DNA of 64,000 nt from assembly GCA_023249105.1 (NCBI GenBank), contig JAHFDG010000010.1, forward strand, positions 1 through 64,000. Direction: 5' to 3'. The notes beneath the pieces were generated by a model. That model worked only from the letters and a program-made list of their open reading frames with translations. It did no database searches and had not been told where the DNA came from. Both the position numbers and the translations under genes were made by a program. Below are positions 1-64,000 of this stretch, piece after piece (positions within the stretch are counted from its first letter, which is position 1; every line of letters starts with the position of its first letter). Origin of the DNA: Candidatus Methanoperedens sp. (GTDB lineage Archaea > Halobacteriota > Methanosarcinia > Methanosarcinales > Methanoperedenaceae).

Positions 1-105
1 ATAATATGGCAAAAAGTTAAGATCTAATGTTAATTTTTTGTTACTGTCAAATTGATTTTCCTGCCAAAAAAGTAGACATACTCGATAAATAGGATTTTTT
101 AACTG

Positions 106-189
106 TCAAAGTAGGGCTGTGTATGTGGTTGCGCCCGACACAGGCAGTAATGCCAACACCAACATTATCATAATTGCCTTAAAGTTCAT
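106..189 (-). pseudogene. orphan signal-peptide remnant (27 codons)
   Basis: A 27-codon frame reads MNFKAIMIMLVLALLPVSGA followed by seven residues and a stop. It has the shape of a Sec signal peptide: a short basic start, a hydrophobic core and a small-residue cleavage region. Nothing that could be a mature domain follows. It is probably the 5' stub of a lost secreted protein, though a very small membrane peptide is possible. Confidence 0.25.
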
Positions 190-242
190 TTTAACATCCC
201 GCCATTGATACTAAATATAACATACAACTACTTAAAAATTAG

Positions 243-275
243 CGTGTTTAACACGTTTACCGTTTTTAACGTGTT
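243..275. promoter_or_regulatory. operator-like half-site cluster before AbrB-like gene
   Basis: CGTGTT-T-AACACG forms a perfect 13-bp palindrome at 243-255. A third half-site lies at 268-275, so that AACACGTT (250-257) and AACGTGTT (268-275) are perfect reverse complements. The cluster lies just upstream of the small gene at 293 and next to an AT-rich TATA-like stretch. Autoregulation by that gene product is inferred. Confidence 0.4.
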
Positions 276-292
276 ATTTTTAATTAAATGGC

Positions 293-472
293 ATGGAGAA
301 TATTATATCGAAAAAAGCCAAAAAGGTGGTATGTTGGCATGATAATTATGTTGTTTTTGTAACACCCGAAGCTAAACAGCTTGGATGGGATGATAAGACT
401 ATCGTAACGGTTTCTTTAGTTGAAGTAGATGGAAAGAAAAGGATTGTTATAGAAAAAGGAATGCAACTTTAA
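293..472 (+). CDS. small AbrB/SpoVT-like protein, 59 aa
   Basis: The 59-residue frame (MENIISKKAKKV...) contains a stretch, LGWDDKTIVTVSLVEVDGKK, that resembles swapped-hairpin AbrB/MazE-type DNA-binding proteins, in which a short strand-turn-strand unit dimerises. The start ATG at 293 is preferred over the out-of-frame ATG at 288. A palindromic half-site cluster sits directly upstream, as expected for a self-regulating antitoxin or repressor. No toxin partner follows; the next feature is a gene remnant on the other strand. The family call rests on general resemblance only and could be wrong. Confidence 0.5.
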   Translation: MENIISKKAKKVVCWHDNYVVFVTPEAKQLGWDDKTIVTVSLVEVDGKKRIVIEKGMQL

Positions 473-496
473 CACTCTTTTTTTCTCTATAAGAGA

Positions 497-691
497 TTAC
501 TTTTGATTGCAACTTTTCTTTCTTCCTATCAAACACTTCCCCCCCTCCCCGATCATGTCCTCCCGCCCCGCCATCTTCAGCCCTTCATACACCAGCACGT
601 AATTCCTGCTTTCCTTATACTGCAACAAAGCGCGCTGTATCCTTTTCTCCCTCCCTTTCGCCACATTCACTTTTTCCATCGTGAAAGGATT
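497..691 (-). pseudogene. duplicated 3' end of the ygiQ-type radical-SAM gene
   Basis: This stretch encodes a near copy of the last ~64 residues of the radical-SAM protein at 2402-4216, from NPFTMEKV to the C-terminus, with about 52 of 64 residues identical. DNA similarity runs from about 493 to 691 and matches 2400-2600; it stops abruptly upstream and has no start of its own. It lies in the same orientation as the intact gene, 1.7 kb away, with an AAA+ ATPase gene between the two. It is a gene fragment, not a functional gene. Confidence 0.8.
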
Positions 692-744
692 ATAGTCAAA
701 AACCAAACAAACCTACATGAACTGACGTTCATGCATGAAGAATG

Positions 745-942
745 AAAAACAGCAACGCTTAGGCACTACAATTTAAGTTTTTCAGAGGAAATAGAACTAA
801 TCTTTGCGGACTTTGCGCCCTTTGCGGTGGCGAAAATCATACACCGCAAAGCACGCGAAGAACGCAAAGCGTTCATGAGATATATTTCAAATATTAGGTG
901 CTTGATTATAATAACAGACGCTACATTCCTATCATAACCGCA
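745..942. repeat. gene-free stretch with dispersed 'CTTTGCG' repeat
   Basis: No gene is seen here. Around 803-835 the motif CTTTGCG occurs three times in close succession and ends in GGTGG; its reverse-type partner CGCAAAG recurs at 842-872. A closely related triple CTTTGCG unit occurs at 18350-18385 inside another repeat island, so this is a dispersed non-coding repeat. Confidence 0.5.
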
Positions 943-976
943 AAAAATATATAGTTTATTACTAATATGTTAGTAA
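943..976 (+). promoter_or_regulatory. TATA box plus palindromic operator for the AAA+ ATPase gene
   Basis: An AT-rich TATA-like element (AAAATATATAG, about 944-954) is followed by a perfect palindrome TTACTAA-tatg-TTAGTAA at 959-976. The palindrome ends two bases before the ATG at 979. TATA-to-ATG spacing fits a leaderless transcript, and the palindrome lies where an archaeal repressor would block initiation. A very similar site (CACTAA-n4-TTAGTG) precedes the regulator at 54174. Confidence 0.55.
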
Positions 977-978
977 TA

Positions 979-2328
979 ATGACGCATGAACGAAGTATTA
1001 TAGAGAGAAACCCCTGGTGGGCATCGGGAAGCGTGCCTGAAGGGCTTATTGGCATAAAACGCAGAGAATACCTTGGAAAAATAGCAGAGCGTTTAAAAGA
1101 CCGCAAGCTTCTTGCAATTCTGGGTATAAGGAGAAGCGGCAAATCAACGCTTATATATCAATCAATCAAGTATCTTCTTGACAATGGTACTGACCCCAAA
1201 AACATATTTTACATAAATGCAGACGACTTCGAGAAGCCGGGAAGAGCGAACCTTGAAGAAGCGCTTGATTTCTGCCAGCAGAATAACATGGTCTCCCTGA
1301 AAGATAAAAAGCTCTATGTGTTCATTGACGAAATCCAGAATATCAGGGGATGGCAGCAGCTATTAAAAAAATACTATGACCTCAAGTACGCTTCAAAATT
1401 CATTGTTTCAGGCTCATCTTCCAGCCTCATTTATAAGAACTCATCAGAGAGCCTTGCAGGAAGAATAAGCTTTATTGATGTTTTCCCGCTTACATTCAGG
1501 GAGTTCTTGCAGTTCAACAGCATAGAGATGCCGGAGGCTGCGCTACATTTTCAATCCCTGAAAAAAATTTATTTCGACCTTTCCCCGAAAGTCAATGAGA
1601 TAGCAGGTTTCCTGTCGCAGTATCTGAACGTGGGAGGATTCCCGGAATGGTTCGATGTAAAAAATGAGGAAGTATGGTTCAAAATACTGGCAGAGGAGTA
1701 TACAAGCCTGCTTATCTACAGGGATATTGTAAGAGTTTTCAGCATTCGCGACCCTCTGCTGCTTGAATCCGTATTCAGGTTTGTAGCCGCTCATTCAGGT
1801 GAGAGGTTCAGTTACCTTGGAATAGCAAAACAAAACGATGGGGACAAGGAGACCTCAAAACAATATATTTTCCATCTCGCCCGTTCGCATCTCATCAATC
1901 TATCAGATTATTACACAAAAAGCAAAAAGGCTTCAGAGAGAAAGGAAAAAAAGGTATATTTTTGCGATACCGGACTTAAGAATTCCATAGGCGGACGCCA
2001 GGACATCGGCTTTGATGCTGAGACATCGGTATTTCTGCATTGCCTCAAGCATGTTTCCGGTCACCCTATGGGAAAGATATTTTACTGGCTTGATAAAAAA
2101 AAGAACGAAACGGATATTATTATGAGTTACAGGTCTGAATTAATTGCCGTTGAAGTAAAATACAGGTCTTCTATCGAGGATACGGATTTGAAAGGCATTC
2201 TGAATTTTTGCAAAAATTTTGGCGTTAAAAATGCGTATGTTGTGACAAAAATGCTCATGGAAGAAAGGGAAATTGAAGGTATCAGGTTTTCATTTATTCC
2301 ATTATGGTTATTCTTGCTTGTATTTTGA
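979..2328 (+). CDS. AAA+ ATPase with C-terminal DUF4143-type domain
   Basis: This 449-residue P-loop ATPase belongs to the large archaeal/bacterial 'ATPase + DUF4143' group, whose role is unsettled and often linked to mobile islands. Walker A is GIRRSGKST (about residues 50-58) and Walker B is LYVFIDEIQ. A sensor-like segment FIVSGSSSSL and the usual AGR motif follow. The C-terminal part has a nuclease-like core ending ELIAVEVKYR, which resembles a PD-(D/E)xK fold. I start at the ATG at 979 rather than 967, because the palindromic operator and TATA spacing favour it. The gene sits alone between a ygiQ remnant and the intact ygiQ gene, so it is probably acquired cargo. Confidence 0.8.
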   Translation: MTHERSIIERNPWWASGSVPEGLIGIKRREYLGKIAERLKDRKLLAILGIRRSGKSTLIYQSIKYLLDNGTDPKNIFYINADDFEKPGRANLEEALDFCQQNNMVSLKDKKLYVFIDEIQNIRGWQQLLKKYYDLKYASKFIVSGSSSSLIYKNSSESLAGRISFIDVFPLTFREFLQFNSIEMPEAALHFQSLKKIYFDLSPKVNEIAGFLSQYLNVGGFPEWFDVKNEEVWFKILAEEYTSLLIYRDIVRVFSIRDPLLLESVFRFVAAHSGERFSYLGIAKQNDGDKETSKQYIFHLARSHLINLSDYYTKSKKASERKEKKVYFCDTGLKNSIGGRQDIGFDAETSVFLHCLKHVSGHPMGKIFYWLDKKKNETDIIMSYRSELIAVEVKYRSSIEDTDLKGILNFCKNFGVKNAYVVTKMLMEEREIEGIRFSFIPLWLFLLVF

Positions 2329-2401
2329 AGTCAGGCTTGTCTTAGTTTTTATTGGATGTAGATAGTACTCGTTCTATTTTGTCCCACATCTGTATCAGCA
2401 G

Positions 2402-4216
2402 TTACTTTTGATGGAACCTTTTCCTTCTCCCTATCAAACACTTCCGCCCCTCCCCAATCAGTTCATCCCGCCCCGCCATCTTTAGCCCTTCATACACAAA
2501 CTCGTAATTCCTGCCTTCCTTATACTGCAAAAGCGCGCGCTGTATCCTTTTTTCCCTTCCTTTTGCAACATAAACTTTTTCCATCGTGAAAGGATTAATA
2601 CCAGTATAATACATGCACGTAGAAGCAGTCATCGGCGTGGGAGTGAAATCCTGCACCTGCTCGGTATAGAGATTGTTGTCACGTATGTACTCTGCAAGCT
2701 CAACCATATCCTCCACTGTGCAGCCGGGGTGCCCGGACATAAAATAAGGGAGAAGATATTGCTTTTTACCAAGTTCCTTATTCAGATTTTCAAATTTCTT
2801 CTTGAATTCCTCGAATACTTCCTTAGATGGCTTGTGCATGATATCCGTGACATGCTGCGTTACGTGCTCAGGTGCCACTTTGAGATGCCCGCTGACATGG
2901 TGCTCGCAAAGCTCCGGAAGATAACCGGACGAATCCGCCAGCACGAGGTCATAACGAATACCTGAGCCGATGAACACTTTTTTAACGCCAGGAATCTCAC
3001 GAAGGCGCCGCAGGAGTTCAACCTGTTTTTCATGACTTGCATCAAGGCTTTTGCATAAAGGATAAATGCATATTTTATCTGCGCATGCGCCCTGCGTATC
3101 CCAGCGCGCGCAATGCAGTGAATACATGTTAGCTGTCGGCCCGCCCACGTCCTGCACGATGCCCTTGAAATCAGGCATCTTTGTCATTCTTTTTACCTCG
3201 CGCACAATAGATTCGATACTTCGGCTCTGCACGATTCTTCCCTGATGATGCGTCAGGGCGCAAAAAGAGCACGCTGCGAAGCATCCGCGGTGGCTTACTA
3301 TCGAAAACTTAACAGGAGCGAGCGCAGGTATGGGTTTTTTATAAGATGGGTGGGCTTTTCTTGCGAAAGGGAGTTCATACACATGATCAAGTTCTGCTGT
3401 GGTTAAAGGCATGGCAGGCTTATTCTGGATAATTACGGTTTTCGGGTGCGCCTGCGCTACAGATCTTCCCTGTACCGGGTCTTGTTCCTGATAATGGAGT
3501 TTGAATGCTTCGGCGTAAAGCTTTTTGTCATTCGAGACATCGCTAAAAGACGGTATCTCCACGTAACCCTCATGCCCTATCGAGCGCCATTTGTTTATTT
3601 CCATTTTAATGGTTGTGCCCGCGATATCGGTAATATCAGTTATACTCTCGCCTTTTGAAAAACGGTTAGCAATCTCCACCACCTGCCTTTCGCCCATCCC
3701 GAACACCAGCATATCCGTCGGCGCATCCGCAAGAATGGACTGGCGCACCGAATCCTGCCAGTAATCATAATGCGCAAACCGCCGCAGGCTTGCCTCGATG
3801 CCTCCAAGCACTATCGGGGTTCCGGGAAATATCGAATGAATTTTGTCCGAATAGACAATCGCAGCGCGGTTGGGCCGGAGCCATCCTTTTCCGGCTGGTG
3901 AATAAACATCATCGCTTCGAACTTTCAGGTTGGGGGTGTAATTATTCACCATGGAGTCCACGTTGCCTGATGTGACCCCAAAGAACAGGCGCGGTTTCCC
4001 GAGCTTCTTAAAATCAGTATCGCTCTTCCAGTCTGGCTGGGCTATGATACCCACGGTGTAACCTGCATCCCAGAGCACTCGCCCGATTATTGCGGCGCCG
4101 AATGAGGGGTGGTCAACGTAGGCGTCGCCTGTTACTAGGATTATGTCGAATTCCTTGATTCCAAGCTCTGCCGCTTCACGCATGGACATGGGAAGGAAAG
4201 GGGGTTGGTGCTTCAT
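2402..4216 (-). CDS. ygiQ: YgiQ-family (UPF0313) radical SAM protein
   Basis: The 604-residue product has the family's N-terminal signature PPFLPMSMREAAELG...VTGDAYVDHPSFG and the radical-SAM cluster motif CxxxCxxC (CFAACSFC) near residue 320, which binds a 4Fe-4S cluster and S-adenosylmethionine. The reaction is unknown for the family. It is the last gene of the hemL-hemC-cobA-hemD cluster. I place the start at the ATG at 4216; a TTG at 4249 would overlap the hemD stop and lacks support. Its last ~64 codons are duplicated at 497-691. Confidence 0.9.
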   Translation of the reverse strand: MKHQPPFLPMSMREAAELGIKEFDIILVTGDAYVDHPSFGAAIIGRVLWDAGYTVGIIAQPDWKSDTDFKKLGKPRLFFGVTSGNVDSMVNNYTPNLKVRSDDVYSPAGKGWLRPNRAAIVYSDKIHSIFPGTPIVLGGIEASLRRFAHYDYWQDSVRQSILADAPTDMLVFGMGERQVVEIANRFSKGESITDITDIAGTTIKMEINKWRSIGHEGYVEIPSFSDVSNDKKLYAEAFKLHYQEQDPVQGRSVAQAHPKTVIIQNKPAMPLTTAELDHVYELPFARKAHPSYKKPIPALAPVKFSIVSHRGCFAACSFCALTHHQGRIVQSRSIESIVREVKRMTKMPDFKGIVQDVGGPTANMYSLHCARWDTQGACADKICIYPLCKSLDASHEKQVELLRRLREIPGVKKVFIGSGIRYDLVLADSSGYLPELCEHHVSGHLKVAPEHVTQHVTDIMHKPSKEVFEEFKKKFENLNKELGKKQYLLPYFMSGHPGCTVEDMVELAEYIRDNNLYTEQVQDFTPTPMTASTCMYYTGINPFTMEKVYVAKGREKRIQRALLQYKEGRNYEFVYEGLKMAGRDELIGEGRKCLIGRRKRFHQK

Positions 4217-4242
4217 GGTTATGTTTAATTTACATTCTGGAT

Positions 4243-5013
4243 TTAACAATCATGTATTTTACATTCCAGAAGCAGTTCCTCAAACGTATAGTGTTTCGGT
4301 ATTACTTTTACTTCTATCCCGAACCCTGACAAAGTATCAGCGGTGGGCTTTCCGATTGCAGCAACTGTCTTTTCATTCATCATCCTTACAAGCTCATCCT
4401 TCACTCCCATTTCATCCGCAAGCGCCATCAAATTCCTTGCCATCATCGAACTTGTGAACGCGAATATGTCAATTTCCCCGGCAAGCGCCCGCTCTATAAG
4501 CTTTTTGTGCCTTTCATCTTTCGGGCTTATTAACTGGTACACCTGCGTTTCATGAACAACCGCGCCTTTTTTCAGTAGCCCATCGACAAGTTCAGGCGCG
4601 CCGTGGCTGCTCCGGGCAATCTCGATTACAGCTCCCTCAATCCCGCTCATTTGCTCAACAAGCCCGTGCGAACTGAACGATTCAGGCACAATACTCACCT
4701 GTATCCCGTTTTTTTGAAGGGCTATTCTGGTCTTCGGGCCGATTGCCACCACCTGCGTTTTATTGAGCTGTTCAATAAACTCTTCCGGTTCATCCAGTTT
4801 TAAAAGCGTGAACTCGACGCCATTTGCACTTGTGAATATCACGTAATCCACCTTCCCCCCCATGACCCTCTCCACAAACCCCTTAAAATTGGCATCTGTC
4901 TTATCCACCACATCAATCATGGGCGCTGTAATCGTATCGAATCCCATTGATTTTGCGAGTTTGACCGATCCGGCCAGATACCCGGAAGGTCTCATAATGG
5001 CAATTACTTTCAT
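4243..5013 (-). CDS. hemD: uroporphyrinogen-III synthase
   Basis: The enzyme closes hydroxymethylbilane to uroporphyrinogen III while inverting ring D. The 256-residue protein shows the two-lobed HemD pattern: FTSANGVE and VAIGPKTRIALQKNGI in the first half, FTSSMMARN and AAIGKPTADTLSGFGI in the second. It lies 12 bases after cobA in the tetrapyrrole operon and is followed by the radical-SAM gene. Its product is the branch point to sirohaem, haem, cobalamin and coenzyme F430. Sequence conservation in HemD is low, but the context makes the call firm. Confidence 0.93.
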   Translation of the reverse strand: MKVIAIMRPSGYLAGSVKLAKSMGFDTITAPMIDVVDKTDANFKGFVERVMGGKVDYVIFTSANGVEFTLLKLDEPEEFIEQLNKTQVVAIGPKTRIALQKNGIQVSIVPESFSSHGLVEQMSGIEGAVIEIARSSHGAPELVDGLLKKGAVVHETQVYQLISPKDERHKKLIERALAGEIDIFAFTSSMMARNLMALADEMGVKDELVRMMNEKTVAAIGKPTADTLSGFGIEVKVIPKHYTFEELLLECKIHDC

Positions 5014-5025
5014 AGCTGTCTTTTT

Positions 5026-5763
5026 TTAACGGCCCAATTCATGGTGGAGTTTTACCACATCGCCTATAACGGTTATAGCCGGCGCCTTTACTTTTCGCTG
5101 TTTGCACAGTCCCACTATATCCGCCAGCGTCCCGATTGTGACGCGCTGGTCGGGCCGCGTTCCTCTTTCGATGACCGCCACAGGCGTATCGATGGATTTC
5201 CCGTGTTTTACCAGTTCTTTCACATTGCGCGGAAGCATGCTGACGCCCATAAGGATAACAAGCGTCCCTTTAAACCGCGCCAGCAGTTCCCAGTCAAGGG
5301 CCGTGTCTTCTTTTTCAGGGTCTTCATGCCCTGTGATAAAAGTGACCATAGAAGCGTAATCGCGATGCGTGATAGGAATTCCCGCATAAGCAGGAACTGC
5401 AATCGCCGAGGTGATACCAGGTACGACTTCAACCTCAATACCCTCTTTTGCAAGTGTCTGGGCTTCCTCGCCTCCGCGCCCGAAAAGATAGGGGTCTCCG
5501 CCCTTCAGGCGCACTACGATTTTTCCTTCCTTTGCGCGCTTGACCAGCAATTCATTTATCTGCCACTGCGAAAGCTTGTGGTCACCCGCATATTTCCCGA
5601 CATCGATTTTTTCCGCGGATTCCGGCAGCATTTTAAGTATCGCCTCTCCCGGAAGCTGGTCGTAAAGGATAACCTCTGCGCTCTCTATAAGCCTTTTTGC
5701 CTTTATTGTCAAAAGCTCGGGGTCACCAGGACCTGAGCCCACAAGATAAACTTTGCCAGTCAT
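5026..5763 (-). CDS. cobA: uroporphyrinogen-III C-methyltransferase (SUMT)
   Basis: SUMT methylates uroporphyrinogen III at C2 and C7 with S-adenosylmethionine to give precorrin-2. The 245-residue single-domain protein has the tetrapyrrole-methylase signatures [12 protein letters not shown] at the N-terminus, VVRLKGGDPYLFGRGGEE near residue 85 and GITSAIAVPAYAGIPITHR. It is not fused to HemD or to a precorrin-2 dehydrogenase, and no dehydrogenase gene is seen nearby. The start overlaps the 3' end of hemC by 41 bases, so translation of the two is probably coupled. Confidence 0.95.
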   Translation of the reverse strand: MTGKVYLVGSGPGDPELLTIKAKRLIESAEVILYDQLPGEAILKMLPESAEKIDVGKYAGDHKLSQWQINELLVKRAKEGKIVVRLKGGDPYLFGRGGEEAQTLAKEGIEVEVVPGITSAIAVPAYAGIPITHRDYASMVTFITGHEDPEKEDTALDWELLARFKGTLVILMGVSMLPRNVKELVKHGKSIDTPVAVIERGTRPDQRVTIGTLADIVGLCKQRKVKAPAITVIGDVVKLHHELGR

Positions 5764-6706
5764 GTTTTCCTCTTTTTGCCGCGAACATTTTCACCGCTTC
5801 TTCAACGAGTTCTCCTCCACCTTTTCGTTTCAACTCGTTCCCGATGCTCTCAGCTTTCTGCTCATATTCGGCAGGGTTTATATATTCATCTATTTTTACG
5901 CAGCATTTTCCATCTACCGAGAGAACCTCACAGCGGACGTGAATCTTATCGCCTTCAGTTTGTGCAAAAGCCCCTATCGGCACAAGACAGCCGCCGCCAA
6001 GAATGCCGATAATAATGCGCTCGACCCTTGTTTCGATGCGTGTTTTTTCATCATCCAGCGCTTTTGCCGCGCGCTCTGCTTCCGAACCTTTTTTCGTGAC
6101 TATGACTATTGTTCCCTGGTTTGCAGACGGGACAAAATCATCGGGATTCAGCCGTTCGCCCGGAATATCCCATTTCATACGTTCAAGCCCGGCTTCTGCA
6201 AGGAATATGCCGTCGTACTGCCCTTCCTTTAGCTTGCGAAGGCGCGTATCGATATTTCCCCGCAGTTCTTTTATAATAAGGTCATTGCGGAATCGCATAA
6301 GCTGTGCGCGGCGCCGAAGGCTCGTTGTTCCTATAATTGCGCCTTCTGGCAGGTCTTTTAATTTTATCCCCTCGCGCGTTAGCAGGAAATCATACGGTGA
6401 GTCGCGCTTCATCACGGCCGCAATCGTAAGTTCGGGAGGGCGTTCAGTGGGAACGTCTTTCATGCTGTGCACCGCGATATCGATATTACCTGTCAGCATC
6501 GAATCGTCTATCTCACGCACGAAAACCCCGAATCCCTGCACTTCATGAAGCGGCCTGTCCGTGAAGGTATCGCCGCATGTCTTTATGATTTTTATTTCAG
6601 TTTTAACGCCGTTTTTTAAAAGAAGTCCTGAAACGAGATTTGCCTGGGCAAGCGCGAGTTTGCTGCCCCTCGTTCCTATCCGAAGCGGGGTTCCGGCAAG
6701 CTTCAT
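5723..6706 (-). CDS. hemC: hydroxymethylbilane synthase
   Basis: HemC polymerises four porphobilinogens into hydroxymethylbilane. The 327-residue protein has the N-terminal [15 protein letters not shown] signature, the substrate-binding [10 protein letters not shown] segment and the dipyrromethane-cofactor cysteine in [11 protein letters not shown]. The start overlaps the hemL stop in an ATGA-type junction, and the 3' end runs into cobA. The C-terminal extension beyond the usual length is the part that overlaps cobA. It acts in the cytoplasm with HemL, HemD and CobA; hemB, for the intervening step, is not in the window. Confidence 0.95.
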
Positions 6707-7968
6707 TTCAAATTCCTTCGATAAGCCTCTATGGTCTTATCTATATCATCCTGTGAATGGGCAAGCGATAAGAAGTTGGTCTCGTATTGCGACGGCGGCA
6801 GGAAGATACCGTCAGCGAGCATTTTCTTAAAAAACACATTGAACTTTTCTTTATCGCATTTTAACGCATCCTGGTAATTGTACGGCATATCGCCGAAGAA
6901 CACCTTGAACATGCTCCCGACGCCGCTTACGCTGTAATAAAGACCGAGGTCGCTTATTACATCAGATAACCTGGCGCGCATTGAATCCCCGGCTTTGTTC
7001 ACTTTCTCGTGCACTTTTTCATTCCGCAGGGTTTTGATTACCGCAAGCCCGGCAGTCATGGATACCGGGCTGCCGTTGAAAGTGCCAGCCTGGTACACTG
7101 CTCCTGCGGGTGAGATATTTTCCATTATTTCGCGCTTCCCTCCTATCACGCCGATGTGAAAGCCGCCGCCGAGTATTTTCCCAAGCGTGGTCATGTCTGG
7201 CGTAACCCCGTAATATTCCTGCGCGCCGCCCATTGCAAGCCGGAAGCCTGTGATGACCTCATCGAAAATCAGCACCACATCATTCTCACGCGTCACGGCG
7301 CGGACTTCTTTTAAGTAGCCTTCTTTCGGAAGTATCGGCCCGATATTGCCAAGCACAGGCTCTATGATAACCGCGGCCACATCGTCTTTATATGCTTCTA
7401 TTGCAGCGGTCATTGCCTCGATATCATTATACGGAACCTGGAGCGTGTTTTTCGTAAAATCCTTCGGGACACCGGCAGAATCAGGCGTGCCAAGCGTGGT
7501 TGCGCCCGAACCTGCTTTTACAAGCGCGGCTTCATGTGCGCCATGGAATCCGCCTTCGATTTTGATGAATTTGTTCTTTCCCGTGAAACCTCTTGCAGCC
7601 CGCAGAGCCCCCATTGTGGCTTCTGTCCCGGTTGAAACAAAGCGAACCATACCTATGCTCGGGTATAGTTTGATTATCTCTTTTGCAAGCGTTACCTCAA
7701 GTTCGGTTGGCGTGCCGTAAAGCCAGCCGTCCGAGAGCTGTTTTATCACAGCTTCTTTGATGGCTGGATGGTTATGTCCCAGAAGCAGCGGGCCGTATCC
7801 CATGACGTAGTCGATGTAAACGTTCCCGTCGATATCTGTTATTTTCGAGCCGTTTGCGCGTTTTGTGTAAAATGGATATGGTTTTATGGCGCGGACAGGG
7901 CTGCTCACGCCTCCGGGGAGGACTTTTTTTGCTTCCTCGAATAATTTTTTTGATTTCTCGGTACTCAT
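6703..7968 (-). CDS. hemL: glutamate-1-semialdehyde 2,1-aminomutase
   Basis: HemL converts glutamate-1-semialdehyde to 5-aminolevulinate, the second step of the C5 pathway. The 421-residue PLP enzyme shows the class-III aminotransferase pattern: the N-terminal [10 protein letters not shown] segment typical of Hem[10 protein letters not shown], and the PLP lysine in [10 protein letters not shown]. It is the first gene of the cluster, transcribed away from tRNA-Asp. The glutamyl-tRNA reductase (hemA) and porphobilinogen synthase (hemB) that usually accompany it are not present between hemL and the tRNA. Confidence 0.95.
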
Positions 7969-8030
7969 GGGTTACTGAAATTAGGGGATGAAGTAATATA
8001 ATTTGTGATTTTCACTTAAAAAATAAAAAA

Positions 8031-8103
8031 CGTCCGGACCGGGATTTGAACCCGGGTCGGAGACTCGACAGGCCTCCATGATAGGCCGCTACACTATCCG
8101 GAC
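8031..8103 (-). tRNA. tRNA-Asp (anticodon GTC)
   Basis: The minus strand folds as a complete tRNA. The acceptor stem is GTCCGGA/TCCGGAC, the T arm is CCGGG-TTCAAAT-CCCGG, and the anticodon stem GAGGC/GTCTC (one G-U pair) holds loop CTGTCGA, giving anticodon GTC. The discriminator base is G and no CCA is encoded. It lies upstream of hemL on the same strand. Confidence 0.95.
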
Positions 8104-8241
8104 TTTTGGGGATTCGCATAAAGGGTTTTGTTGCATTTAAGCCTTTTGTTAAGGTGTTGATGAATATTTGGTTTTTGCCTTTCTAAAAAACTTTGAAGAA
8201 ATGTACATTGTGAGTAGTATAGTTATTTATATGGCATCATA

Positions 8242-8259
8242 GCATATATAAATATATGC
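8242..8259. promoter_or_regulatory. palindrome across the start codon of the 8256 gene
   Basis: GCATATAT-AA-ATATATGC is a perfect 18-bp palindrome that contains the ATG at 8256. A TATA-like TTATTTATAT lies about 25-30 bases upstream (8223-8232). A repressor bound here would cover the transcription and translation start, which suggests autoregulation of the small gene. Confidence 0.45.
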
Positions 8260-8591
8260 CCCTTTCAAAGGATGAAATCAAAAAGGGAATAAAAGCATCA
8301 GACAGAGGGTCTCTGGAATATAAGATATTAGAATTTTTAGAGAAAGCAAAAAATACGGAAACACCGGCATATTCTTTAACTGATATCATTAAAGCCTTCG
8401 ATACAAAACCCGGAGGAGATATTATTGAGACATTCCTTTCTTCGGTTGCTTTTTCAAGCGCAATCAGTGAGCTAAAGAGCAAGAATAAGATTGTAGAGCT
8501 TTGTGTCAAGAATGATGCTACGAAATATTATATGGCGAAAAATGAGAGCGGGGTTAAGGCAGGCATGGGTCTTGAAAAATTGGGGCTGTAA
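8256..8591 (+). CDS. small helix-rich protein, possible DNA-binding regulator
   Basis: I do not recognise the 111-residue product as a named family. Its order of predicted elements suggests a winged-helix or related DNA-binding fold: a helix SLEYKILEFLEKA, a second SLTDIIKAF, a third SSVAFSSAISELKSKNKIVEL, then a strand pair ending TKYYMAK. There is no signal peptide or membrane segment. The start codon sits inside a perfect palindrome, which fits a self-repressing regulator. It stands alone between tRNA-Asp and a divergent intergenic stretch. The functional call is inference. Confidence 0.5.
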   Translation: MPLSKDEIKKGIKASDRGSLEYKILEFLEKAKNTETPAYSLTDIIKAFDTKPGGDIIETFLSSVAFSSAISELKSKNKIVELCVKNDATKYYMAKNESGVKAGMGLEKLGL

Positions 8592-8706
8592 GTATTGGTG
8601 GAATTTGGTAAGGGGTTTTATTTTATCCGAACACTCCGCGCTTGTTGCTGTTGGGGGTTCATTGTAGGCAAACCTATAGGCGTAAACTATAATTAAGATA
8701 CAACTA

Positions 8707-8762
8707 ACTTACTACCTAAGCGAGTAAGTCCTGTGGAAAAAGTTATGCACCCTGAGGTGCAT
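8707..8762. repeat. two adjacent stem-loops
   Basis: ACTTACT-n9-AGTAAGT (8707-8729) and ATGCACC-ctga-GGTGCAT (8745-8762) are two perfect 7-bp stems separated by 15 bases, in a 264-base gene-free stretch. They could be a structured RNA, a terminator pair, or the right end of a decayed IS200/IS605-type element. Nothing in the flanks decides between these. Confidence 0.45.
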
Positions 8763-8855
8763 GGATTCCAAGTACACAGGGTTCGCTTCTACTCATATTT
8801 TATCATAACTGCTTTAGAGACATTTATTAGATCCTTGATTAAGGCTCGTCAAATC

Positions 8856-9542
8856 TTATTGACCCTTCTGATAAGCCACATCTGTAAGGGTTGCCATATC
8901 ACTAACAGCTCCGGCATAAATGGAGGCTATCTTTACGCTGAAAATATTGTTGTAATTGTAGGTTTCACCTTCAACCAGAACTTTATCATCTAATTTAATT
9001 CCATTTCTGGAAAGAGTTAGCCATATTTGCTTTGGTGTAGCCCTGGAATCTATTGCATTAGCCTGTACCGACCAGCCATCACCGATATTCCAGGTCTCAC
9101 CAACAGCCAGTGTTATTCTCGCCCCCGATGTCCCATCAACAATTCGAGATGGCGCTGACGCTAAATTTAGATATACGCTGCCGGTCTTTACCCCGCCATT
9201 TGAGGTTACGGTGATAGTTCCTGTATATCTTCCGGGAGCGAGGCCGGCAGTATTGACATTTATAGTAATAGTACCGGAACCGGTTCCACTTTCCGGGTAA
9301 ACTTTTATCCACCATGGCTGGTCAGCTCTTACATTCCAGGACAATGTCCCGCCACCAGTATTGGATATGTAGAAATCCTGATATCTGGCTCCTGCACTGC
9401 TGATATCGAAATTAAAGGACGGCGGGTCAGGGGCTACGGACAGAATCGGCGGTCTGGCAATCAGGTATGCGATTATGCCAATGATGATAAAAACAGCAAC
9501 GATAATTATATTTCTCAAGTTTGAAGGCTTCTCTTCGTTCAT
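8856..9542 (-). CDS. membrane-anchored BACON/S-layer-like surface protein
   Basis: The 228-residue protein begins with a cytoplasmic stub, one membrane helix (about residues 12-31) and then an exported region. Residues ~35-125 resemble a BACON-type beta-sandwich (FYISNTGGGTLSWNV, then GRYTGTITVTSNGG). The last ~90 residues resemble the repeated domain of methanosarcinal S-layer proteins (WNIGDGWSVQANAID..., then WLTLSRNGIKLDDKVLVEG). It probably binds or joins the cell-surface layer. I start at the ATG at 9542, behind a GGTGAG ribosome-binding site, rather than at the GTG codons upstream. Confidence 0.7.
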   Translation of the reverse strand: MNEEKPSNLRNIIIVAVFIIIGIIAYLIARPPILSVAPDPPSFNFDISSAGARYQDFYISNTGGGTLSWNVRADQPWWIKVYPESGTGSGTITINVNTAGLAPGRYTGTITVTSNGGVKTGSVYLNLASAPSRIVDGTSGARITLAVGETWNIGDGWSVQANAIDSRATPKQIWLTLSRNGIKLDDKVLVEGETYNYNNIFSVKIASIYAGAVSDMATLTDVAYQKGQ

Positions 9543-9554
9543 CTCTCTCACCAC

Positions 9555-9825
9555 TTTACCGAGGTTTCCAGGTCGAAATCATCTAACTTTGTTATTTCCA
9601 TAGTTTATAACATCCTTTCCTTGATACATCCTTCAAAGACATTAACATTACTTTCACCCTCACGAAACCGGCTGAAATGCCAAGCCCTCAAACATCCGCG
9701 CCGATGCATCCACACACACAACACAACATCCCTGATTTTCGATCCCCGATTAAATTCTGGAGACATTAAAATTGATAATCAAGTAGTTGAGAAATGTTAT
9801 TGAGCTGGATGTTTCTGATTTTTAT
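9555..9825. other. gene-free stretch with a GC-rich dispersed motif
   Basis: No convincing gene is visible in these 271 bases. CATCCGCGCCGATGC at 9693-9707 is repeated exactly at 22336-22350, in the opposite relation to its flanks, and is itself a near palindrome. Confidence 0.4.
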
Positions 9826-10386
9826 TTATATTTTTTTCTGTATCAAAAACCAATACTCAAAAAGTTCCTTTTCCTTTTCTTCATAATTATCGAATTTAGT
9901 AGATATAATCCTCCAGAAATGTTCGTTATGTTTTCTTTGAATTACATGAATCATTTCATGAAAAATCACATATTGTATTAAATTATCAGGTAAGTATTTC
10001 AAAAGCGTATTAATTGTAAGATTCATATTTGGGCTGCAGCTTCCCCATTTTGATTTCATTCTCCTGAAATACAAGTTGTTTATATTGATTTTTAAATCTG
10101 AAGAGATAATCTCAACAATAGAGGATATCAACTTCTTTAGCTCTTCATCTGTTCTTTTCAAATCAAGTTCTTTCTTTTGTGCCTTCTCTAATGCTGCTGC
10201 AATCTCAGAACTTCGCTTGAAAATCCAATCTTGATGCTTCTCTATAAGGTCACTATAATCTTTATGATCTTTTGGCATGACCAGTAACAGTTTACCAGTT
10301 TTGAATTCCAATCTTGGATATTTTATGTTTCGATGAACTATTTCATAATTTATGGTTGAATCATTGATTCGAACTTGGTTTTCCAT
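9826..10386 (-). CDS. YgjP-type (DUF45) metal-dependent peptidase
   Basis: The 186-residue protein has the zinc-binding HExxH motif in FHEMIHVIQRKHNEHFW near its C-terminus, preceded by KSKWGSCSPNMNLTIN, the hallmark of the YgjP/DUF45 family. These putative zincin peptidases are commonly encoded beside type I restriction genes, and here the gene overlaps the 3' end of hsdR by 26 bases. I chose the ATG at 10386; an ATG at 10404 would lengthen the overlap. Substrate and role in the restriction locus are unknown. Confidence 0.85.
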   Translation of the reverse strand: MENQVRINDSTINYEIVHRNIKYPRLEFKTGKLLLVMPKDHKDYSDLIEKHQDWIFKRSSEIAAALEKAQKKELDLKRTDEELKKLISSIVEIISSDLKININNLYFRRMKSKWGSCSPNMNLTINTLLKYLPDNLIQYVIFHEMIHVIQRKHNEHFWRIISTKFDNYEEKEKELFEYWFLIQKKI

Positions 10387-13300
10387 AGTTCTCCACATTT
10401 TCAATTAAATTCTGATATAAACTATTGAGTTCGTCAAGCTTCATTCCATATCTTTTAACATATCTGCGTACAAAACGGCGAACTTCTCTTTCAACAGTTT
10501 TTCTTGCTGTTTGCTGTACAGCCCAATTGTTAAAAATATGATATCGTAATCCATCAGATAGTTCTCTGACATCTTGTATAAATTCGCTATCTTCTCCGAA
10601 ATTCTTCTCTAAATTCAGAAGCAAGGAATATTCCATGTCAGAAAAACCCAAATCCTTCTGTCTTTGAGAGAGTTTCTCAATTTTCTTGAATACTTCTATC
10701 CCTTCGGCGTAAATCCGCTCAAAATCTTTAGTTTTTTCTTTCCAGAGTTTTAAAATCCTCTCCACTTTTTCGGTCAAGGATTCGTAAACTGGATTTTTAT
10801 GTTTTTCTACTAAAACCAGCCTATTCAATGTAAATACAATGCTTGCAGCTTTTTCTTCTTTGCTTTTGGCCTTTTCTTCCAGAGCCCTGAGATAATTCTC
10901 GTCAAAACTTATCACTGGCAGATCATTTCGCAGATTCTCAAGTTCTGTTGTCCTGTGAACATACCTCAAGGTCTTTTCGAAATATTTCTGGACATACATT
11001 TCATGCCCGAGCTGGCTCTGCAAGACCGTATTCATATAAAATGTGTAGATACCTGATATCCATTTAAAGTCAGAGAAGCGCTCAACTTTGATTTCAGCAG
11101 GCCCTAAGAGTTCAAAGATATTTCTGAGTTCTCTGTAATCTTCTAGGAATCTCTTGCTGTTCTCTTCATCTGTTGTGAGAACTTCAATTGCTTTAAGCAT
11201 GGTCTGCCTGTCGTAGCTATCTTTTGGAATATCAGAAAAAAGAGCAAGTAGCTCATCAAGCAGCATATTAAAGTTCTCCCTCAGACTATCCATTCCTGAG
11301 AGTGCACCTTTAATTTCTTCTTCGCTGTATAATTCAAAAGCTCGCTTAAATTCTTTTAATATCCCTATATAGTCTAATATTACTCCAGCTTCTTTTATTC
11401 CCTTATATGGTCTGTTTGTCCTTGCTATTGCCTGGAGGAGACGGTGTTCCTTTAAAGGCTTATCAAGGTACATGGTCTGGAGAATTGGCGCATCAAAGCC
11501 AGTTAATAACATATCGGTAACAATCAATATCTTTGGATACTCTTCTTCCTTGAATTTCTCTATAACTTCCTTGCGTATCTCATCCATCTCCTTTTCGCCA
11601 TATTGCGCCTTTGCTTCAGTGATTCTGTGCTGTATGATCTGAGTATCACTTCTTTCATTATAGGTCATAATGACTTCGGAGTATTCTTTCGGCAGCCACT
11701 TATCTAGCGCTTGTTTGTAATAGGCGCAAGCTTTCCGGCTGGCCGCAACCACCATAGCTTTGTACGTTCCATCAACATTTTCTTTGAAGTGCAGAGCTAT
11801 ATCCTTTGCAATCAACTCAATCCTTTTAGGATTTTCAAGGAACATGTTTATGGCATTGAGCCGCTTCTTTACTCCCTCTTCCACCTTGTCCCTTATATCA
11901 TCAGAAAGTTCCTCAAATTCCACTTCAAGGAATGTCTCAAGCATATCTTTTTTCAGGTGAACTTCCTTTTCCAGCCTCGGCTGATAGACAAGTTTTACCG
12001 TGAATCCGTCCTGAATAGAGTCTGTAATGAAGTACCTGTCAAGATATTTCTCTTCAGGCGGATAGCTGAATTCAAGATAGGTATCCTTTCCTCTTTTAGA
12101 GATTGGAGTTCCTGTCAGGGAGAAGAAAAATGCATTTTTCAGGATTTTCTTCATCTGACCGGCCATGGTTCCATACTGGCTCCTGTGCCCTTCATCGATG
12201 AACGCAACCACGTTCTTTCTGGTCAGAATTGTTTCTCTTTGCTTTGAGAGTTCTTCCAGTTCCTTCTGCAATTCACTCAATTCTTCTACCCTGAACTTGT
12301 GTATCAGGGTTATCATTATGCCCCGCTTGCCTTTTCCCTCATCGTGTTTCAAAACCTTTCTCAATTCGTGGATGGAACCGATAATCTCAGGTTTTACAAT
12401 GTCAAGCGAATTGAATTCATCATAGAGCTGCTCTTCCAGCTCGATCCTGTCCACGATGAAAAAGATAGAGGGGTTTTCAAGGCTCTTTAGATGATAGAGT
12501 TTGTGAGCTGCAAAAATCATGGTCAGCGTCTTGCCCGACCCCTGCCAGTGCCATATCAGCCCTTTATTCTTTTCGTCCTCTCCTCTCAGGTTGGCAGATA
12601 CCCTATCAACGATTTTCCTGGCTGCCCTGTACTGCATGTACCTTGCGATAACCTTTGTGGCATTTCCCATTTCCACTCTGAAGAACATGAAGTTGCGGAT
12701 GATATCCAATAATACGTCCTTTGAGAGCATCTCAATGGTGGAATCGATGGAGTCTTTTTCTTCTTCCTTCCATTGATTGGCTTTAATCTCTTCCTGCCAT
12801 GGGACAATAGGGAAGTACATGGCGGTCTGCTCTACAGCTATGCCTATCTGAACGTATTTGTAAAGTTCCGGAACCGTTTTTTCATAGTCCTTTATCTGCC
12901 TGTATGCATCGAACCAGTTTTCGGAGAAGCTTGCAGGGTTCTTGCATTCAATTTCCACAAGCGGAATGCCATTGACATAGAGCATTATGTCGGTTCGTAT
13001 GTCGTCCCTGCCGTGATAGACCACCTGCCTGCTCACGATGAACTCGTTGTTATCCATGTCATCAAAGTCAAACAGCCTGACATATTTCACCACCCGCTCT
13101 TTTTCGAACTTTATTGGTACGCCAAACTTGAGATAGTTGAGAATTTGCTTTAGTCCCTCATTCCCGGAGCCTTTGAGCTTCAGTTCATTCAGGACGTGTT
13201 TTAATTCCTCATCCCCGATTCCTTTGTCTTTATTTAGCCTCTTTATTGCCCTGACAAGATTAGTGAGTAGCAGAGGTTCGCTGAAGCTTTCTCTCTCAAG

Positions 13301-13390
13301 CTCGTTAGCTGGCATGAAACGCCAGCCTTTTTCGATGAGTTTTTCAATGATATAATCCTCGACAAGGGATTTTTCAGTGAACTTTGGCAT
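10361..13390 (-). CDS. hsdR: type I restriction endonuclease, R subunit
   Basis: HsdR is the ATP-driven translocase and nuclease of the type I complex. The ~1009-residue protein has an N-terminal nuclease core ending LVEIECKNP (PD-(D/E)xK type), a superfamily-2 helicase with Walker A WQGSGKT and DEAD-box variant FIDEGHRSQ, motif III FSLTGTP, and motif VI QAIARTNRP, followed by the helical C-terminal region that docks on the methylase core. Coding is intact. I start at the ATG at 13390 (MPKFTEKS), six bases from the upstream gene's stop, rather than at 13456. hsdS and hsdM are upstream on the same strand but separated by 3-8 kb of other genes. Confidence 0.93.
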   Translation of the reverse strand: MPKFTEKSLVEDYIIEKLIEKGWRFMPANELERESFSEPLLLTNLVRAIKRLNKDKGIGDEELKHVLNELKLKGSGNEGLKQILNYLKFGVPIKFEKERVVKYVRLFDFDDMDNNEFIVSRQVVYHGRDDIRTDIMLYVNGIPLVEIECKNPASFSENWFDAYRQIKDYEKTVPELYKYVQIGIAVEQTAMYFPIVPWQEEIKANQWKEEEKDSIDSTIEMLSKDVLLDIIRNFMFFRVEMGNATKVIARYMQYRAARKIVDRVSANLRGEDEKNKGLIWHWQGSGKTLTMIFAAHKLYHLKSLENPSIFFIVDRIELEEQLYDEFNSLDIVKPEIIGSIHELRKVLKHDEGKGKRGIMITLIHKFRVEELSELQKELEELSKQRETILTRKNVVAFIDEGHRSQYGTMAGQMKKILKNAFFFSLTGTPISKRGKDTYLEFSYPPEEKYLDRYFITDSIQDGFTVKLVYQPRLEKEVHLKKDMLETFLEVEFEELSDDIRDKVEEGVKKRLNAINMFLENPKRIELIAKDIALHFKENVDGTYKAMVVAASRKACAYYKQALDKWLPKEYSEVIMTYNERSDTQIIQHRITEAKAQYGEKEMDEIRKEVIEKFKEEEYPKILIVTDMLLTGFDAPILQTMYLDKPLKEHRLLQAIARTNRPYKGIKEAGVILDYIGILKEFKRAFELYSEEEIKGALSGMDSLRENFNMLLDELLALFSDIPKDSYDRQTMLKAIEVLTTDEENSKRFLEDYRELRNIFELLGPAEIKVERFSDFKWISGIYTFYMNTVLQSQLGHEMYVQKYFEKTLRYVHRTTELENLRNDLPVISFDENYLRALEEKAKSKEEKAASIVFTLNRLVLVEKHKNPVYESLTEKVERILKLWKEKTKDFERIYAEGIEVFKKIEKLSQRQKDLGFSDMEYSLLLNLEKNFGEDSEFIQDVRELSDGLRYHIFNNWAVQQTARKTVEREVRRFVRRYVKRYGMKLDELNSLYQNLIENVENYGKPSSNQ

Positions 13391-13395
13391 AGCTC

Positions 13396-14382
13396 TTATG
13401 ACTTCTCCTTCCCCATGCAGCATTTCTTGTATTTCTTCCCTGAACCGCAGGGGCAAGGGTCGTTCCTTCCGATCTTTTCTTTTTTCTGCAATGAGCTCAT
13501 CACTTCAGATTCGAAATTTTCATCATCTATATCAGAGCTATCCTCATAATCAAATTCCTCTTCATCCTCTTCTTCATAATTTATCAGATGAAGATGTTCA
13601 ATATTTTCCCTTGAGAAATGGTTAAGAGGATCTTTTGTATTTCTCTTAAAATCTTCTTCATCCATATCAGAAAAAACACCATTAATGACTTCTTCTAGTT
13701 CATCTTCTTTCACAAATGGATCATCAATTATTCCATCCTCAAATGCCCTGTGGATATCCGGCATTACAGATGGATCATGGAATGAAGCAAGATCATCTGC
13801 GACAAGACCTGCAAATGTGCCATCCTGGGTGGTTCCAAGAAGTGTTATCAAATGCTGCTTTATGTCGTTCTGATGCTCTGGGAATTTTTTCCCCAATGCT
13901 ACCAGAGCCGATGCTGCTGTTGACCTTGCAAAAGGCTCAAGAGTCTCATCTTCTGTAAATTCCTTGAGGGGTTCTATGAAATCTTTCCCGAACGCAACCA
14001 ACAGGCTTGCTACATCTTCTGTTATCCAATCATTCAAATCATCTTCATGGTATCGTATTATATCGACTAAAAGCTCGAATGATTCTTTAGTCCTGATGAG
14101 TGCAAGTATATGAATAGCATGGATAGGAGACCAGCCTCTGCCGGGACCGTTATCGCGCCAATGTTTGCCATCCTGTAACAATTTCCTGAGGTAGAAAACT
14201 GCATCATCTTTTTTAGCGATCTCCTGCGCAAGCTTTTTGTTCACATAAAGCCCGAGTTCGGTCATTATATCTATCAGTACTGCTGCCGGATATCCGGGAA
14301 GGTCTTCTTTCAGGTCATCCCAATCATATTCAGTTTCCTGACTTATGAGATCCGCAAAATCTTCGTCTTTATATGATGCCAT
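13396..14382 (-). CDS. HEAT-like repeat protein with C-terminal SEC-C zinc motif
   Basis: The 328-residue protein has a helical N-terminal region resembling DUF1186/HEAT-type repeats, a strongly acidic stretch near residues 275-300 ([19 protein letters not shown]), and a C-terminal SEC-C motif [18 protein letters not shown] that binds zinc as in SecA tails. It ends six bases before the preferred hsdR start, so it is probably co-transcribed with it. A role as adaptor or in restriction control is possible but not shown by the sequence. Confidence 0.75.
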
Positions 14383-14384
14383 TT

Positions 14385-14897
14385 TTATTCCTCTCCAAGT
14401 TCGTTGTAATAGATTTCGCTTAGCGTGTCATGGTATCCCCATCCCATGCCTTCTGTCTTCGTTACGACAGCTTTCAGTCTTGGTCTGAATTTCTCTATAA
14501 GGTTTTTATCCTCCCACTTATTGAGAAGTTCAACAACATCCCCGTACATGCATTCCAGGCTGTAATAAAATTGCTCGTACATATCGCCGTATGTTAGTGT
14601 GATTTCTGTTCCCGTTTCTACATAAAGTATCATGAGGTCTATCAGGCTCTCTCTATCATTGGAGGCTTTCTTGAAGTCACTGATAGCTTTTTTGGCGACA
14701 TTCAACTTGATTCTTCCTTCAAAACCGCTTAAAATTTTCTTTTTATAATGCTCAACCGACTCTGCCAGATGCTCGGAACCCTGGAGTTTTGTTTCAAGCC
14801 ATGCCATGTTATCTTTTCGGAGTCTGGCAAGCTCAAGAACAAGCCCGATAAGCTCTTTTTTCTCATATCCTTCTAATGTCTTTTTAAGCTCTTTCAT
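14385..14897 (-). CDS. conserved helical protein, DUF6155-like
   Basis: The 170-residue all-helical protein has no membrane or catalytic motif that I can identify. Its opening ([23 protein letters not shown]) and the later [18 protein letters not shown] segment resemble the DUF6155 group of uncharacterised proteins; this is a tentative match. It is packed between the SEC-C protein (3-base gap downstream) and a 69-residue frame (4-base overlap upstream), so it belongs to the hsdR transcription unit. Confidence 0.6.
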
Positions 14898-15103
14898 ACT
14901 ACTTCCACCTTCAACCTCTTCCTCTCCTTCAACAGCTCAATGTCACCAAAAGTTTTATCACACAGTATAGTTCTATATACCATTAGCAGGTAAGACCTAA
15001 AAGCCAGTGTACCTTGAGGCGCACGCACGAGTGCTTTTAGTTGCTGCAACTTTCTTCTACAAGACATGATATTGAAAAATGATTTTTCAGTTAATTGAGG
15101 CAT
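14894..15103 (-). CDS. small basic hypothetical protein, 69 aa
   Basis: This short frame (MPQLTEKSFFNIMSCRRKL...) joins the HEPN gene upstream (3-base gap) and overlaps the following gene by 4 bases, which argues that it is translated. It has many basic residues and a hydrophobic stretch FRSYLLMVY. No family is recognised. It may equally be a fragment left by rearrangement in the island. Confidence 0.35.
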   Translation of the reverse strand: MPQLTEKSFFNIMSCRRKLQQLKALVRAPQGTLAFRSYLLMVYRTILCDKTFGDIELLKERKRLKVEVV

Positions 15104-15106
15104 TAT

Positions 15107-15586
15107 TCACACCTGCTTTAGCAGAGTATCCATTTTCATTCTGATTTTTGTAATCTTTTCGCTGTTTAATTTCTCTATGAAATCAAGGGTTTTTGAGTTG
15201 AATATCTCAGCAGCCTGGATTAATTCTTCAACTTCTGCCTTCATTATTTTAAAATCAACATAGTACTGCTTGTCGATTCTTTCTTTTTTGGCATAGGAAA
15301 TAAGAGTGTTATCGATGTTGAACAATTCCTTAAGGAGAATTATTCCGGCGGAATGGTTCTCGCATTTTATTCCAACCCTGAAGAACAGGGAAAGAAGCAT
15401 GTAATACATGCTGTAATAAGCCAGCGAGACGGATTCTTCCAATCGGTCATTTTTTAAAAGAAGTTTTGCGGATATTAGGTGGCTATCTGATTTTTTCATG
15501 TAAGAAGACATAATCTCTTCGCTGGGCGGGACAAGCTGGAGTTTCCTCTCCTCCTGCAATCTATTGAAGAAATCCGATTTTTTCAT
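15107..15586 (-). CDS. HEPN-domain protein (toxin partner of MNT)
   Basis: The 159-residue helical protein has the HEPN layout: a helix KKSDSHLISAKLLLKNDRLEESVSLAYYSMYYMLLSLFF, then R...H residues in RVGIKCENH and later helices. HEPN proteins paired with minimal nucleotidyltransferases form type VII-like toxin-antitoxin or abortive-infection modules, in which HEPN is an RNase or RNA-binding toxin and the nucleotidyltransferase modifies it. The gene overlaps the wHTH-MNT gene upstream by 26 bases. It sits inside the restriction locus between hsdS and hsdR. Confidence 0.8.
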   Translation of the reverse strand: MKKSDFFNRLQEERKLQLVPPSEEIMSSYMKKSDSHLISAKLLLKNDRLEESVSLAYYSMYYMLLSLFFRVGIKCENHSAGIILLKELFNIDNTLISYAKKERIDKQYYVDFKIMKAEVEELIQAAEIFNSKTLDFIEKLNSEKITKIRMKMDTLLKQV

Positions 15587-16106
15587 AAAATAACTCTGCT
15601 CCCTTGATTATTACATGATTTTTTTCGATCTCTTTAATAAGCGGGCTTGACCTGTCGTATTCCCCAAGTTTCACGCTCAATCTTGAGTTAAGAAGTTCAA
15701 GCTCCTGTTTCAGGTTCCTGTCTTTTGTTTCGACAAATACATCAATGTCGCTGTTCTTGTTCGCTGTGCCTTTTGCATAGCTTCCGAAGAGGACTGCAAG
15801 CCCGATTTCTTTATTTTGCTGGATGTCCTTTATTGTTTTTCTGAGTTCAGGGTATTTTTTCAATATTTTATTTAATTTATACAATTCTGATATAAGAGCA
15901 TAGTTTCTTGCTTCCATGTTCCTTTTAAGAAAATAAACCTTGTTCCTTCCCTCCTTCCTGAATTCCAGAACATTTTCGCTGACGAGTTCTTTCAGGTTCC
16001 TACTCACTGTCATGTGGTTTGTGTCAAGCCTTTTAGCCAGTGCTCTTGCATGTATCTCCTCGCCCAATAGTACATCTACAATCTCACTGGATATATTTAG
16101 TTCCAT
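15561..16106 (-). CDS. winged-helix + minimal nucleotidyltransferase (MNT) fusion
   Basis: The N-terminal ~70 residues form a winged helix (HARALAKRLDTNHMTVSRNLKELVSENVLEF...). Residues ~95-180 are a DNA-polymerase-beta-type nucleotidyltransferase with the active-site motif LFGSYAKGTANKNSDIDVFVE. This is the likely antitoxin of the HEPN gene downstream, carrying its own DNA-binding domain. I start at the ATG at 16106: it lies five bases after the palindrome AACAAATTTGTT (16111-16122) and about 25 bases from a TATA-like GTATATATG, which also contains an upstream ATG at 16133. Autoregulation through the palindrome is inferred. Confidence 0.8.
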   Translation of the reverse strand: MELNISSEIVDVLLGEEIHARALAKRLDTNHMTVSRNLKELVSENVLEFRKEGRNKVYFLKRNMEARNYALISELYKLNKILKKYPELRKTIKDIQQNKEIGLAVLFGSYAKGTANKNSDIDVFVETKDRNLKQELELLNSRLSVKLGEYDRSSPLIKEIEKNHVIIKGAELFYEKIGFLQ

Positions 16107-16110
16107 ATGT

Positions 16111-16122
16111 AACAAATTTGTT
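16111..16122. promoter_or_regulatory. 12-bp palindromic operator of the HEPN/MNT pair
   Basis: AACAAATTTGTT is a perfect palindrome between a TATA-like element (about 16128-16138) and the ATG at 16106 on the minus strand. Its position suits repression by the winged helix fused to the nucleotidyltransferase. Confidence 0.45.
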
Positions 16123-16144
16123 CCATTAATCATATATACTTTTC

Positions 16145-16549
16145 TTATTTCAATAAATCGAGGGCTGCTATTGGTTTTATAATCTTAATCTTTCCATACT
16201 CTTTCAAATCAAGAAGATGCTTATCTCCTGAGACAATATAAGAAGCTCCGGAAGTAACAGCACATTCCAGTATCTTGTTATCGTCCGGATCAGCTTTTAT
16301 GACATCTATTTCGATTTCAGGATTTACGATTTCGGAGAAAGATATGATAGCATCAATGAAAGTATTTACTTCTTCCTCTGTGTATCCGAATTTCTCCCTT
16401 GAAATTACGTCTTTTAATTCGCTCAATATGTCTTTTGAAATAGATAGGGTATAGCTTTTTTTCACTCTGTCCAATAGTAAAGCGGGATTGCCCCTTTTTG
16501 ACATTAAAGCCGAAACAAAAACGTTTGTATCAAGAACAAATTTCAGCAT
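16145..16549 (-). CDS. PIN-domain toxin (VapC-like ribonuclease)
   Basis: The 134-residue PIN protein has the metal-binding acidic residues expected of the fold: DTNVFVSAL at the N-terminus, a central glutamate region (LSELKDVISREKF) and DPDDNKILECAV followed by SGDKHLLDL. It belongs to the 'toxin-antitoxin toxin component, PIN family' group and should cleave RNA. It overlaps the AbrB-type antitoxin gene upstream by 7 bases, a normal arrangement for such pairs. Confidence 0.88.
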   Translation of the reverse strand: MLKFVLDTNVFVSALMSKRGNPALLLDRVKKSYTLSISKDILSELKDVISREKFGYTEEEVNTFIDAIISFSEIVNPEIEIDVIKADPDDNKILECAVTSGASYIVSGDKHLLDLKEYGKIKIIKPIAALDLLK

Positions 16550-16824
16550 CTCTTACCTTTTTGTGTTCTGTACGCTTCAATTTCTTTTTCCACGTCTTCC
16601 TCTGTCAAACCTCTGGCTTCGGCTTTTTCCCTGAGTGGCATTAAAATATCCCTTATACTTTTCTCATATATTTCGGGTTTGACCTTTTTCAAAAGTATGT
16701 TTTCTCCTTTGCTGAAAACCAGAAGTTTATCCTGTTCTCTCAGACCGAGCAGTTGCATTATTTTCTTAGGTATCACTATCTGTCCTTTGGACGAGATGGT
16801 GACCATATCGATTGTTTCATTCAT
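16543..16824 (-). CDS. AbrB/MazE-type antitoxin
   Basis: The 93-residue protein opens with MVTISSKGQIVIPKKIMQLLGLREQDKLLV, the swapped-hairpin AbrB DNA-binding fold, and ends in a helical tail that likely wraps the PIN toxin. It precedes the toxin and overlaps it. The perfect palindrome AAGATATATCTT at 16828-16839 lies three bases upstream of its ATG and overlaps the TATA-like sequence, consistent with autorepression. Confidence 0.88.
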   Translation of the reverse strand: MNETIDMVTISSKGQIVIPKKIMQLLGLREQDKLLVFSKGENILLKKVKPEIYEKSIRDILMPLREKAEARGLTEEDVEKEIEAYRTQKGKRC

Positions 16825-16827
16825 AGT

Positions 16828-16839
16828 AAGATATATCTT
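16828..16839. promoter_or_regulatory. palindromic operator/TATA of the AbrB-PIN pair
   Basis: AAGATATATCTT is a perfect 12-bp palindrome directly upstream of the antitoxin ATG at 16824. The hexamer GTAAGA occurs twice nearby, at 16826 and again in GTAAGAC about 18 bases on, giving further half-sites. Confidence 0.4.
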
Positions 16840-16870
16840 GTTTGTAAGACTTAAACTTTTTGATTGAAAT

Positions 16871-18139
16871 TCATTCCGCTAACTTCACCCTCTTCCTCCC
16901 CGTCAGCAGCTCATTCATCAGCCCCTTCTTCACCCTCGAAAGCTTCTCCTTCCTCCTGCGCTCAAGCTCCAGCTTCCTGTCAACGGCGCTCAAAATCTCG
17001 GCGATGCGGCGCTGCTCAGGGAGAGGGGGGAGGGGAAGCTTGAATTGCTCAAATAGGGATTTTTTTATTATAGGAACTGCAGCTACTCCAGAATATGACT
17101 TTAATAATTCATTCTTGAACGAGATTGCATAATAAACATAATTTGGGTCAGCCACTTCTGTTGCACATATTATTGAGTTAATTTGTTGGTTTGTTATGCT
17201 TTCTACATGAGTAATAGCAGTTTTTCCAATTGTTGAACCTATACATACAACCAATACTGCATTTTTTGGCAAAATTCTTTGAACTTGGTTTGTTCCCGCT
17301 GGGGTAACATACCTTTCAGTTCTATACACATATTTTGAATCTTGTATATCTACTGGTGTTATAAATGGAACCTCACCATTCCAATATGTATCATTAAATG
17401 TAGAGGGCGTTTTTCCTGTCGTTACTTCTCCTATTTCTGATAATTCAGCAACTTTCCACTCCTCCGGAATCTCACTGTCCAATTCCTTGCTAAACTTAAA
17501 CCTCTCATGCCCGATCCCCCTCGTCAGCAGCCTCTGCATCAACCCCTTCTTCAGGCGCTCCGTGCTCTCGATGGCGCCGCCCACATTCTGGATGGCGCTG
17601 TCCACTGTGCCCAGAATCTCGGCGATGCGGCGCTGTTCGGGGAGAGGGGGGAGGGGGATTTCTATTTTAGCAACCTGTGATTGATTTAAAGCCGGATATT
17701 GGCCACCCATCATCATTTTGTTGCACTGTTCTATTACCTCTTTTGAGAATAATATATAAAGCAAATAACGGGGAAAAATCTCATTTTTACAACTCAGCAC
17801 AGCGAATCCGGTAGAACAAATTTGATTATTGTAATCCCTTGGCACTAAGGCGAAAGCTTTTAAATATGGCCTGACAGTGGACATTATTATATCATTTTGG
17901 TGCACAACCCTTCTTGCTCTTGAGGGTGCTTCCTTTCCCAGAATTTCCTTTGCTGTTTTGATTATCCCTGTTCCCCCTTCAACCGACTCGATATCGATAT
18001 AAAGGATTTTTTCGTCTGGATTTTCTCTTGTTGGATCTCGTGATGCTCCATTAATTTCAACTGCTTCCTCCAGCGTTACAACCTTCCACTCCTCCGGCAT
18101 CTCCCCAATCTCCGTCATCCTTCCTTCCTCCATGCTCAT
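16871..18139 (-). CDS. hsdS: type I restriction-modification specificity subunit
   Basis: HsdS gives DNA target recognition to the methylase and restriction complexes. The 422-residue protein has two target-recognition halves, each opening with an EEWKVxxLxE segment (about residues 15 and 230) and each closed by the conserved LPPLPEQRRIAEIL helix start. The corresponding DNA (about 16993-17037 and 17614-17658) is a nearly identical 45-bp direct repeat, which would permit recombination between halves. hsdM lies upstream beyond a repeat island and a Schlafen-like gene. The first residues run into a repeat at the 5' side; the start at 18139 or a nearby ATG is uncertain. Confidence 0.92.
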   Translation of the reverse strand: MSMEEGRMTEIGEMPEEWKVVTLEEAVEINGASRDPTRENPDEKILYIDIESVEGGTGIIKTAKEILGKEAPSRARRVVHQNDIIMSTVRPYLKAFALVPRDYNNQICSTGFAVLSCKNEIFPRYLLYILFSKEVIEQCNKMMMGGQYPALNQSQVAKIEIPLPPLPEQRRIAEILGTVDSAIQNVGGAIESTERLKKGLMQRLLTRGIGHERFKFSKELDSEIPEEWKVAELSEIGEVTTGKTPSTFNDTYWNGEVPFITPVDIQDSKYVYRTERYVTPAGTNQVQRILPKNAVLVVCIGSTIGKTAITHVESITNQQINSIICATEVADPNYVYYAISFKNELLKSYSGVAAVPIIKKSLFEQFKLPLPPLPEQRRIAEILSAVDRKLELERRRKEKLSRVKKGLMNELLTGRKRVKLAE

Positions 18140-18229
18140 CCCCCCGCGCGGCTCATCCGCGGACGAAGCGCAGGCTGCATCGGCGCGCGCCCATGCGCCG
18201 GGACGTATAAAAGATTTAAAACGGAAATT

Positions 18230-18303
18230 AACAACGAACTAATACGAACTCGTACGAACTCTGAATGGCGTGAGTTCGTATCAGTTAGTACGAGTTCGTT
18301 GTT
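18230..18303. repeat. long imperfect inverted repeat of TACGAACTC-like units
   Basis: Arms 18230-18261 and 18272-18303 are 32 bases each and match as reverse complements at 27 positions, around a 10-base spacer. Each arm is built from repeats of the unit TACGAACTC or a variant. The structure lies between hsdS and the Schlafen-like gene and would fold into a long hairpin. The frame that crosses it is not a credible gene. Confidence 0.75.
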
Positions 18304-18332
18304 TATACCGTATCTGATTTTTTTTGCACACG

Positions 18333-18556
18333 AACGCAAAGATTTATGTTGCGTTGCTTTGCGCTCTTTGCGTACTTTGCGGTGGATTGTTTTGATGAAA
18401 TCAGATGCGGGAAAGTATCTGCGTTCATCTGCGTTTATCTGCGGTTTTTTATTGTTTTCAATTGTTGTAGAATTACGATGGAACACGGATTGCGCGGATG
18501 CGCACGGATTAAAAGTATCCGTGAAAATCCGTCCAATCCGTGTCATCCGTGTTCTG
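18333..18556. repeat. cluster of dispersed repeat units
   Basis: Three different short repeats stand together: CTTTGCG triplets (18350-18380; also at 803-835), a TCTGCG / ATCTGCGTTTATCTGCGG unit (18417-18447), and a unit running GTATCCGTGAAAATCCGTCC...CGTGTTCT (18515-18555) that recurs nearly unchanged at 41909-41949. They lie in the 436-base gap between hsdS and the Schlafen-like gene. No gene is supported here. Confidence 0.65.
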
Positions 18557-18575
18557 GGTCGGGCGCCAATTTCCA

Positions 18576-19970
18576 TCATTTTGTCTCTCCTCTTGACCGG
18601 AGTTGACCGGAGTTGACCGAAGTTAACCTGAACTTGAGACCTGTGGTGGCGCCTTCCTTGGCAAAGATTCCATTTTCAACCAGATAATTCAAATCGCGTC
18701 TGGCAGTTTTATCGCTAACTTTGTTTAATGATATATATTCAGAAATCGTGATATGTTTATGTGCCTCGACATATTCAACTGCCTGCCTTTGCCTCTCATT
18801 CAAAACGACTTCTACTTTTTCTTCCAGTTCTTCTTTTCCAGCTAATTTCAAATATTCCTCACTCTGCCTGAAAGTCACATAAAAATAATTCTCATTGAAT
18901 TCTATCTCAGGAACTGGAGCATTCTCTTTTTTGCATATCTCCTTTATCCTTTCTAACCCCGAACCCATTTTCTCACCAAAGTGGATTCTGGCGAAAAGAT
19001 CAGCTATAATATGGTTTCTTCGAAATACCGTCTCTCCGAGAATGAAATTAGGCGGCTCCTGCCAGTAATTCTCAATCCTTATCCTGTCAGGGAAAAACTT
19101 CAGGATATTATTATGACCGTGCTCAAAATAATATTTGTGCATCACTGAATTTATTACGGCTTCTCTTATTGCTTCAAAAGGGTATTCGTAAATATTCTCC
19201 CTTTGAGGCATCCCAGTAAAACGGTATGCGACCTTTGAATACAATCTCACAAACTTCATTACTTCTTCGACGATTTCAAACAAACTGCCTTCAATCTCTT
19301 TGCGGTCTATGATATCGGCGCCACCATAATCCTTGAAAAGCGCGACAGTAAAAACAGACCACGGGACAAATCTCTGTGGCTCCTTAGCAAAGAACAGCAC
19401 CCCAGCGTTATTGAAATATAATTTTCCTTCCTGTTTCTCCGCAACTCCCAGATTGGTGAGAATCGTTTCAGTTTTCACTGATTTTGAAAGACCTGCAAGC
19501 TCTAGAAATTTTGACAATTTATTCTCATCAAAATCTCTGGGATAACTGAATTTTGGCTCTGTCAATTCATCAAATCTGATCTTGCCCTCAGACTTAAAGA
19601 ATTCTATGATCTCGTCCCGTGTCATTTTTTGGGAATTTGAGCCAATCCTCTTAAAAAAGCCGGAAGAACATTCGTATGGCTTGTCTTCGCCCTCTCTTAC
19701 GTTAATGATTAATATATTTTCAAAGCTATCGATCGAAATTTTTATTTTCGGTCTGCAATTGTTCGCTATATCCTGGATTCTGGATTTTAATTCATTAGTA
19801 ACGCCGATTCCCTTAATTTTACCTTCATCTGTCACCCCAAGAAATACCCTCCCGCCGGAAGAATTGGCAAAAGCCACGATTTCTTTATCAAGATTATTGA
19901 ATCCTTCCTTGAATTCAATCTTATACCCTTCACCTTCCTTGAGGATCAAGCTCAATTCTCTTTTATTCAT
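18576..19970 (-). CDS. Schlafen/AlbA_2-type ATP-binding protein
   Basis: The 464-residue protein opens with the AlbA_2/Schlafen domain (EFKEGFNN...IVAFANSSGGRVFLGVTDEGKIKGIG). A middle region with FEAIREAVINSVMHKYY, MGSGLERIKEIC matches the histidine-kinase-like ATPase domain found with it. A C-terminal winged helix follows (ITISEYISLNKVSDKTARRDLNYLVENGIF). Such proteins are frequent passengers of type I restriction loci and are proposed regulators or antiviral factors. It lies between hsdM and hsdS on the same strand. The last ~15 residues are encoded by a 10-bp tandem repeat. Confidence 0.85.
   Translation of the reverse strand: MNKRELSLILKEGEGYKIEFKEGFNNLDKEIVAFANSSGGRVFLGVTDEGKIKGIGVTNELKSRIQDIANNCRPKIKISIDSFENILIINVREGEDKPYECSSGFFKRIGSNSQKMTRDEIIEFFKSEGKIRFDELTEPKFSYPRDFDENKLSKFLELAGLSKSVKTETILTNLGVAEKQEGKLYFNNAGVLFFAKEPQRFVPWSVFTVALFKDYGGADIIDRKEIEGSLFEIVEEVMKFVRLYSKVAYRFTGMPQRENIYEYPFEAIREAVINSVMHKYYFEHGHNNILKFFPDRIRIENYWQEPPNFILGETVFRRNHIIADLFARIHFGEKMGSGLERIKEICKKENAPVPEIEFNENYFYVTFRQSEEYLKLAGKEELEEKVEVVLNERQRQAVEYVEAHKHITISEYISLNKVSDKTARRDLNYLVENGIFAKEGATTGLKFRLTSVNSGQLRSRGETK
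18593..18627. repeat. 10-bp tandem repeat at the end of the Schlafen-like gene
   Basis: The unit GTTGACCGGA is repeated about three and a half times with small changes. It forms the last codons of the gene at 18576-19970, so that protein's C-terminus is probably repeat-derived. Confidence 0.6.
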
Positions 19971-20009
19971 TTAGTCCCCATTTTGTTCGTTCCATAACCT
20001 GCTATCCTT

Positions 20010-21785
20010 TTATCCTATCTCCTTTATGTACCCTTCAATTTTAACCTCAACATTCCCAATCTCCTCCTCAATAATGCGAAGCTCCTGCCACTCCTTATCA
20101 ACATCGATCTCTTCAGTTTCCTCCTGCGGAAAAACATAAAGCGTGACATTCAAGTTATAGTCATTATTTTTTATTTCATCCAGAGAAACCGCGCGAACAA
20201 ACCCGTTTCCGCCGTCGAATTTCCTGTAAGCCTCCGCAATCCTCTGTATATTCGCCTCACTGAGCCTGTTCAGTTTCCTGACCTCAGGGTGCTGTTCATG
20301 CTCGCTGCTGGCATTGATGAACAAAATCTTCCCCTTCCTATCCGCAGGCTTATTCCTGTTCAAAAATACAAGAGCGCCCGGCGCTCCGGTATTATAAAAC
20401 AGCTTCTCAGGCAGCAGTATTATGCAATCAATTAAATCCTCTTCCAGCATCCTGCTACGGATAGCCTGCTCCTTGCCGCCCCTGAAAAGGCAGCCGTTAT
20501 CAATAACCACGCCCACCCTCCCGGTATCATCTCTGGCGCTTGCAAGCATGTGCTGAACCCATGCCCAGTCTGCCGATTGCTTCGGGACAAAGCCGTATCT
20601 GAAGCGCTGCTTCCAGAACTCGCCCTTCTTTATGACTTCCTCATCGTAACCATCCTGATTCCATGGAGGATTTGCAATAACAACATCGAATTGTTTCAGC
20701 CCCTCACCTTCTTTGAACTTGGGATAAAGCAAAGTATCGCCATATGCCAGATTTGCATTTTTTATATCGTGGATATACAGGTTCATCCTGCCGAGAGCAA
20801 GAGTCTTCTGGTTTGCCTCCTGACCATAGAGGAACAGCTTATCAACTTCTGCCTTCCCATATTTGTTTTCGACATGCTTATAGGAAACAATCAGCATGCC
20901 ATTGGAAGCTGATGCCGGGTCATAAACGCTCTCCCCGGGTTTGGGGTCGAGTATCTCAATCAGGAGCTTGATTACCTCTCTCGGAGTGTAAACTTCTCCC
21001 TCTTTTGCTTTCATTGGTGCAAAATATCGTAAAATCCACTCGTATGCATCCCCCAGAATATCAGGAGAAACATGGTGTAGCTTCTGAATACTGAAAAGTT
21101 CAACAAGCTGCCTTAAAATCTCGGCATTTTCCCTGCTTGTGGTAAACTGAATGAAATCAACATTGTCAAGAACATCCTTCAAATGAGGATTTCGCTCAGC
21201 TAACGTCTTTAATGCATGCGATAGCTTTTCCGGTAGTGTGCTTACATCCTTTCTTATATTGTCCCACAGGAACTCGGAAGGAAAGTCAAAATCATGATAA
21301 GCGGAATTTTTGGCCTCTTCCTTTGCTTCTTCTTCACTTAAACCGTCCTCAATGGCTTCCTTATACGCTTTATCATATTCAAGCTCCCACTTATCACTGA
21401 ATCTCTTCAGGAACAGGAGGATTAGAATGAACTTATAGTCAACCCTTGTCCTTATGAGATCTGCTGCTTTTTTTAATAACCCTTCAACCTCTCCCCGATC
21501 TAATTTGTTATTGTTAAGAGCGAAAATTTCACCGATGATTTTTTCTTTGCTTTTGAGTTTGTATAATCTTTTTCTGGCGTCATGAGGATCTGGCTCGTCG
21601 GTAAGCCATCCAGCCTTTCTTATTTCTGAAAGATATACCGGGATTTCTTCCCTTTTATCTTTGTTCTTCTCTTCTAATATTTTTGCAGCTTGCTCAATAT
21701 TGAATTCCGAATCGCTGAGTGAATCCCATAATAAAGAATATCTTTTCTCGACCCATGTTGGTACTTTAAATTCTACCGCCGCCAT
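20010..21785 (-). CDS. hsdM: type I modification methylase, M subunit, with N-terminal winged helix
   Basis: HsdM transfers methyl from S-adenosylmethionine to adenine within the target site. The 591-residue protein has the helical bundle (YKFILILLFLKRFSDKW, then YTPREVIKLLIEIL) and the catalytic motif NPPW in FDVVIANPPWNQ. SAM-binding motif I reads YDPASASNGML, where the family usually has DPACGSGGML, so three positions differ. An unusual ~95-residue N-terminal extension looks like a winged helix (EIPVYLSEIRKAGWLTDEPDPHDARKRLYKL). It is the first gene of the island, with repeated sites around its promoter. Confidence 0.9.
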   Translation of the reverse strand: MAAVEFKVPTWVEKRYSLLWDSLSDSEFNIEQAAKILEEKNKDKREEIPVYLSEIRKAGWLTDEPDPHDARKRLYKLKSKEKIIGEIFALNNNKLDRGEVEGLLKKAADLIRTRVDYKFILILLFLKRFSDKWELEYDKAYKEAIEDGLSEEEAKEEAKNSAYHDFDFPSEFLWDNIRKDVSTLPEKLSHALKTLAERNPHLKDVLDNVDFIQFTTSRENAEILRQLVELFSIQKLHHVSPDILGDAYEWILRYFAPMKAKEGEVYTPREVIKLLIEILDPKPGESVYDPASASNGMLIVSYKHVENKYGKAEVDKLFLYGQEANQKTLALGRMNLYIHDIKNANLAYGDTLLYPKFKEGEGLKQFDVVIANPPWNQDGYDEEVIKKGEFWKQRFRYGFVPKQSADWAWVQHMLASARDDTGRVGVVIDNGCLFRGGKEQAIRSRMLEEDLIDCIILLPEKLFYNTGAPGALVFLNRNKPADRKGKILFINASSEHEQHPEVRKLNRLSEANIQRIAEAYRKFDGGNGFVRAVSLDEIKNNDYNLNVTLYVFPQEETEEIDVDKEWQELRIIEEEIGNVEVKIEGYIKEIG

Positions 21786-21800
21786 GAATCTTACATATTG

Positions 21801-21853
21801 ATTAATAAGTATATAACTTTATTGCTTATTAATAAGTAAATAGTCAATTGACT
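21801..21853 (-). promoter_or_regulatory. promoter region of the restriction island with repeats
   Basis: On the minus strand a TATA-like GTTATATACT (about 21807-21816) precedes hsdM by about 25 bases. ATTAATAAGT occurs on both sides of it (21801-21810 and 21828-21837). CTTATTAATAAG (21825-21836) and AGTCAATTGACT (21842-21853) are perfect 12-bp palindromes. This looks like a controlled promoter. Confidence 0.45.
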
Positions 21854-21864
21854 TATATGTTACC

Positions 21865-22149
21865 TCAGAATTTATAATCTTTAGATAAAATTCCCTCTTC
21901 CTGCGCTTTTTTTATTAAATCTTCTAAATCATTTCTCGGTAAGAATGGACAAAACTGACCCCATGCCCATTTATCTTTCATTCTTCCATTTTTCCCAACT
22001 ATATAATAACCAATCCGTATCTCTTTATTACCATTACCAAAGGTTATCTCCTGAAGAACGAAAATCTTGTCTGGTTTATCGGTCTGTGGTAATCTAATCT
22101 CACGTTCAATTTTAAAGGGTACCTTCTTTCCAGTTACAATATCTTTCAT
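21865..22149 (-). CDS. hypothetical protein, 94 aa
   Basis: I do not recognise this protein. The N-terminal two thirds look like beta strands (KVPFKIEREIRLP, KIFVLQEITFGNGNKEIRIGYYIVGKNG). A conserved-looking WAWGQFCPFLPRNDLEDLIKKAQEEGIL end suggests a helix. No signal or membrane segment. It lies 80 bases upstream of hsdM on the same strand and has its own TATA-like CTATATACC before it. It may belong to the island or be its left neighbour. Confidence 0.6.
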   Translation of the reverse strand: MKDIVTGKKVPFKIEREIRLPQTDKPDKIFVLQEITFGNGNKEIRIGYYIVGKNGRMKDKWAWGQFCPFLPRNDLEDLIKKAQEEGILSKDYKF

Positions 22150-22524
22150 TGTGCCTGATTTTTTATATTCAGGTTCAATAGGTATATAGGATATTAAATT
22201 TCACCACAATTATTTCATTATAGCCAGTATTTTATAATTTAACTGATATCTCATATGACTTCCCACCGATTTTCACAAAAGAAAATTCGGTTGAGGATAT
22301 TGATTAGCTATGTCTGTGCGGTGTGCGGGTGGACGCATCCGCGCCGATGCCTTTCTGATTTCCATCTGAGGTCAGTGACTTTTGTCGTGCATCTTTTATC
22401 TTCTGCTGGTTAAAACTTTTATTCCATAAATATTATCGGGTTTATCGCTATTGATTTAAAAACAAATTCTGATTCTACAGAGCAATTATAAATAGTTTCA
22501 TCCTTATTTAGCCTATTCACAAAC
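22150..22524. other. gene-free stretch before aroA
   Basis: No gene is seen in these 375 bases. CATCCGCGCCGATGC at 22336-22350 matches 9693-9707. The AT-rich 60 bases before 22525 should hold the aroA promoter (for example TTATAAATA near 22486-22494). Confidence 0.4.
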
Positions 22525-23802
22525 ATGAATGTAACAATCCAAAAATCAGACATCAAAGGAACTGTCAACGCCCCTCCCTCAAAAAGCTATACCCACAGGG
22601 CTATTGCAATAGCAGCGCTCTCAAAAAAAGCAACAATCAATAACCCGCTGATATCCGAAGATACAAAAGCAACGATAAGGGCATCCGAAGCATTCGGGGC
22701 TGAAATCGTATCAAAAAAAGATTCGCTGGTCATCAAAGGCTTTGACGGGAAATTAAGAATCCCTGACAATGTAATAGATGTTGCAAATTCAGGCACCACT
22801 CTTCGCATAATGACCGCTGTGGCTTCGCTTGTAAACGGTGCGACAGTTCTCACGGGTGATGCAAGCATCAGGACAAGACCCAATACGCCGCTCCTGAATG
22901 CGCTGAATGACCTCGGCGCCGAGGCGTTCTCCACACGCAATAATGGGAAAGCGCCGATTGTGGTGAGGGGGAAAATGAGAGGAGGAGCTGTTTATATCGA
23001 CGGCTCTGTAAGTTCGCAGTTCATATCCGCGCTCCTCATCGCCTGCCCGTTTGCGTCACATAAGACCAAAGTTATGATAAAAGGCGAATTGAAATCCCGT
23101 CCGTATGTGAACATTACAATCGATATGCTAAAAGGCGCAGGCGCAAAAATAATAGCGGATAACCCGAACACTTTTACAATTCCGCCCGAGCAGGAATATG
23201 ACATGAGTTCCTACAATGTCCCGGGTGATTTTTCATCCGCATCGTATATGATGGCGGGAGGTGCGCTGTGCGGTGATATTACTATTAAGAACCTGTATCC
23301 TTCGGAGCAGGGTGATTCGGCTTTGATTGATATTCTTGGGAAAATGGGAGCGCAAATCTCTTGGAATGAGAAAAAAGGGGAGGTCAGGGTGACCAAGAGC
23401 GAACTGGTAGGCATCGAAGTGGATGTCGGGAAGACGCCCGACCTTGTGCCAACGCTGGCCGTACTTGGCGCGGCTTCAAAGGGAACCATGGTTATCGGGA
23501 ACGCAGAGCATGTGAGGTATAAGGAAACAGACAGGCTTCACGCAATGACCGTTGAACTTAAGAAAATGGGCGTGGACATCACAGAGGAAAAGGACAAGCT
23601 CATAATAAATGGCGGCGCGATAAAAGGCGCGGCGGTACATGGCTGGGATGACCACAGGATTGTCATGGCGCTGGCTGTAGCCGGATTGGTGGCTGGCGAT
23701 ACAACGATTGATACGATTGAATCCGTGAGCATTTCGTATCCGGGCTTTTTTGAGGATTTAAGAAAAGCGGGCGCAGCAGTTGATGTGCCTTCGCATGATT
23801 AA
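22525..23802 (+). CDS. aroA: 3-phosphoshikimate 1-carboxyvinyltransferase (EPSP synthase)
   Basis: The enzyme joins phosphoenolpyruvate to shikimate-3-phosphate in aromatic amino-acid synthesis. The 425-residue protein has the expected N-terminal PPSKSYTHRA, the NSGTTLRIM motif near residue 88, DGSVSSQFISALL and the C-terminal KETDRLHAM segment with DDHRIVMAL. Length and motifs are those of an intact enzyme. It is monocistronic, followed by tRNA-Met. No other shikimate gene is in the window. Confidence 0.97.
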   Translation: MNVTIQKSDIKGTVNAPPSKSYTHRAIAIAALSKKATINNPLISEDTKATIRASEAFGAEIVSKKDSLVIKGFDGKLRIPDNVIDVANSGTTLRIMTAVASLVNGATVLTGDASIRTRPNTPLLNALNDLGAEAFSTRNNGKAPIVVRGKMRGGAVYIDGSVSSQFISALLIACPFASHKTKVMIKGELKSRPYVNITIDMLKGAGAKIIADNPNTFTIPPEQEYDMSSYNVPGDFSSASYMMAGGALCGDITIKNLYPSEQGDSALIDILGKMGAQISWNEKKGEVRVTKSELVGIEVDVGKTPDLVPTLAVLGAASKGTMVIGNAEHVRYKETDRLHAMTVELKKMGVDITEEKDKLIINGGAIKGAAVHGWDDHRIVMALAVAGLVAGDTTIDTIESVSISYPGFFEDLRKAGAAVDVPSHD

Positions 23803-23861
23803 AGTAGCGCGCAGGAATACGATATATTTTAATACACCCTTTGCATGTAGGAAAGGTTTGT

Positions 23862-23971
23862 GCCCAGGTGGCCTAGTTGGTTAGGGCGCCAGACTCATAG
23901 GGTAAATTTGAAGAGGCGCTTGTGCTTCCTGAGAAATCTGGAGGTCACGGGTTCGGATCCCGTCCTGGGCA
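23862..23971 (+). tRNA. tRNA-Met (CAT) with a 36-nt intron
   Basis: The acceptor stem GCCCAGG/CCTGGGC with discriminator A and T arm ACGGG-TTCGGAT-CCCGT are intact. The anticodon stem CCAGA/TCTGG is interrupted after position 37: exon 1 ends CTCATA (anticodon CAT) and exon 2 resumes at A38, so the intron is 23900-23935. Intron position 37/38 is the canonical archaeal site, cut by the splicing endonuclease at a bulge-helix-bulge. The spliced loop CTCATAA and overall sequence fit elongator tRNA-Met. Confidence 0.93.
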
Positions 23972-24184
23972 TGTAATTTTCGAACATTTCAGGCTGAAAA
24001 GTAAAATCCTGTTTAAAACTTAAGAGGAACCAAAAAAAAGCAATTATTTGGATAGGAAATGACGATGGTTCCTCACGCTTAAAAGCAGTGTGAAGCATAT
24101 AAACCTGTTTGGTATAATTTCATTAATATTTTTCCTATTTTTCCACATGATAGTGTTTATACATTAAATCCAATGTGAAAAATT

Positions 24185-24970
24185 ATGGATTTAGCCCTTG
24201 AAAATTCTTTAGAAATGACAAGCTATATCTGCGTTGGACGCCCAAATCCGGGTATGAAAATTGCATGGTGCATAACCGGCGCCGGACACTTCCTTCGTGA
24301 GAGTTTTGAGGTTTTTAAAGAGCTTAAACGAAATAAACCGGAGTTAAAAGTCACCACTTTTGTATCCGGGGCAGGCGAAGAAGTGATACGGATGTACGGT
24401 CTTGCAAACGAGCTTTCAAACATTTCCTGTGGCAGCTACCTTGAAGAGTGTTATTATGAACGTGAGCAGGGGGACAGCTTTCCAAAGACGGGGCGTTTCC
24501 TCCTGCAAAAATATGATGCCCTGTTTGTCACTCCGGCTACCTCAAACACGACAGCAAAACTTGCATACGGTATAGCAGATACCCTTGTTACCAATGCGGT
24601 AGCCCAGGCCGTGAAAGGAGGTGTCCCTGTCTATATTGTACCTGTGGATATTGCAGGCAAGATAGAGTCGAAGATGCCTTATTTCATTGACAGGGAGATA
24701 TGCATGAAATGCGAGCTTTGTCCCCTGGCGCAGCAATGCCCGAGGCATGCGATTACTGACCAGATTGACCTCTTAAAATGCGATGGGTGCGGCCTATGCG
24801 TCAGGCTGTGCAGCTATGGGGCCATAAGAGGCGGGCTTGCAAAACTCAAAGTCAGGGATGTGGACACAAGAAATGTCATGATTTTGAAGGAACTTATGGG
24901 AATCACGGTATTAAATCATCCTCAGAAAGTCCCGGATATGATAGAAAAGCTTGAAAAATGCAAAAATTGA
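24185..24970 (+). CDS. flavoprotein-ferredoxin, dihydromethanopterin reductase (DmrX)-like
   Basis: The N-terminal two thirds are a flavoprotein domain (KIAWCITGAGHFL, FVTPATSNTTAKLAYGIADTLVTNA). The C-terminal third holds two 4Fe-4S ferredoxin motifs (CMKCELCPLAQQCP and CDGCGLCVRLC). This layout matches archaeal iron-sulfur flavoproteins, including the DmrX dihydromethanopterin reductase of Methanosarcina that reduces the one-carbon carrier precursor. The start is uncertain: 24185 has a TATA-like TTTATACAT upstream, but family proteins often begin near MKIAWCITG (24254). It precedes an Sm-like gene and a small regulator. Confidence 0.8.
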   Translation: MDLALENSLEMTSYICVGRPNPGMKIAWCITGAGHFLRESFEVFKELKRNKPELKVTTFVSGAGEEVIRMYGLANELSNISCGSYLEECYYEREQGDSFPKTGRFLLQKYDALFVTPATSNTTAKLAYGIADTLVTNAVAQAVKGGVPVYIVPVDIAGKIESKMPYFIDREICMKCELCPLAQQCPRHAITDQIDLLKCDGCGLCVRLCSYGAIRGGLAKLKVRDVDTRNVMILKELMGITVLNHPQKVPDMIEKLEKCKN

Positions 24971-24977
24971 AGTACTA

Positions 24978-25247
24978 ATGGAAATAATTGAAGACGAAAT
25001 AAAAAGAAATCGAGGAAAAATCTTGTTCCCAACAAAAAAAGTTCAGACATTGACAGGTTCAATTGTACAGGTTGAGATGAAAGGCGATAAACATGCACTC
25101 CAGGGAAAGCTTGAGAGCTCTGATGAGTATTTGAATCTGCATCTTGTTGATACATATGAGATAGTGGATGGAGTCAAAGCACGTTCCCTGGGTTCGGTTG
25201 TTTTAAGGGGTAATAACATAATAATGTTGAGTCCAGTAGGGGAGTAG
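24978..25247 (+). CDS. Sm-like (LSm) RNA-binding protein
   Basis: The 89-residue protein shows the Sm fold: strands VQTLTGSIVQVEM, HALQGKLESSDEYLNLHLVDTYEI (Sm1) and the short Sm2 motif SVVLRGNNIIML. Archaeal LSm rings bind U-rich RNA. A preceding helical segment is slightly longer than usual. I start at the ATG at 24978, 7 bases after the flavoprotein stop, rather than at a TTG at 24951 that would overlap it. The following gene begins one base after its stop. Confidence 0.85.
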   Translation: MEIIEDEIKRNRGKILFPTKKVQTLTGSIVQVEMKGDKHALQGKLESSDEYLNLHLVDTYEIVDGVKARSLGSVVLRGNNIIMLSPVGE

Positions 25248-25248
25248 A

Positions 25249-25590
25249 ATGGATATCGAAGAAAAAATCCTGAAATTAATCAAATCCAGTAAAAAAGGCA
25301 TTTTACAGAACGAACTCTGGAAAAAAGCAAAAATAGACAGCAGCAAATGTTCCCGTATTCTTGCCAAGTTTGAAAAGGAAGGACAAATAAGCCGGGAAAA
25401 AGAATCAAAAAAAGGTACAACAACATACCTTGTTAAGTACATCGGGAAAAAAGAAGGAAAAACCAGGAATTTCAAGTTGTTGTTAATAGGGGATATGTTT
25501 TCCCCCTGCACAGGATGCGCGATTGAATGTGAACCTGAAAGATGTACCATCCTTGCAGAATGGGTTTACGGTCTTGAAAAGGAAGGGTAG
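25249..25590 (+). CDS. winged-helix protein with C-terminal cysteine cluster
   Basis: The first ~70 residues form a winged helix (IEEKILKLIKSSKKGILQNELWKKAKIDSSKCSRILAKFEKEGQISRE). The tail carries a compact CTGCAIECEPERC cluster (spacing C-x2-C-x3-C-x4-C) that could hold an Fe-S cluster or zinc. This suggests a redox- or metal-sensing transcription regulator, but the ligand is unknown. It is tightly linked to the Sm-like and flavoprotein genes, so a role tied to electron flow is possible. Confidence 0.7.
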   Translation: MDIEEKILKLIKSSKKGILQNELWKKAKIDSSKCSRILAKFEKEGQISREKESKKGTTTYLVKYIGKKEGKTRNFKLLLIGDMFSPCTGCAIECEPERCTILAEWVYGLEKEG

Positions 25591-25720
25591 GAAGGTAAGA
25601 TAGGCGGGTTTGAGGAGTGGGGGTTAGTATCGTTTAAAAAAACAACCCGCCTATCCAATTCGTTTTTCAACGAACATACGTACATTGACGAACAAAAAAT
25701 ATATAGTTTTCGGTCGAGTT

Positions 25721-27385
25721 TCATTTTCCTTTCTGGACGGTATACAACAGTTCAACCCTGTCTATGGAATCGGCGTCCTCAACCGATTTATCGCTTCTCA
25801 CATTGACAAGTCTCGGGAAGCGAAGCGCGTATCCTGAATCATAATTAGGGCTTTTCTGGATTTCCTCAAACGCCACCTCAAACACTATTTTAGGTTCCAA
25901 TTCGATGTGAACGCCGCTTTCTGAAACAACCAGGTTTTTAAATAAATTCGTCAGCTCACCCAATTGTTCATCCGTGATCCCTGTTGCAACACGACCTATG
26001 GAAAGGAACCTGTCAGTATCAGGGTCGCGGCAGGCAAGTAAGTAAGAACCAATAAAATTGGCTCTTCTCCCTTCCCCCCATTCTCCTCCGATAACCACAA
26101 GGTCGAGTGTCTCCATTATCGGTTTTAATTTGAGCCAGTTCTTTCCCCTTTTGCCGGGTGTATAAAAGGAACCCGGGTTTTTCAACATAACCCCCTCATG
26201 ACCGGCAGTGAGCGCCTCCTTATAAATCGTTTCAACAACTGCTGAATCACTTGTTACGGCCTGTTTTGCGACAATGCTCTCATCGCATATTTCCTCAAGT
26301 TTTTTCCGCCTCTCTGAGAGCGGAGCATCGATAAGTGTCTCGCCATTTAAATAAAGTATATCAAAAAGGTTAAGGTGTAGCGGAATTTCGATGGCGGTAG
26401 CGGAGATATCGTACTTTCGCCGGAAGCGCCGCAATATCTCCTGGAATGCCATCGGCCTATTATCCTTGCCAATGGCGACAGCTTCGCCATCAAGAATCAC
26501 GCTGTCTGCAGAAACATTGGTTCTTATGGCTTTTACAATATCAGGTAAAGAAGATGTCACGTCCTCAAGTTTACGTGAATAAATCGTAATATTGCTGCCG
26601 TCCTTATGTATCTGGACGCGCGCCCCGTCAAATTTCCATTCAACAGCCACAGTACCCATTTCCAGAACAGCTTCTTTAATGCCCGTAGTTATCTGGGCGA
26701 GCATCATTTTCAGTGGCCTGTTTATCAAAACCCCAAGCCTTGAAAGCCCCTGTTCACCTTCCTTTTTTGCAGTATAAGCAACAAGCCCGAAATCATTTGT
26801 GAGCATATACCCTCGCTCGACAAGTTCGGAAGGTACATCAAAAGCCTCGGCAATTGCATCCCGTACGATTCCTTCTCCAACACCTATTCGCAATTCTTCA
26901 ATAGATAAACGCGCAAGATAAACGATTTCCAGGGATTTGGCGCAACTGAAGAGATACTGCAAATTCTTTATTTTTGCGTCCTGCGAACCCTTCCCTGTAA
27001 GCCCTGCAATCTTCTGGAACCGCAGGTACACCTCTTGAATAGAAAGTTCACCTTCAGAAAAAAAATTCAAATGGGTTCTACCCGATGCTATTGCCTTTTC
27101 CGCAGCCAGGCCTATATCGCCCGTATCCCTCACGAATTCTTCTATGCGTTTAACAGGCTGCGAAGAAGTTTTTGAAATTGCCGTGTACAAAAGGTTTGGG
27201 CCGATGCCAAGTTCTTCCTTGCTCCAGACCGGAAAAACATGCCCCATAATAAAACGGGTAACAATGGGAAGTTCCTCATCACTCACTTCCTTGAAAAAAC
27301 CTGCAACTATAGATGTCATTTCAAGAGAACTTGAAATCTCTTCAATCCTGCTGCAGGTCTTTGCAAACTCCTCAAAAGAAGTCAT
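25721..27385 (-). CDS. lig: ATP-dependent DNA ligase
   Basis: The 554-residue archaeal ligase seals nicks in replication and repair. The adenylation lysine lies in [16 protein letters not shown] (about residue 252), followed by nucleotidyltransferase motifs DGEAVAIG and EGVMLKNP and motif V LKLK. The N-terminal ~200 residues are the helical DNA-binding domain and the C-terminus is an OB-fold. Length is typical. It is read toward the regulator at 25590 (convergent) and preceded by a small membrane-protein gene 6 bases upstream. Confidence 0.96.
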
Positions 27386-27391
27386 ATTTAT

Positions 27392-27634
27392 TCAGGTTTT
27401 TTTGTCTTTTCTAATCGTGTCATATACGATATATACCCCCAGCAATACCACGATTATAAAAACAGCACTAATAACCAGGGACAGGAGGGAGTAACCGCCG
27501 CTATAAAACATTGAGCCTGTCCTTATATCCCCGATAATCATGCCATAACCGGTCAACCTGTATACGAGACCCACGAGTCCGATAACTATTAAAACCACTC
27601 CTGCAAACAGTCTCTCGCTTGGGTCTAAAGCCAT
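27392..27634 (-). CDS. small two-helix membrane protein
   Basis: The 80-residue protein has two membrane segments, FAGVVLIVIGLVGLVYRL and LVISAVFIIVVLLGVYIVYD, and a charged tail RKDKKT. No family is recognised. It lies 6 bases upstream of the ligase gene and so may share its transcript. The upstream 51 bases separate it from the pentahaem cytochrome gene. Confidence 0.65.
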   Translation of the reverse strand: MALDPSERLFAGVVLIVIGLVGLVYRLTGYGMIIGDIRTGSMFYSGGYSLLSLVISAVFIIVVLLGVYIVYDTIRKDKKT

Positions 27635-27685
27635 ACCTTCCTGAAACTTTGGTAATAAATAAAAGGGGTTTTGGCACCCTTTTAC

Positions 27686-28294
27686 TTATTTTTTGGTCGC
27701 ATTGGAAATTTTTGCCATATGGATAACGCCGACATCGGTACCATGGCAGTTCGTACAATACTTGGCTCTTGATAAATGAACTACTATCAGGTTGCCCTTA
27801 CTGGGTTTGAGTGAATCGGGCGGTGCAGCATGACATTGTTCACAAACGCTGTAACTTCCCGGACCTTCCCCTTTCTGCACTGTGGGAACCTTTGGCGGGA
27901 ACCCGTGGCATGTATCGCATTGCAGGCCGACTGTGCCCGGTCCGATATGAATATTATGCACCTGGCTTCCATGGCAGTTTATACAGAGTTTGCCACCATT
28001 AACATGCGGACTGAGCTCCTGCGGATTTGTATGGCACAATTCGCATTTGATAGTCTCAACTCTTGCGGGTGCTGCTGTCACAACAGGTGTTTCTTTTGCT
28101 GCCGTTTTTGCCGGAGTCTCTTTTGTTGTTACTGTTTTTTCAGGCGCTGCCTTTTCCGGTGTTGATGTAGCAGCAGGTGTTTCTGTATTAATTGTTGATT
28201 TACCACCAAGAACAAAATAACCGCCGGCTGCAATAAGCAGGACTGCAACCAGGATTGCAATATAAATAGGAACCTTCGAATCTTTCTCGTTCAT
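27686..28294 (-). CDS. membrane-anchored pentahaem c-type cytochrome
   Basis: The 202-residue protein begins with an uncleaved membrane helix (about residues 9-28), then a Thr/Pro/Ala-rich linker to residue ~80, then five CxxCH haem motifs: CELCH, CINCH, CDTCH, CEQCH and CTNCH. The spacing is like small NapC/NrfH-neighbour or triheme-repeat cytochromes, but no exact family is recognised. It probably shuttles electrons outside the membrane. It stands apart from the respiratory operon at 59-63 kb, next to the ligase cluster, with its own promoter region. Confidence 0.9.
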   Translation of the reverse strand: MNEKDSKVPIYIAILVAVLLIAAGGYFVLGGKSTINTETPAATSTPEKAAPEKTVTTKETPAKTAAKETPVVTAAPARVETIKCELCHTNPQELSPHVNGGKLCINCHGSQVHNIHIGPGTVGLQCDTCHGFPPKVPTVQKGEGPGSYSVCEQCHAAPPDSLKPSKGNLIVVHLSRAKYCTNCHGTDVGVIHMAKISNATKK

Positions 28295-28356
28295 TTACAT
28301 AATCACCATGGCTAGATAGGGTTCTGTATCGTTTTAAATGTTTTGGTTTCTATCTC

Positions 28357-28632
28357 TCATTTATTGTCGCGGGATTCATCCAATTTTTTCCGCTCATAAA
28401 CAGGCATGCCGTCATATACTATCCTGAATATCCTGTGGTAGGGAATATACACGTCCTCCACCACACCTTCAAGAATTAAAAACGACCTGTCGATATTCTT
28501 GATGGCGCTCCCCTCTACGATTTTCGTATCACCTGGCGCACCCCTGTGGATGTAATATACTTTACACCTGCGAAGGTCGAACCTCCACTTTATCTCGTTA
28601 AAGATATCTCTTGGATGCTTCGACCTGAACAT
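28357..28632 (-). CDS. DUF504 (UPF0248) protein
   Basis: The 91-residue archaeal protein has the DUF504 pattern: an N-terminal HPRDIFNEIKWR helix, then strands CKVYYIHRGAPGDTKIVEGSAI and a C-terminal IPYHRIFRIVYDG. Family members are conserved in archaea and are suspected to act on RNA, without an established reaction. It is monocistronic next to tRNA-Leu. Confidence 0.88.
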   Translation of the reverse strand: MFRSKHPRDIFNEIKWRFDLRRCKVYYIHRGAPGDTKIVEGSAIKNIDRSFLILEGVVEDVYIPYHRIFRIVYDGMPVYERKKLDESRDNK

Positions 28633-28672
28633 AGATTAATGTCTTACTGCATAATATTTAAAGGAATAAGTA

Positions 28673-28757
28673 TGCGGAGGATGGGATTCGAACCCATGAA
28701 CTCCTGCGAGAACAGCCCCTAAAGCTGTCGCCTTTGGCCTAGCTGGGCGACCTCCGC
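28673..28757 (-). tRNA. tRNA-Leu (anticodon TAG)
   Basis: The minus strand folds with acceptor GCGGAGG/CCTCCGC, anticodon stem ACAGC/GCTGT around loop TTTAGGG (anticodon TAG), a long variable arm typical of class II tRNAs, and T arm ATGGG-TTCGAAT-CCCAT. Discriminator A; CCA is not encoded; no intron. Confidence 0.95.
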
Positions 28758-28902
28758 AAACCTGTGCACAACAAGTTCTGTACACATATAACTTATGATT
28801 ACATTAGTTTTCCTGCGTTGCATGGTGGGTCGAGCAGTTGATGGGGGCTGAGCATTGATAAACGCTGATATTCTCTTTTTTAGGTTGACTATGGCGTTTA
28901 TA

Positions 28903-29103
28903 TCACCTCAAAAACATTAAATTCACGGCGCCGATATGTTCCCGATACAGCCTAATCCAAATGGATTCCCCTACCCTTACCCCGTCAGCAGCCGCCCCAC
29001 GACCGCCCTCCATCAATTTCACGCTGTCTGCCTGCGCGAGCCTGGCTTCAAGCTCATCGCAAAGTGACATGAGCTGGTCTATTCTGGCGATGATGCGGCG
29101 CAA
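28903..29103 (-). pseudogene. remnant of an hsdS C-terminal tail (copy A)
   Basis: The frame reads MRRIIARIDQLMSLCDELEARLAQ..., which is the closing coiled-coil helix of many type I specificity subunits. Everything upstream of that helix is missing. The match ends near residue 33 and the rest is unrelated. A second copy of the same segment lies at 29836-29980 in the same orientation; together they flank a HEPN/MNT pair. Confidence 0.7.
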
Positions 29104-29104
29104 T

Positions 29105-29437
29105 TCAAGCAGCGTACATTACTTTTCCTTTTCTCGCAAATTCTGCGACAAGAGATTTTCCACTTTCAAATTCTTCAGATGTGAGAGTGATAATATCAAG
29201 AGGCACTCTGAATTTTTTTATAGTTTTTATCTCAGCTTCCTTTGTCAATTTTGCTCTTTCAAAAATATCTTTATTCTGAAAATCCGAAGAGATTATCAGA
29301 ATATCCACATCGCTTTCCCTGGTCGCTTTTCCCCCGCTCTGCGACCCGAATAGAATTATCTTTGAAATGTTCAATCCTTTTTCTTTCAGGCAATTCTCAA
29401 AGAATTTAATCGCCTCTGCTACTTTTTCTCTAACCAT
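29105..29437 (-). CDS. minimal nucleotidyltransferase (MNT), HEPN partner
   Basis: The 110-residue protein has the polymerase-beta-type active site FGSQSGGKATRESDVDILIIS, with GS and the DxD metal ligands. It overlaps the HEPN gene upstream by 19 bases, forming a HEPN-MNT toxin-antitoxin module. The nucleotidyltransferase would neutralise the HEPN toxin by adding nucleotides. Its stop lies one base from the hsdS remnant, so the junction of the cassette is sharp. Confidence 0.88.
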   Translation of the reverse strand: MVREKVAEAIKFFENCLKEKGLNISKIILFGSQSGGKATRESDVDILIISSDFQNKDIFERAKLTKEAEIKTIKKFRVPLDIITLTSEEFESGKSLVAEFARKGKVMYAA

Positions 29438-29790
29438 TTCAATAACTCCTTCCCTTTTTCAATAATTTCTTTTGTTTTATCACGGTTGTATTCTTCCAGC
29501 ATTCTTTGCAGATCATCAGGATATCGAGTGAGCACGCTTACTCTGTTCAGAGTGAAAACGAAATCATACATATCTTCTGGAAGTTCCAGATTGATAATTT
29601 CAATGAGATAAAGCAGATTGTGCGTTTTGGGCGGTGCTTCTTTACTTTTATGAATAATCAAACCCTTGAGCGCTTTTTCTATGGATAAATGACACATGAA
29701 GACAGAATAAAAATATCTTTCTCCTTTGAACATGAATTCTGCCGTCTCCATGTCATAATCAGCCTGTCTGAACCACTCATCTTTATCCAT
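29419..29790 (-). CDS. HEPN-domain protein
   Basis: The 123-residue helical protein has typical HEPN segments: WFRQADYDMETAEFMF at the start, CHLSIEKALKGLIIHK, and PPKTHNLLYLIE, followed by LTRYPDD near residue 90. It is the upstream gene of the pair with the MNT at 29105-29437. The predicted role is an RNase-type toxin in a toxin-antitoxin or antiviral module. Confidence 0.88.
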   Translation of the reverse strand: MDKDEWFRQADYDMETAEFMFKGERYFYSVFMCHLSIEKALKGLIIHKSKEAPPKTHNLLYLIEIINLELPEDMYDFVFTLNRVSVLTRYPDDLQRMLEEYNRDKTKEIIEKGKELLKWLEKK

Positions 29791-29835
29791 ATGTTTTTAT
29801 CAAGAGTGTAATTGTTTTATTTGTTTATTTGCTTT

Positions 29836-29980
29836 TCTAGGCTTCCCCCAAAACTCCGCTCATCACAGCCTCCACCAACCTCCCGCCGTCTGCCTGCGAG
29901 CGCGCGAGCCTGGCTTCAAGCTCATCGCACAGCGACATGAGCTGGTCAACTCTGGCGACGATGCGGCGCTGTATTATGAG
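29836..29980 (-). pseudogene. remnant of an hsdS C-terminal tail (copy B)
   Basis: Read on the minus strand it encodes QRRIVARVDQLMSLCDELEA and on to a stop after about 43 residues, the C-terminal helix of a specificity subunit. It matches copy A at 28960-29106 closely over ~80 bases. The front of the gene is absent. It does not derive from the hsdS at 16871-18139, whose tail is different. Confidence 0.7.
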
Positions 29981-30362
29981 CGATTCAAGCGCAGGACAAC
30001 TACCACAGAACTATTATAAATAAAGTATAATAAAAATTCGGCGCTTATCCTGAAAGATTATGTTCGCTGCATTTCGAAAAAAAGCCCGTCCCATCAACGC
30101 GGGTGTGAGGAGTTCGGGTTTATTGGAATGTTGCTGCATCGGGAGCATATCGGCGCCGGGGGATTAATATTTATAGAGTTATAAATATTCTGCGCAGTAC
30201 AAAAATCTGCGTATATCGGCTTTATGCCCGCAGGCATACATCAATGGTTGCGCCACATGGGGACGAATCACGTATCAAAAAATGCAAAAACACATAGTGG
30301 TTTATGGATTGAAAACACCCTCATGGAAACTGTTATCGTTATTGGAATTGTGAATAGCTTTT
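29981..30362. other. gene-free stretch before recQ
   Basis: Nothing gene-like is seen in about 380 bases. GC-rich and AT-rich patches alternate, as in the other repeat-bearing gaps. No perfect long repeat was found by eye. Confidence 0.35.
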
Positions 30363-32621
30363 ATGCAGGCTTGCATTACATGCGAAGCATCCAATAAGTG
30401 CGGGTTAAAAGATGAAGGGCTTTTTGACCTGTGCCCGAAATTGAAAACCCCGGAATATCCGGAAAAAATCGTCCCACCTCCGGCTGATATGAGCCCTGTC
30501 ATCGATTATAACCTGCTCAGGCGGTATTTTGGATACTCTGAATTCCGCCCGCTTCAGAAGGACATAATCCAGGATGCCCTCAAAGGAAATGATGTACTTG
30601 TGCTGATGCCTACCGGTGGCGGAAAGTCCCTGTGCTACCAGTACCCTTCACTGCTTTTTAAAGGATTGACTATAGTCATCTCGCCTCTTATTTCACTGAT
30701 GAAAAACCAGGTGGACAGCATGAAAATGAATGGCATCCCGGCTGAATTCATCAACAGTTCACTGAATTATGGGGATGTTATAAAAATAAAATCCGCCCTT
30801 TTACAAAACAATATAAGGTTACTGTATATTGCCCCGGAAAGATTTACCATTCCTTCCTTCCTATCGTTCCTGAAGGGGCTCAAAATAAACCTGTTCGCTA
30901 TTGATGAAGCCCATTGCATATCAGAATGGGGGCATGATTTCAGGCCGGAATACAGGCAGTTAAAGCAGATAAGGCAATATTTTCCAGATGTTCCGATAAT
31001 AGCGCTAACAGCTACCGCTACCCCGAAAGTCAGGGATGATATCATCACTCAGCTTGCCCTTTCCGATTGCAGAAGATATCTTGCCAGCTTTAACAGGGAG
31101 AACCTTATCTATTATATCAAACCCAAGCAGGATGCATTCGGACAAATTGTGGAATTCCTCAGAACAAAGCCCGGTGAATCCGGCATTATTTACTGCTACA
31201 GCAGGAAAAACGTGGAAACTATTACAGAAGGCTTGAAATCTGCCGGGTTTCGGGCGCTTCCGTATCACGCAGGCTTATCTGCCAACACAAGGTCGCAAAA
31301 CCAGGAAAAATTCATAAAAGATGACGTTGAGGTACTTGTGGCCACTGTCGCCTTCGGGATGGGCATCGATAAACCTAACATTCGATTTGTGATACATCAT
31401 GACCTTCCCAAAAATATTGAAGCATACTACCAGGAGACCGGGCGTGCAGGCAGGGATGGATTGAAGAGCGAATGCGTGCTTTTCTATAGCTATGGCGACA
31501 GGCAGAAGATTGAGTATTTTCTAAACCAGATGTCCAATGAAAAGGAAAGACAGATAGCGCAAAATAAACTGAATGACATCATCAATTTCTCTGAGACCGC
31601 ACTGTGTCGAAGAAAGCTCTTGCTGGGTTATTTTGGAGAGGATTTCAAAGAGAGTAACTGCAAGGGCTGCGATAACTGTCTTTCGCCGAAGGAGGAGATG
31701 GAAGCAACAGGCGAGATCATGACCATCCTTTCCTGCGTCGATGAATTGGGCGAGAGATTCGGTATAAATTATGTTATAGATGTGCTTATCGGGGGAAAGA
31801 GCAGCCGACTCCTGCAAAACGGGCACGCATTATTAAAATCATATGGGTCAGGAAAAAACCTGCCAAAGAAAATGTGGCACGGATTCATTAGAGAACTCAT
31901 CCAGCGCGGATATCTCAATATTGAAGGTGAATATCCGGTTCTGAAATTGAACCAGAAAAGCAGGGATGTTTTATCTGGATCGAAGGGTGGCGTGAAAAAT
32001 GAGAAAATATACCTTGTAAAACCCCTGACTATCGAAAAGCCGGCTAAAATCGAGGAGTACTCAGCCGATGATGGATTGTTCGAGAAGCTTCGAATATTAA
32101 GGAAAACACTTGCAGACGCCGAGAACCAGCCTCCATATATGATATTTAATGACGCAACCCTGAAACAGATGGCGGCGCGCCGGCCATGCAAACCGGAGGA
32201 TTTCAGGAAGATCACTGGGGTCGGGGATAAGAAACTTGAGAGATATGGCGGCATTTTTATAGGTGAGATACGCAGGTTTTACGAGAAACAAGACTTATCC
32301 ATTCAACCGGTTAAAAAGCAGTCAAGTGAATATGTGACCCTTGAAATGCTGGATATGGGTTTAGACCTTGATGAAATCACATTAAAAAGGAATCTATCCC
32401 TGAATACCATATATGGCCATATCGAAAAATTGATACTGTCCGGTGAAAATATCGAGATCGAGAAGTTAATAAATAAGGATAAGATCGAAAAAATCACAAG
32501 TAGCATACTTGAATTGGGGGGAGAGGCCCTGAAGCCGATAAAAGAGAGATTGGGGGATAATTATTCTTATGGGGAAATAAGGCTCGTGAGGGCAAGGATG
32601 ACGAAAAAGGATGCCTTTTAA
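30363..32621 (+). CDS. recQ: RecQ-family DNA helicase
   Basis: This 752-residue 3'-5' helicase has Walker A PTGGGKS (about residue 80), the DEAH motif IDEAHCISEWGHDFRPEY, motif VI QETGRAGRDG, the RecQ zinc-binding region (CRRKLLLGYFGE...CKGCDNC), an RQC winged helix, an HRDC domain (about residues 575-640) and a final helix-turn-helix. All parts of a full bacterial-type RecQ are present, which is unusual in archaea. It has an extra ~45-residue N-terminus with four cysteines (MQACITCEASNKC...C) that might bind metal. Transfer from bacteria is likely but inferred. Confidence 0.93.
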   Translation: MQACITCEASNKCGLKDEGLFDLCPKLKTPEYPEKIVPPPADMSPVIDYNLLRRYFGYSEFRPLQKDIIQDALKGNDVLVLMPTGGGKSLCYQYPSLLFKGLTIVISPLISLMKNQVDSMKMNGIPAEFINSSLNYGDVIKIKSALLQNNIRLLYIAPERFTIPSFLSFLKGLKINLFAIDEAHCISEWGHDFRPEYRQLKQIRQYFPDVPIIALTATATPKVRDDIITQLALSDCRRYLASFNRENLIYYIKPKQDAFGQIVEFLRTKPGESGIIYCYSRKNVETITEGLKSAGFRALPYHAGLSANTRSQNQEKFIKDDVEVLVATVAFGMGIDKPNIRFVIHHDLPKNIEAYYQETGRAGRDGLKSECVLFYSYGDRQKIEYFLNQMSNEKERQIAQNKLNDIINFSETALCRRKLLLGYFGEDFKESNCKGCDNCLSPKEEMEATGEIMTILSCVDELGERFGINYVIDVLIGGKSSRLLQNGHALLKSYGSGKNLPKKMWHGFIRELIQRGYLNIEGEYPVLKLNQKSRDVLSGSKGGVKNEKIYLVKPLTIEKPAKIEEYSADDGLFEKLRILRKTLADAENQPPYMIFNDATLKQMAARRPCKPEDFRKITGVGDKKLERYGGIFIGEIRRFYEKQDLSIQPVKKQSSEYVTLEMLDMGLDLDEITLKRNLSLNTIYGHIEKLILSGENIEIEKLINKDKIEKITSSILELGGEALKPIKERLGDNYSYGEIRLVRARMTKKDAF

Positions 32622-32658
32622 AGCAAAAGATTTGATGCTGTAATCTTATTTAACAACC

Positions 32659-33096
32659 ATGAAAGGAATATACGTTCTAATACTCAGGATGAAAGAGAGT
32701 AAGGACATCCGGGTAGGAAAACTCGGCAGGCTTCATTTCAGGAGAGGATACTATTCCTACGTGGGCTCAGCCCAGGGCAGCGGAGGAGAAAAACGCATAA
32801 GAAGACATTTCAATATAGCTCACGGCAGAAACACCACGAGAAAATGGCATATTGATTACCTCCTGCCGCACTCTGAGGTAATTTGCGCGGTTTTTTCACC
32901 CACTGATGAAGCCCTCGAATGCGTTGTGGCAAAAGTCCTCGGCGAATATTCAGAAGCCTTGCCCTCCTTTGGGTGCAGCGACTGCACCTGCGAATCTCAT
33001 CTTTTCTTTACAGGCGGGAATATAATGGGCGAGGCTTCAGGAATCTGTCGAGGTGTTTCCGGGAACGAAAGTATCATTATTTACCCCAACATGTAG
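32659..33096 (+). CDS. GIY-YIG-like DUF123 protein
   Basis: The 145-residue protein opens GIYVLILRM and continues GYYSYVGSAQG, a GIY-YIG nuclease core variant as found in the DUF123 family of archaeal and bacterial proteins. It keeps RIRRHF and KWHIDYLL, with a CSDCTCESHLFF segment near the end. Endonuclease activity is plausible but unproven for the family. It follows recQ by 37 bases and precedes argC by 7, so it may be co-transcribed with either. Confidence 0.85.
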   Translation: MKGIYVLILRMKESKDIRVGKLGRLHFRRGYYSYVGSAQGSGGEKRIRRHFNIAHGRNTTRKWHIDYLLPHSEVICAVFSPTDEALECVVAKVLGEYSEALPSFGCSDCTCESHLFFTGGNIMGEASGICRGVSGNESIIIYPNM

Positions 33097-33103
33097 GAAC
33101 TAT

Positions 33104-34114
33104 ATGGACATCGGAATCATCGGCGGCTCAGGTTATACCGGAGGAGAGCTACTGCGTTTGCTTTCACAGCACCCGGAAGCGAAAGTCATGGCAGTTACTT
33201 CACGCAGCATGAAAGGACAGAAGGTCAGCAATACACACACGCATCTTCGGAAAATATACGACTTAATTTTCGAAGACCTGACACCTGATGAAGTGGCTTC
33301 CCGCAGTGATATCGTATTCACAGCCGTCCCTCACGGCACTGCCATGCAGGTAGTTCCTGCGCTTCTTGATAATGGCGTAAAAGTAATCGATTTGAGCGCT
33401 GATTACCGCCTGAAGACGGATGTTTTTGAGAAAACTTACAAGATGAAACATATCGACCCGCGCGATGCGGTATATGGCATACCTGAACTCCATCCTGAAG
33501 TTGCAGAACAAAAATTCATAGCCAACCCCGGCTGTTACCCTACAGGAGCATCGCTAGCCGCTGCGCCTCTTGCAGATGCGGGTCTTATCGAGCGCGTTGT
33601 TTTTGATTCAAAAAGCGGAATTTCAGGCGCGGGCGCGGAGCCTACTCTTGTATCCCATTATCCCAACATGGCTGAGAATATACAGGCGTATAAACTCACA
33701 TCCCATCGCCACCGCGCGGAAATAGTGCAGGAACTCACCCGGCTTGACAGCGGTTTAAAAAGCATCAGCTTCACGCCGCATGTCATCCCGTCCGTGCGCG
33801 GCATCCTGACAACGGCGCATATTTTTGTCAAGAAGGAATTGAATGAAGAGGATGTTAGCGAAATCTACCGGGATTTTTACCAGGATAAGCCTTTTATCCG
33901 GCTGATACAAGGGATTCCGATGCTCGGCAGCGTGCGCGGCTCGAATTTCTGCGATATCGGTTTTGAGATTGAAAAAAACAGCGACAGGATAGTTGTCATA
34001 TCCGCAATAGATAATCTTGTAAAAGGGGCATCCGGCCAGGCAATCCAGAACATGAACCTGATGTTCGGACTTTCGGAAACCACAGGTCTCTGGACACCTG
34101 CTCTCGCTCCGTGA
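33104..34114 (+). CDS. argC: N-acetyl-gamma-glutamyl-phosphate reductase
   Basis: ArgC reduces N-acetylglutamyl phosphate to the semialdehyde with NADPH, the third step of arginine synthesis. The 336-residue protein begins MDIGIIGGSGYTGGELLRLL (nucleotide-binding loop) and has the catalytic cysteine in IANPGCYPTGA. I start at the ATG at 33104, with AGGA eight bases upstream; a frame opening at 33053 would overlap the previous gene. It forms an operon with a CBS-domain gene and argJ; argB and argD are absent. Confidence 0.96.
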   Translation: MDIGIIGGSGYTGGELLRLLSQHPEAKVMAVTSRSMKGQKVSNTHTHLRKIYDLIFEDLTPDEVASRSDIVFTAVPHGTAMQVVPALLDNGVKVIDLSADYRLKTDVFEKTYKMKHIDPRDAVYGIPELHPEVAEQKFIANPGCYPTGASLAAAPLADAGLIERVVFDSKSGISGAGAEPTLVSHYPNMAENIQAYKLTSHRHRAEIVQELTRLDSGLKSISFTPHVIPSVRGILTTAHIFVKKELNEEDVSEIYRDFYQDKPFIRLIQGIPMLGSVRGSNFCDIGFEIEKNSDRIVVISAIDNLVKGASGQAIQNMNLMFGLSETTGLWTPALAP

Positions 34115-34122
34115 GGTAAAAT

Positions 34123-34596
34123 ATGAAAATAGAAGAAGTGATGAATAAGGACGTAATTACATGCAAACCTGATGACACTTTAAGTCATCTTGCAAAACTG
34201 TTTCGGGAAAACCACATCAGCGGCTTGCCTGTTGTTGAAAAAGGAAAAGTCATCGGACTTGTTTCTGAAACGGATTTGATAAAGTTATTTAAATCCCCGG
34301 AATTCTCAAATGAATTGTGGCTCCCCAGCCCACTTGAAATAATTGAAATTCCCATAAGGAATATTGTCAGGCTTGAAGAGACAAAGAAAGCACTGGAAAA
34401 CCTTAAGCTGCGCCCGATAAGGGATATTATGACAAAAACCGTACATGCCATTTCTCCGGACGATAGCCTGGAAAAAGCATCCGGCATCATGGTCAAGTAT
34501 AAGGTCAACCGATTGCCTGTTGTCGAAAATGACAAGCTTGTGGGTATCGTAGCACGTAGCGATATTATAAGGGGTCTTTCGGAAGCTGCTGATTAA
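34123..34596 (+). CDS. two-CBS-domain protein
   Basis: The 157-residue cytoplasmic protein consists of two CBS domains: residues ~1-60 (VMNKDVITCKPDDTLSHLAKLF...GLPVV) and ~100-157 (IMTKTVHAISPDDSLEKASGIM...RLPVV). CBS pairs bind adenosyl ligands such as AMP or SAM and act as sensors. It sits between argC and argJ, 2 bases before the latter, so it may tune arginine synthesis. That role is inferred from position alone. Confidence 0.9.
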   Translation: MKIEEVMNKDVITCKPDDTLSHLAKLFRENHISGLPVVEKGKVIGLVSETDLIKLFKSPEFSNELWLPSPLEIIEIPIRNIVRLEETKKALENLKLRPIRDIMTKTVHAISPDDSLEKASGIMVKYKVNRLPVVENDKLVGIVARSDIIRGLSEAAD

Positions 34597-34598
34597 TT

Positions 34599-35774
34599 AT
34601 GAAAATCATGAAGGGCGGCATCTGCGCGGTCAGGGGTGTCAGGGCGAACGGGATTAAGGAAGGTAAGAACGGACTTGCAGTAATCGTAGCCGATTCAAAA
34701 AAACTTTCTTCGGCAGGCGTTTTTACGCGAAATAAGGTTATAGCAGCTCCGCTTATCGTTACGAAGGAAGCGCTCGAAAAAGGTGAATTAAAGGCTGTAA
34801 TCGCCAACAGCGGATGTGCAAACGCTTTTACGGGCAAACGCGGGCTTGATGATGCCCGCTGGATGGCGCAGATTCTTGCAAAAAAATTGAAGTGCAAGCC
34901 CGATGATATCGGTGTAGCTTCTACTGGCGTTATCGGGCGAAATCTTGATAAAACATGGATTGGAGAGCATCTTGATGGGGTTTATAATAATCTCTCCACT
35001 TCAGAGGAGGCAGGAAAAGCCGCCGCAAGGGCTATAATGACCACGGACACATTTATGAAAGAGATTGCTGTCGAGCTTGATAACGGGGTTCGAATTGGCG
35101 GGATGGCTAAGGGTTCGGGGATGATTGAACCGAATATGGGCACGATGCTTGCGTTTTTATATACGGATGCTGCTTTATCAAAGAAAGCTCTCGATGCCTG
35201 CTTGAAAGCAGCAGTCGATAAGAGTTTTAACATGGTGGTTGTGGACGGGGATACAAGTACCAACGATATGGCGCTCCTTACTGCTACTGGCTATCAGGAA
35301 TGTGGTAAAGATGTGTTCCAGGAAGGACTTGATTTTGTGTGCCAGAGCCTTGCTAAAATGATAGCAAGGGATGGCGAAGGTGCGACAAGGTTGATAGAGG
35401 CAAGAGTCACAGGTGCGGAAAGTGAAGATGACGCGCGCAAAGCTGCCAAGGCAATCGTGCGCTCGCCGCTTGTAAAGACCGCAATATTCGGGAAAGACCC
35501 GAACTGGGGGAGAGTCGTGGCTGCTGTGGGGTATTCGGGCGCTGAGGTTGACCAGGATAAGATAACACTTAAGTTCTCGGATAATAAAAACGAGGTTATG
35601 CTTGTCGATGAGGGAAGAATTGTGGAGGGAAAGCTTGAGGCGCTAAAGAGTATTATGGAAAGCAGGGAGATTTTTATCGAGGCGGCGCTCGGTTTAGGCG
35701 ACTTTGAGGCGACTGCGTGGGGATGCGATTTGACGTATGATTATGTGAAGATTAATGCGATGTATACGACTTAA
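34599..35774 (+). CDS. argJ: glutamate N-acetyltransferase (ornithine acetyltransferase)
   Basis: ArgJ recycles the acetyl group from N-acetylornithine to glutamate. The 391-residue precursor self-cleaves before the nucleophile threonine in MIEPNMGTMLAF, where a glycine replaces the more common alanine at the cleavage site. The NMVVVDGDTSTNDM segment near residue 215 is typical. Length is normal. It ends the argC-CBS-argJ operon. Whether it also makes acetylglutamate from acetyl-CoA cannot be told. Confidence 0.95.
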   Translation: MKIMKGGICAVRGVRANGIKEGKNGLAVIVADSKKLSSAGVFTRNKVIAAPLIVTKEALEKGELKAVIANSGCANAFTGKRGLDDARWMAQILAKKLKCKPDDIGVASTGVIGRNLDKTWIGEHLDGVYNNLSTSEEAGKAAARAIMTTDTFMKEIAVELDNGVRIGGMAKGSGMIEPNMGTMLAFLYTDAALSKKALDACLKAAVDKSFNMVVVDGDTSTNDMALLTATGYQECGKDVFQEGLDFVCQSLAKMIARDGEGATRLIEARVTGAESEDDARKAAKAIVRSPLVKTAIFGKDPNWGRVVAAVGYSGAEVDQDKITLKFSDNKNEVMLVDEGRIVEGKLEALKSIMESREIFIEAALGLGDFEATAWGCDLTYDYVKINAMYTT

Positions 35775-35899
35775 ATGTAGATTCAAGAATCTGCTTGATT
35801 GCCTTAAAGGAAAACCTTATACTTGAAGAAACAATATAAAACAAAACGACTGTTAAACAGCGAAGAGGCGCATCTTGGACAGATAAAAGGGGAAATATA

Positions 35900-37450
35900 A
35901 TGGCAAAAGTAAACTTAGATGCATTAATACCGAGAGAAGATTTTGAAGCTGAAGAAACATTAAATCCAGGCAAGAAGAAGGAAACTATTTCGATAGAAGA
36001 TCTAAAGACAGATTCTTTTTTCTTACCATCTGTAAGAAAACCTGATTTTCAAAGAGAAACAAATGAATGGGATAATGAAAAAATAGTTCAATTTATTGAG
36101 AGTTTCCTTAATGGTGATTTAATTCCAGCAATTATTTTATGGAGAAGCTCAAGCGGTTACCTTTTTGTGATTGATGGCTCGCACAGGCTTAGTTCCTTAA
36201 TCGCATGGATAAATAATGATTATGGGGACGGCATTATATCAAAACAGTTCTATGATGGAATTATACCTGATGAACAAATAGATGTTGCTGAGGAAACAAG
36301 AAAAATTGTTAGGAAAAGGATTGGAGAATATGAAGATTACAGACGTGCTCTTAAAAATCCACAAAATGTACGACCTGATATTATTCAGAAATCAAAGAAT
36401 TTAGGTGCACTTGCAATCCAACTTCAATGGGTAGAGGGCGATGTAAAAAAAGCTGAAACATCTTTCTTTAAAATCAATCAGCAAGCCGCCCCTATAGATC
36501 CAACAGAACTAAAGCTATTGGAATCAAGAAAAAAACCAAATTGTATTGCTGCTAGAGCAATAATAAGAAGTGGAAAAGGTCATAAATACTGGTCTCAATT
36601 TCCTACCGATAATCAAGCTAAAATACAAGAATTAGCTAAAGAAATAAATGGGATTCTATTTTCTCCAAAATTAGAAACACCTATAAAAACGTTAGATATT
36701 CCCATTGGTGGAAAGTTATATTCAGCCCAAACACTTCCACTAATTTTAGAATTTGTAAATATGACAAATAGTATTAAAAGTGACTTTAAAGATACACTTA
36801 AAGAGGATACGGATGGATCTAAAACAATCGAAATTCTACAAAATACTAGAAAAATTGCTCAAAGAATAAATAGCATACATCCATCTTCTCTTGGGCTGCA
36901 TCCAATAGTATATTTTTATTCTCAGGAAGGCAGACACAAAATTGCATCATTCTTTGCTACGGTTTCATTTGTTATGGAACTAGGAGAGAAAAATAAAATT
37001 GATGAGTTTATTAGAGTTAGGGAGACTTTCGAATCGATTTTGCTTGAATATGATTTTTTGGTCCAACAAATTAATCGGAAATATAGAAGTGCAGAAAAAA
37101 GTTATCCCAATATAAAGAACTATTTTTTCAAAATAATTGAACTATTAAATAGTGGTATACAGAAAGACAAAGTTATAAGTGAAGTTATAACCAATCAAGA
37201 TTTTAATTTTCTTACAATGTATAAAAATGGCTTTGAAATTACATCAAAGGATTTTAGCCCTGAAAGGAAAAGCGCAGTGTATTTAAAAGAGGCAATTTCA
37301 AAGGCAAATAGATGCAAAATTTGTAATGGTTATATTCATAGAAATTCATTAACAATTGACCATATCACACGAAAAGAGGATGGTGGTTTAGGAACAATTG
37401 ATAACGGACAAATAGCCCATCCTTATTGTAATACAACATATAAAAATTAA
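35900..37450 (+). CDS. DUF262-HNH endonuclease-like protein (GmrSD-type)
   Basis: The 516-residue protein has an N-terminal DUF262/ParB-like domain with FQRETNEWDNEKIVQFIESFLNG and the motif VIDGSHRLSSLIAW (about residue 90). A helical middle follows, and then a C-terminal HNH nuclease (CKICNGYIHRNSLTIDHI...NGQIAHPYC), with cysteine pairs that would bind zinc. This domain pair defines GmrSD-like type IV restriction and related phage-defence nucleases. It is AT-rich compared with argJ and the PLP gene on its two sides, and stands alone with a GGGGAAA ribosome-binding site, so it is likely acquired. Confidence 0.8.
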   Translation: MAKVNLDALIPREDFEAEETLNPGKKKETISIEDLKTDSFFLPSVRKPDFQRETNEWDNEKIVQFIESFLNGDLIPAIILWRSSSGYLFVIDGSHRLSSLIAWINNDYGDGIISKQFYDGIIPDEQIDVAEETRKIVRKRIGEYEDYRRALKNPQNVRPDIIQKSKNLGALAIQLQWVEGDVKKAETSFFKINQQAAPIDPTELKLLESRKKPNCIAARAIIRSGKGHKYWSQFPTDNQAKIQELAKEINGILFSPKLETPIKTLDIPIGGKLYSAQTLPLILEFVNMTNSIKSDFKDTLKEDTDGSKTIEILQNTRKIAQRINSIHPSSLGLHPIVYFYSQEGRHKIASFFATVSFVMELGEKNKIDEFIRVRETFESILLEYDFLVQQINRKYRSAEKSYPNIKNYFFKIIELLNSGIQKDKVISEVITNQDFNFLTMYKNGFEITSKDFSPERKSAVYLKEAISKANRCKICNGYIHRNSLTIDHITRKEDGGLGTIDNGQIAHPYCNTTYKN

Positions 37451-37507
37451 AAAGTATTCATTCTTCTTAGCCTTTAGCAGATGAATATTACAAACAATTA
37501 GTATCCT

Positions 37508-38683
37508 ATGAACCTCAAAAAATCAGGATTTTCCACACGCGCAATCCATTCAGGTGAACGGGAAGAAGAAACCGGGGCGGTCGTAACCCCGATTTACCAG
37601 ACCGCACCTTTTGGATTTAAGAGCGCAGCCCATGCAGCAAGCGTGATGGCTGGGAAGGAAAAAGGGTACGTGTATTCCCGCGGCTTGAATCCCACGACAG
37701 AAGTTCTTGAAGAAAAAATGGCAGACCTTGAGGGCGGCGAGGCGGCGCTCGCGCAGGCTACGGGAATGGCAGCCATCAGCGCGGCGGTTTTCACTTCCAT
37801 CAAAGCAGGCGACCATGTGATTGCAGATGAGGTTATCTATGGGAGCACATACGACCTGTTCGTTGACCTTGCGAAATTCGGCGTGGATGTGAGTTTCATA
37901 GATACATCCGATGCCGGGAATGTTGAGGCTGCTTTCAGACCGAATACGAAACTTGTGTTTTTCGAAACCCCCGCCAATCCTACCATGAAACTCACTGACA
38001 TAAAAACAGTCTCGGAAATCGCCCACAAGAGGGATGCGGCAGTAATGGTCGATAATACCTATATGACGCCTTATTACCAGCAGCCACTTGCGCTTAGCGC
38101 CGACGTGGTGGTTCACAGCGCAACCAAATACTTAAACGGTCACGGAGATACGCTCGGCGGCGTCATTGTGGGCTCTTCTGATTTCATAAAACGGGCAAGG
38201 CACACCGCAAAAAACATCGGCGGCGCAATAAGCCCTTTTTCGGCATGGCTTATCATACGCGGGATGAAAACGCTTCCGGTGCGAATGGACAGGCACACAG
38301 AGAATGCAATGGCAGTGGCAAGATACCTGCGAAGTCATGATAAAATCGAAAAGGTAATTTATCCGGGTCTTCAGGATTTTCCACAATATAACCTTGCAAA
38401 AAAACAGATGTCGGGATTTGGAGGCATGATAGCTTTCCTGCTAAAAGATGCAAAAGACGTCCCGTTATTCCTTGATTCCCTCAAAATGTGCACTCTTGCA
38501 GTGAGTCTTGGCGAGACCGGGACGCTTATCCAGCACCCTGCCACAATGACCCATGCTGTCGTTCCGCGGGACGACAGGATAAGATACGGGATTGCTGATG
38601 AGCTTGTGCGGCTTTCCGTGGGACTTGAGGATGTGGAGGATATAATTGCGGATTTGGGGCAGGCACTGGATAGGGTTGGGTGA
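37508..38683 (+). CDS. cystathionine gamma-synthase / gamma-lyase-type PLP enzyme
   Basis: The 391-residue protein belongs to the Cys/Met-metabolism PLP family: FSTRAIHSGEREEETGAVVTP at the start, YSRGLNPT, the cofactor tyrosine region, and the PLP lysine in VVHSATKYLNGHGD (about residue 205). Substrate choice (cystathionine synthesis, cleavage, O-acetylhomoserine sulfhydrylation or methionine gamma-lysis) cannot be decided from the motifs seen. It is monocistronic. Length is typical and coding is intact. Confidence 0.92.
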   Translation: MNLKKSGFSTRAIHSGEREEETGAVVTPIYQTAPFGFKSAAHAASVMAGKEKGYVYSRGLNPTTEVLEEKMADLEGGEAALAQATGMAAISAAVFTSIKAGDHVIADEVIYGSTYDLFVDLAKFGVDVSFIDTSDAGNVEAAFRPNTKLVFFETPANPTMKLTDIKTVSEIAHKRDAAVMVDNTYMTPYYQQPLALSADVVVHSATKYLNGHGDTLGGVIVGSSDFIKRARHTAKNIGGAISPFSAWLIIRGMKTLPVRMDRHTENAMAVARYLRSHDKIEKVIYPGLQDFPQYNLAKKQMSGFGGMIAFLLKDAKDVPLFLDSLKMCTLAVSLGETGTLIQHPATMTHAVVPRDDRIRYGIADELVRLSVGLEDVEDIIADLGQALDRVG

Positions 38684-38746
38684 GTTTTAAATCTGTCTGG
38701 AATAGAAACAATTATCAGATAAACGGGCAGTATAAATATTAAGAAT

Positions 38747-38953
38747 ATGAAACTGGATAGAATCACTGTGGACCCTGAAATTATGGGCGGTCAGCCTTGT
38801 ATAAGAGGTTTAAGAATACCTGTATCGCTGATATTAAGACTGCTTGCGAGTGGCAAAACGATACGCCAGATCGTAAAAGATTATCCTGAGTTAAAGGAAG
38901 ATGACATTAAGCAGGCGTTCTGGTCTGCTTCATGGGCTACCTCGGCTACTTAA
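38747..38953 (+). CDS. DUF433 antitoxin-like protein, shortened
   Basis: The 68-residue protein matches DUF433 (DRITVDPEIMGGQPCIRGLRIPVSLILRLLASG..IVKDYPELKEDDIKQAF). The tail then diverges (WSASWATSAT) where the family usually continues as a helix of alanine-rich type, which suggests a small frameshift near the end. The DUF5615 PIN-like toxin that normally follows is missing; a RelE-type gene lies opposite instead. Probably an orphan antitoxin. Confidence 0.7.
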   Translation: MKLDRITVDPEIMGGQPCIRGLRIPVSLILRLLASGKTIRQIVKDYPELKEDDIKQAFWSASWATSAT

Positions 38954-38961
38954 GTTACATA

Positions 38962-39231
38962 TTACCTGTACGCATTGTCATGATGCTCAATATCAAGAAA
39001 AAGAACCAATTTTTTATCTTCAAAAAGCCGGTAGGTTAAAACGAATGAACCCCCTACATGCACTCTGAAGCGGTCTTCGTATTTTAGATGTTTGTAATGG
39101 TGCGGATTCTGGACGATCTCAAGTATCTTTTTGCGGCAGGCTAACATAAGAACTCTGTTTTTATTCTTCAGTTTTTTCAGCTTGCGCTCAAGTGTTTCTG
39201 TAATTTCGAACTCGTACGGTATATAAAACAC
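38962..39231 (-). CDS. RelE/ParE-family toxin
   Basis: The 89-residue protein has the RelE fold order: a helix TLERKLKKLKNKNRVLMLACRKKILEI, then PHHYKHLKYEDRFRVHVGGSFVLTYRL and a final strand LVLFLDIEHHDNAYR. RelE-type proteins cleave mRNA at the ribosome; the conserved basic and C-terminal H/Y residues are present. It starts one base after the antitoxin gene at 39232-39447. Confidence 0.85.
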   Translation of the reverse strand: MFYIPYEFEITETLERKLKKLKNKNRVLMLACRKKILEIVQNPHHYKHLKYEDRFRVHVGGSFVLTYRLFEDKKLVLFLDIEHHDNAYR

Positions 39232-39447
39232 TTACAACCCAAAATGCCTGTCAAATTCTTCTATATCCCTGAAATGTACCCTTTTATCTTCCTTTTCGAT
39301 TTTTTCCAGCTTTTTTATATACACAGGGTTCAGTTTTTTATGAATATCATAGTCTATTTCATTTACTGTAATCTCGATCTGGATTATTTTGTCTTTCAGG
39401 AAATTTAGATTATTCCTGATTTCGTTCAATACCTCTGTTTCAGACAT
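39232..39447 (-). CDS. RelB-like antitoxin of the RelE pair
   Basis: The 71-residue coiled-coil protein (MSETEVLNEIRNNLNFLKDKIIQIEITVNEID...) resembles short antitoxins that pair with archaeal RelE toxins. It begins behind a good GGTGA ribosome-binding site and is directly followed by the toxin gene. No separate DNA-binding domain is visible. Confidence 0.75.
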   Translation of the reverse strand: MSETEVLNEIRNNLNFLKDKIIQIEITVNEIDYDIHKKLNPVYIKKLEKIEKEDKRVHFRDIEEFDRHFGL

Positions 39448-39564
39448 GCAACTTTCACCTTTTATAAATCTCTATTGTATTGGTGATATTTAAAGACCTT
39501 TCTGCAAAGTTTGCCATTTTTTCAATATTTTTATAAATCTTTGCAACTGTTTTAATTAGTTGAT

Positions 39565-39864
39565 ATGAAGATAAATGAGTACAAGCCATTATTTAAAAAC
39601 TGGTTGTATGGCATAGCGTTTTACTTCATTCCTTTCATAATTGGATATTTTGCCTTTAGTTTTGTCCTTTCCAATAGCGTTCTGCACACCGACGCGGACA
39701 GCGCGCGATACATGCTCAGCGCGCTTGTGCAGAGCGAGGCTGCCATCGTGGCGCTTGTTGTTACTTTGAGCCTAGTTGCTGTTCAGCTTGCGGCGTCTTC
39801 GTATTCGGCGAGGGTGATTGAGAGGATGTCTGATTTGTGGATTCTGATGGGGATAAACTTTTAA
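39565..39864 (+). pseudogene. truncated membrane protein (N-terminal fragment)
   Basis: The 99-residue frame has two membrane segments (WLYGIAFYFIPFIIGYFAFSF and SEAAIVALVVTLSLVAVQLAAS), then stops at RVIERMSDLWILMGINF. The pattern is the opening of a larger DUF2254-like membrane protein that normally continues after the SARVIE segment. The rest is absent, replaced by the promoter of the next gene. It is most likely a truncated gene. Confidence 0.55.
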
Positions 39865-39876
39865 ACGTTATCTTTA

Positions 39877-39904
39877 TATATACTTGAGTCAAGTATATAC
39901 TTGA
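39877..39904. promoter_or_regulatory. operator of three TATATACTTGA half-sites
   Basis: TATATACTTGA (39877-39887), G, then TCAAGTATATA (39889-39899) form a perfect 23-bp palindrome. The half-site recurs in direct orientation at 39894-39904, overlapping the second. It lies 29 bases before the ATG at 39933, over the TATA region, and is probably bound by the AbrB-like product of that gene. Confidence 0.6.
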
Positions 39905-39932
39905 TTTGATTTATGTATAAATGGAGGTTCCA

Positions 39933-40541
39933 ATGACTCAAATTGTACGAACTGTTAAAATAAAGGAAGTGAATGATGTTTTAAATTGTTCTTTTCCAAA
40001 AGAGATACAAAATGATATGACCATTAACAAAGGGGATTTACTTGAAATGACTTTTGATAGTTCCAAACCGGATATATTAATATTAAGAAAAATTAACCTT
40101 GAAAATAATAACGTATGGTTCATGATTGGTGATAGATATTGGTGGTTAAACCAGATTAGAGATGGTTCATGGGGTCTTGCAAATTCTAATTCCCCCGATA
40201 TTAAATTATTTGAATCGATTAAACCAAATGATATTATTTTGGCATATTATAAGAGTCCAATAAAATCTATTAAAAATATTTTGATAACAAATCGGGGTTT
40301 CAATATCGAAGATGAGACCATTGATATTCACAATATACATAATTTGAAATATCCTATTACATATGATGACTTTAAGAGATTGAATATCTTATCTGACTAC
40401 CAAAAAATGCCACGGCGCTCAGTGGTTCCAGTAAATCGACCAGATTGGGAAAAGATAATAAGTATAATTTCTAATAAGGATAACGTAGAGCTTGATTTGA
40501 AGATTTCAAGATCTATTAATAAAAATAATATTTTAAATTAG
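39933..40541 (+). CDS. AbrB-like N-terminus fused to an EVE/PUA-like domain
   Basis: The 202-residue protein has an N-terminal swapped-hairpin AbrB-like part (RTVKIKEVNDVLNCSFPKEIQNDMTINKGDLLEMTF). Its second part (WFMIGDRYWWLNQIRDGSWGL, then IKPNDIILAYYKSPIKSI) resembles EVE/PUA-type modified-base readers. The start is the ATG at 39933, set by a perfect GGAGGT five bases upstream. It ends by overlapping the convergent gene 40533-41255 by 9 bases. A strong palindromic operator precedes it. Both domain calls are by resemblance. Confidence 0.5.
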   Translation: MTQIVRTVKIKEVNDVLNCSFPKEIQNDMTINKGDLLEMTFDSSKPDILILRKINLENNNVWFMIGDRYWWLNQIRDGSWGLANSNSPDIKLFESIKPNDIILAYYKSPIKSIKNILITNRGFNIEDETIDIHNIHNLKYPITYDDFKRLNILSDYQKMPRRSVVPVNRPDWEKIISIISNKDNVELDLKISRSINKNNILN

Positions 40542-41255
40542 AGATTTATAGTCTGTTTCGTAGCAGAATTTGGGGGGTTCTATATTGGTAACATTGATTT
40601 TAATTTGATCATTATTAATTGTTTTTTCAAATAATCTTGTCAATTTATTTTCTCTTTTAATTTGTTCATGTTCCTCTTTTTCTGAACTCCTCGACTTAAA
40701 CCAAGAAAAATGATCATGCGCTATCCAATGATTTATTTTGCAAATTGGGCATAAAAATTTTTTATCCCATTTAGTTGCTTCATTGAATATCGTCTTTATC
40801 TCAATATTACTCTTTTCCATCCATTTCAAATGTTCTTTATTTGTCGATTTATGCTTACCTCGACAGATCGAACAATAGTAAGTATCAAAAAGATCTTTCG
40901 GATCACGTATCACAAAAAATAATTTTGGCTTAACGCTTGGATCTTGTGTATTTTCATCTTTCATAATAGAAATTGATATATCGGCTGCGAATATTACTCC
41001 AAAAACAGAAACAGGAGCTCCAGGACTTGATTCAACAATCTCTATTATATGGGTGATACTCGTTTCTTTATTTTTTATTATAATATCTGGAAAATATAAA
41101 TTATCCCTTCTTGAATTTTTATTTTTTAAAATAGGTAATGAATTTTTTCCACTTTTATTTTTTTCATCAGAAGTATCTAAAGATACATTTAACATTCCAA
41201 ATTTTTGTTCACAATAGCTACCTATTTCTTGAATGGTTTTTTCGTGCCAACCCAT
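40533..41255 (-). CDS. hypothetical protein with zinc-ribbon pairs and a nuclease-like core
   Basis: No known family is recognised. The 240-residue, AT-rich protein has a core YFPDIIIKN...THIIEIVESSP that has the spacing of a PD-(D/E)xK nuclease active site (PD then ExxE). Two cysteine pairs follow, YYCSICRGKH and FLCPICKINHW, each with nearby histidines, likely zinc-binding. It is convergent with the AbrB/EVE-like gene. A role in DNA recognition or cleavage is a guess based on these motifs. Confidence 0.5.
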   Translation of the reverse strand: MGWHEKTIQEIGSYCEQKFGMLNVSLDTSDEKNKSGKNSLPILKNKNSRRDNLYFPDIIIKNKETSITHIIEIVESSPGAPVSVFGVIFAADISISIMKDENTQDPSVKPKLFFVIRDPKDLFDTYYCSICRGKHKSTNKEHLKWMEKSNIEIKTIFNEATKWDKKFLCPICKINHWIAHDHFSWFKSRSSEKEEHEQIKRENKLTRLFEKTINNDQIKINVTNIEPPKFCYETDYKSLI

Positions 41256-41290
41256 TTTTATATTATCCCTAATTCTTGCTAAACTATGAA

Positions 41291-41392
41291 TTATTTAAAT
41301 ACTTTTGTCCACTCCAACCCAAAGTGCTTCACATTCCAGTCCGCAATCGCCTGATATGTTATGTATTCGTGCCCATTTATCTCAGTCCTCAT
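41291..41392 (-). other. chimeric mini-frame carrying a porB tail
   Basis: A 33-codon frame starts with an ATG that overlaps the MNT stop (ATGA). Its middle, [14 protein letters not shown], repeats the exact end of PorB, and the DNA over ~45 bases (41308-41352) matches 41961-42006, with 29 bases identical in a row. The frame then runs on for six residues. It is a fragment of the porB 3' end joined to other sequence; translation is possible but unproven. Confidence 0.6.
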
Positions 41393-41790
41393 GCCAGCGC
41401 CCTCTCCCCTATATAATCATAATACCGATACTTGAAATCCTCAAATTCCTTAATCGTAGAAATCGCAGTTTCATATAAATAATCTTCATCCCTGCAATAA
41501 ATTACTTTACCTTTCAATACTTCTTTTTTCACATACAGCGGAAGTTGGGAAAAAATCTGGACATCGAAAAAAGAAGGAAGCTCTGATAGAACTTTAAGCC
41601 TGAATTTTGAGCGCTCATAATCGGTTTCAGCATCAAAATCAATACACAAGTCGATATCAGAATCTTCACGGATGATTCCATTGACCGCTGAACCATACAA
41701 TATAATGAACCTTACTTTTTCAAATCCCCGGATAGTTTTCAGTCTCTCCAAACCATTCTTTACAATTCCATCAATTTCATCAGGGTTCAT
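41389..41790 (-). CDS. orphan minimal nucleotidyltransferase (MNT)
   Basis: The 133-residue protein has the polymerase-beta active site LYGSAVNGIIREDSDIDLCIDF, with GS and DxD. It is the antitoxin-type partner of HEPN modules, but no HEPN gene is next to it; the following frame is the chimeric porB-tail fragment. Upstream is a TATA-like TTTATATATTAG. The locus lies between the porB gene and its duplicated tail, so the MNT is probably inserted cargo. Confidence 0.85.
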   Translation of the reverse strand: MNPDEIDGIVKNGLERLKTIRGFEKVRFIILYGSAVNGIIREDSDIDLCIDFDAETDYERSKFRLKVLSELPSFFDVQIFSQLPLYVKKEVLKGKVIYCRDEDYLYETAISTIKEFEDFKYRYYDYIGERALA

Positions 41791-41908
41791 TTAGTCCACA
41801 TATTATCTGATAGTAAAACTAATATATAAATTATTATTCATAGTAATATACTAATTCCATTGGCTAATAAAAAGAATCGAAATGAACATTGATTAACACG
41901 GAAAATCA

Positions 41909-41949
41909 GTATCCGTGAAAATCCGTCCGATCCGTGTCATCAGTGTTCT
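41909..41949. repeat. dispersed repeat unit
   Basis: A 41-base unit beginning GTATCCGTGAAAATCCGTCC and ending GTGTTCT matches 18515-18555 with two differences. It lies just downstream of the porB stop, at the edge of the inserted MNT segment. Similar strings built on 'ATCCGTGT' are known to be dispersed in many prokaryote genomes. Confidence 0.7.
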
Positions 41950-41961
41950 ATTATGAAGCAC

Positions 41962-42834
41962 TCACTCCAGCCCGAAATGCTTCACATTCCAGTCCGCAAT
42001 CGCCTGTATCTTCTTAATAACCTCTGCCCCGCCTTCCATCGTAAAAAGATGCTTGAACCTGCCCTGCACTTTAAGATACTCTTCCACCGGCTTCCTGTTC
42101 TTAAGCTTCCTCACGTTTGTAACAGCGCCGTTCTCCATCTCGTACATGGGCCACAATGCCGTCTCCACGGCAAGCCTCCCAACCTCAATGGTCTTTGAGC
42201 CTTCAAACTTCCAGCCCGTGCAGCAGGGCGCATGCACATGCACGTACGTTGGTCCTTTTATCTCGGCTGCTTTTTTCACCTTTTTAATCATATCAGGCGC
42301 ATACGCTACCGACGCCGTGGCGACATAAGGCGAGCCATGCGCTGCTATTATTGCAGGCATGTTCTTTTTATTAAGCGGGTTCCCGAACGATACCTTACCT
42401 GATGGGCTTGTAGTCGTGCTCGCATAGAGGGGAGTCGCGCTGCTTCGCTGGATACCCGTGTTCATGTACGCCTCATTATCCACGCAGATATACGTAAAAT
42501 CATGTCCCCTTTCAAATGCACCCGAGATGGCCTGCAAGCCAATGTCCATCGTTGCGCCGTCGCCGCCTATTACCACGATTTTTGTATTGTTCTTCCTTCC
42601 CAGAGCCTTGAGCGCAGCCTCAACTCCGGATGCGACAGCCGCTGCATTCTCAAAAAGCGAATGTACCCACGGCACGCCCCAGGCGGACTCCGGATAGGGC
42701 GTAGTAAAGACTTCAAGACAGCCCGTTGGTGAGACAACAATTGTATCTTCACCAAGCGCATCAAGCACGAACTTCCCTGCAAGGGCATCGCAGCATCCGG
42801 CGCATCCGCGGTGACCTGGTTTCAATAGACTCAT
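41962..42834 (-). CDS. porB: pyruvate:ferredoxin oxidoreductase, beta subunit
   Basis: PorB binds thiamine diphosphate and an Fe-S cluster and catalyses CoA-dependent decarboxylation of pyruvate (or the reverse, pyruvate synthesis). The 290-residue protein has the TPP motif [10 protein letters not shown]...DNEAYMN and N-terminal cluster cysteines in [11 protein letters not shown]. It is last in the porC-porD-porA-porB operon, overlapping porA by 4 bases. Its 3' end is copied at 41308-41352. The direction in vivo is probably pyruvate synthesis from acetyl-CoA, by inference from the organism. Confidence 0.95.
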
Positions 42835-44018
42835 GCTAAATCCTCCCGCAGGTCAGCGAATTCGCTTTCCACGAAAATCCCCTTTTCCACTAACTTTGCT
42901 TTATTAATGATTTTCTTAATCATACTCATAGGAATATCGCGCCCTCCATGCCCGAGCATGAAGCCAATAACAGGGACTCTGGTGTCAGTGTTATGAAGAC
43001 ACGCCTTGACCTCTGTGCACAGGGCGCCCTCGTTCTTGCCGACAGATATATTTTTATCAAGGGTCACTATAACTTTTGCGTTTTTCAAAGCCGCACGAAT
43101 GGCGTCAGCCGGGAAAGGCCTGAATGACCTGACTTTAAGAAGTCCCACGCTTTCACCATCATGACGAAGCTCATCTATAGTATCTTTAATTGTACCGATG
43201 ACCGAACCCATTGCCATTATTACAATTTCAGCGTCATCAAGCGCATAGCCGTCTATAAGACCGCCGTAATATCTCCCGTATATGTCCTTGAACTCGTTGG
43301 CGATTTCCTCGATTTTCCTCAAAGCCTCGCCCATGGCTTTCTCCTGCTTGTACCGAAACTCTGTGTACGTGCTCGGGTCTGCAAAAGCCCCGAATGACAT
43401 GGGATTCTTGGTATCAAGCATAAATTCTGGTGAATAAGTTGGCAGGAACTCATCAGTCAGGCCCTGCTCAAGCAAAATAACAGGTTCATAAACATGGGAA
43501 AGGATGAACCCGTCCATACACGCCATCGAAGGCAAAAGAACATCAGGGTCTTCCGAGAGCTTGAAGAGCTGCGGTGTCATATCAGCCGATTCCTGAACAT
43601 CCTCTGCATAGAGCTGTATCCAACCGGTATCCCTCTGCGATATGGAGTCCTGCTGGTCGTTCCAGATATTGATGGGTGCGCTTAACGCCCGGTTGACCAC
43701 GGTCATAACGATGGGCAGCCTCATACCTGATGCATTGAATAATGCTTCATGCATCAGGGCAAGCCCCTGCGATGTCGTTGATGTATATGTTCGCGCACCG
43801 GCTGCACTTGCCCCTATCAGCGCTGAAATTGCAGAGAACTCTGATTCCACGTTCATGTACTCGCAGTTCATTTCCCCATCGGCCGCGAATTGTGAAAGAT
43901 CTTCAACAATGTGCGTTTGCGGGGTAATAGGATAAGCTGAAATCACATGGGGTTTGCATACTTTGACAGCGTGGGCTACCGCATAAGAACCCTCCACTAC
44001 AACCATACTTTTTCTCAT
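42831..44018 (-). CDS. porA: pyruvate:ferredoxin oxidoreductase, alpha subunit
   Basis: The 395-residue subunit forms the substrate and TPP-pyrimidine side of the complex. It begins [40 protein letters not shown], with the family's YPITPQT motif, and continues with [21 protein letters not shown] start at the ATG at 44018, which overlaps the porD stop (ATGA); an earlier frame start at 44078 lies inside porD. Confidence 0.96.
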
Positions 44019-44275
44019 TTTCCCTCCAGCACCATTTTTATTGCTTTCTTGGGGCACTCGTTTGCGCAGATGCCGCAACCTTTGCAGTATTCATAATCAG
44101 GCTCAAAAAAACCGTTCTCCAGCTTGTACACTACCCCTTCAGGGCAGTATATTGCGCAGATTCCGCATTTGCTGCAAAGCTTATGGTCAAAGACAGGCAT
44201 GAACGACCGCCATGCTCCGGTCTTATTCGCCCGCGTGCTTCCCGGCTTGGTCACTGTTTTTATTATAAGCTTCAT
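44015..44275 (-). CDS. porD: pyruvate:ferredoxin oxidoreductase, delta (ferredoxin) subunit
   Basis: The 86-residue subunit has two 4Fe-4S motifs, [14 protein letters not shown] and [16 protein letters not shown], and passes electrons from the catalytic site to ferredoxin. It overlaps porC and porA by 4 bases each, so all four subunits are translationally coupled. Confidence 0.96.
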
Positions 44276-44817
44276 CGCTGTTCCTCCATGAGGTCATAAG
44301 CAGCCTGGATGGCTGCCGCGTTCTTTTCGCCCACTTTTCCAGGGAACCGCTCCATCACTGCATTTTTTATAGATTCGGGATTTATGAGACCAGAAACTCC
44401 AGCGAATGCTCCTGCGAGGATGGTATTGACAATGGGTTTTCCGATAATATCCATTGCCAGTTTTGTAGCGTCAAGCGTTTTTACAGGGGCTTTTGTATTG
44501 AGGATGAAAGACGAGGGGCTTTTTTCAGTGTTAATGAGAATAAAACCTTCAGGTTTAGCCCCGGCCGCAACGTTAACAACATCTACGAGCGTGGCGTCCT
44601 GCACTATGACATAATCGGGTTCGTATATCTGGCTGCGCAGTCGTATTGGTTTGTCGTTTAAGCGCACAAAAGCCGTTACGGGCGCACCCCGCCTTTCAAC
44701 ACCAAATGCAGGGAAAGCCTGGCTGTATTTCCCGTCTTCAAAAGCAGCCACTGCTAATAGTTCGGCAGCGGTCACAGACCCCTGTCCACCGCGGCCATGT
44801 ATTCTTATTTCCTTCAT
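44272..44817 (-). CDS. porC: pyruvate:ferredoxin oxidoreductase, gamma subunit
   Basis: The 181-residue gamma subunit has the opening [46 protein letters not shown], a hallmark of PorC. It is first in the operon. The ATG at 44817 has GGAG eight bases upstream, within a short inverted repeat, and a larger palindrome covers the TATA box. Confidence 0.96.
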
Positions 44818-44820
44818 TTT

Positions 44821-44855
44821 TTTCTCCGAGAAAGACCCCGTATTTAAATACGGGG
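44821..44855 (-). promoter_or_regulatory. por operon promoter with palindromic operator
   Basis: CCCCGTATTT followed by AAATACGGGG (44836-44855) is a perfect 20-bp palindrome centred on a TATA-like TTTAAATA. Transcription toward porC would start near 44820. A second inverted repeat TTTCTC-C-GAGAAA (44821-44833) contains the GGAG ribosome-binding site. Both suggest control of the operon by a repressor and perhaps by RNA structure. Confidence 0.55.
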
Positions 44856-44908
44856 ACTAGTATACTAATCAATCATGATGAATGCCTTCCACAATTGCAT
44901 AAAGGTAT

Positions 44909-45673
44909 TTATTCTTTACGGAGTGGCGCGATAGCCAGAAGTACCAGAATCCCCAGTATAAGAACAAAAAGACCAAGCAATCCGGCTTCAGGACCTACAA
45001 GACCGCCTGTAATCTCCGGATTCGCTGCGGTCAACCCGAAAATCCCAAAACCGCCCCTTAATGAAAATATATGATACTGGAAAAAATTCCACGAAAAATG
45101 ATATGCAGATGACATTTTAAGTCCGTCTATGAGATACAGGAGGGCAAGAATAATTCCGGCAGCGGTTATTGTTGCAAACATGATTAATGCATTGAATTTT
45201 CCAATTCCTAAAAGCAATATGGAAGGGATATGAAGCATTGCAAAAAGAAGTGATGTTGCTATCACGGCATCACGCCTCCCTATGCTTTTAATGAGGTTGG
45301 GAAGGATGTATCCGCGAAAAGACATCTCTTCCCCTATTGATACGAGCAGTTCAAAAATTATTGCACCCGCTAATATGTAAAATACATCCCGGGACATTCC
45401 TTCAAGTTCAATCAAACCAAACGCAAGCTCAATAACAAATATCGATGATATAAGAATAAAGGCGTACAAGAAGCCGAATTTCCATGATACGCCCCACCTG
45501 AATCCATCATCTTTCCTTTTCAATAAATATGCAATAAGTATTATTATCGAATACGCCACAAGTGCAGCGCTGAGTTCAAAGAAATACATGGATGCAAGGA
45601 CAACTAACGTTAAAATTGCATAAAAAATAATACTTCTCGTGATTCCATTTTTCCTATCCGTTTTGAAATCCAT
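44909..45673 (-). CDS. CPBP-family intramembrane metalloprotease
   Basis: The 254-residue protein has about eight membrane segments and the CPBP (CAAX protease and bacteriocin processing) motifs: EEMSFRGYI (EExxxR type), a following LLFAMLHIP with histidine, and a C-terminal SSAYHFSWNFFQY with the last metal-binding histidine/asparagine. Family members are putative membrane peptidases, substrates unknown. It lies 91 bases upstream of porC on the same strand, but the por promoter palindrome separates them. Confidence 0.88.
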   Translation of the reverse strand: MDFKTDRKNGITRSIIFYAILTLVVLASMYFFELSAALVAYSIIILIAYLLKRKDDGFRWGVSWKFGFLYAFILISSIFVIELAFGLIELEGMSRDVFYILAGAIIFELLVSIGEEMSFRGYILPNLIKSIGRRDAVIATSLLFAMLHIPSILLLGIGKFNALIMFATITAAGIILALLYLIDGLKMSSAYHFSWNFFQYHIFSLRGGFGIFGLTAANPEITGGLVGPEAGLLGLFVLILGILVLLAIAPLRKE

Positions 45674-45788
45674 CCTTATTTAATCCGTTATTAACACAAT
45701 TCTTTTTATTATTAATAAAGTTTATTCTGGATATCATTATAATGATGAATTAGAGTTTTGAGTAAACTATATCTTGTTTAATGACCCA

Positions 45789-47075
45789 ATGATGAAGTTT
45801 AATATGACGGATGATAAACTCCTAATAACCGAACTTGTGCTTACCGCGCATCTGTATAACCAGTCGGATAAGCTCGGCGTAGATGATCTCCCCCAGAAAA
45901 TACGAAAACATTACTGGGACGAAAAGGAAAAAACCGTGAAGCGCCCTATTTACGTGACCGAGGGTGATGTAAAGACAATTTATGGTCTTGAGAATGTAAA
46001 AAACAATACAAAAGCGCTTCCTTTCCTTGAATTCGAAGAGTTCGGTTCCCAGATAAAACTCACAGTTTTTGACCTTGCAACAAAGTGGCTTTCCAAACAG
46101 CCGGAGGCTGTTGAAAACATCAACAAGAACCCCGTACTTGCCTCCTTTTTTGAAAACTATGATTCACTTCCCGTGAGCTTTGCAAAGGCGAAAGCGTCCA
46201 ACATGCCAAAAGAGAGCGGCAGGGAATGGATACTAGCCCTCATTAAAAGCATAGAATCCGAAAAGGGTTCAGAAGAGATGCTAAAACTTGCCCATATAGT
46301 AGCCCCGGAAGATATTAAGCAGAATATCAAGGACCTCGTCCTCACAAAAGCGCAGGAAGACGAGATAGAAAAAATGACAAAAGCCATCCAGTACCGCGAT
46401 TACCTCAAGAGAATCGGGCTTCGTGAAATAGGAAAACTTTTGTTCGTGGGCCCACCGGGAACAGGAAAAACCTCGGTTGCGCGCGCTATTTCGGGAAAGC
46501 TCGGAATCCCGATAGTGGAAGTTAAGCTTTCACAGATTGCAGACCAGTATCTTGGTGAGACTGCAAAGAACATAGACCGGGTTTTTGAACTCGCAAGACG
46601 TTTGAGCCCATGCATACTTTTCATAGATGAATTTGATTTCGTGGCAAAAGCCAGGGCTACAGACGAGCATGCCGCATTAAAAAGGGCTGTGAATACGCTT
46701 TTGAAAGCTATTGATGAAATAAGCCTTGTAGAACACGGGGTGCTTCTTATCGGAGCAACTAACCACCCGACAATTCTTGACCATGCGGCATGGAGGCGGT
46801 TTGACGAGATAGTGGAATTTGCGCTTCCTGATAAGGATATGAGAAAAAAGATACTTGATATCGTGCTCAGGGACATAGAGGGCACCTTCAATACCGAGGA
46901 GATTGCGGAAAAGACAGAAGGATACTCGGGTTCCGACCTGCGGTTAATTATCCGGGAAGCTGTGCTTTATGGTCTTATGACCGAAAGAACCGCCCTTGTC
47001 CAGCAGGATTTACTGCGCGGGATTACTGAATTCAATAAACGGACTCATTTAAAGACACTGGATGAAAAGGCATGA
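45789..47075 (+). CDS. archaeal AAA+ ATPase
   Basis: The ~428-residue protein has a helical N-terminal region, then an AAA core at residues ~200-420: Walker A VGPPGTGKTS, Walker B CILFIDEFD, sensor GATNHP and arginine finger region WRRFDE. It resembles the proteasome-activating/CDC48 AAA class but lacks their N-domains, and appears only once. I start at the ATG at 45789; a TTG at 45774 is possible. It overlaps the next gene by 4 bases (ATGA), so the two products probably work together. Confidence 0.88.
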   Translation: MMKFNMTDDKLLITELVLTAHLYNQSDKLGVDDLPQKIRKHYWDEKEKTVKRPIYVTEGDVKTIYGLENVKNNTKALPFLEFEEFGSQIKLTVFDLATKWLSKQPEAVENINKNPVLASFFENYDSLPVSFAKAKASNMPKESGREWILALIKSIESEKGSEEMLKLAHIVAPEDIKQNIKDLVLTKAQEDEIEKMTKAIQYRDYLKRIGLREIGKLLFVGPPGTGKTSVARAISGKLGIPIVEVKLSQIADQYLGETAKNIDRVFELARRLSPCILFIDEFDFVAKARATDEHAALKRAVNTLLKAIDEISLVEHGVLLIGATNHPTILDHAAWRRFDEIVEFALPDKDMRKKILDIVLRDIEGTFNTEEIAEKTEGYSGSDLRLIIREAVLYGLMTERTALVQQDLLRGITEFNKRTHLKTLDEKA

Positions 47076-47812
47076 AGATTACCCTGCTTGGAACCGGCGA
47101 TGCCGTGGGTACGCCAAAGCTTGGGTGTTCCTGTCCCGCATGTATGGACGCGCATGCGGGAGGAAAAAGCAGGAGGCTTCGTTTTTCCATACTGGTCGAA
47201 TCTGATGATGGCAGGCTTTTGATTGATACAAGTCCTGACCTTCGATGGCAGCTTTTAAAAAAAGGCATAAGCCGGGTTGACGGGGTAATCTGGACGCACC
47301 CGCATTACGACCATTATGCCGGGTTCGGGGATTTTTACAGGGTCCAGAACGAAGTAAACGTGTACGGGCTCACAAGAACCCTTGATTATATAACGAATTA
47401 CCTGTCTTTCATGAAGCCAAGAAGGCATGATGTGAATTTATATGAGCCTTTTGAGTTAATCGGTCTTGGCCTAACCCTGCTTGAAGTCACGCACCCCCCA
47501 ATCGAAGAACCGGCTGGTGTGCTGCTGACATTTGGGGAAAAGAAGATAGTAATAACAGGTGATACCACAAGGGACATCCCCCGTAAAAGCCTCAGTCTGA
47601 TGTTCAGGCCTGACCTCCTTATCGCGGACGCAATAATCCCGCCAAGGGGAACAATTCCCAAACACATGAATGCCAGGGAAGCGATGGACCTCGCTTCGGA
47701 ATTGCAGGCAAAGACGGTCGTGCTTACCCATATGAGCCATAATTTTCCGCCTCATGATGAATCCATCAGGCAATGGCCTCTGGGCTATGACGGTATGGAG
47801 TTTGAATTTTAA
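47072..47812 (+). CDS. metallo-beta-lactamase-fold phosphodiesterase (PhnP-like)
   Basis: The 246-residue protein has the zinc motif WTHPHYDHYAG, a cysteine-rich KLGCSCPACMD near the start that is typical of PhnP-type enzymes, and LTHMSHNFPPHD at the end. PhnP enzymes open ribose 1,2-cyclic phosphates; related enzymes act in nucleotide or cofactor turnover. The exact substrate here is unknown. It is coupled to the AAA ATPase gene upstream. Confidence 0.85.
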   Translation: MKITLLGTGDAVGTPKLGCSCPACMDAHAGGKSRRLRFSILVESDDGRLLIDTSPDLRWQLLKKGISRVDGVIWTHPHYDHYAGFGDFYRVQNEVNVYGLTRTLDYITNYLSFMKPRRHDVNLYEPFELIGLGLTLLEVTHPPIEEPAGVLLTFGEKKIVITGDTTRDIPRKSLSLMFRPDLLIADAIIPPRGTIPKHMNAREAMDLASELQAKTVVLTHMSHNFPPHDESIRQWPLGYDGMEFEF

Positions 47813-47973
47813 TTTTTTTGCCCGGACAGGGATATAGAACATGCATGCCTGCTGTTTTCAATATTATAAAATGACCCATGGTTTTCACTAAGAGAATCGG
47901 GAGACTGCCCGGTTTTACGAAGCAACCGCATCCATATATCTTTGCCGAGATCTTCGAACTCGTTTTTTTCCAT
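47809..47973 (-). CDS. possible small protein, 54 aa
   Basis: A frame MEKNEFEDLGKDIWMRLLRK... runs 54 codons to a stop that overlaps the end of the preceding convergent gene by 4 bases. The first half looks like an amphipathic helix. No family is recognised and no clear ribosome-binding site is visible. The remaining ~225 bases up to 48198 hold no gene that I can support. Confidence 0.3.
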   Translation of the reverse strand: MEKNEFEDLGKDIWMRLLRKTGQSPDSLSENHGSFYNIENSRHACSISLSGQKN

Positions 47974-48198
47974 CGTTTCCTATCCAGATTTAAGTAAGGT
48001 TCTTGCAGTATATCAATCTTGTGCATCTCAAAATATGCATGATGTACCTCATATTCCTGGCAAACTGCTGTTCTTATTTTTGCCTATGCAGAAACTATAT
48101 TAAATAAATCATCCATGTTGTATGCACTTCTTCTGACTCAAAAAACAGGTGAAATACATCTGGGGTGCAGGAAGTTAAAATCGAAACAAGGTATTAAA

Positions 48199-48747
48199 AT
48201 GGAAACCACGCCTACAAATTTCAATGTAAAGGATATGAACGAGAATTCAAAAAATGTCAATGCCACTCTTAAGGTAATCGAAATAGGAGAGGTCAAGGAC
48301 ATACATTCAAAATTCGGAGATAAACGCGTCTGTGAAGTAAAAGTAGCCGATGCAACCGGAAGTATATTATTATCTTTATGGGATGACCAGATCGGAAAAA
48401 TCGCGGCCGATGATACAATATCAATCCAGAACGGTTATATTTCAGTCGTCAGGAACTCCATGAGATTGAACATAGGAAAATACGGAAAGATGCTCTTATC
48501 CGAAGAACCGCTCACTGAAGTTAATACCGAACTCAATATTTCAGATAAGCATGTGGAACAGCCCGAGCGGCCAAGAAGCAGCGGTGGATACGGCGGCGGG
48601 GGCGGAGGAGGCAGAGGCGGCGGCGGTGGATATGGCAGCATGTACGGCAGCGGAACTGAGTTTAGCGGATTCAGGCGAAGCGGTGAAGGCGGCGGTGGCG
48701 GTAGAAGGGATTCACGCGATAAAAAAGGCGGAAGGGGAAGAAGGTAA
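48199..48747 (+). CDS. OB-fold single-strand nucleic-acid-binding protein, Gly/Arg-rich tail
   Basis: The 182-residue protein has an OB-fold (residues ~18-105: NVNATLKVIEIGEVKDIHSKFGDKRVCEVKVADATGSILLSLWDDQ...) like the archaeal SOSS-B/RPA-type single-strand binding proteins. A glycine- and arginine-rich tail follows, with RGG-like repeats after residue ~120. It probably coats single-stranded DNA or RNA. I start at the ATG at 48199 (METTPTNF) because the upstream 28 codons do not match the family. Two perfect stem-loops follow the gene. Confidence 0.85.
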   Translation: METTPTNFNVKDMNENSKNVNATLKVIEIGEVKDIHSKFGDKRVCEVKVADATGSILLSLWDDQIGKIAADDTISIQNGYISVVRNSMRLNIGKYGKMLLSEEPLTEVNTELNISDKHVEQPERPRSSGGYGGGGGGGRGGGGGYGSMYGSGTEFSGFRRSGEGGGGGRRDSRDKKGGRGRR

Positions 48748-48807
48748 TACTTCTTTTTCTTTTTTTTATTATCATTTTAAAACTTTAGGAAAGTTTTATC
48801 AAAAGAA

Positions 48808-48859
48808 GGGGTATGCTGCCGCATACCCCTATACCGCATAAAGCGAGGTATCGCTTTAT
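48808..48859 (+). terminator. two tandem perfect stem-loops after the OB-fold gene
   Basis: GGGGTATGC-tgcc-GCATACCCC (48808-48829) and ATAAAGCGA-ggta-TCGCTTTAT (48838-48859) are each 9-bp perfect stems with 4-base loops, 8 bases apart. They may end the OB-fold transcript. The second overlaps CTTTATA (48854-48860), which lies about 25 bases before the attL core and could be the original rio2 TATA box. Confidence 0.6.
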
Positions 48860-48883
48860 AGTCAGCAGTATATTCAGTAATTA

Positions 48884-48896
48884 ATGCTTGAAAGTA
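48884..48896 (+). repeat. attL core of the integrative element
   Basis: ATGCTTGAAAGTA is identical to the first 13 bases of rio2 at 56088. The bases before it (TTCAGTAATTA) and the CTTTATA element at 48854-48860 look like the original leaderless promoter of rio2. Confidence 0.65.
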
Positions 48897-49169
48897 CAAA
48901 TAGCTTTCGTATTAATACTTATTTTTTAAAGATTATACAAAAAATGCCCGCTATTTATTTAAAGTAGGTAAGATAATAATCTTTACATATTTAAAAATAC
49001 ATTTATAATTATCAGATTTATGATAATGACTTATTTCGGTCATCCTCCGGGGAAGGATCGCAGGCAGAGATAGAGCCGTTTACCTCAAACTCCATGCAGT
49101 TAAAGGTTAAATGACAACATAGTTAGATATATACCCAATGTTATCATAAAGCCATAAGGGATTATAAGC
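48897..49169. other. left-end non-coding region of the element
   Basis: About 270 AT-rich bases with the GTATTAATAC arm site at 48909-48918 and no gene. A short GC-rich patch near 49043-49072 (CATCCTCCGGGG...) stands out. The TATA-like AGATATATACCC at about 49124-49135 could drive the small gene at 49170. Confidence 0.45.
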
Positions 49170-49370
49170 ATGGTATTAAGTGAAACACTATATCTTATCA
49201 TCACAGGCACAGCATCAGCAATTGCAGCATGGATAATTATTAGTGCTATCAAGTACACATATAAGATATTGAAAGAATTTACCAGCGATATTAAACAGAT
49301 AAAAAAAGATGTGAACGAACTAAAAATAAAGGTTAAAGCTCTGGAAGATAAAGCAGGTGACAAAGAATGA
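49170..49370 (+). CDS. small membrane protein with coiled-coil tail, 66 aa
   Basis: The protein has one N-terminal membrane helix (residues ~5-26, LYLIITGTASAIAAWIIISAI) followed by a lysine-rich coiled coil (FTSDIKQIKKDVNELKIKVKALEDK). No family is recognised; the shape is like virus- or plasmid-encoded holin-like or stalk proteins. It overlaps the next small gene by 4 bases (ATGA). Confidence 0.65.
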   Translation: MVLSETLYLIITGTASAIAAWIIISAIKYTYKILKEFTSDIKQIKKDVNELKIKVKALEDKAGDKE

Positions 49371-49495
49371 ATGACTATACGTATGTCGTGGCTGTAATAA
49401 TCGGCATTTTAATAGCCATCCTTTTGAAATGGAAGGACATAGCTGAAATCCTGAAATTACGCAAAGAGATTAAACAACTAAGACAAGCTTCATAA
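49367..49495 (+). CDS. small membrane protein, 42 aa
   Basis: The 42-residue frame starts at the ATGA overlap with the previous gene and reads a membrane helix (YVVAVIIGILIAILLKW) followed by a basic helix EILKLRKEIKQLRQAS. It shares the helix-plus-coiled-coil layout with its neighbour, so the two may form a hetero-oligomer. Too short for family assignment. Confidence 0.6.
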   Translation: MNDYTYVVAVIIGILIAILLKWKDIAEILKLRKEIKQLRQAS

Positions 49496-49552
49496 TCCGC
49501 AGATATTGAGAAAAGGCTTGCAGTGGCATAACTCTAAGAGATTGTTGGTTTA

Positions 49553-51226
49553 TTAAGTTACAACAACTTTTCCGCGCATACTTGGATGTATTTTACACCA
49601 GTAATCAAATGTCCCTGCTTCATCAAATGTATAGCTGAACGTCTGTCCCTGATTCAAAATTTCTGTAATGAAAGCATTGCCTGTTACGGTATGCGTTGCG
49701 CTATCTTCATTTATCCAGGTCACGGTCGTTCCTTTTGTGATTGTTATGGTTTGCGGGTTAAATGCAAAACCTCTAATCTCAATTCGGTATATGACAGGTA
49801 TCGCAGTGACCTTAATTACGGGTATGGCTGTTACTGTTGGTGTTGAAGGTTCAGGGCTTTCTGGATTCTTTGACGCTGCCTTGACGGTTACAGAGTATGT
49901 AAGTTTTAAAGGCTGAGAAGCGTCTTCATTATTGCCTGGCAAATACAACCCTGTGAACTGGAGAGTATGAGAGCCAATCAATGCTGATGTATCTGCTTTT
50001 ACTACTACTGCTATAGTCCTCTGAGTACCTGGCGGAACGCTGAACATTCCAGCCACCACACCTGCGCCTGCTGCCTCGAAACCTTGACCGTAAACACGTA
50101 TGCCGCTGGGTACAGCGATGCGTACCACCACATTCAGCATAACATCGTTTAAAGATGGATTATTCATCCCAAATTCAACAATTCCATCACTGTTAGCTGC
50201 TATCACCTCGGTTACAGGTCTTAGTGTAACAGACGGACCAACGCGGAATTTCCCTGGCGTTGCTGTTGGAGTAGGTGTTGCGGTTGCCAGAGCTATTACG
50301 GTCTGGATATCAGCCGTGGGCGAATTGACTATAATCATGGTTTTTTCTGTTGCCCATATTACAGCAAAATTTTGTGTCTGCTTGCCATTTATTGTGGAAT
50401 AATCAGTAACCTGTGTCGCTTTATGCCCGTTGAAAGAGATTTCCTTGAATGGATCGTACCTGGCATTTTTGTACCTTGCCTTATACTGAGTAATTAGAGC
50501 CTCAGGATCATCATTTTTAATTACCAGGATGTAAAAATCTTCTCCGTTATTCCTGTAAACACCTTCAGTTGCATTTATCGAAAAGCTGCCAATCTCCACA
50601 GGGGTTTCATGGATACCCATGTAGGTGAAACCTGCAGGTAAATTGGTCGTGGGGATTAAATAATCCGATCTGACAGGAGTTGCGATTGCAGTAGCGGTTG
50701 CAGTTAGAGTAGGTGTTGCGGTTGCAGTTGGAGAGGGAGTTAGTATTGAAGTCGGTAATGGTGTTGCTTTAGAAGATATGGTATTTGTTTCAGTAGGCGT
50801 ACCCATCCCAAAGACAAACGCTGCAATAATTGCAGAAATTATTATGAGTGCAAATATACCAACTATTCCATAAACAATTAATTTTCCAATGGATTTACCT
50901 GTTATTCCGTTTCGTTCATCTTCTTTTTCTCTGCGTAACCTTTCCTCTTCCTCTGTTTTGATGCCAAACTCCTGCTTAAGCACTTTCTCTGCCATCTGAT
51001 TTTTAAGACTGTCAGTTTCAACTCTATATTTTTCTTTTAACTCCTTATATTTAGCCTCGGTTATCTCACCCACTGCAAGCATTTCATCCAGTTTATCAAG
51101 AAGCTCGTTGGTTTTACCAAGTTTCTCTTTTAACTCTTCTACTGGAATATCTTTCATGCTTCTATCTATCCTCTCGGCAAACATCAATTTAACCCCATCC
51201 TGTGTTATCCTGCCACGCACTACCAC
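49553..51226 (-). CDS. membrane protein: SHOCT/coiled coil, helix, external blue-copper domain
   Basis: The 557-residue protein starts with ~110 cytoplasmic residues: a helical stretch with a SHOCT-like motif (LDKLDEMLAVGEITEAKYKELKEKY) and a charged coiled coil. One membrane helix (residues ~114-140) and a Thr/Pro/Ala-rich linker follow. The external part has an unknown alpha/beta domain (~185-310), another Pro/Thr linker, a beta-sandwich (~330-450) and a C-terminal cupredoxin (~485-557) with copper ligands in DSATHTV and DYWCKIHPSM. The protein could carry electrons on one copper while anchored in the membrane. It is the largest gene of the integrative element. The GTG start is one of several possible; an ATG lies at codon 15. 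Confidence 0.8.
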   Translation of the reverse strand: MVVRGRITQDGVKLMFAERIDRSMKDIPVEELKEKLGKTNELLDKLDEMLAVGEITEAKYKELKEKYRVETDSLKNQMAEKVLKQEFGIKTEEEERLRREKEDERNGITGKSIGKLIVYGIVGIFALIIISAIIAAFVFGMGTPTETNTISSKATPLPTSILTPSPTATATPTLTATATAIATPVRSDYLIPTTNLPAGFTYMGIHETPVEIGSFSINATEGVYRNNGEDFYILVIKNDDPEALITQYKARYKNARYDPFKEISFNGHKATQVTDYSTINGKQTQNFAVIWATEKTMIIVNSPTADIQTVIALATATPTPTATPGKFRVGPSVTLRPVTEVIAANSDGIVEFGMNNPSLNDVMLNVVVRIAVPSGIRVYGQGFEAAGAGVVAGMFSVPPGTQRTIAVVVKADTSALIGSHTLQFTGLYLPGNNEDASQPLKLTYSVTVKAASKNPESPEPSTPTVTAIPVIKVTAIPVIYRIEIRGFAFNPQTITITKGTTVTWINEDSATHTVTGNAFITEILNQGQTFSYTFDEAGTFDYWCKIHPSMRGKVVVT

Positions 51227-51274
51227 AGGTTAAGAAATCTACCTATTCCCTGAGATAATCGCTGTAATGCCGTT

Positions 51275-51610
51275 CTATGTATGTCCCTCAATATTATATT
51301 CTCTTAGGTCTTTACTCCAAAGACGTGTATAAGATAAAGTCATAGAATTAATAAACTTCTTATATTCTTTTGGATATTTATCCCTCATCACAAGATAGTC
51401 TGCCAATTTTGCAGTAGTCTCAATCATAAGTTTTTTCATTTCTTCTTCAGTAATTCTTGATAAGGACTTATCTTCAAGTAATTTTGAGTCTTTGCCTGCA
51501 TGCAAATTTTCAATAAAGCCATTCCTCAGACATTCACAAATTAAAGCATTAGCCTCTTCTCGATAAGTAGGATTCTTTCTTAGTAATTTTTGTAATTCCT
51601 TTTTATTCAT
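51275..51610 (-). CDS. hypothetical helical protein, 111 aa
   Basis: No family is recognised. The product is all-helical and charged (MNKKELQKLLRKNPTYREEANALICECLRNGF...), with DYLVMRDKYPKEYKKFINSM near the end. It overlaps the 114-aa gene upstream by 4 bases, so the two are co-translated. It belongs to the element's minus-strand block. Confidence 0.6.
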   Translation of the reverse strand: MNKKELQKLLRKNPTYREEANALICECLRNGFIENLHAGKDSKLLEDKSLSRITEEEMKKLMIETTAKLADYLVMRDKYPKEYKKFINSMTLSYTRLWSKDLREYNIEGHT

Positions 51611-51951
51611 CTAATACCACCTTTAACTAACGCCTTTGAATCTCCATCATCAATAACATCGATAAATTCCGCATCTGTAATGTCCGTATCCGGTATAATA
51701 TCCCTGGCATGTTCTTTTATGGGTGCAGGATTAGGCTTTACAATCGCTTCAATCAATTTACCGAGAGCATACACATCGAGTAGCACACCGAGTAAAGTAG
51801 GCTTCTCATGGTCTGGGATTGTGGCTGCCTTCTTATCTCTACCTCTACCCCTGCGTGATTGTCTCACATATCCGTATCTATTACGCTGCACATCACAGGC
51901 AGGGTCATGGCGTCTGCGTTCTGGTCTCATTTGGTGCTTGCGTCTTTCCAT
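51607..51951 (-). CDS. hypothetical protein with basic N-terminus, 114 aa
   Basis: The first ~40 residues are strikingly arginine-rich (MERRKHQMRPERRRH..., RQSRRGRGRDKK), suggesting nucleic-acid contact. The rest has a hydrophobic helix LLGVLLDVYALGKLIEAIV and an acidic tail. Its start overlaps the HTH gene upstream by 47 bases. No family is recognised. Confidence 0.5.
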   Translation of the reverse strand: MERRKHQMRPERRRHDPACDVQRNRYGYVRQSRRGRGRDKKAATIPDHEKPTLLGVLLDVYALGKLIEAIVKPNPAPIKEHARDIIPDTDITDAEFIDVIDDGDSKALVKGGIR

Positions 51952-52300
51952 TGTTACCCTTTATGCTTTTCGCTATCCATGCTACCAGGTCAGAAATGCC
52001 TATACCATTCGACTTAAGCAGGTCAGCAGTTAGCCCACCAATTGCAGCCCCAACCACTACTCCCATATCATAGCCTTCTTTGTATGCGTCAAGTTGCATA
52101 GATGAAAGCCTAATATCAACTTTCGCACCATTTCGTTTATTGAATATCTCTATTTTATTGTATGCAGTCCTCACCGATACCTTGAACTCATCGGCTATCT
52201 CTTGAGGACTGAACCCAGGATGAGACAAATACCAGTTCTCAAACTCTGGATATGAAAGTTTAGTCTGAATTTTGAGGGGTTTTTGTTTGAATAGTTGCAT
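51905..52300 (-). CDS. helix-turn-helix protein of the element
   Basis: The 131-residue product has a helix-turn-helix at residues ~25-55 (HPGFSPQEIADEFKVSVRTAYNKIEIFNKR). A C-terminal half with GVVVGAAIGGLTADLL may be a hydrophobic oligomerisation or membrane helix. I start at the ATG at 52300, about 27 bases after a TATA-like CTTTATAGC; an earlier TTG is unlikely. It heads the block that ends with the cupredoxin gene. Confidence 0.6.
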   Translation of the reverse strand: MQLFKQKPLKIQTKLSYPEFENWYLSHPGFSPQEIADEFKVSVRTAYNKIEIFNKRNGAKVDIRLSSMQLDAYKEGYDMGVVVGAAIGGLTADLLKSNGIGISDLVAWIAKSIKGNNGKTQAPNETRTQTP

Positions 52301-52697
52301 AACGTAAAATGTGTCATTTGAAGCTATAAAGGTTGTGCATACTTTTGACAATCGCCTGAGAATGTCATAACTATGCAAAATGGCATTATTTTCGCTTTGT
52401 TTCGCATTAATTTAACATTGATTTAGCATTGAAAAAGTATTGTACCATCATATCAATCTGGCATACCCTTCGCATATTCCCCCTTAATAATCCCCCTATG
52501 TCTATAACCTACACCCGTCCCATAGTCCCATAGGGGGAACAAAATAAAGAAATGTCCCACAAAAAAGATTTATATAGTATTTACTGATAGTCATATTTGC
52601 ATTAATATATAATTTTTCCAGCATGATTTTACGGTTTTTTATCATGAAAAAACCTCATAATCCCTCTTATATATAATTCTATGATAATGAGGTATAT
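52301..52697. other. 397-base non-coding region with hairpins in the element
   Basis: No gene is seen. It contains CCCCCTATG (52492-52500) paired with CATAGGGGG (52529-52537). Inside that is a tandem TCCCATAG repeat (52518-52533). A perfect stem-loop GGTTTTTT-n6-AAAAAACC (52633-52654) sits 45 bases past the stop of the 217-aa gene, where it could end transcription. The region is the longest gap in the element and might hold an origin or a small RNA. Confidence 0.5.
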
Positions 52698-53351
52698 TTA
52701 GAATGTTATCACCCGCTTCTCATAATCTATATTCGGCTTTCTGAATGTATACCATAAAAGTATCAGTCTTTTATCAAGAAATAACTCAAATTCATCAATC
52801 TCCTCCTTTAGCATTACTTGGATTAATTCAGTAGGTAGCGATAGATTTCTGAGTATCTCATTATAACCATAAATCTGGCATACTGGGATAAGTGTAGCGT
52901 GATACATCTTGATTTCATTGGATAACTCACCTACTCGGTTATTTACGGTCTCGGAAACACATAATTTTTTATGGTTATCATTACCACGAGATACAAAAGA
53001 ATACTCCTCTTTTCTATCCTCAAAATTCAAATATGCAGTAGCTTTTGCTGCTCCCTTAGAGCGAATCTCTTTAACTTGATGTATATATGCCTTGATATTA
53101 TCGTTAGAACGCAAAACACGAATACCCATATCTGCGGCTGCCATCTGAACAGGAACAGGACTATAATCTTTTTTATGCTTTAATTCAAGTCCTAATAAAC
53201 AGTTCTGTAATGCAGATTCTAATACCAAGGGATATTTACGAACTTTTACCCATTCTCTGGTTTGGGATTCACTCGCTCCGTCTATAAAGCGAAGGTAAGA
53301 AGTCCATTTAGTATCATCATCCTGTTGCGGTTTCTGCTGTCGCTGTTGCAT
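52698..53351 (-). CDS. hypothetical protein, 217 aa
   Basis: The product opens with a glutamine-rich stretch (MQQRQQKPQQDDD) and then mixed helices and strands (ESALQNCLLGLELKHK, YNEILRNLSLPTELIQVMLKEEIDEFELFLDKRLIL). No known domain is recognised. Its size and position as the last gene of the ribbon-helix-helix block suggest a core function of the element. Confidence 0.65.
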   Translation of the reverse strand: MQQRQQKPQQDDDTKWTSYLRFIDGASESQTREWVKVRKYPLVLESALQNCLLGLELKHKKDYSPVPVQMAAADMGIRVLRSNDNIKAYIHQVKEIRSKGAAKATAYLNFEDRKEEYSFVSRGNDNHKKLCVSETVNNRVGELSNEIKMYHATLIPVCQIYGYNEILRNLSLPTELIQVMLKEEIDEFELFLDKRLILLWYTFRKPNIDYEKRVITF

Positions 53352-53355
53352 GACA

Positions 53356-53574
53356 TCACGCCCTTATAAGTTCACATAACGCTATTTTAGATACATTACA
53401 CACACAGCAGAAAGAATTACCCAGACAACAGTAAGATGGCAAGATATGGTTGTGTGTGGTGTTGGGAAAACTATTTATACCATCAAAACCATTATTAAAA
53501 GTAGTAGGTCGAGCGTCATTCCCTCGCTGAATAGTGAGATGTTGTCGCTCCCTCTTCCATTCTTTTATTATCAT
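53356..53574 (-). CDS. small cysteine-containing protein, 72 aa
   Basis: The frame begins MIIKEWKRERQHLTIQRG at an ATG that overlaps the previous stop (ATGA) and ends 4 bases before the next gene. It has a cysteine-rich segment near the end (SYCCLGNSFCCVC). Tight packing supports translation, though the composition is odd and no family is recognised. Confidence 0.45.
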   Translation of the reverse strand: MIIKEWKRERQHLTIQRGNDARPTTFNNGFDGINSFPNTTHNHILPSYCCLGNSFCCVCNVSKIALCELIRA

Positions 53575-53783
53575 TGTATCGCCTCTTTTGCGGTATGCCC
53601 CCGAACCCATACGGCTTTACTTTCTCTTGCCTTCTGGGTTTTAATGGGTCTTAATCGCCCTTCTTTTAGGAATTGACTGCAAGTCAAAGCCGCTCCTATA
53701 ATGCAGTCCAATCCATGCCCACAACAATCAAGAGCTTTTAATCTTTCATAGAGCCTATCGGATACTTCTATCGTTTTGGTCAT
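53571..53783 (-). CDS. small antitoxin-like protein, 70 aa
   Basis: The start MTKTIEVSDRLYERLKALD resembles ribbon-helix-helix-type VapB antitoxins. The tail has several basic residues. It overlaps both neighbours by 4 bases or less, so it is part of a coupled set of small genes. No toxin is evident beside it. Confidence 0.55.
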   Translation of the reverse strand: MTKTIEVSDRLYERLKALDCCGHGLDCIIGAALTCSQFLKEGRLRPIKTQKARESKAVWVRGHTAKEAIQ

Positions 53784-53929
53784 TGTATCGCCCCAGCAGC
53801 TTCTATTATATTCTTACACGTCTGCGCCAATAGTGGATTATCTGACTTTGACCACTGCTTGACCTCTTCGCCCTGGCGCGTCATTCGGTCTGTCGCAAAG
53901 GCAATAAACCTTGAAGTGTAATCAGTCAT
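53780..53929 (-). CDS. hypothetical protein, 49 aa
   Basis: The frame MTDYTSRFIAFATDRMTRQG... ends in an ATGA overlap with the next gene. It is helical and neutral. It lies 16 bases after the ribbon-helix-helix gene. No family is recognised; the coupled arrangement supports translation. Confidence 0.5.
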   Translation of the reverse strand: MTDYTSRFIAFATDRMTRQGEEVKQWSKSDNPLLAQTCKNIIEAAGAIQ

Positions 53930-53945
53930 GGCTGGCTACCTCGGT

Positions 53946-54122
53946 TTACGCTGTGGTGCTGGCTGCGCCGGTCTCTGCTTTGGACGGCTGGACTGGCGCA
54001 TTAAGATGTTCACATATCATTTCACGGATAGCGGTTGAAAGCCCTATTGCTTTTCTATCGGCTATCTTTTTTATTTTTTCGGCTACTGCTTCAGGCAGCC
54101 TTAGCATTACAATTTTTGCCAT
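53946..54122 (-). CDS. ribbon-helix-helix DNA-binding protein, 58 aa
   Basis: The protein MAKIVMLRLPEAVAEKIKKI... with ADRKAIGLSTAIREMICEHL has the strand-helix-helix pattern of the CopG/Arc family, followed by an alanine-rich tail. It is the first gene of the minus-strand block and faces the winged-helix gene across a 51-base control region, like a pair of switch regulators. Confidence 0.75.
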   Translation of the reverse strand: MAKIVMLRLPEAVAEKIKKIADRKAIGLSTAIREMICEHLNAPVQPSKAETGAASTTA

Positions 54123-54173
54123 AGTTGTAAATTAACATATAGCTTTATATATTACACTAACGTATTAGTGAGT
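54123..54173. promoter_or_regulatory. divergent control region of the element
   Basis: The 51 bases between the ribbon-helix-helix gene (minus) and the winged-helix gene (plus) contain TTTATATATTA (about 54143-54153) and the palindrome CACTAA-cgta-TTAGTG (54155-54170), which ends three bases before the ATG at 54174. The same ACTAA-n4-TTAGT pattern precedes the AAA+ ATPase at 979. Both proteins may bind here. Confidence 0.55.
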
Positions 54174-54944
54174 ATGATTCACAACAACCATTCTAATAAA
54201 GAAAAAAACGGTACTGAAAGCGTAATTGTTGATTCTGTTCGTACACAGATTATAAACCATTTAAAAAATGGAAAACCTGCTCGATTTAAAGATATAAAAA
54301 CCGAATTGCATAAACATGATTATGTTATCAAAAGAGAATTAGATATTTTGATAAGTAGAGGATGGGTAGAAAAAACAGGCAAAGGGCATGAAACACGTTA
54401 CGCGCTTAATCTAAAAATGAAAGAGGTATCCGCTTTTTTGACTATGCTGGCAGCCACCCCAGATACAAACAGTACTTATTATCCAATTACTCTGGACTTG
54501 GCTTCTTTGGCTGATGTGCTGAGAGAAGCCATACCTACCGAAGATGAATCTATTAACAAAACGAATATTAATGAAATATTTCACATGATAGAAGCTCAAA
54601 CAGTGTTACCAAACATTGAAATCACCATAGCAGGTAATAAAATAAACAATTTTGATATTATATGTAAGTTAATAGAAAGTCAGACGGATATGATTTCTTC
54701 CGTTGTTCGTTTTGTGAGGTTCGTTAGTGAAATGAGAGGCTTTACCGTCTTGGCAAATACTATTGATTCGAAAAAAGATACAACATTTGATGAGGTTGAG
54801 AAATCGCTTACAGAAACACTTAATCAAGAATTTAAAGTAATCATTTCATGGAAACCCACACAAGAAATAAACTTCCGTGAAGTATGTAAAAATTTAAAGG
54901 AATTAGGTGTAGAATTGCCACCCCCGCTTAATGATTGTGAATAA
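54174..54944 (+). CDS. winged-helix regulator of the element
   Basis: The 256-residue protein has an N-terminal winged helix (DSVRTQIINHLKNGKPARFKDIKTELHKHDYVIKRELDILISRGWVEK...). Its long C-terminal region (~residues 85-256) is of unknown fold and may bind a ligand or partner. It is the only large gene on the plus strand of the element and ends 4 bases from the recombinase stop (convergent). The ATG at 54174 is preferred over the GTG at 54168, which lies inside the palindrome. Confidence 0.7.
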   Translation: MIHNNHSNKEKNGTESVIVDSVRTQIINHLKNGKPARFKDIKTELHKHDYVIKRELDILISRGWVEKTGKGHETRYALNLKMKEVSAFLTMLAATPDTNSTYYPITLDLASLADVLREAIPTEDESINKTNINEIFHMIEAQTVLPNIEITIAGNKINNFDIICKLIESQTDMISSVVRFVRFVSEMRGFTVLANTIDSKKDTTFDEVEKSLTETLNQEFKVIISWKPTQEINFREVCKNLKELGVELPPPLNDCE

Positions 54945-54948
54945 TTCC

Positions 54949-56034
54949 TTATGCTGTTTTTCCTTTCGCCTGCATTGCTGCCGTGATAAGCTCCATTTGT
55001 TTTTTAAGCTCTTCATAGCCTTTTCTTATGGTCTCGGTTTCGGTATCATGCTTTCCTTTCAATTCATCGTATTGTTTCTGTAATACTTCTTTGTCCGTGA
55101 ATACGGTTAATAGATGCTGGTTTTTTAGATATGCTTCGATTATCTTATTTTGGTTGCCGATGAAATAAGAACTCTCAACGCCTGGAAGCTTGTGTCCCAT
55201 CAAATACTCAACATAGGTATTATCCATATTCCCTGTAAGAACTGATTTAAAATAATGTCTAAATCGGTGCGGTGCGAAGTATCCGGCATCAAATCCTAAC
55301 TTTTGGGCATGGCGTGAAAAGTCCGTTGTAACTGCTTGTGCGGTTAATGGTCGATTCGATAAAACCTTTGTAAATACAAAATCCTCATCTTTTAGATTCG
55401 GTTTATATTCCTTGATAGCTTCAAGTGCTTCTTGACCAATTAAAAAAAAGTATCGTCTGTTAGTCTTTCCGCGTGTCATGTTCACAACAACAACACCGTT
55501 TACAATATTTTTAAGGTGCTTTCCTTTTAGTGCCCGTATCTCTGCTTGAGCTTGACCGCTTGATAATGTAGTCAGGATAAACGCCTTTAGAAACTTATTT
55601 GTGCCTGTTGAAAGAATAGCCTTGCGGATATCTTCGATTTTCTGGACTGGAATATCTAAGTATGTTTCCGTTGCGCGTTGTGTTATCCCGCTCTTCAAAT
55701 CCACTGGAATCTTATTAAAACTGTAAAAGTGTTTTATGGCTTTGATGTAATTTGCTTTTGTATAGTCTGCAAGCCCTTCTTTCGTTCTCAAATACATTAA
55801 AAAATCTTCAATCCTTTTAACATGCCTCAATTCCCAGGGCGGCACTCTGTTAATATAGTCCTCTCGCGCTTCGTTGATTAAATCTGTTGGCATCATGCCG
55901 GTGAACTTGCAGAAACATCTTAAGCCATTTCGATATGATAACTTGGTGTTTATCTTATCGAAGGACTCAAACCATTTATTAAAAATCTCATCCTTCTCTA
56001 ATTTGTCAAACAGTGGGTTTATATTTCTTGTCAT
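54949..56034 (-). CDS. tyrosine recombinase (integrase)
   Basis: The 361-residue protein has an N-terminal core-binding domain (FDKINTKLSYRNGLRCFCKF...) and a C-terminal catalytic domain with box II HRFRHYF, GHKLPG and the nucleophile tyrosine in ESSYFIG. The first catalytic arginine region reads SSGQAQAEIRAL, so the usual arginine seems replaced by glutamine, with an arginine three residues on. A ~70-residue coiled-coil tail follows. The ATG at 56034 is set by GAGGTAAT a few bases upstream; the ATG at 56058 is not used. It should recombine the ATGCTTGAAAGTA cores. Confidence 0.9.
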   Translation of the reverse strand: MTRNINPLFDKLEKDEIFNKWFESFDKINTKLSYRNGLRCFCKFTGMMPTDLINEAREDYINRVPPWELRHVKRIEDFLMYLRTKEGLADYTKANYIKAIKHFYSFNKIPVDLKSGITQRATETYLDIPVQKIEDIRKAILSTGTNKFLKAFILTTLSSGQAQAEIRALKGKHLKNIVNGVVVVNMTRGKTNRRYFFLIGQEALEAIKEYKPNLKDEDFVFTKVLSNRPLTAQAVTTDFSRHAQKLGFDAGYFAPHRFRHYFKSVLTGNMDNTYVEYLMGHKLPGVESSYFIGNQNKIIEAYLKNQHLLTVFTDKEVLQKQYDELKGKHDTETETIRKGYEELKKQMELITAAMQAKGKTA

Positions 56035-56066
56035 GGTATTACCTCTTAACTTATACATCGTATTAA

Positions 56067-56100
56067 GTATTAATACAAATCATAATTATGCTTGAAAGTA
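56067..56100. repeat. attR: arm-like site plus core in the rio2 start
   Basis: GTATTAATAC (56067-56076), 11 bases, then ATGCTTGAAAGTA (56088-56100). The core encodes the first four codons of rio2, so reading frame is kept after integration. TTATACATC (56051-56059) may act as a substitute TATA box for rio2. Confidence 0.6.
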
Positions 56101-56957
56101 TTTCGGATACGTTTATTAACACCACAAATAAAGAATTTCGGGTTCTTATTGCAATCGAGAACAAAATGAAATTCTATGAATGGGTTCCTATAGAAGAAAT
56201 TGCAAGTTTTACAAATTTTGAGCTAAAAGAAGTCAATTACCTGCTGTCAAGTCTTGCAAGAAATAAGCTTATACACAGGAAAATTCAGGCTTATGAAGGG
56301 TACAGGATATATTTTGAGGCTTATGACCTGCTGGCGCTGAATACGTTTGTGAAAAGGGGTTCTGTAAATGCATTAGGGGATGAAATCGGGGTAGGGAAGG
56401 AATCGGTTGTATATGAGGCTACAGGCGGTATCATCGACAGGCGTGTGGTCATAAAATTACACAGGGAAGGGAAGATGAGTTTTAAGAAGGTTAGAGTGAA
56501 AAGGGAACATACAGGGGAGCGAAAACACCTTTCCTGGTTGTATGTCTCGCGCCTTGGAGCAAAAAGGGAGTACGATGCCTTAAAGACCCTTTATCCCGAG
56601 GTGAGTGTTCCTGAGCCAATTGATTATAACAGGCATGCAATTGTGATGTCTGTTGCAAAAGGGCAGCAACTGGGGCATACAACGATAGATGAGCCGGAAT
56701 GGTATCTTGATGAGATTTTGAGCCAGGTAAGAAAAGCATACAGGCTCGGTATAATCCATGGGGATTTGAGTGAATTTAATATTTTCGTAAATCCCGAAGG
56801 ATGCGAACTTATCGACTGGCCGCAATACATTACAACATCTCATGCGAATGCGGTTGAGTTGCTTTACCGGGATATTGACAACGTCCTTTCTTTTTTTAAC
56901 AGGAAATACAGGATTAAAAGGGATATCCAGGAAGTGATTAACACCATAGTGACCTGA
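56088..56957 (+). CDS. rio2: RIO2-type serine/threonine protein kinase
   Basis: RIO2 acts in maturation of the small ribosomal subunit. The 289-residue protein has the N-terminal winged helix (residues ~1-85), the RIO ATP loop region GVGKESVVYEA, the catalytic loop IIHGDLSEFNIF and metal site LIDWPQY. Its length is normal. The first 13 bases are the attR core of the integrative element, so the gene's 5' flank now belongs to the element. Confidence 0.95.
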   Translation: MLESISDTFINTTNKEFRVLIAIENKMKFYEWVPIEEIASFTNFELKEVNYLLSSLARNKLIHRKIQAYEGYRIYFEAYDLLALNTFVKRGSVNALGDEIGVGKESVVYEATGGIIDRRVVIKLHREGKMSFKKVRVKREHTGERKHLSWLYVSRLGAKREYDALKTLYPEVSVPEPIDYNRHAIVMSVAKGQQLGHTTIDEPEWYLDEILSQVRKAYRLGIIHGDLSEFNIFVNPEGCELIDWPQYITTSHANAVELLYRDIDNVLSFFNRKYRIKRDIQEVINTIVT

Positions 56958-56960
56958 TTT

Positions 56961-58937
56961 ATGCCGGAAAATATTATTTTTGGGATAGATATCGCAAAAG
57001 GCTCAGTCAGGGCAAAAGAAAAACCCGGATATGCTGTTGTTATCCTGAAAGGGAGCGAAGCAGAGCATCACCGCATGGTAAGCATGCATAAATTCCAAAG
57101 GTTAGTGTGGCAGGAGAAGCCGGCGCTAATCGCCGTTGATAATATTTTCGAGCTTGCCTCTGATAAGCATGAGCTTGCATCAATTCTTTCGAAATTGCCT
57201 GATAACACGAAACTCATCCAGGTAACGGGCGGTGAAACCCTTCAGCCCCTGGTAAAACTTGCAAAACAACAGGGAATCATATTTGACAGGTTTGACCCTA
57301 ACGCTGAAGCCCTGGCATGTGCCAGGCTTGCCCAGATGGGTATAGGATATGAGGTCTCTGCTTTTGAGGATAAAACAACAATCAAAGTCAGCAGGGCGCG
57401 CTCACCCGGGCGGGGAGGATGGAGCCAGAACAGGTACAGGCGCAAGATGCATGGTTATGTCAGGCAGAAAGCCAGGGAAATTGAGGATTACCTGAATGAA
57501 CAATCAAAGATTAAAGGATTCACGTTTACTCAAAATGTAACCGAGAGGTTTGGCGGTTACTCAAAATCAGAGTTCTTCGTGGACGCTCCCCGAAGCCAGG
57601 TTCATATCAGTTCTGGAAAATATGGTGATGTGCAGGTGAATGTTAAAAGCATAGAACGCGACGCTCTTGCTTTTAAACCCCTTAAAACGAGAAAAAGGGA
57701 TTATATCATAGTGGGTATCGACCCCGGCACAACAACCGCAGTCGCCGTCCTGACACTTGAAGGCGAACTCCGGATGCTTCACAGTTCAAGAGCAATATCA
57801 ATTCCCGAAGTTATCGAAATGATCGCAGAACAGGGAAGACCGCTTATTATTGCAAGCGATGTGTACCCGACCCCGAATGCGGTTGAAAAAATCCGCCGTG
57901 CATTCAACGCAGTATTGGGCTCACCAGAAGCTGTCCTGGCAGCCGGGGATAAAATCGAGTTTGCAACGCCTTACGGATATTCAAATAACCATGAGCGTGA
58001 TGCCATAGCTGCTGCTGCATCGTTCTATCGTAAAAATAAGAATAAGTTTGAACAGATAAAGAAAAAAATACCGCAAGGTGTGAATGCTGAAGAAGTGATA
58101 GCGCAGGTCGTGAGAGGAAAGTCCATAGATGCCGCAATTTCGGATTTGACAAGAACAGAAAAAACAGAACCCGGCAGGATTGAATCGTCCCCCGAAAAAA
58201 CAGGTGAAGAAGCTCTTCGTTTGAGGGAGCTGCTCCGAAAGCATGAGGAAAAAATCGAGGAGATGAAAAAATACCAGGATGAATTGAGGGACGAACTTGG
58301 CACGAAGGAAGAAAAACTCAGGAAGTTAGAGGAACTCATTGAAAAACAGCGTACCTTGGCATATAAACAACTTAAAAAAGAAAAAATGATACAGATTCGT
58401 GACAAAGAGATTGCCAGACTGCAAAAACGCATTTCGGAAAACAATAAAAAAATTTCATTTTTGAATGAAAGGATACATAAACTAAAACATGTCCGGCGGC
58501 TTGAGCTGAGCGGCAGGGTACTCCCTGTAAAGATAATCACTGCGTTTACGAAAGACAGTATACTTCGGACGCAGGAAGAGGTGGGAATTAAAAAAGATGA
58601 TATCATACTCATGAAGGATGCAAGCGGCGGAGGGAGCGTTACGGCTAAAATGCTTGCAGATATCGGTGTGCAGGTTGTGATTATCTGCAATGATATGTCG
58701 CACGCTGCTGAAGAAGAACTGTTTAACCTTGGCGTGCCGGTGTTAAAAGCAAAGGATGTGAATATCCAGTTCGACCCTGCCGAAGAGCTTGCTGTAATCA
58801 ACCCGGATGCTATTAAGAATGCGATTGATGACTGGAATAAGAAAGCAGAGCTTCGAAAGATGGCTGCCAAAGAGGAGTGGCTCAAGTCGCTTGTGGACGA
58901 ATATAGGAGCGAAAGGCGGCGCGAAGTTAAAGGATAA
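56961..58937 (+). CDS. DUF460 protein (RNase H-like, coiled coil)
   Basis: The 658-residue archaeal protein has two RNase H-like halves: residues ~1-130 (IIFGIDIAKGS...) and ~245-380 (IIVGIDPGTTTAVAVL...NNHERDAIAAAASFY). Between them is a basic linker, and a long coiled coil (~420-505) and a C-terminal domain (~510-650) follow. DUF460 proteins are widespread in archaea and of unknown function; a nuclease or RNA-processing role is suggested by the fold. It begins 3 bases after rio2, so the two are probably co-transcribed. Confidence 0.9.
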   Translation: MPENIIFGIDIAKGSVRAKEKPGYAVVILKGSEAEHHRMVSMHKFQRLVWQEKPALIAVDNIFELASDKHELASILSKLPDNTKLIQVTGGETLQPLVKLAKQQGIIFDRFDPNAEALACARLAQMGIGYEVSAFEDKTTIKVSRARSPGRGGWSQNRYRRKMHGYVRQKAREIEDYLNEQSKIKGFTFTQNVTERFGGYSKSEFFVDAPRSQVHISSGKYGDVQVNVKSIERDALAFKPLKTRKRDYIIVGIDPGTTTAVAVLTLEGELRMLHSSRAISIPEVIEMIAEQGRPLIIASDVYPTPNAVEKIRRAFNAVLGSPEAVLAAGDKIEFATPYGYSNNHERDAIAAAASFYRKNKNKFEQIKKKIPQGVNAEEVIAQVVRGKSIDAAISDLTRTEKTEPGRIESSPEKTGEEALRLRELLRKHEEKIEEMKKYQDELRDELGTKEEKLRKLEELIEKQRTLAYKQLKKEKMIQIRDKEIARLQKRISENNKKISFLNERIHKLKHVRRLELSGRVLPVKIITAFTKDSILRTQEEVGIKKDDIILMKDASGGGSVTAKMLADIGVQVVIICNDMSHAAEEELFNLGVPVLKAKDVNIQFDPAEELAVINPDAIKNAIDDWNKKAELRKMAAKEEWLKSLVDEYRSERRREVKG

Positions 58938-59021
58938 GTTTATTATGGTTTATTGCAAGTATAACCAATACTTCACTATTAATAATGGAGTAATAATCAT
59001 AATAATGATAGGAGCACCCAT

Positions 59022-59987
59022 ATGCGATTAAAAAACGGTTCAAGGATTATTATAGGAATAGTTTTCGTACTTCTGGCAATTTCAATACTTCAGGTGCCTG
59101 CGACCGCAGCAGCGCCAAACCTGCCAAACAACTCCTGTGCTGATTGCCATCGGAAATTGCTTTTTTCTTCAGAAGCGCAGAGACAATTTATTGATATACG
59201 TATCAAACATCTTGAAAGTGGTATTTCATGCTCCATTGTGTGCCATGAAGATAAACTCAACAAATCAACAGCCAGCACCTATGCAATGTGGTCAATATCC
59301 TCACACGCCCTTTTTGATGTAACATGTGAAAAATGCCATGGCGGTAATAAATCAGCGGTTTTGAAGAAGGATGCTCATGAGGGTCTTTCAAGCATTAACA
59401 TAGCGCGTGCAAATACTCCTGAAACATGCGGAAAATGCCATGAATCTGAACTTGAGGAATTCAAGAGTTCACAGCACTTTAAGAAATTAGAATCTGGTCA
59501 GGAAGGGCCGTCTCCTGCATGTATCACCTGCCACCAGGCACACAGTGTGAAAGTATTGACCGCTTCAGAAATAGAGGATTTCTGCAGTAACTGCCATAAT
59601 CATATTACGGGTATCAACCCTGCCGTTCCGAAAAATGCAGAAAAAGCATTAGATTCGGTAAATGAATTAGAAGTTGAAATCTCTAAAGCCAGAAGCACTA
59701 TTATTACAGCAAAGGCAAAAGGAAAGGATGTAACCATGGCTGAGTCGGATTTGGAATCTGCAAAAACGATTCTGAAAAATGTCCCATCAGTATGGCACAG
59801 ATTTAATTTAACTTACTTTGAAACAGAGGTCCAAAAAGGAATTGAAAATACCCGCAAAGCAGAAAAGGAAACCGCAGAGAGCCAGACGACGCCCCTCCCT
59901 ACAAAAGCCCCGGGCTTTGATGGAATACTGCTGATATCAGCTTTTATTGCCACCTATTTATTAGGCATAAGGAGGATTTCCCGGTGA
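59022..59987 (+). CDS. hexahaem surface cytochrome c, PGF-CTERM-like anchor
   Basis: The 321-residue protein has a signal peptide (cleavage after ~residue 31) and six haem motifs: CADCH (39-43), an unusual CSIVCH with three residues between cysteines (70-75), CEKCH, CGKCH, CITCH and CSNCH. A helical stalk follows (~200-290), and then a C-terminal PGF-CTERM-like signal, APGFDGILLISAFIATYLLGIRR, for archaeosortase processing and lipid anchoring. It is the first gene of the respiratory operon and a paralogue of the next gene. It likely takes electrons from the Rieske/cytochrome b complex on the cell surface. Confidence 0.9.
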   Translation: MRLKNGSRIIIGIVFVLLAISILQVPATAAAPNLPNNSCADCHRKLLFSSEAQRQFIDIRIKHLESGISCSIVCHEDKLNKSTASTYAMWSISSHALFDVTCEKCHGGNKSAVLKKDAHEGLSSINIARANTPETCGKCHESELEEFKSSQHFKKLESGQEGPSPACITCHQAHSVKVLTASEIEDFCSNCHNHITGINPAVPKNAEKALDSVNELEVEISKARSTIITAKAKGKDVTMAESDLESAKTILKNVPSVWHRFNLTYFETEVQKGIENTRKAEKETAESQTTPLPTKAPGFDGILLISAFIATYLLGIRRISR

Positions 59988-60032
59988 AAATTAAAATCTG
60001 TTTTATTTATTACCATGGAGAAAGGTGATGTA

Positions 60033-60965
60033 ATGATATCTAAAAAAACGATTTTATTAGCAGGTTTTATACTTTTTTTTGCCATTCTGGTCATACCTGG
60101 CGCATTAGCCGATAATTCATGTTTGAATTGTCATGAAAAACTTTCGGCTTTTAGCGAGAAGGAAAAGGAACTCAATGAAGTAAGGATTAAACATCTGGCA
60201 AGGGATGTGTCCTGTTCTCTTGAATGCCATGCGACTACTATTGATAAGATTGCAAAAAGTAATTATGAACAGTGGACAAAATCCAAGCATGCAATGTTCA
60301 ACGTTACATGCAACAATTGCCATGGTGGTAACCCGGACGTGGATGTGAAAGAAAAAGCGCATATTGGTGTTGCACGTTCTTCGGATTCCAATAGTTCTGT
60401 TTTTTACAGGAATGTGCCTGAAACATGCGGGAAATGTCATTCAAATGAATTATCACAGTTCAGGAATTCCGCACATTATCAGAAGTTAAAAGCACTCAAG
60501 CAGGCACCGACTTGCGATACATGCCATAGTCCCCATGAATTCAAGATTTTAAAATCAAGTGAGTTCATTAACCTTTGCAGCCAATGCCATAATCAGGATA
60601 TGAGGATTGCCCCATCGGATGCACCTGAAAAAGCAATTGCTGCCCTTGAAAACGCTGAAAAGTTGAAGAACGAGACAAAACTAGCTGATAGTGCGATAAA
60701 ACAGGCGCTCCAGAACGGGAAAGACGTATCCGCGGCAAAGAGAGATCTTGATACTGCGATATCCATCCGGGACAGCCTGCCGGTGCTCTGGCACGCGTTT
60801 GACCTGGCATCCTTTGAAAAGGTAATAGCTGATGGAGTCACGGCTGCGAAGAAAGCACAGGAGGAGGCAGGAATGCCTGTATCCAGGCCAAAAACTCCTG
60901 GATTTGGAACAATAATGTCATTGACAGGAATTATTGCAATATACATGTTATTGCGCAGAAGATGA
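60033..60965 (+). CDS. hexahaem surface cytochrome c, paralogue of the previous gene
   Basis: The 310-residue protein mirrors its neighbour in order: signal peptide, CLNCH (30-34), CSLECH with three spacer residues (61-66), CNNCH, CGKCH, CDTCH, CSQCH, a helical stalk and a C-terminal TPGFGTIMSLTGIIAIYMLLRRR anchor. Conservation of the odd CX3CH site in both copies suggests it does bind haem. I start at the ATG at 60033, preceded by GGTGAT; an earlier ATG at 60015 contains that site. A tandem duplication is the probable origin. Confidence 0.9.
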   Translation: MISKKTILLAGFILFFAILVIPGALADNSCLNCHEKLSAFSEKEKELNEVRIKHLARDVSCSLECHATTIDKIAKSNYEQWTKSKHAMFNVTCNNCHGGNPDVDVKEKAHIGVARSSDSNSSVFYRNVPETCGKCHSNELSQFRNSAHYQKLKALKQAPTCDTCHSPHEFKILKSSEFINLCSQCHNQDMRIAPSDAPEKAIAALENAEKLKNETKLADSAIKQALQNGKDVSAAKRDLDTAISIRDSLPVLWHAFDLASFEKVIADGVTAAKKAQEEAGMPVSRPKTPGFGTIMSLTGIIAIYMLLRRR

Positions 60966-60981
60966 ATGAGGTGAACATATA

Positions 60982-61329
60982 ATGAATATAAAACGATTAA
61001 AACATATCATTTTACTGCTTGGAATTATATTCCTGTTAATTACACCCTCATTAACATCGGCAAGACCGGAATATGCCGCTAAGGAAAGCCGCAATTGTCC
61101 ATACTGTCATGCAAGGGATGGTCCTCCCCAGTTAAACGAGTTGGGTGTTTATTATGGAACACACAATCATTCGGTATTAGGGTTTGTTCCTTCGCCTAAA
61201 CTAACACCCACACCTGTGCCCACCGAAGAAATCGAGATTGGTGTCCACATGAATACATGGGATGTCGGTTTGACAGCACTGGTTGCTATTTTGCTTATGC
61301 TTGTCCTGATTTTTATTATACGGTTATGA
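60982..61329 (+). CDS. monohaem membrane cytochrome c
   Basis: The 115-residue protein has a signal or anchor helix (residues ~8-24), one CPYCH haem motif near residue 39, a Pro/Thr-rich linker and a C-terminal membrane helix (VGLTALVAILLMLVLIFIIRL). It may link the Rieske subunit to the hexahaem cytochromes, by position. No exact family is recognised. Confidence 0.75.
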   Translation: MNIKRLKHIILLLGIIFLLITPSLTSARPEYAAKESRNCPYCHARDGPPQLNELGVYYGTHNHSVLGFVPSPKLTPTPVPTEEIEIGVHMNTWDVGLTALVAILLMLVLIFIIRL

Positions 61330-61338
61330 GGTGAACTG

Positions 61339-61614
61339 ATGCATATCGAAAAAATAGAATACGGACCTGAAAAAGAAGGATTCTGGTCACATGTTGCTTT
61401 TATCCTGATAATTTTATTGACCCTGGCTGCCGCGGGTATAACCGGTACAATCATATGGAAAATTATGTCCAGCGAGCCTGCCGTGGCATCTACAAGACTG
61501 TTCATTGAAGACATAGGGAAATTGTTAGCATACCTGCTGTTTGTCCTGGCGGCCATTTTATACCTGTATGTAAAAGGATTGCTGCAGGACGAATATGTTA
61601 CTACGCTGGAGTGA
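61339..61614 (+). CDS. two-helix membrane protein of the respiratory operon
   Basis: The 91-residue protein has two membrane helices (VAFILIILLTLAAAGITGTII and LLAYLLFVLAAILYLYV) and short charged ends. No haem or metal motif. It lies 9 bases after the monohaem gene and 4 bases before the Rieske start, so it is probably a small subunit of the same complex. Confidence 0.65.
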   Translation: MHIEKIEYGPEKEGFWSHVAFILIILLTLAAAGITGTIIWKIMSSEPAVASTRLFIEDIGKLLAYLLFVLAAILYLYVKGLLQDEYVTTLE

Positions 61615-61618
61615 GAGC

Positions 61619-62116
61619 ATGGATGATAAAATAATTAATATTACAATAACAAGAAGAAAACTCACCGAATTTCTAATAGGGCTTGTCGCATTGTTTTTTG
61701 CGGGAGGCGCGGCTGCAACGGTATTGAAATATCTATGGCCGCAAGCCAGCAATAAGGGCGAATCCAGCGAAGTGAAAATAGCTACTGTCGATGAAGTGCC
61801 GACAGGAAGCTCTAAAAAGTTTATGTTCAACGGCAAGGCTTCTGTGCTTTTACACATGCCAGCCGGTTTCAGGGCTTTTGGGTCAGTATGCACGCACCTC
61901 GGATGCATTGCTTACTGGAAACCTGATGAAAATATTATATTCTGCCCCTGCCACCTGGGCAAGTTCGACCCGAATACAGGCGCTGTAATCTCAGGACCGC
62001 CTCCATCTCCCTTGCCTGCAATTGATATCGCTGTGAAAGATGGCGCGGTTTATGCGCTCAAGTGGAAAGACCCGGACTACGTAAAGTCCATATCATTCTA
62101 TGCGGGAGCGGCGTGA
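61619..62116 (+). CDS. Rieske iron-sulfur protein
   Basis: The 165-residue protein has an N-terminal twin-arginine-like TRRKLTEF and membrane helix, followed by a Rieske domain with CTHLGC (cluster ligands C and H) and CPCHLGKFD, separated by ~16 residues. It accepts electrons from quinol at the outer face of cytochrome b. I start at the ATG at 61619, behind GGAGTGAG; the longer frame from 61595 overlaps the previous gene. Confidence 0.94.
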   Translation: MDDKIINITITRRKLTEFLIGLVALFFAGGAAATVLKYLWPQASNKGESSEVKIATVDEVPTGSSKKFMFNGKASVLLHMPAGFRAFGSVCTHLGCIAYWKPDENIIFCPCHLGKFDPNTGAVISGPPPSPLPAIDIAVKDGAVYALKWKDPDYVKSISFYAGAA

Positions 62117-62125
62117 GGTGTTTAT

Positions 62126-62788
62126 ATGACTCTGAATGAAAAGATTTACAAATGGCTCGATGACAGGTTTAAATTAAGTGAACTCCTGCCTCCGATAGTC
62201 AAGCATCCTGCGCCCCTGAATGTAGTTTCCAACCCTCTATATTGCCTCGGAGGCACTGCGTTCCTGTGTTTCCTGATTCTTGTTGTTACGGGAATCTTCC
62301 TGGCAATGTACTACAAGCCAACCCCTGCTGAAGCGTACAAGAGTGTGGAACATATCATGACGGCGGTTCCAATGGGAAGCCTCATCAGGAGCGTACACCA
62401 CTGGGCAGCGAATACCATGATAGCGGCAGTGATGCTCCACATGATGAGAATATATTTCATGGGCGCTTACAAGAAACCGCGAGAATTGAACTGGGTCGTA
62501 GGCATCTCTTTGTTATTGATTACCACCACCTTTGGTTTTTCAGGATACCTGCTCCCGTGGGATCAGCTTGCATTCTGGGCAACGAAAATAGGCACCGGTA
62601 TTGCAGGTTCAATACCGGTTATTGGCGGATACATATCCTTAATCCTTGTAGGTGGAAACGATATCGGCGCCGAGACGCTGACACGCTTCTTTGCAATCCA
62701 TGTAATGATTCTTCCCATTGCTATTGCGACTCTTCTTGGGCTGCATTTCCTGATGGTGAGGATACAGGGCATTTCAGGGAGGCTTTAA
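62126..62788 (+). CDS. cytochrome b6-like subunit (N-terminal half of cytochrome b)
   Basis: The 220-residue protein has four membrane helices and the two histidine pairs that bind the b haems: VHHW...LHMMRIY in helix B (13 residues between) and IHVM...LHFLM in helix D (14 between). The latter spacing is that of b6-type rather than mitochondrial-type cytochromes. KKPRELNW is also a b6 signature. It pairs with the following subunit-IV-like gene in a quinol-oxidising complex, probably using methanophenazine or menaquinone in this lineage. Confidence 0.94.
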   Translation: MTLNEKIYKWLDDRFKLSELLPPIVKHPAPLNVVSNPLYCLGGTAFLCFLILVVTGIFLAMYYKPTPAEAYKSVEHIMTAVPMGSLIRSVHHWAANTMIAAVMLHMMRIYFMGAYKKPRELNWVVGISLLLITTTFGFSGYLLPWDQLAFWATKIGTGIAGSIPVIGGYISLILVGGNDIGAETLTRFFAIHVMILPIAIATLLGLHFLMVRIQGISGRL

Positions 62789-62789
62789 C

Positions 62790-63248
62790 ATGGCATTAAT
62801 AGAAGTTGAAAAACATGAAGTCGAGGAGCAAAAGCCGGAACCTGTACGTGTGCGTGGACTTCCGTTTTTCCCGCATTTCCTGCTCAGGGAAGTAGTGGTG
62901 ATGTGTCTTATTGCTGGCGGGCTGATAATGCTGGCTTCGATATACCCCGCAGGTCTGCTCAAGCCGGCTGACCCATTCGATACGCCGTCGCCGATATATC
63001 CTGAATGGTACTTCCTGTACGTTTTCGGCTTCCTGAAATTCTGGACATGGAATATCGGACCTATACCTGCAAAGATGATAGGCGTAACATTGCCCATGGT
63101 TCTGTGGTATGGTCTCCTGATATTGGTGCCTTTCATTGACAGGAACCCGTCTTCTGACATCAGGAAAAGAAAGGTTGCAGTAGCACTTGGTGTCATTGCA
63201 CTGATTGGCATATTGTATTTCACGTACTTCAGCATTGTTCACCATTGA
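62790..63248 (+). CDS. cytochrome b subunit IV-like protein (C-terminal half)
   Basis: The 152-residue protein has an N-terminal cytoplasmic segment, three membrane helices and the PEWY quinol-site motif in SPIYPEWYFLYVFGFLKFW. It corresponds to the second half of a cytochrome b, encoded separately as in b6f complexes. It lies one base after the b6-like gene, so the two are co-translated. Confidence 0.92.
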   Translation: MALIEVEKHEVEEQKPEPVRVRGLPFFPHFLLREVVVMCLIAGGLIMLASIYPAGLLKPADPFDTPSPIYPEWYFLYVFGFLKFWTWNIGPIPAKMIGVTLPMVLWYGLLILVPFIDRNPSSDIRKRKVAVALGVIALIGILYFTYFSIVHH

Positions 63249-63427
63249 TGAAAGTGTCGAAATCAAAATATGAGAAGATAGACGCCGCATCGAAGATAAT
63301 AGGGCTGATACTGCTGGCAATCAGCATAGATAATGTATCAAAGGGCAATTATTATATTGCCCTTGCCCTTTTTGGCATAGGCGGGATAATAAGTATTGTG
63401 CCTGTGTTCATTGAGGTTGAGATTTGA
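63248..63427 (+). CDS. small two-helix membrane protein
   Basis: The 59-residue protein has two short membrane helices (IIGLILLAISIDNV and ALALFGIGGIISIVPVFI). Its ATG overlaps the preceding stop (TGATG), so it is part of the respiratory operon and may be a minor subunit. Its end overlaps the convergent thioredoxin-fold gene by 20 bases. Confidence 0.65.
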   Translation: MKVSKSKYEKIDAASKIIGLILLAISIDNVSKGNYYIALALFGIGGIISIVPVFIEVEI

Positions 63428-63659
63428 GTTTAAGAATGGTTTTTAATTCAGCCTCGTTTACTTTGTAAGTGAAGACTTTTTCGCCGTTTATTTCGATTAC
63501 GGGTATCAGATACTTGTATTTTTCAAATATCTCTTTGTCTTTTTCAATATCCACTTCTATTAGCGAAAATGGAAATTCTTTCCGGGTTTTTAGAAGTGTT
63601 TCCATGGCAATATCGCACAGATGGCAGTCTTTTTTGGAGTAAATTGTTATTTTGACCAT
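63408..63659 (-). CDS. glutaredoxin/thioredoxin-fold protein
   Basis: The 83-residue protein has the redox motif CHLC (about residues 12-15) in KITIYSKKDCHLCDIAMETL and the cis-proline region YLIPVIEING, matching the small glutaredoxin-like proteins (DUF836 type). It probably exchanges thiols in the cytoplasm. It is transcribed toward the respiratory operon. Confidence 0.87.
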   Translation of the reverse strand: MVKITIYSKKDCHLCDIAMETLLKTRKEFPFSLIEVDIEKDKEIFEKYKYLIPVIEINGEKVFTYKVNEAELKTILKLKSQPQ

Positions 63660-63712
63660 AAAGGATTAGATTTTAGTTACCCTTTAATACATCAAAAACC
63701 TATCCGAGAGTT

Positions 63713-64000
63713 ATGGTATGCGAAGAATTCACAAGGAAATTTGATGATTATAAAAAAATCCGCAAACAAAAAAAACTTTTCGGGACATTCGGTTTCCGTG
63801 GTGTCGTGAACGATGGAATCGGGACTGAAAAAGCAAAACGAGTAGGCGGCGCTTTAGCAGCATATCTTGGGGAAGGAAAAACAATTGCTATTGGAAAAGA
63901 CCCTAGAATCTCGTCTCCCATGCTTGAGGAAGCGCTTGTGGAGGGAATAATAAATAATGGCTGCAATGCACTTACACTCGGGATAATAACCCCGAACACG
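63713..64000 (+). CDS. phosphohexomutase family protein (partial, 5' end)
   Basis: The gene runs off the window. The ATG at 63713 opens a frame of 96 codons with LFGTFGFRGVVNDGIGTEKAKRVG, the N-terminal substrate loop of the phosphoglucomutase/phosphomannomutase/phosphoglucosamine mutase superfamily, and IAIGKDPRISSPMLEEALVEGI. The catalytic serine is expected in the second of these (DPRISS region or the next). An N-terminal ~22-residue basic extension is unusual. Which hexose phosphate it acts on cannot be told. Confidence 0.85.
   Translation, partial: MVCEEFTRKFDDYKKIRKQKKLFGTFGFRGVVNDGIGTEKAKRVGGALAAYLGEGKTIAIGKDPRISSPMLEEALVEGIINNGCNALTLGIITPNT

Follow-up and report, generated by a model that had tools for sequence, protein, structure and literature searches.

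We found that a 7,204-bp site-specific integrative element occupies positions 48884-56100 (counting one core) of the window, by which we mean the whole 64,000-nucleotide stretch of Candidatus Methanoperedens DNA that we analysed, and that it carries symmetric arm sites, a regulatory module and a cargo gene between the boundaries proposed in an earlier note on this DNA. What that note had missed is the target, which is the 5' end, at the start codon or the promoter, of essential protein genes. The element is very probably a small, cryptic, plasmid-like integrative element whose recombinase targets the 5' end of essential genes and whose integrase-side end comes to stand where the promoter was. 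The element has relatives in its own genus; the comparison of leuS and rio2 loci is the notable part of the result.

Boundaries and attachment sites at rio2

The 13-bp direct repeat noted earlier, ATGCTTGAAAGTA, is exact at both boundaries (Table 1). These are its only two copies in the whole 3.28-Mb genome assembly, so the repeat is not a common one and the boundaries hold. We compared the rio2 and leuS loci of 31 genomes of the same genus. In 28 of them, the window genome included, rio2 has a full-length or near-full-length start, and only the window genome is occupied at this site: none of the 27 others has an integrase upstream of rio2, and a search for integrase relics at these other rio2 loci found none. 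The same SSB gene (Ssb-like OB) directly precedes rio2 in most of these 27 relatives, and the empty site runs from this gene to rio2 across a single core copy. Clean empty sites were present in G018, G019, G029, G021 and G016. In the closest genomes (G018, G019 and G029) the alignment with the window's left flank reaches as far as the core, where one copy of ATGCTTGAAA[GA]TA leads straight into rio2, the joined arrangement that the earlier note had proposed to look for. Because left flank and rio2 meet through one core in these relatives, the element spans 48884-56100 and its core is the start of rio2. It has the terminal direct repeats with a matching empty site, and the integrase gene beside att, that mark integrative elements.

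The circular form that the element would take on excision was reconstructed by joining its ends by script. In the resulting attP, TAAGTATTAATAC stands on either side of the core, at distances of 11 and 12 bp, as two exact inverted copies of 13 bp; none of 500 shuffles gave a pair as good. Symmetric arm sites 11-12 bases inside each core had been described before as GTATTAATAC, of which the only exact copies in the window are at 48909-48918 and 56067-56076; the sites are present, but the arm is longer, at 13 bp. Integrase bound to the arms might also regulate transcription.

Table 1. Features of the element and its target, in window coordinates
Feature	Position	Strand	Match or remark
Stranded native rio2 promoter (TTTATAG...), 7.2 kb from rio2	48855-48883	+	TATA-like box, same distance in most relatives
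Left att core ATGCTTGAAAGTA	48884-48896	+	identical to 56088-56100; site empty in relatives
Left arm GTATTAATACTTA, 12 bp inside core	48909-48921	-	inverse of right arm
AbrB-type ORF remnant	49051-49112	+	also near far end of G027 element; dispersed in genus
66-aa membrane/coiled-coil ORF	49170-49370	+	
42-aa membrane ORF	49367-49495	+	
Cargo: membrane-anchored protein, C-terminal cupredoxin domain	49553-51157	-	PF00127, E 4e-11; mosaic of host sequences
Short DNA stretch	51221-51260		93% identical to G027 element (L091 14665-14706) over 42 bp
111-aa ORF	51275-51610	-	no family match
114-aa ORF	51607-51951	-	no family match
HTH protein	51905-52303	-	45% identical to that of G027 element
217-aa orphan ORF	52698-53351	-	occupies Prim-Pol slot of G027 element
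84-aa Cys-rich ORF	53356-53610	-	G027-element relative, 40% over 42 aa, E 4e-5
70-aa ORF	53571-53783	-	overlaps 49-aa ORF by 4 bp
49-aa ORF	53780-53929	-	43% relative in L097
Ribbon-helix-helix (RHH) protein, 58 aa	53946-54122	-	RHH_1 / DUF6290, weak
wHTH-like regulator	54168-54944	+	weak wHTH matches; convergent with integrase, divergent from RHH
Tyrosine recombinase (integrase), 361 aa, intact	54949-56034	-	PF00589; Arg I-aligned residue is Ala
Putative integrase/rio2 divergent promoter region, 53 bp, supplied by element	56035-56087		function suggested by leuS relics
Right arm TAAGTATTAATAC, 11 bp inside core	56064-56076	+	TATA-like sequence for integrase and rio2 (putative promoter role)
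Right att core, rio2 codons ATG CTT GAA AGT A	56088-56100	+	
rio2, target gene	56088-56957	+	Rio2_N + RIO1

Gene content and related elements

The recombinase gene that the earlier note placed next to one boundary (PF00589, E 2.5e-14) adjoins the right boundary, 53 bp from rio2; the gene stands as called, but its start at 56058 gives way to the likelier one at 56034, which has the RBS AGAGGTAAT. Within the catalytic set R-K-HxxR-H-Y, the residues K190, H256, R259, H281 and Y290 are present, and the Arg I position is Ala, in SSGQAQAE. This position is Ala or Gly in the integrase clade; Arg I is missing in most Methanosarcinales relatives and kept in the XerA-like ones. The enzyme probably works despite this loss, because three elements of the clade sit at clean sites. 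By sequence, the only solved relative found is XerA (5hxy, E 1e-7), and a structure model (pLDDT 54) gave weak matches only, to XerA and an integron integrase. Only three genomes, G027, G006 and G028, had integrases 47-54% identical over the whole alignment; those that follow in rank are ~30% identical. Single-sequence and alignment searches of viral contigs found no relatives, and among phage and plasmid records the only matches, at 25%, were psiM2 and one faecal phage, with none in plasmids.

Two further features of the earlier description are present, the two-way regulatory switch as a divergent RHH and wHTH-like pair at 53946-54944 and the chain of small overlapping genes at 53356-53929. 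Like its author, we recognised no replication, conjugation or capsid protein, here with Pfam, PHROGs, NCBIfam and PADLOC models. No provirus gene (capsid, portal, terminase or other virion gene) matched Pfam or PHROGs, which leaves an undescribed virion gene conceivable, and no relaxase or type IV secretion gene of a conjugative or mobilisable element was found. A search of the 52.3-52.7 kb gap found no clear iterons, and a search of Rfam gave no match. The 217-aa ORF has no family match and no relatives in 186 genomes of the order, and its structure model is unusable (pLDDT 33). The HTH protein is confined, within the genus, to the genomes with the window and G027 elements, and neither of these two proteins has relatives in viral contigs.

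The cargo gene is assembled from host sequences: its 3' part matches a chromosomal gene of G010 over 904 bp, with DNA identity of up to 90%, and its 5' (N-terminal) part is 82% identical at the DNA level to genes that stand in tandem at another place in the host genome. Most likely the element took it up from a host not long ago, and we can only speculate that it acts in surface electron transfer. At the far end of the element, conserved DNA at 49054-49121 was considered as a shared non-coding signal (an origin or an RNA) and rejected, as it reads as a dispersed AbrB-type coding remnant. AbrB-like short ORFs or remnants, EGSQVEIEPFTSNSMQLKVK, form a dispersed family (window 49051-49112; L099-L117), and several are preceded by the palindrome ATTATCAGATTTATGATAAT.

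By comparing leuS upstream regions we defined the ends of two related elements in the genus. One, in G027, is 11,086 bp long, lies just upstream of leuS and carries a Prim-Pol gene (core CTATCAGG; empty site in G002); the other, in G006, is 7,563 bp long, also lies just upstream of leuS, and encodes a serine resolvase besides a D5-type helicase (core CTAATAAG; site empty in G024, G004 and G030). Both follow the design of the window element, with the integrase gene reading away from the target gene and inverted arms flanking a short core. Their attP arms are arranged likewise, as 16 bp at 10/10 (0/500 shuffles as good) and 10 bp at 19/19 (10/500). The window and G027 elements are collinear through the integrase, the convergent regulator, the divergent small-gene operon, the Prim-Pol gene or the 217-aa orphan in its slot, the HTH protein, small genes, the short stretch of near-identical DNA, the cargo and the AbrB remnant. 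Integrase, HTH gene, Cys-rich gene, gene order, arms and 5' target place them in one family. The G027 Prim-Pol gene has no counterpart in the window element and no match among phage records. The idea of a new type, put forward earlier, is not supported as it stood, given these relatives in the same genus; the gene order held in common with a Prim-Pol element, the orphan in the Prim-Pol slot and the host-derived cargo weaken both it and the idea of a helper. We found no account of these elements in the open-licence Methanoperedens literature, where searches turned up papers on plasmids and Borgs.

Looser relatives of the window element occur in G028 and L097. The G028 integrase, ~50% identical, lies downstream of the 3' end of another gene, so the 5' preference is not universal among relatives. 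On its contig (L093 9248-15000, G028:C69) this related integrase lies beside an MCM helicase and AbrB-like genes; its ends were not found, and this may be a larger member of the group. L097 (VEPD01000383.1), 10 kb long, is a contig assigned to a Ruminiclostridium MAG, and possibly mis-binned; it has a small ORF and an integrase tail in common with the window element and carries a family-A DNA polymerase (PolA) gene.

Promoter regions of leuS and rio2

In close relatives, the leuS insertion position falls between the TATA box and the start codon. The native box, ACCGTTAAA..TTTTTA at 40-50 bases before ATG, is retained in 20 of the 27 leuS loci. It is absent from all seven others, which comprise the two whole elements (G027 and G006) and five relics (G001, G003, G026, G022 and G023) in which only the element end and/or a few integrase codons are left. 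An arm-like end is kept in G001, G003 and G026 and gone in G022 and G023, and all five relics have a stretch resembling the first integrase codons that reads away from leuS. The encoded peptides are NNKFIDDKFYETWTKSL in G001, NDKVYETWMKSM in G026 and RLKDDKLYEQWIESLEK* in G022, with tblastn E values of 1e-4, 2e-4 and a weak 0.012, respectively; those of G003 and G023 were aligned by eye. Each relic ends just inside the integrase gene, and the DNA beyond differs between lineages. No native leuS box was found within 20 kb in G001 or G003. A tree of leuS DNA needs at least four changes and places two replacements in ancestors, one of G001 and G003 and the other of G026, G022 and G023. Together, the census and the tree imply that elements inserted four times or more and that the promoter was replaced for good. 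The simplest reading of these sequences is that an element-derived end has long driven leuS in the relic lineages.

At rio2, a TATA-like TTTATA begins ~30-33 bases before ATG in most relatives, which suggests that the native transcript is leaderless or has a short leader. In the window this box lies at 48855-48861. Since the core consists of the rio2 start codon and first codons, insertion strands the native box 7.2 kb away and the integrase-side end replaces it. The sequence TATTAAG supplied by the element lies 27 to 21 bases before the rio2 ATG, in the native register, and the palindromic arm GTATTAATAC is also at TATA distance for the integrase gene. We infer that this element end may serve as promoter for both rio2 and the integrase.

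A dispersed repeat of ~80 bp with three hairpins (window 48779-48859) is inserted beside the native rio2 TATA box. Its predicted RNA fold has -33.6 kcal/mol (z -5.8), paired changes are visible in the hairpins, and it has no Rfam match. It has 38 matches in the window genome and up to 51 in others, occurs in 20 of 31 genomes, and is sometimes in tandem.

Proposed mechanism, alternatives and known systems

We propose that the recombinase would recombine a short core, flanked by inverted arms, with an essential protein gene at its 5' end. As the integrase gene reads away from the target, the native promoter would be left on the far side and the integrase-side end placed before the gene, which that end would then have to drive. 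At rio2 the coding sequence would be kept and a TATA-like sequence put at the native distance; excision would bring back the native state. On decay of the element the integrase-side end would be retained, because the gene now depends on it. A broader proposal is that this integrase lineage is specialised for the promoter and start-codon end of essential genes, with the arm as a two-way promoter and decay leaving permanent replacements and hence repeated rewiring; we regard it as evenly poised between right and wrong.

The leuS and rio2 ends could instead be insertion hot spots, with expression from upstream or internal promoters and relics that persist by chance. Promoters easily arise in AT-rich intergenic DNA; yet the common end point of the five relics, the lineage-specific DNA beyond it and the failure of any to regain the native box make this reading improbable. 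The lack of a recognisable replication gene, together with the orphan in the G027 Prim-Pol slot, would also fit a non-autonomous satellite that has lost its own replication gene and needs a resident or visiting helper of the same family. Helper-dependence is possible, but we do not favour it: the orphan may itself be an initiator, and the window genome (G000) has no second related integrase or Prim-Pol relative (E<=1e-10). No resident helper was found there, an extrachromosomal one could be missing from the assembly, and dependence on a helper leaves no specific sequence mark here. We think it unlikely that the element is a defective, fixed and immobile remnant of a larger virus or plasmid. 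Small size, the far-end AbrB remnant, host-derived cargo and the failure to find structural genes agree with such a remnant, but the core repeats are identical, the arms exact and the integrase intact, sister genomes G018, G019 and G029 show the empty site, and a replication-type gene is present in the G006 element, which comes close to this one in size.

Our preferred reading, a plasmid-like element that captures the promoter position, sets the window element apart from most known archaeal elements, which lie at tRNA genes, in intergenic DNA or at 3' ends, all sites that spare the host promoter. Here two housekeeping genes, rio2 and leuS, are entered from their promoter side by members of one integrase clade, and in five genomes a leftover element promoter seems to be what the gene now relies on. 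Promoter capture by archaeal mobile elements thereby becomes directly testable, and the attB/attP pairs defined here, with their arms and cores of 13 bp and 8 bp, might be used as integration tools in a group that is genetically tool-poor.

Integrases of the pTN3 type insert into tRNA genes at the 5' half, after which transcription of the tRNA starts from the integrase promoter (PMC8371274). These Thermococcales plasmids resemble the window element in the 5' target; the geometry at rio2 and the leuS relics would fit a target gene that is likewise read from the integrase side here. They differ in having tRNA targets and an integrase gene split on integration, whereas the window element uses a protein gene and its integrase is one unbroken 361-aa ORF inside the element, unlike the split genes of the suicidal SSV/pTN3 type. 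Attachment sites in archaeal protein genes are known but untested, and dyad symmetry there is an open question (PMC8371274). In Thaumarchaeota, tRNA genes account for 39 of 68 sites; another 15 are intergenic, and the remaining 14 lie where protein genes have their 3' ends (PMC6563490). Cryptic Thaumarchaeota elements share short direct repeats (13 bp in NitEve-E2), form a class without virus or conjugation genes and sometimes lie in protein genes, but none of the 68 mapped sites is listed at the 5' end of one (PMC6563490). Bacterial SXT/R391 ICEs use the 5' end of prfC (PMC4489591, PMC3715440) and so are alike in entering a conserved protein gene at that end, but are ~100-kb conjugative elements with unrelated genes. 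The XerA/XerC/pNOB8 group of archaeal integrases (PMC8371274) shares PF00589 and an intact integrase gene beside att; in contrast to that group, the first catalytic Arg position in the window clade is Ala or Gly.

Two side observations concern the integrase sequence. In box I (window 55520-55560) the canonical Arg I is missing in most of the group, as in SSGQAQAE, SSGLARTE and SSGMAKNE. The C-terminal tail GYEELKKQMELITAAM (window 54964-55023) is common to otherwise different integrases at 89-92% DNA identity, with matches at L097 961-1015 and L011 106-142, as if the tail had been swapped as a module.
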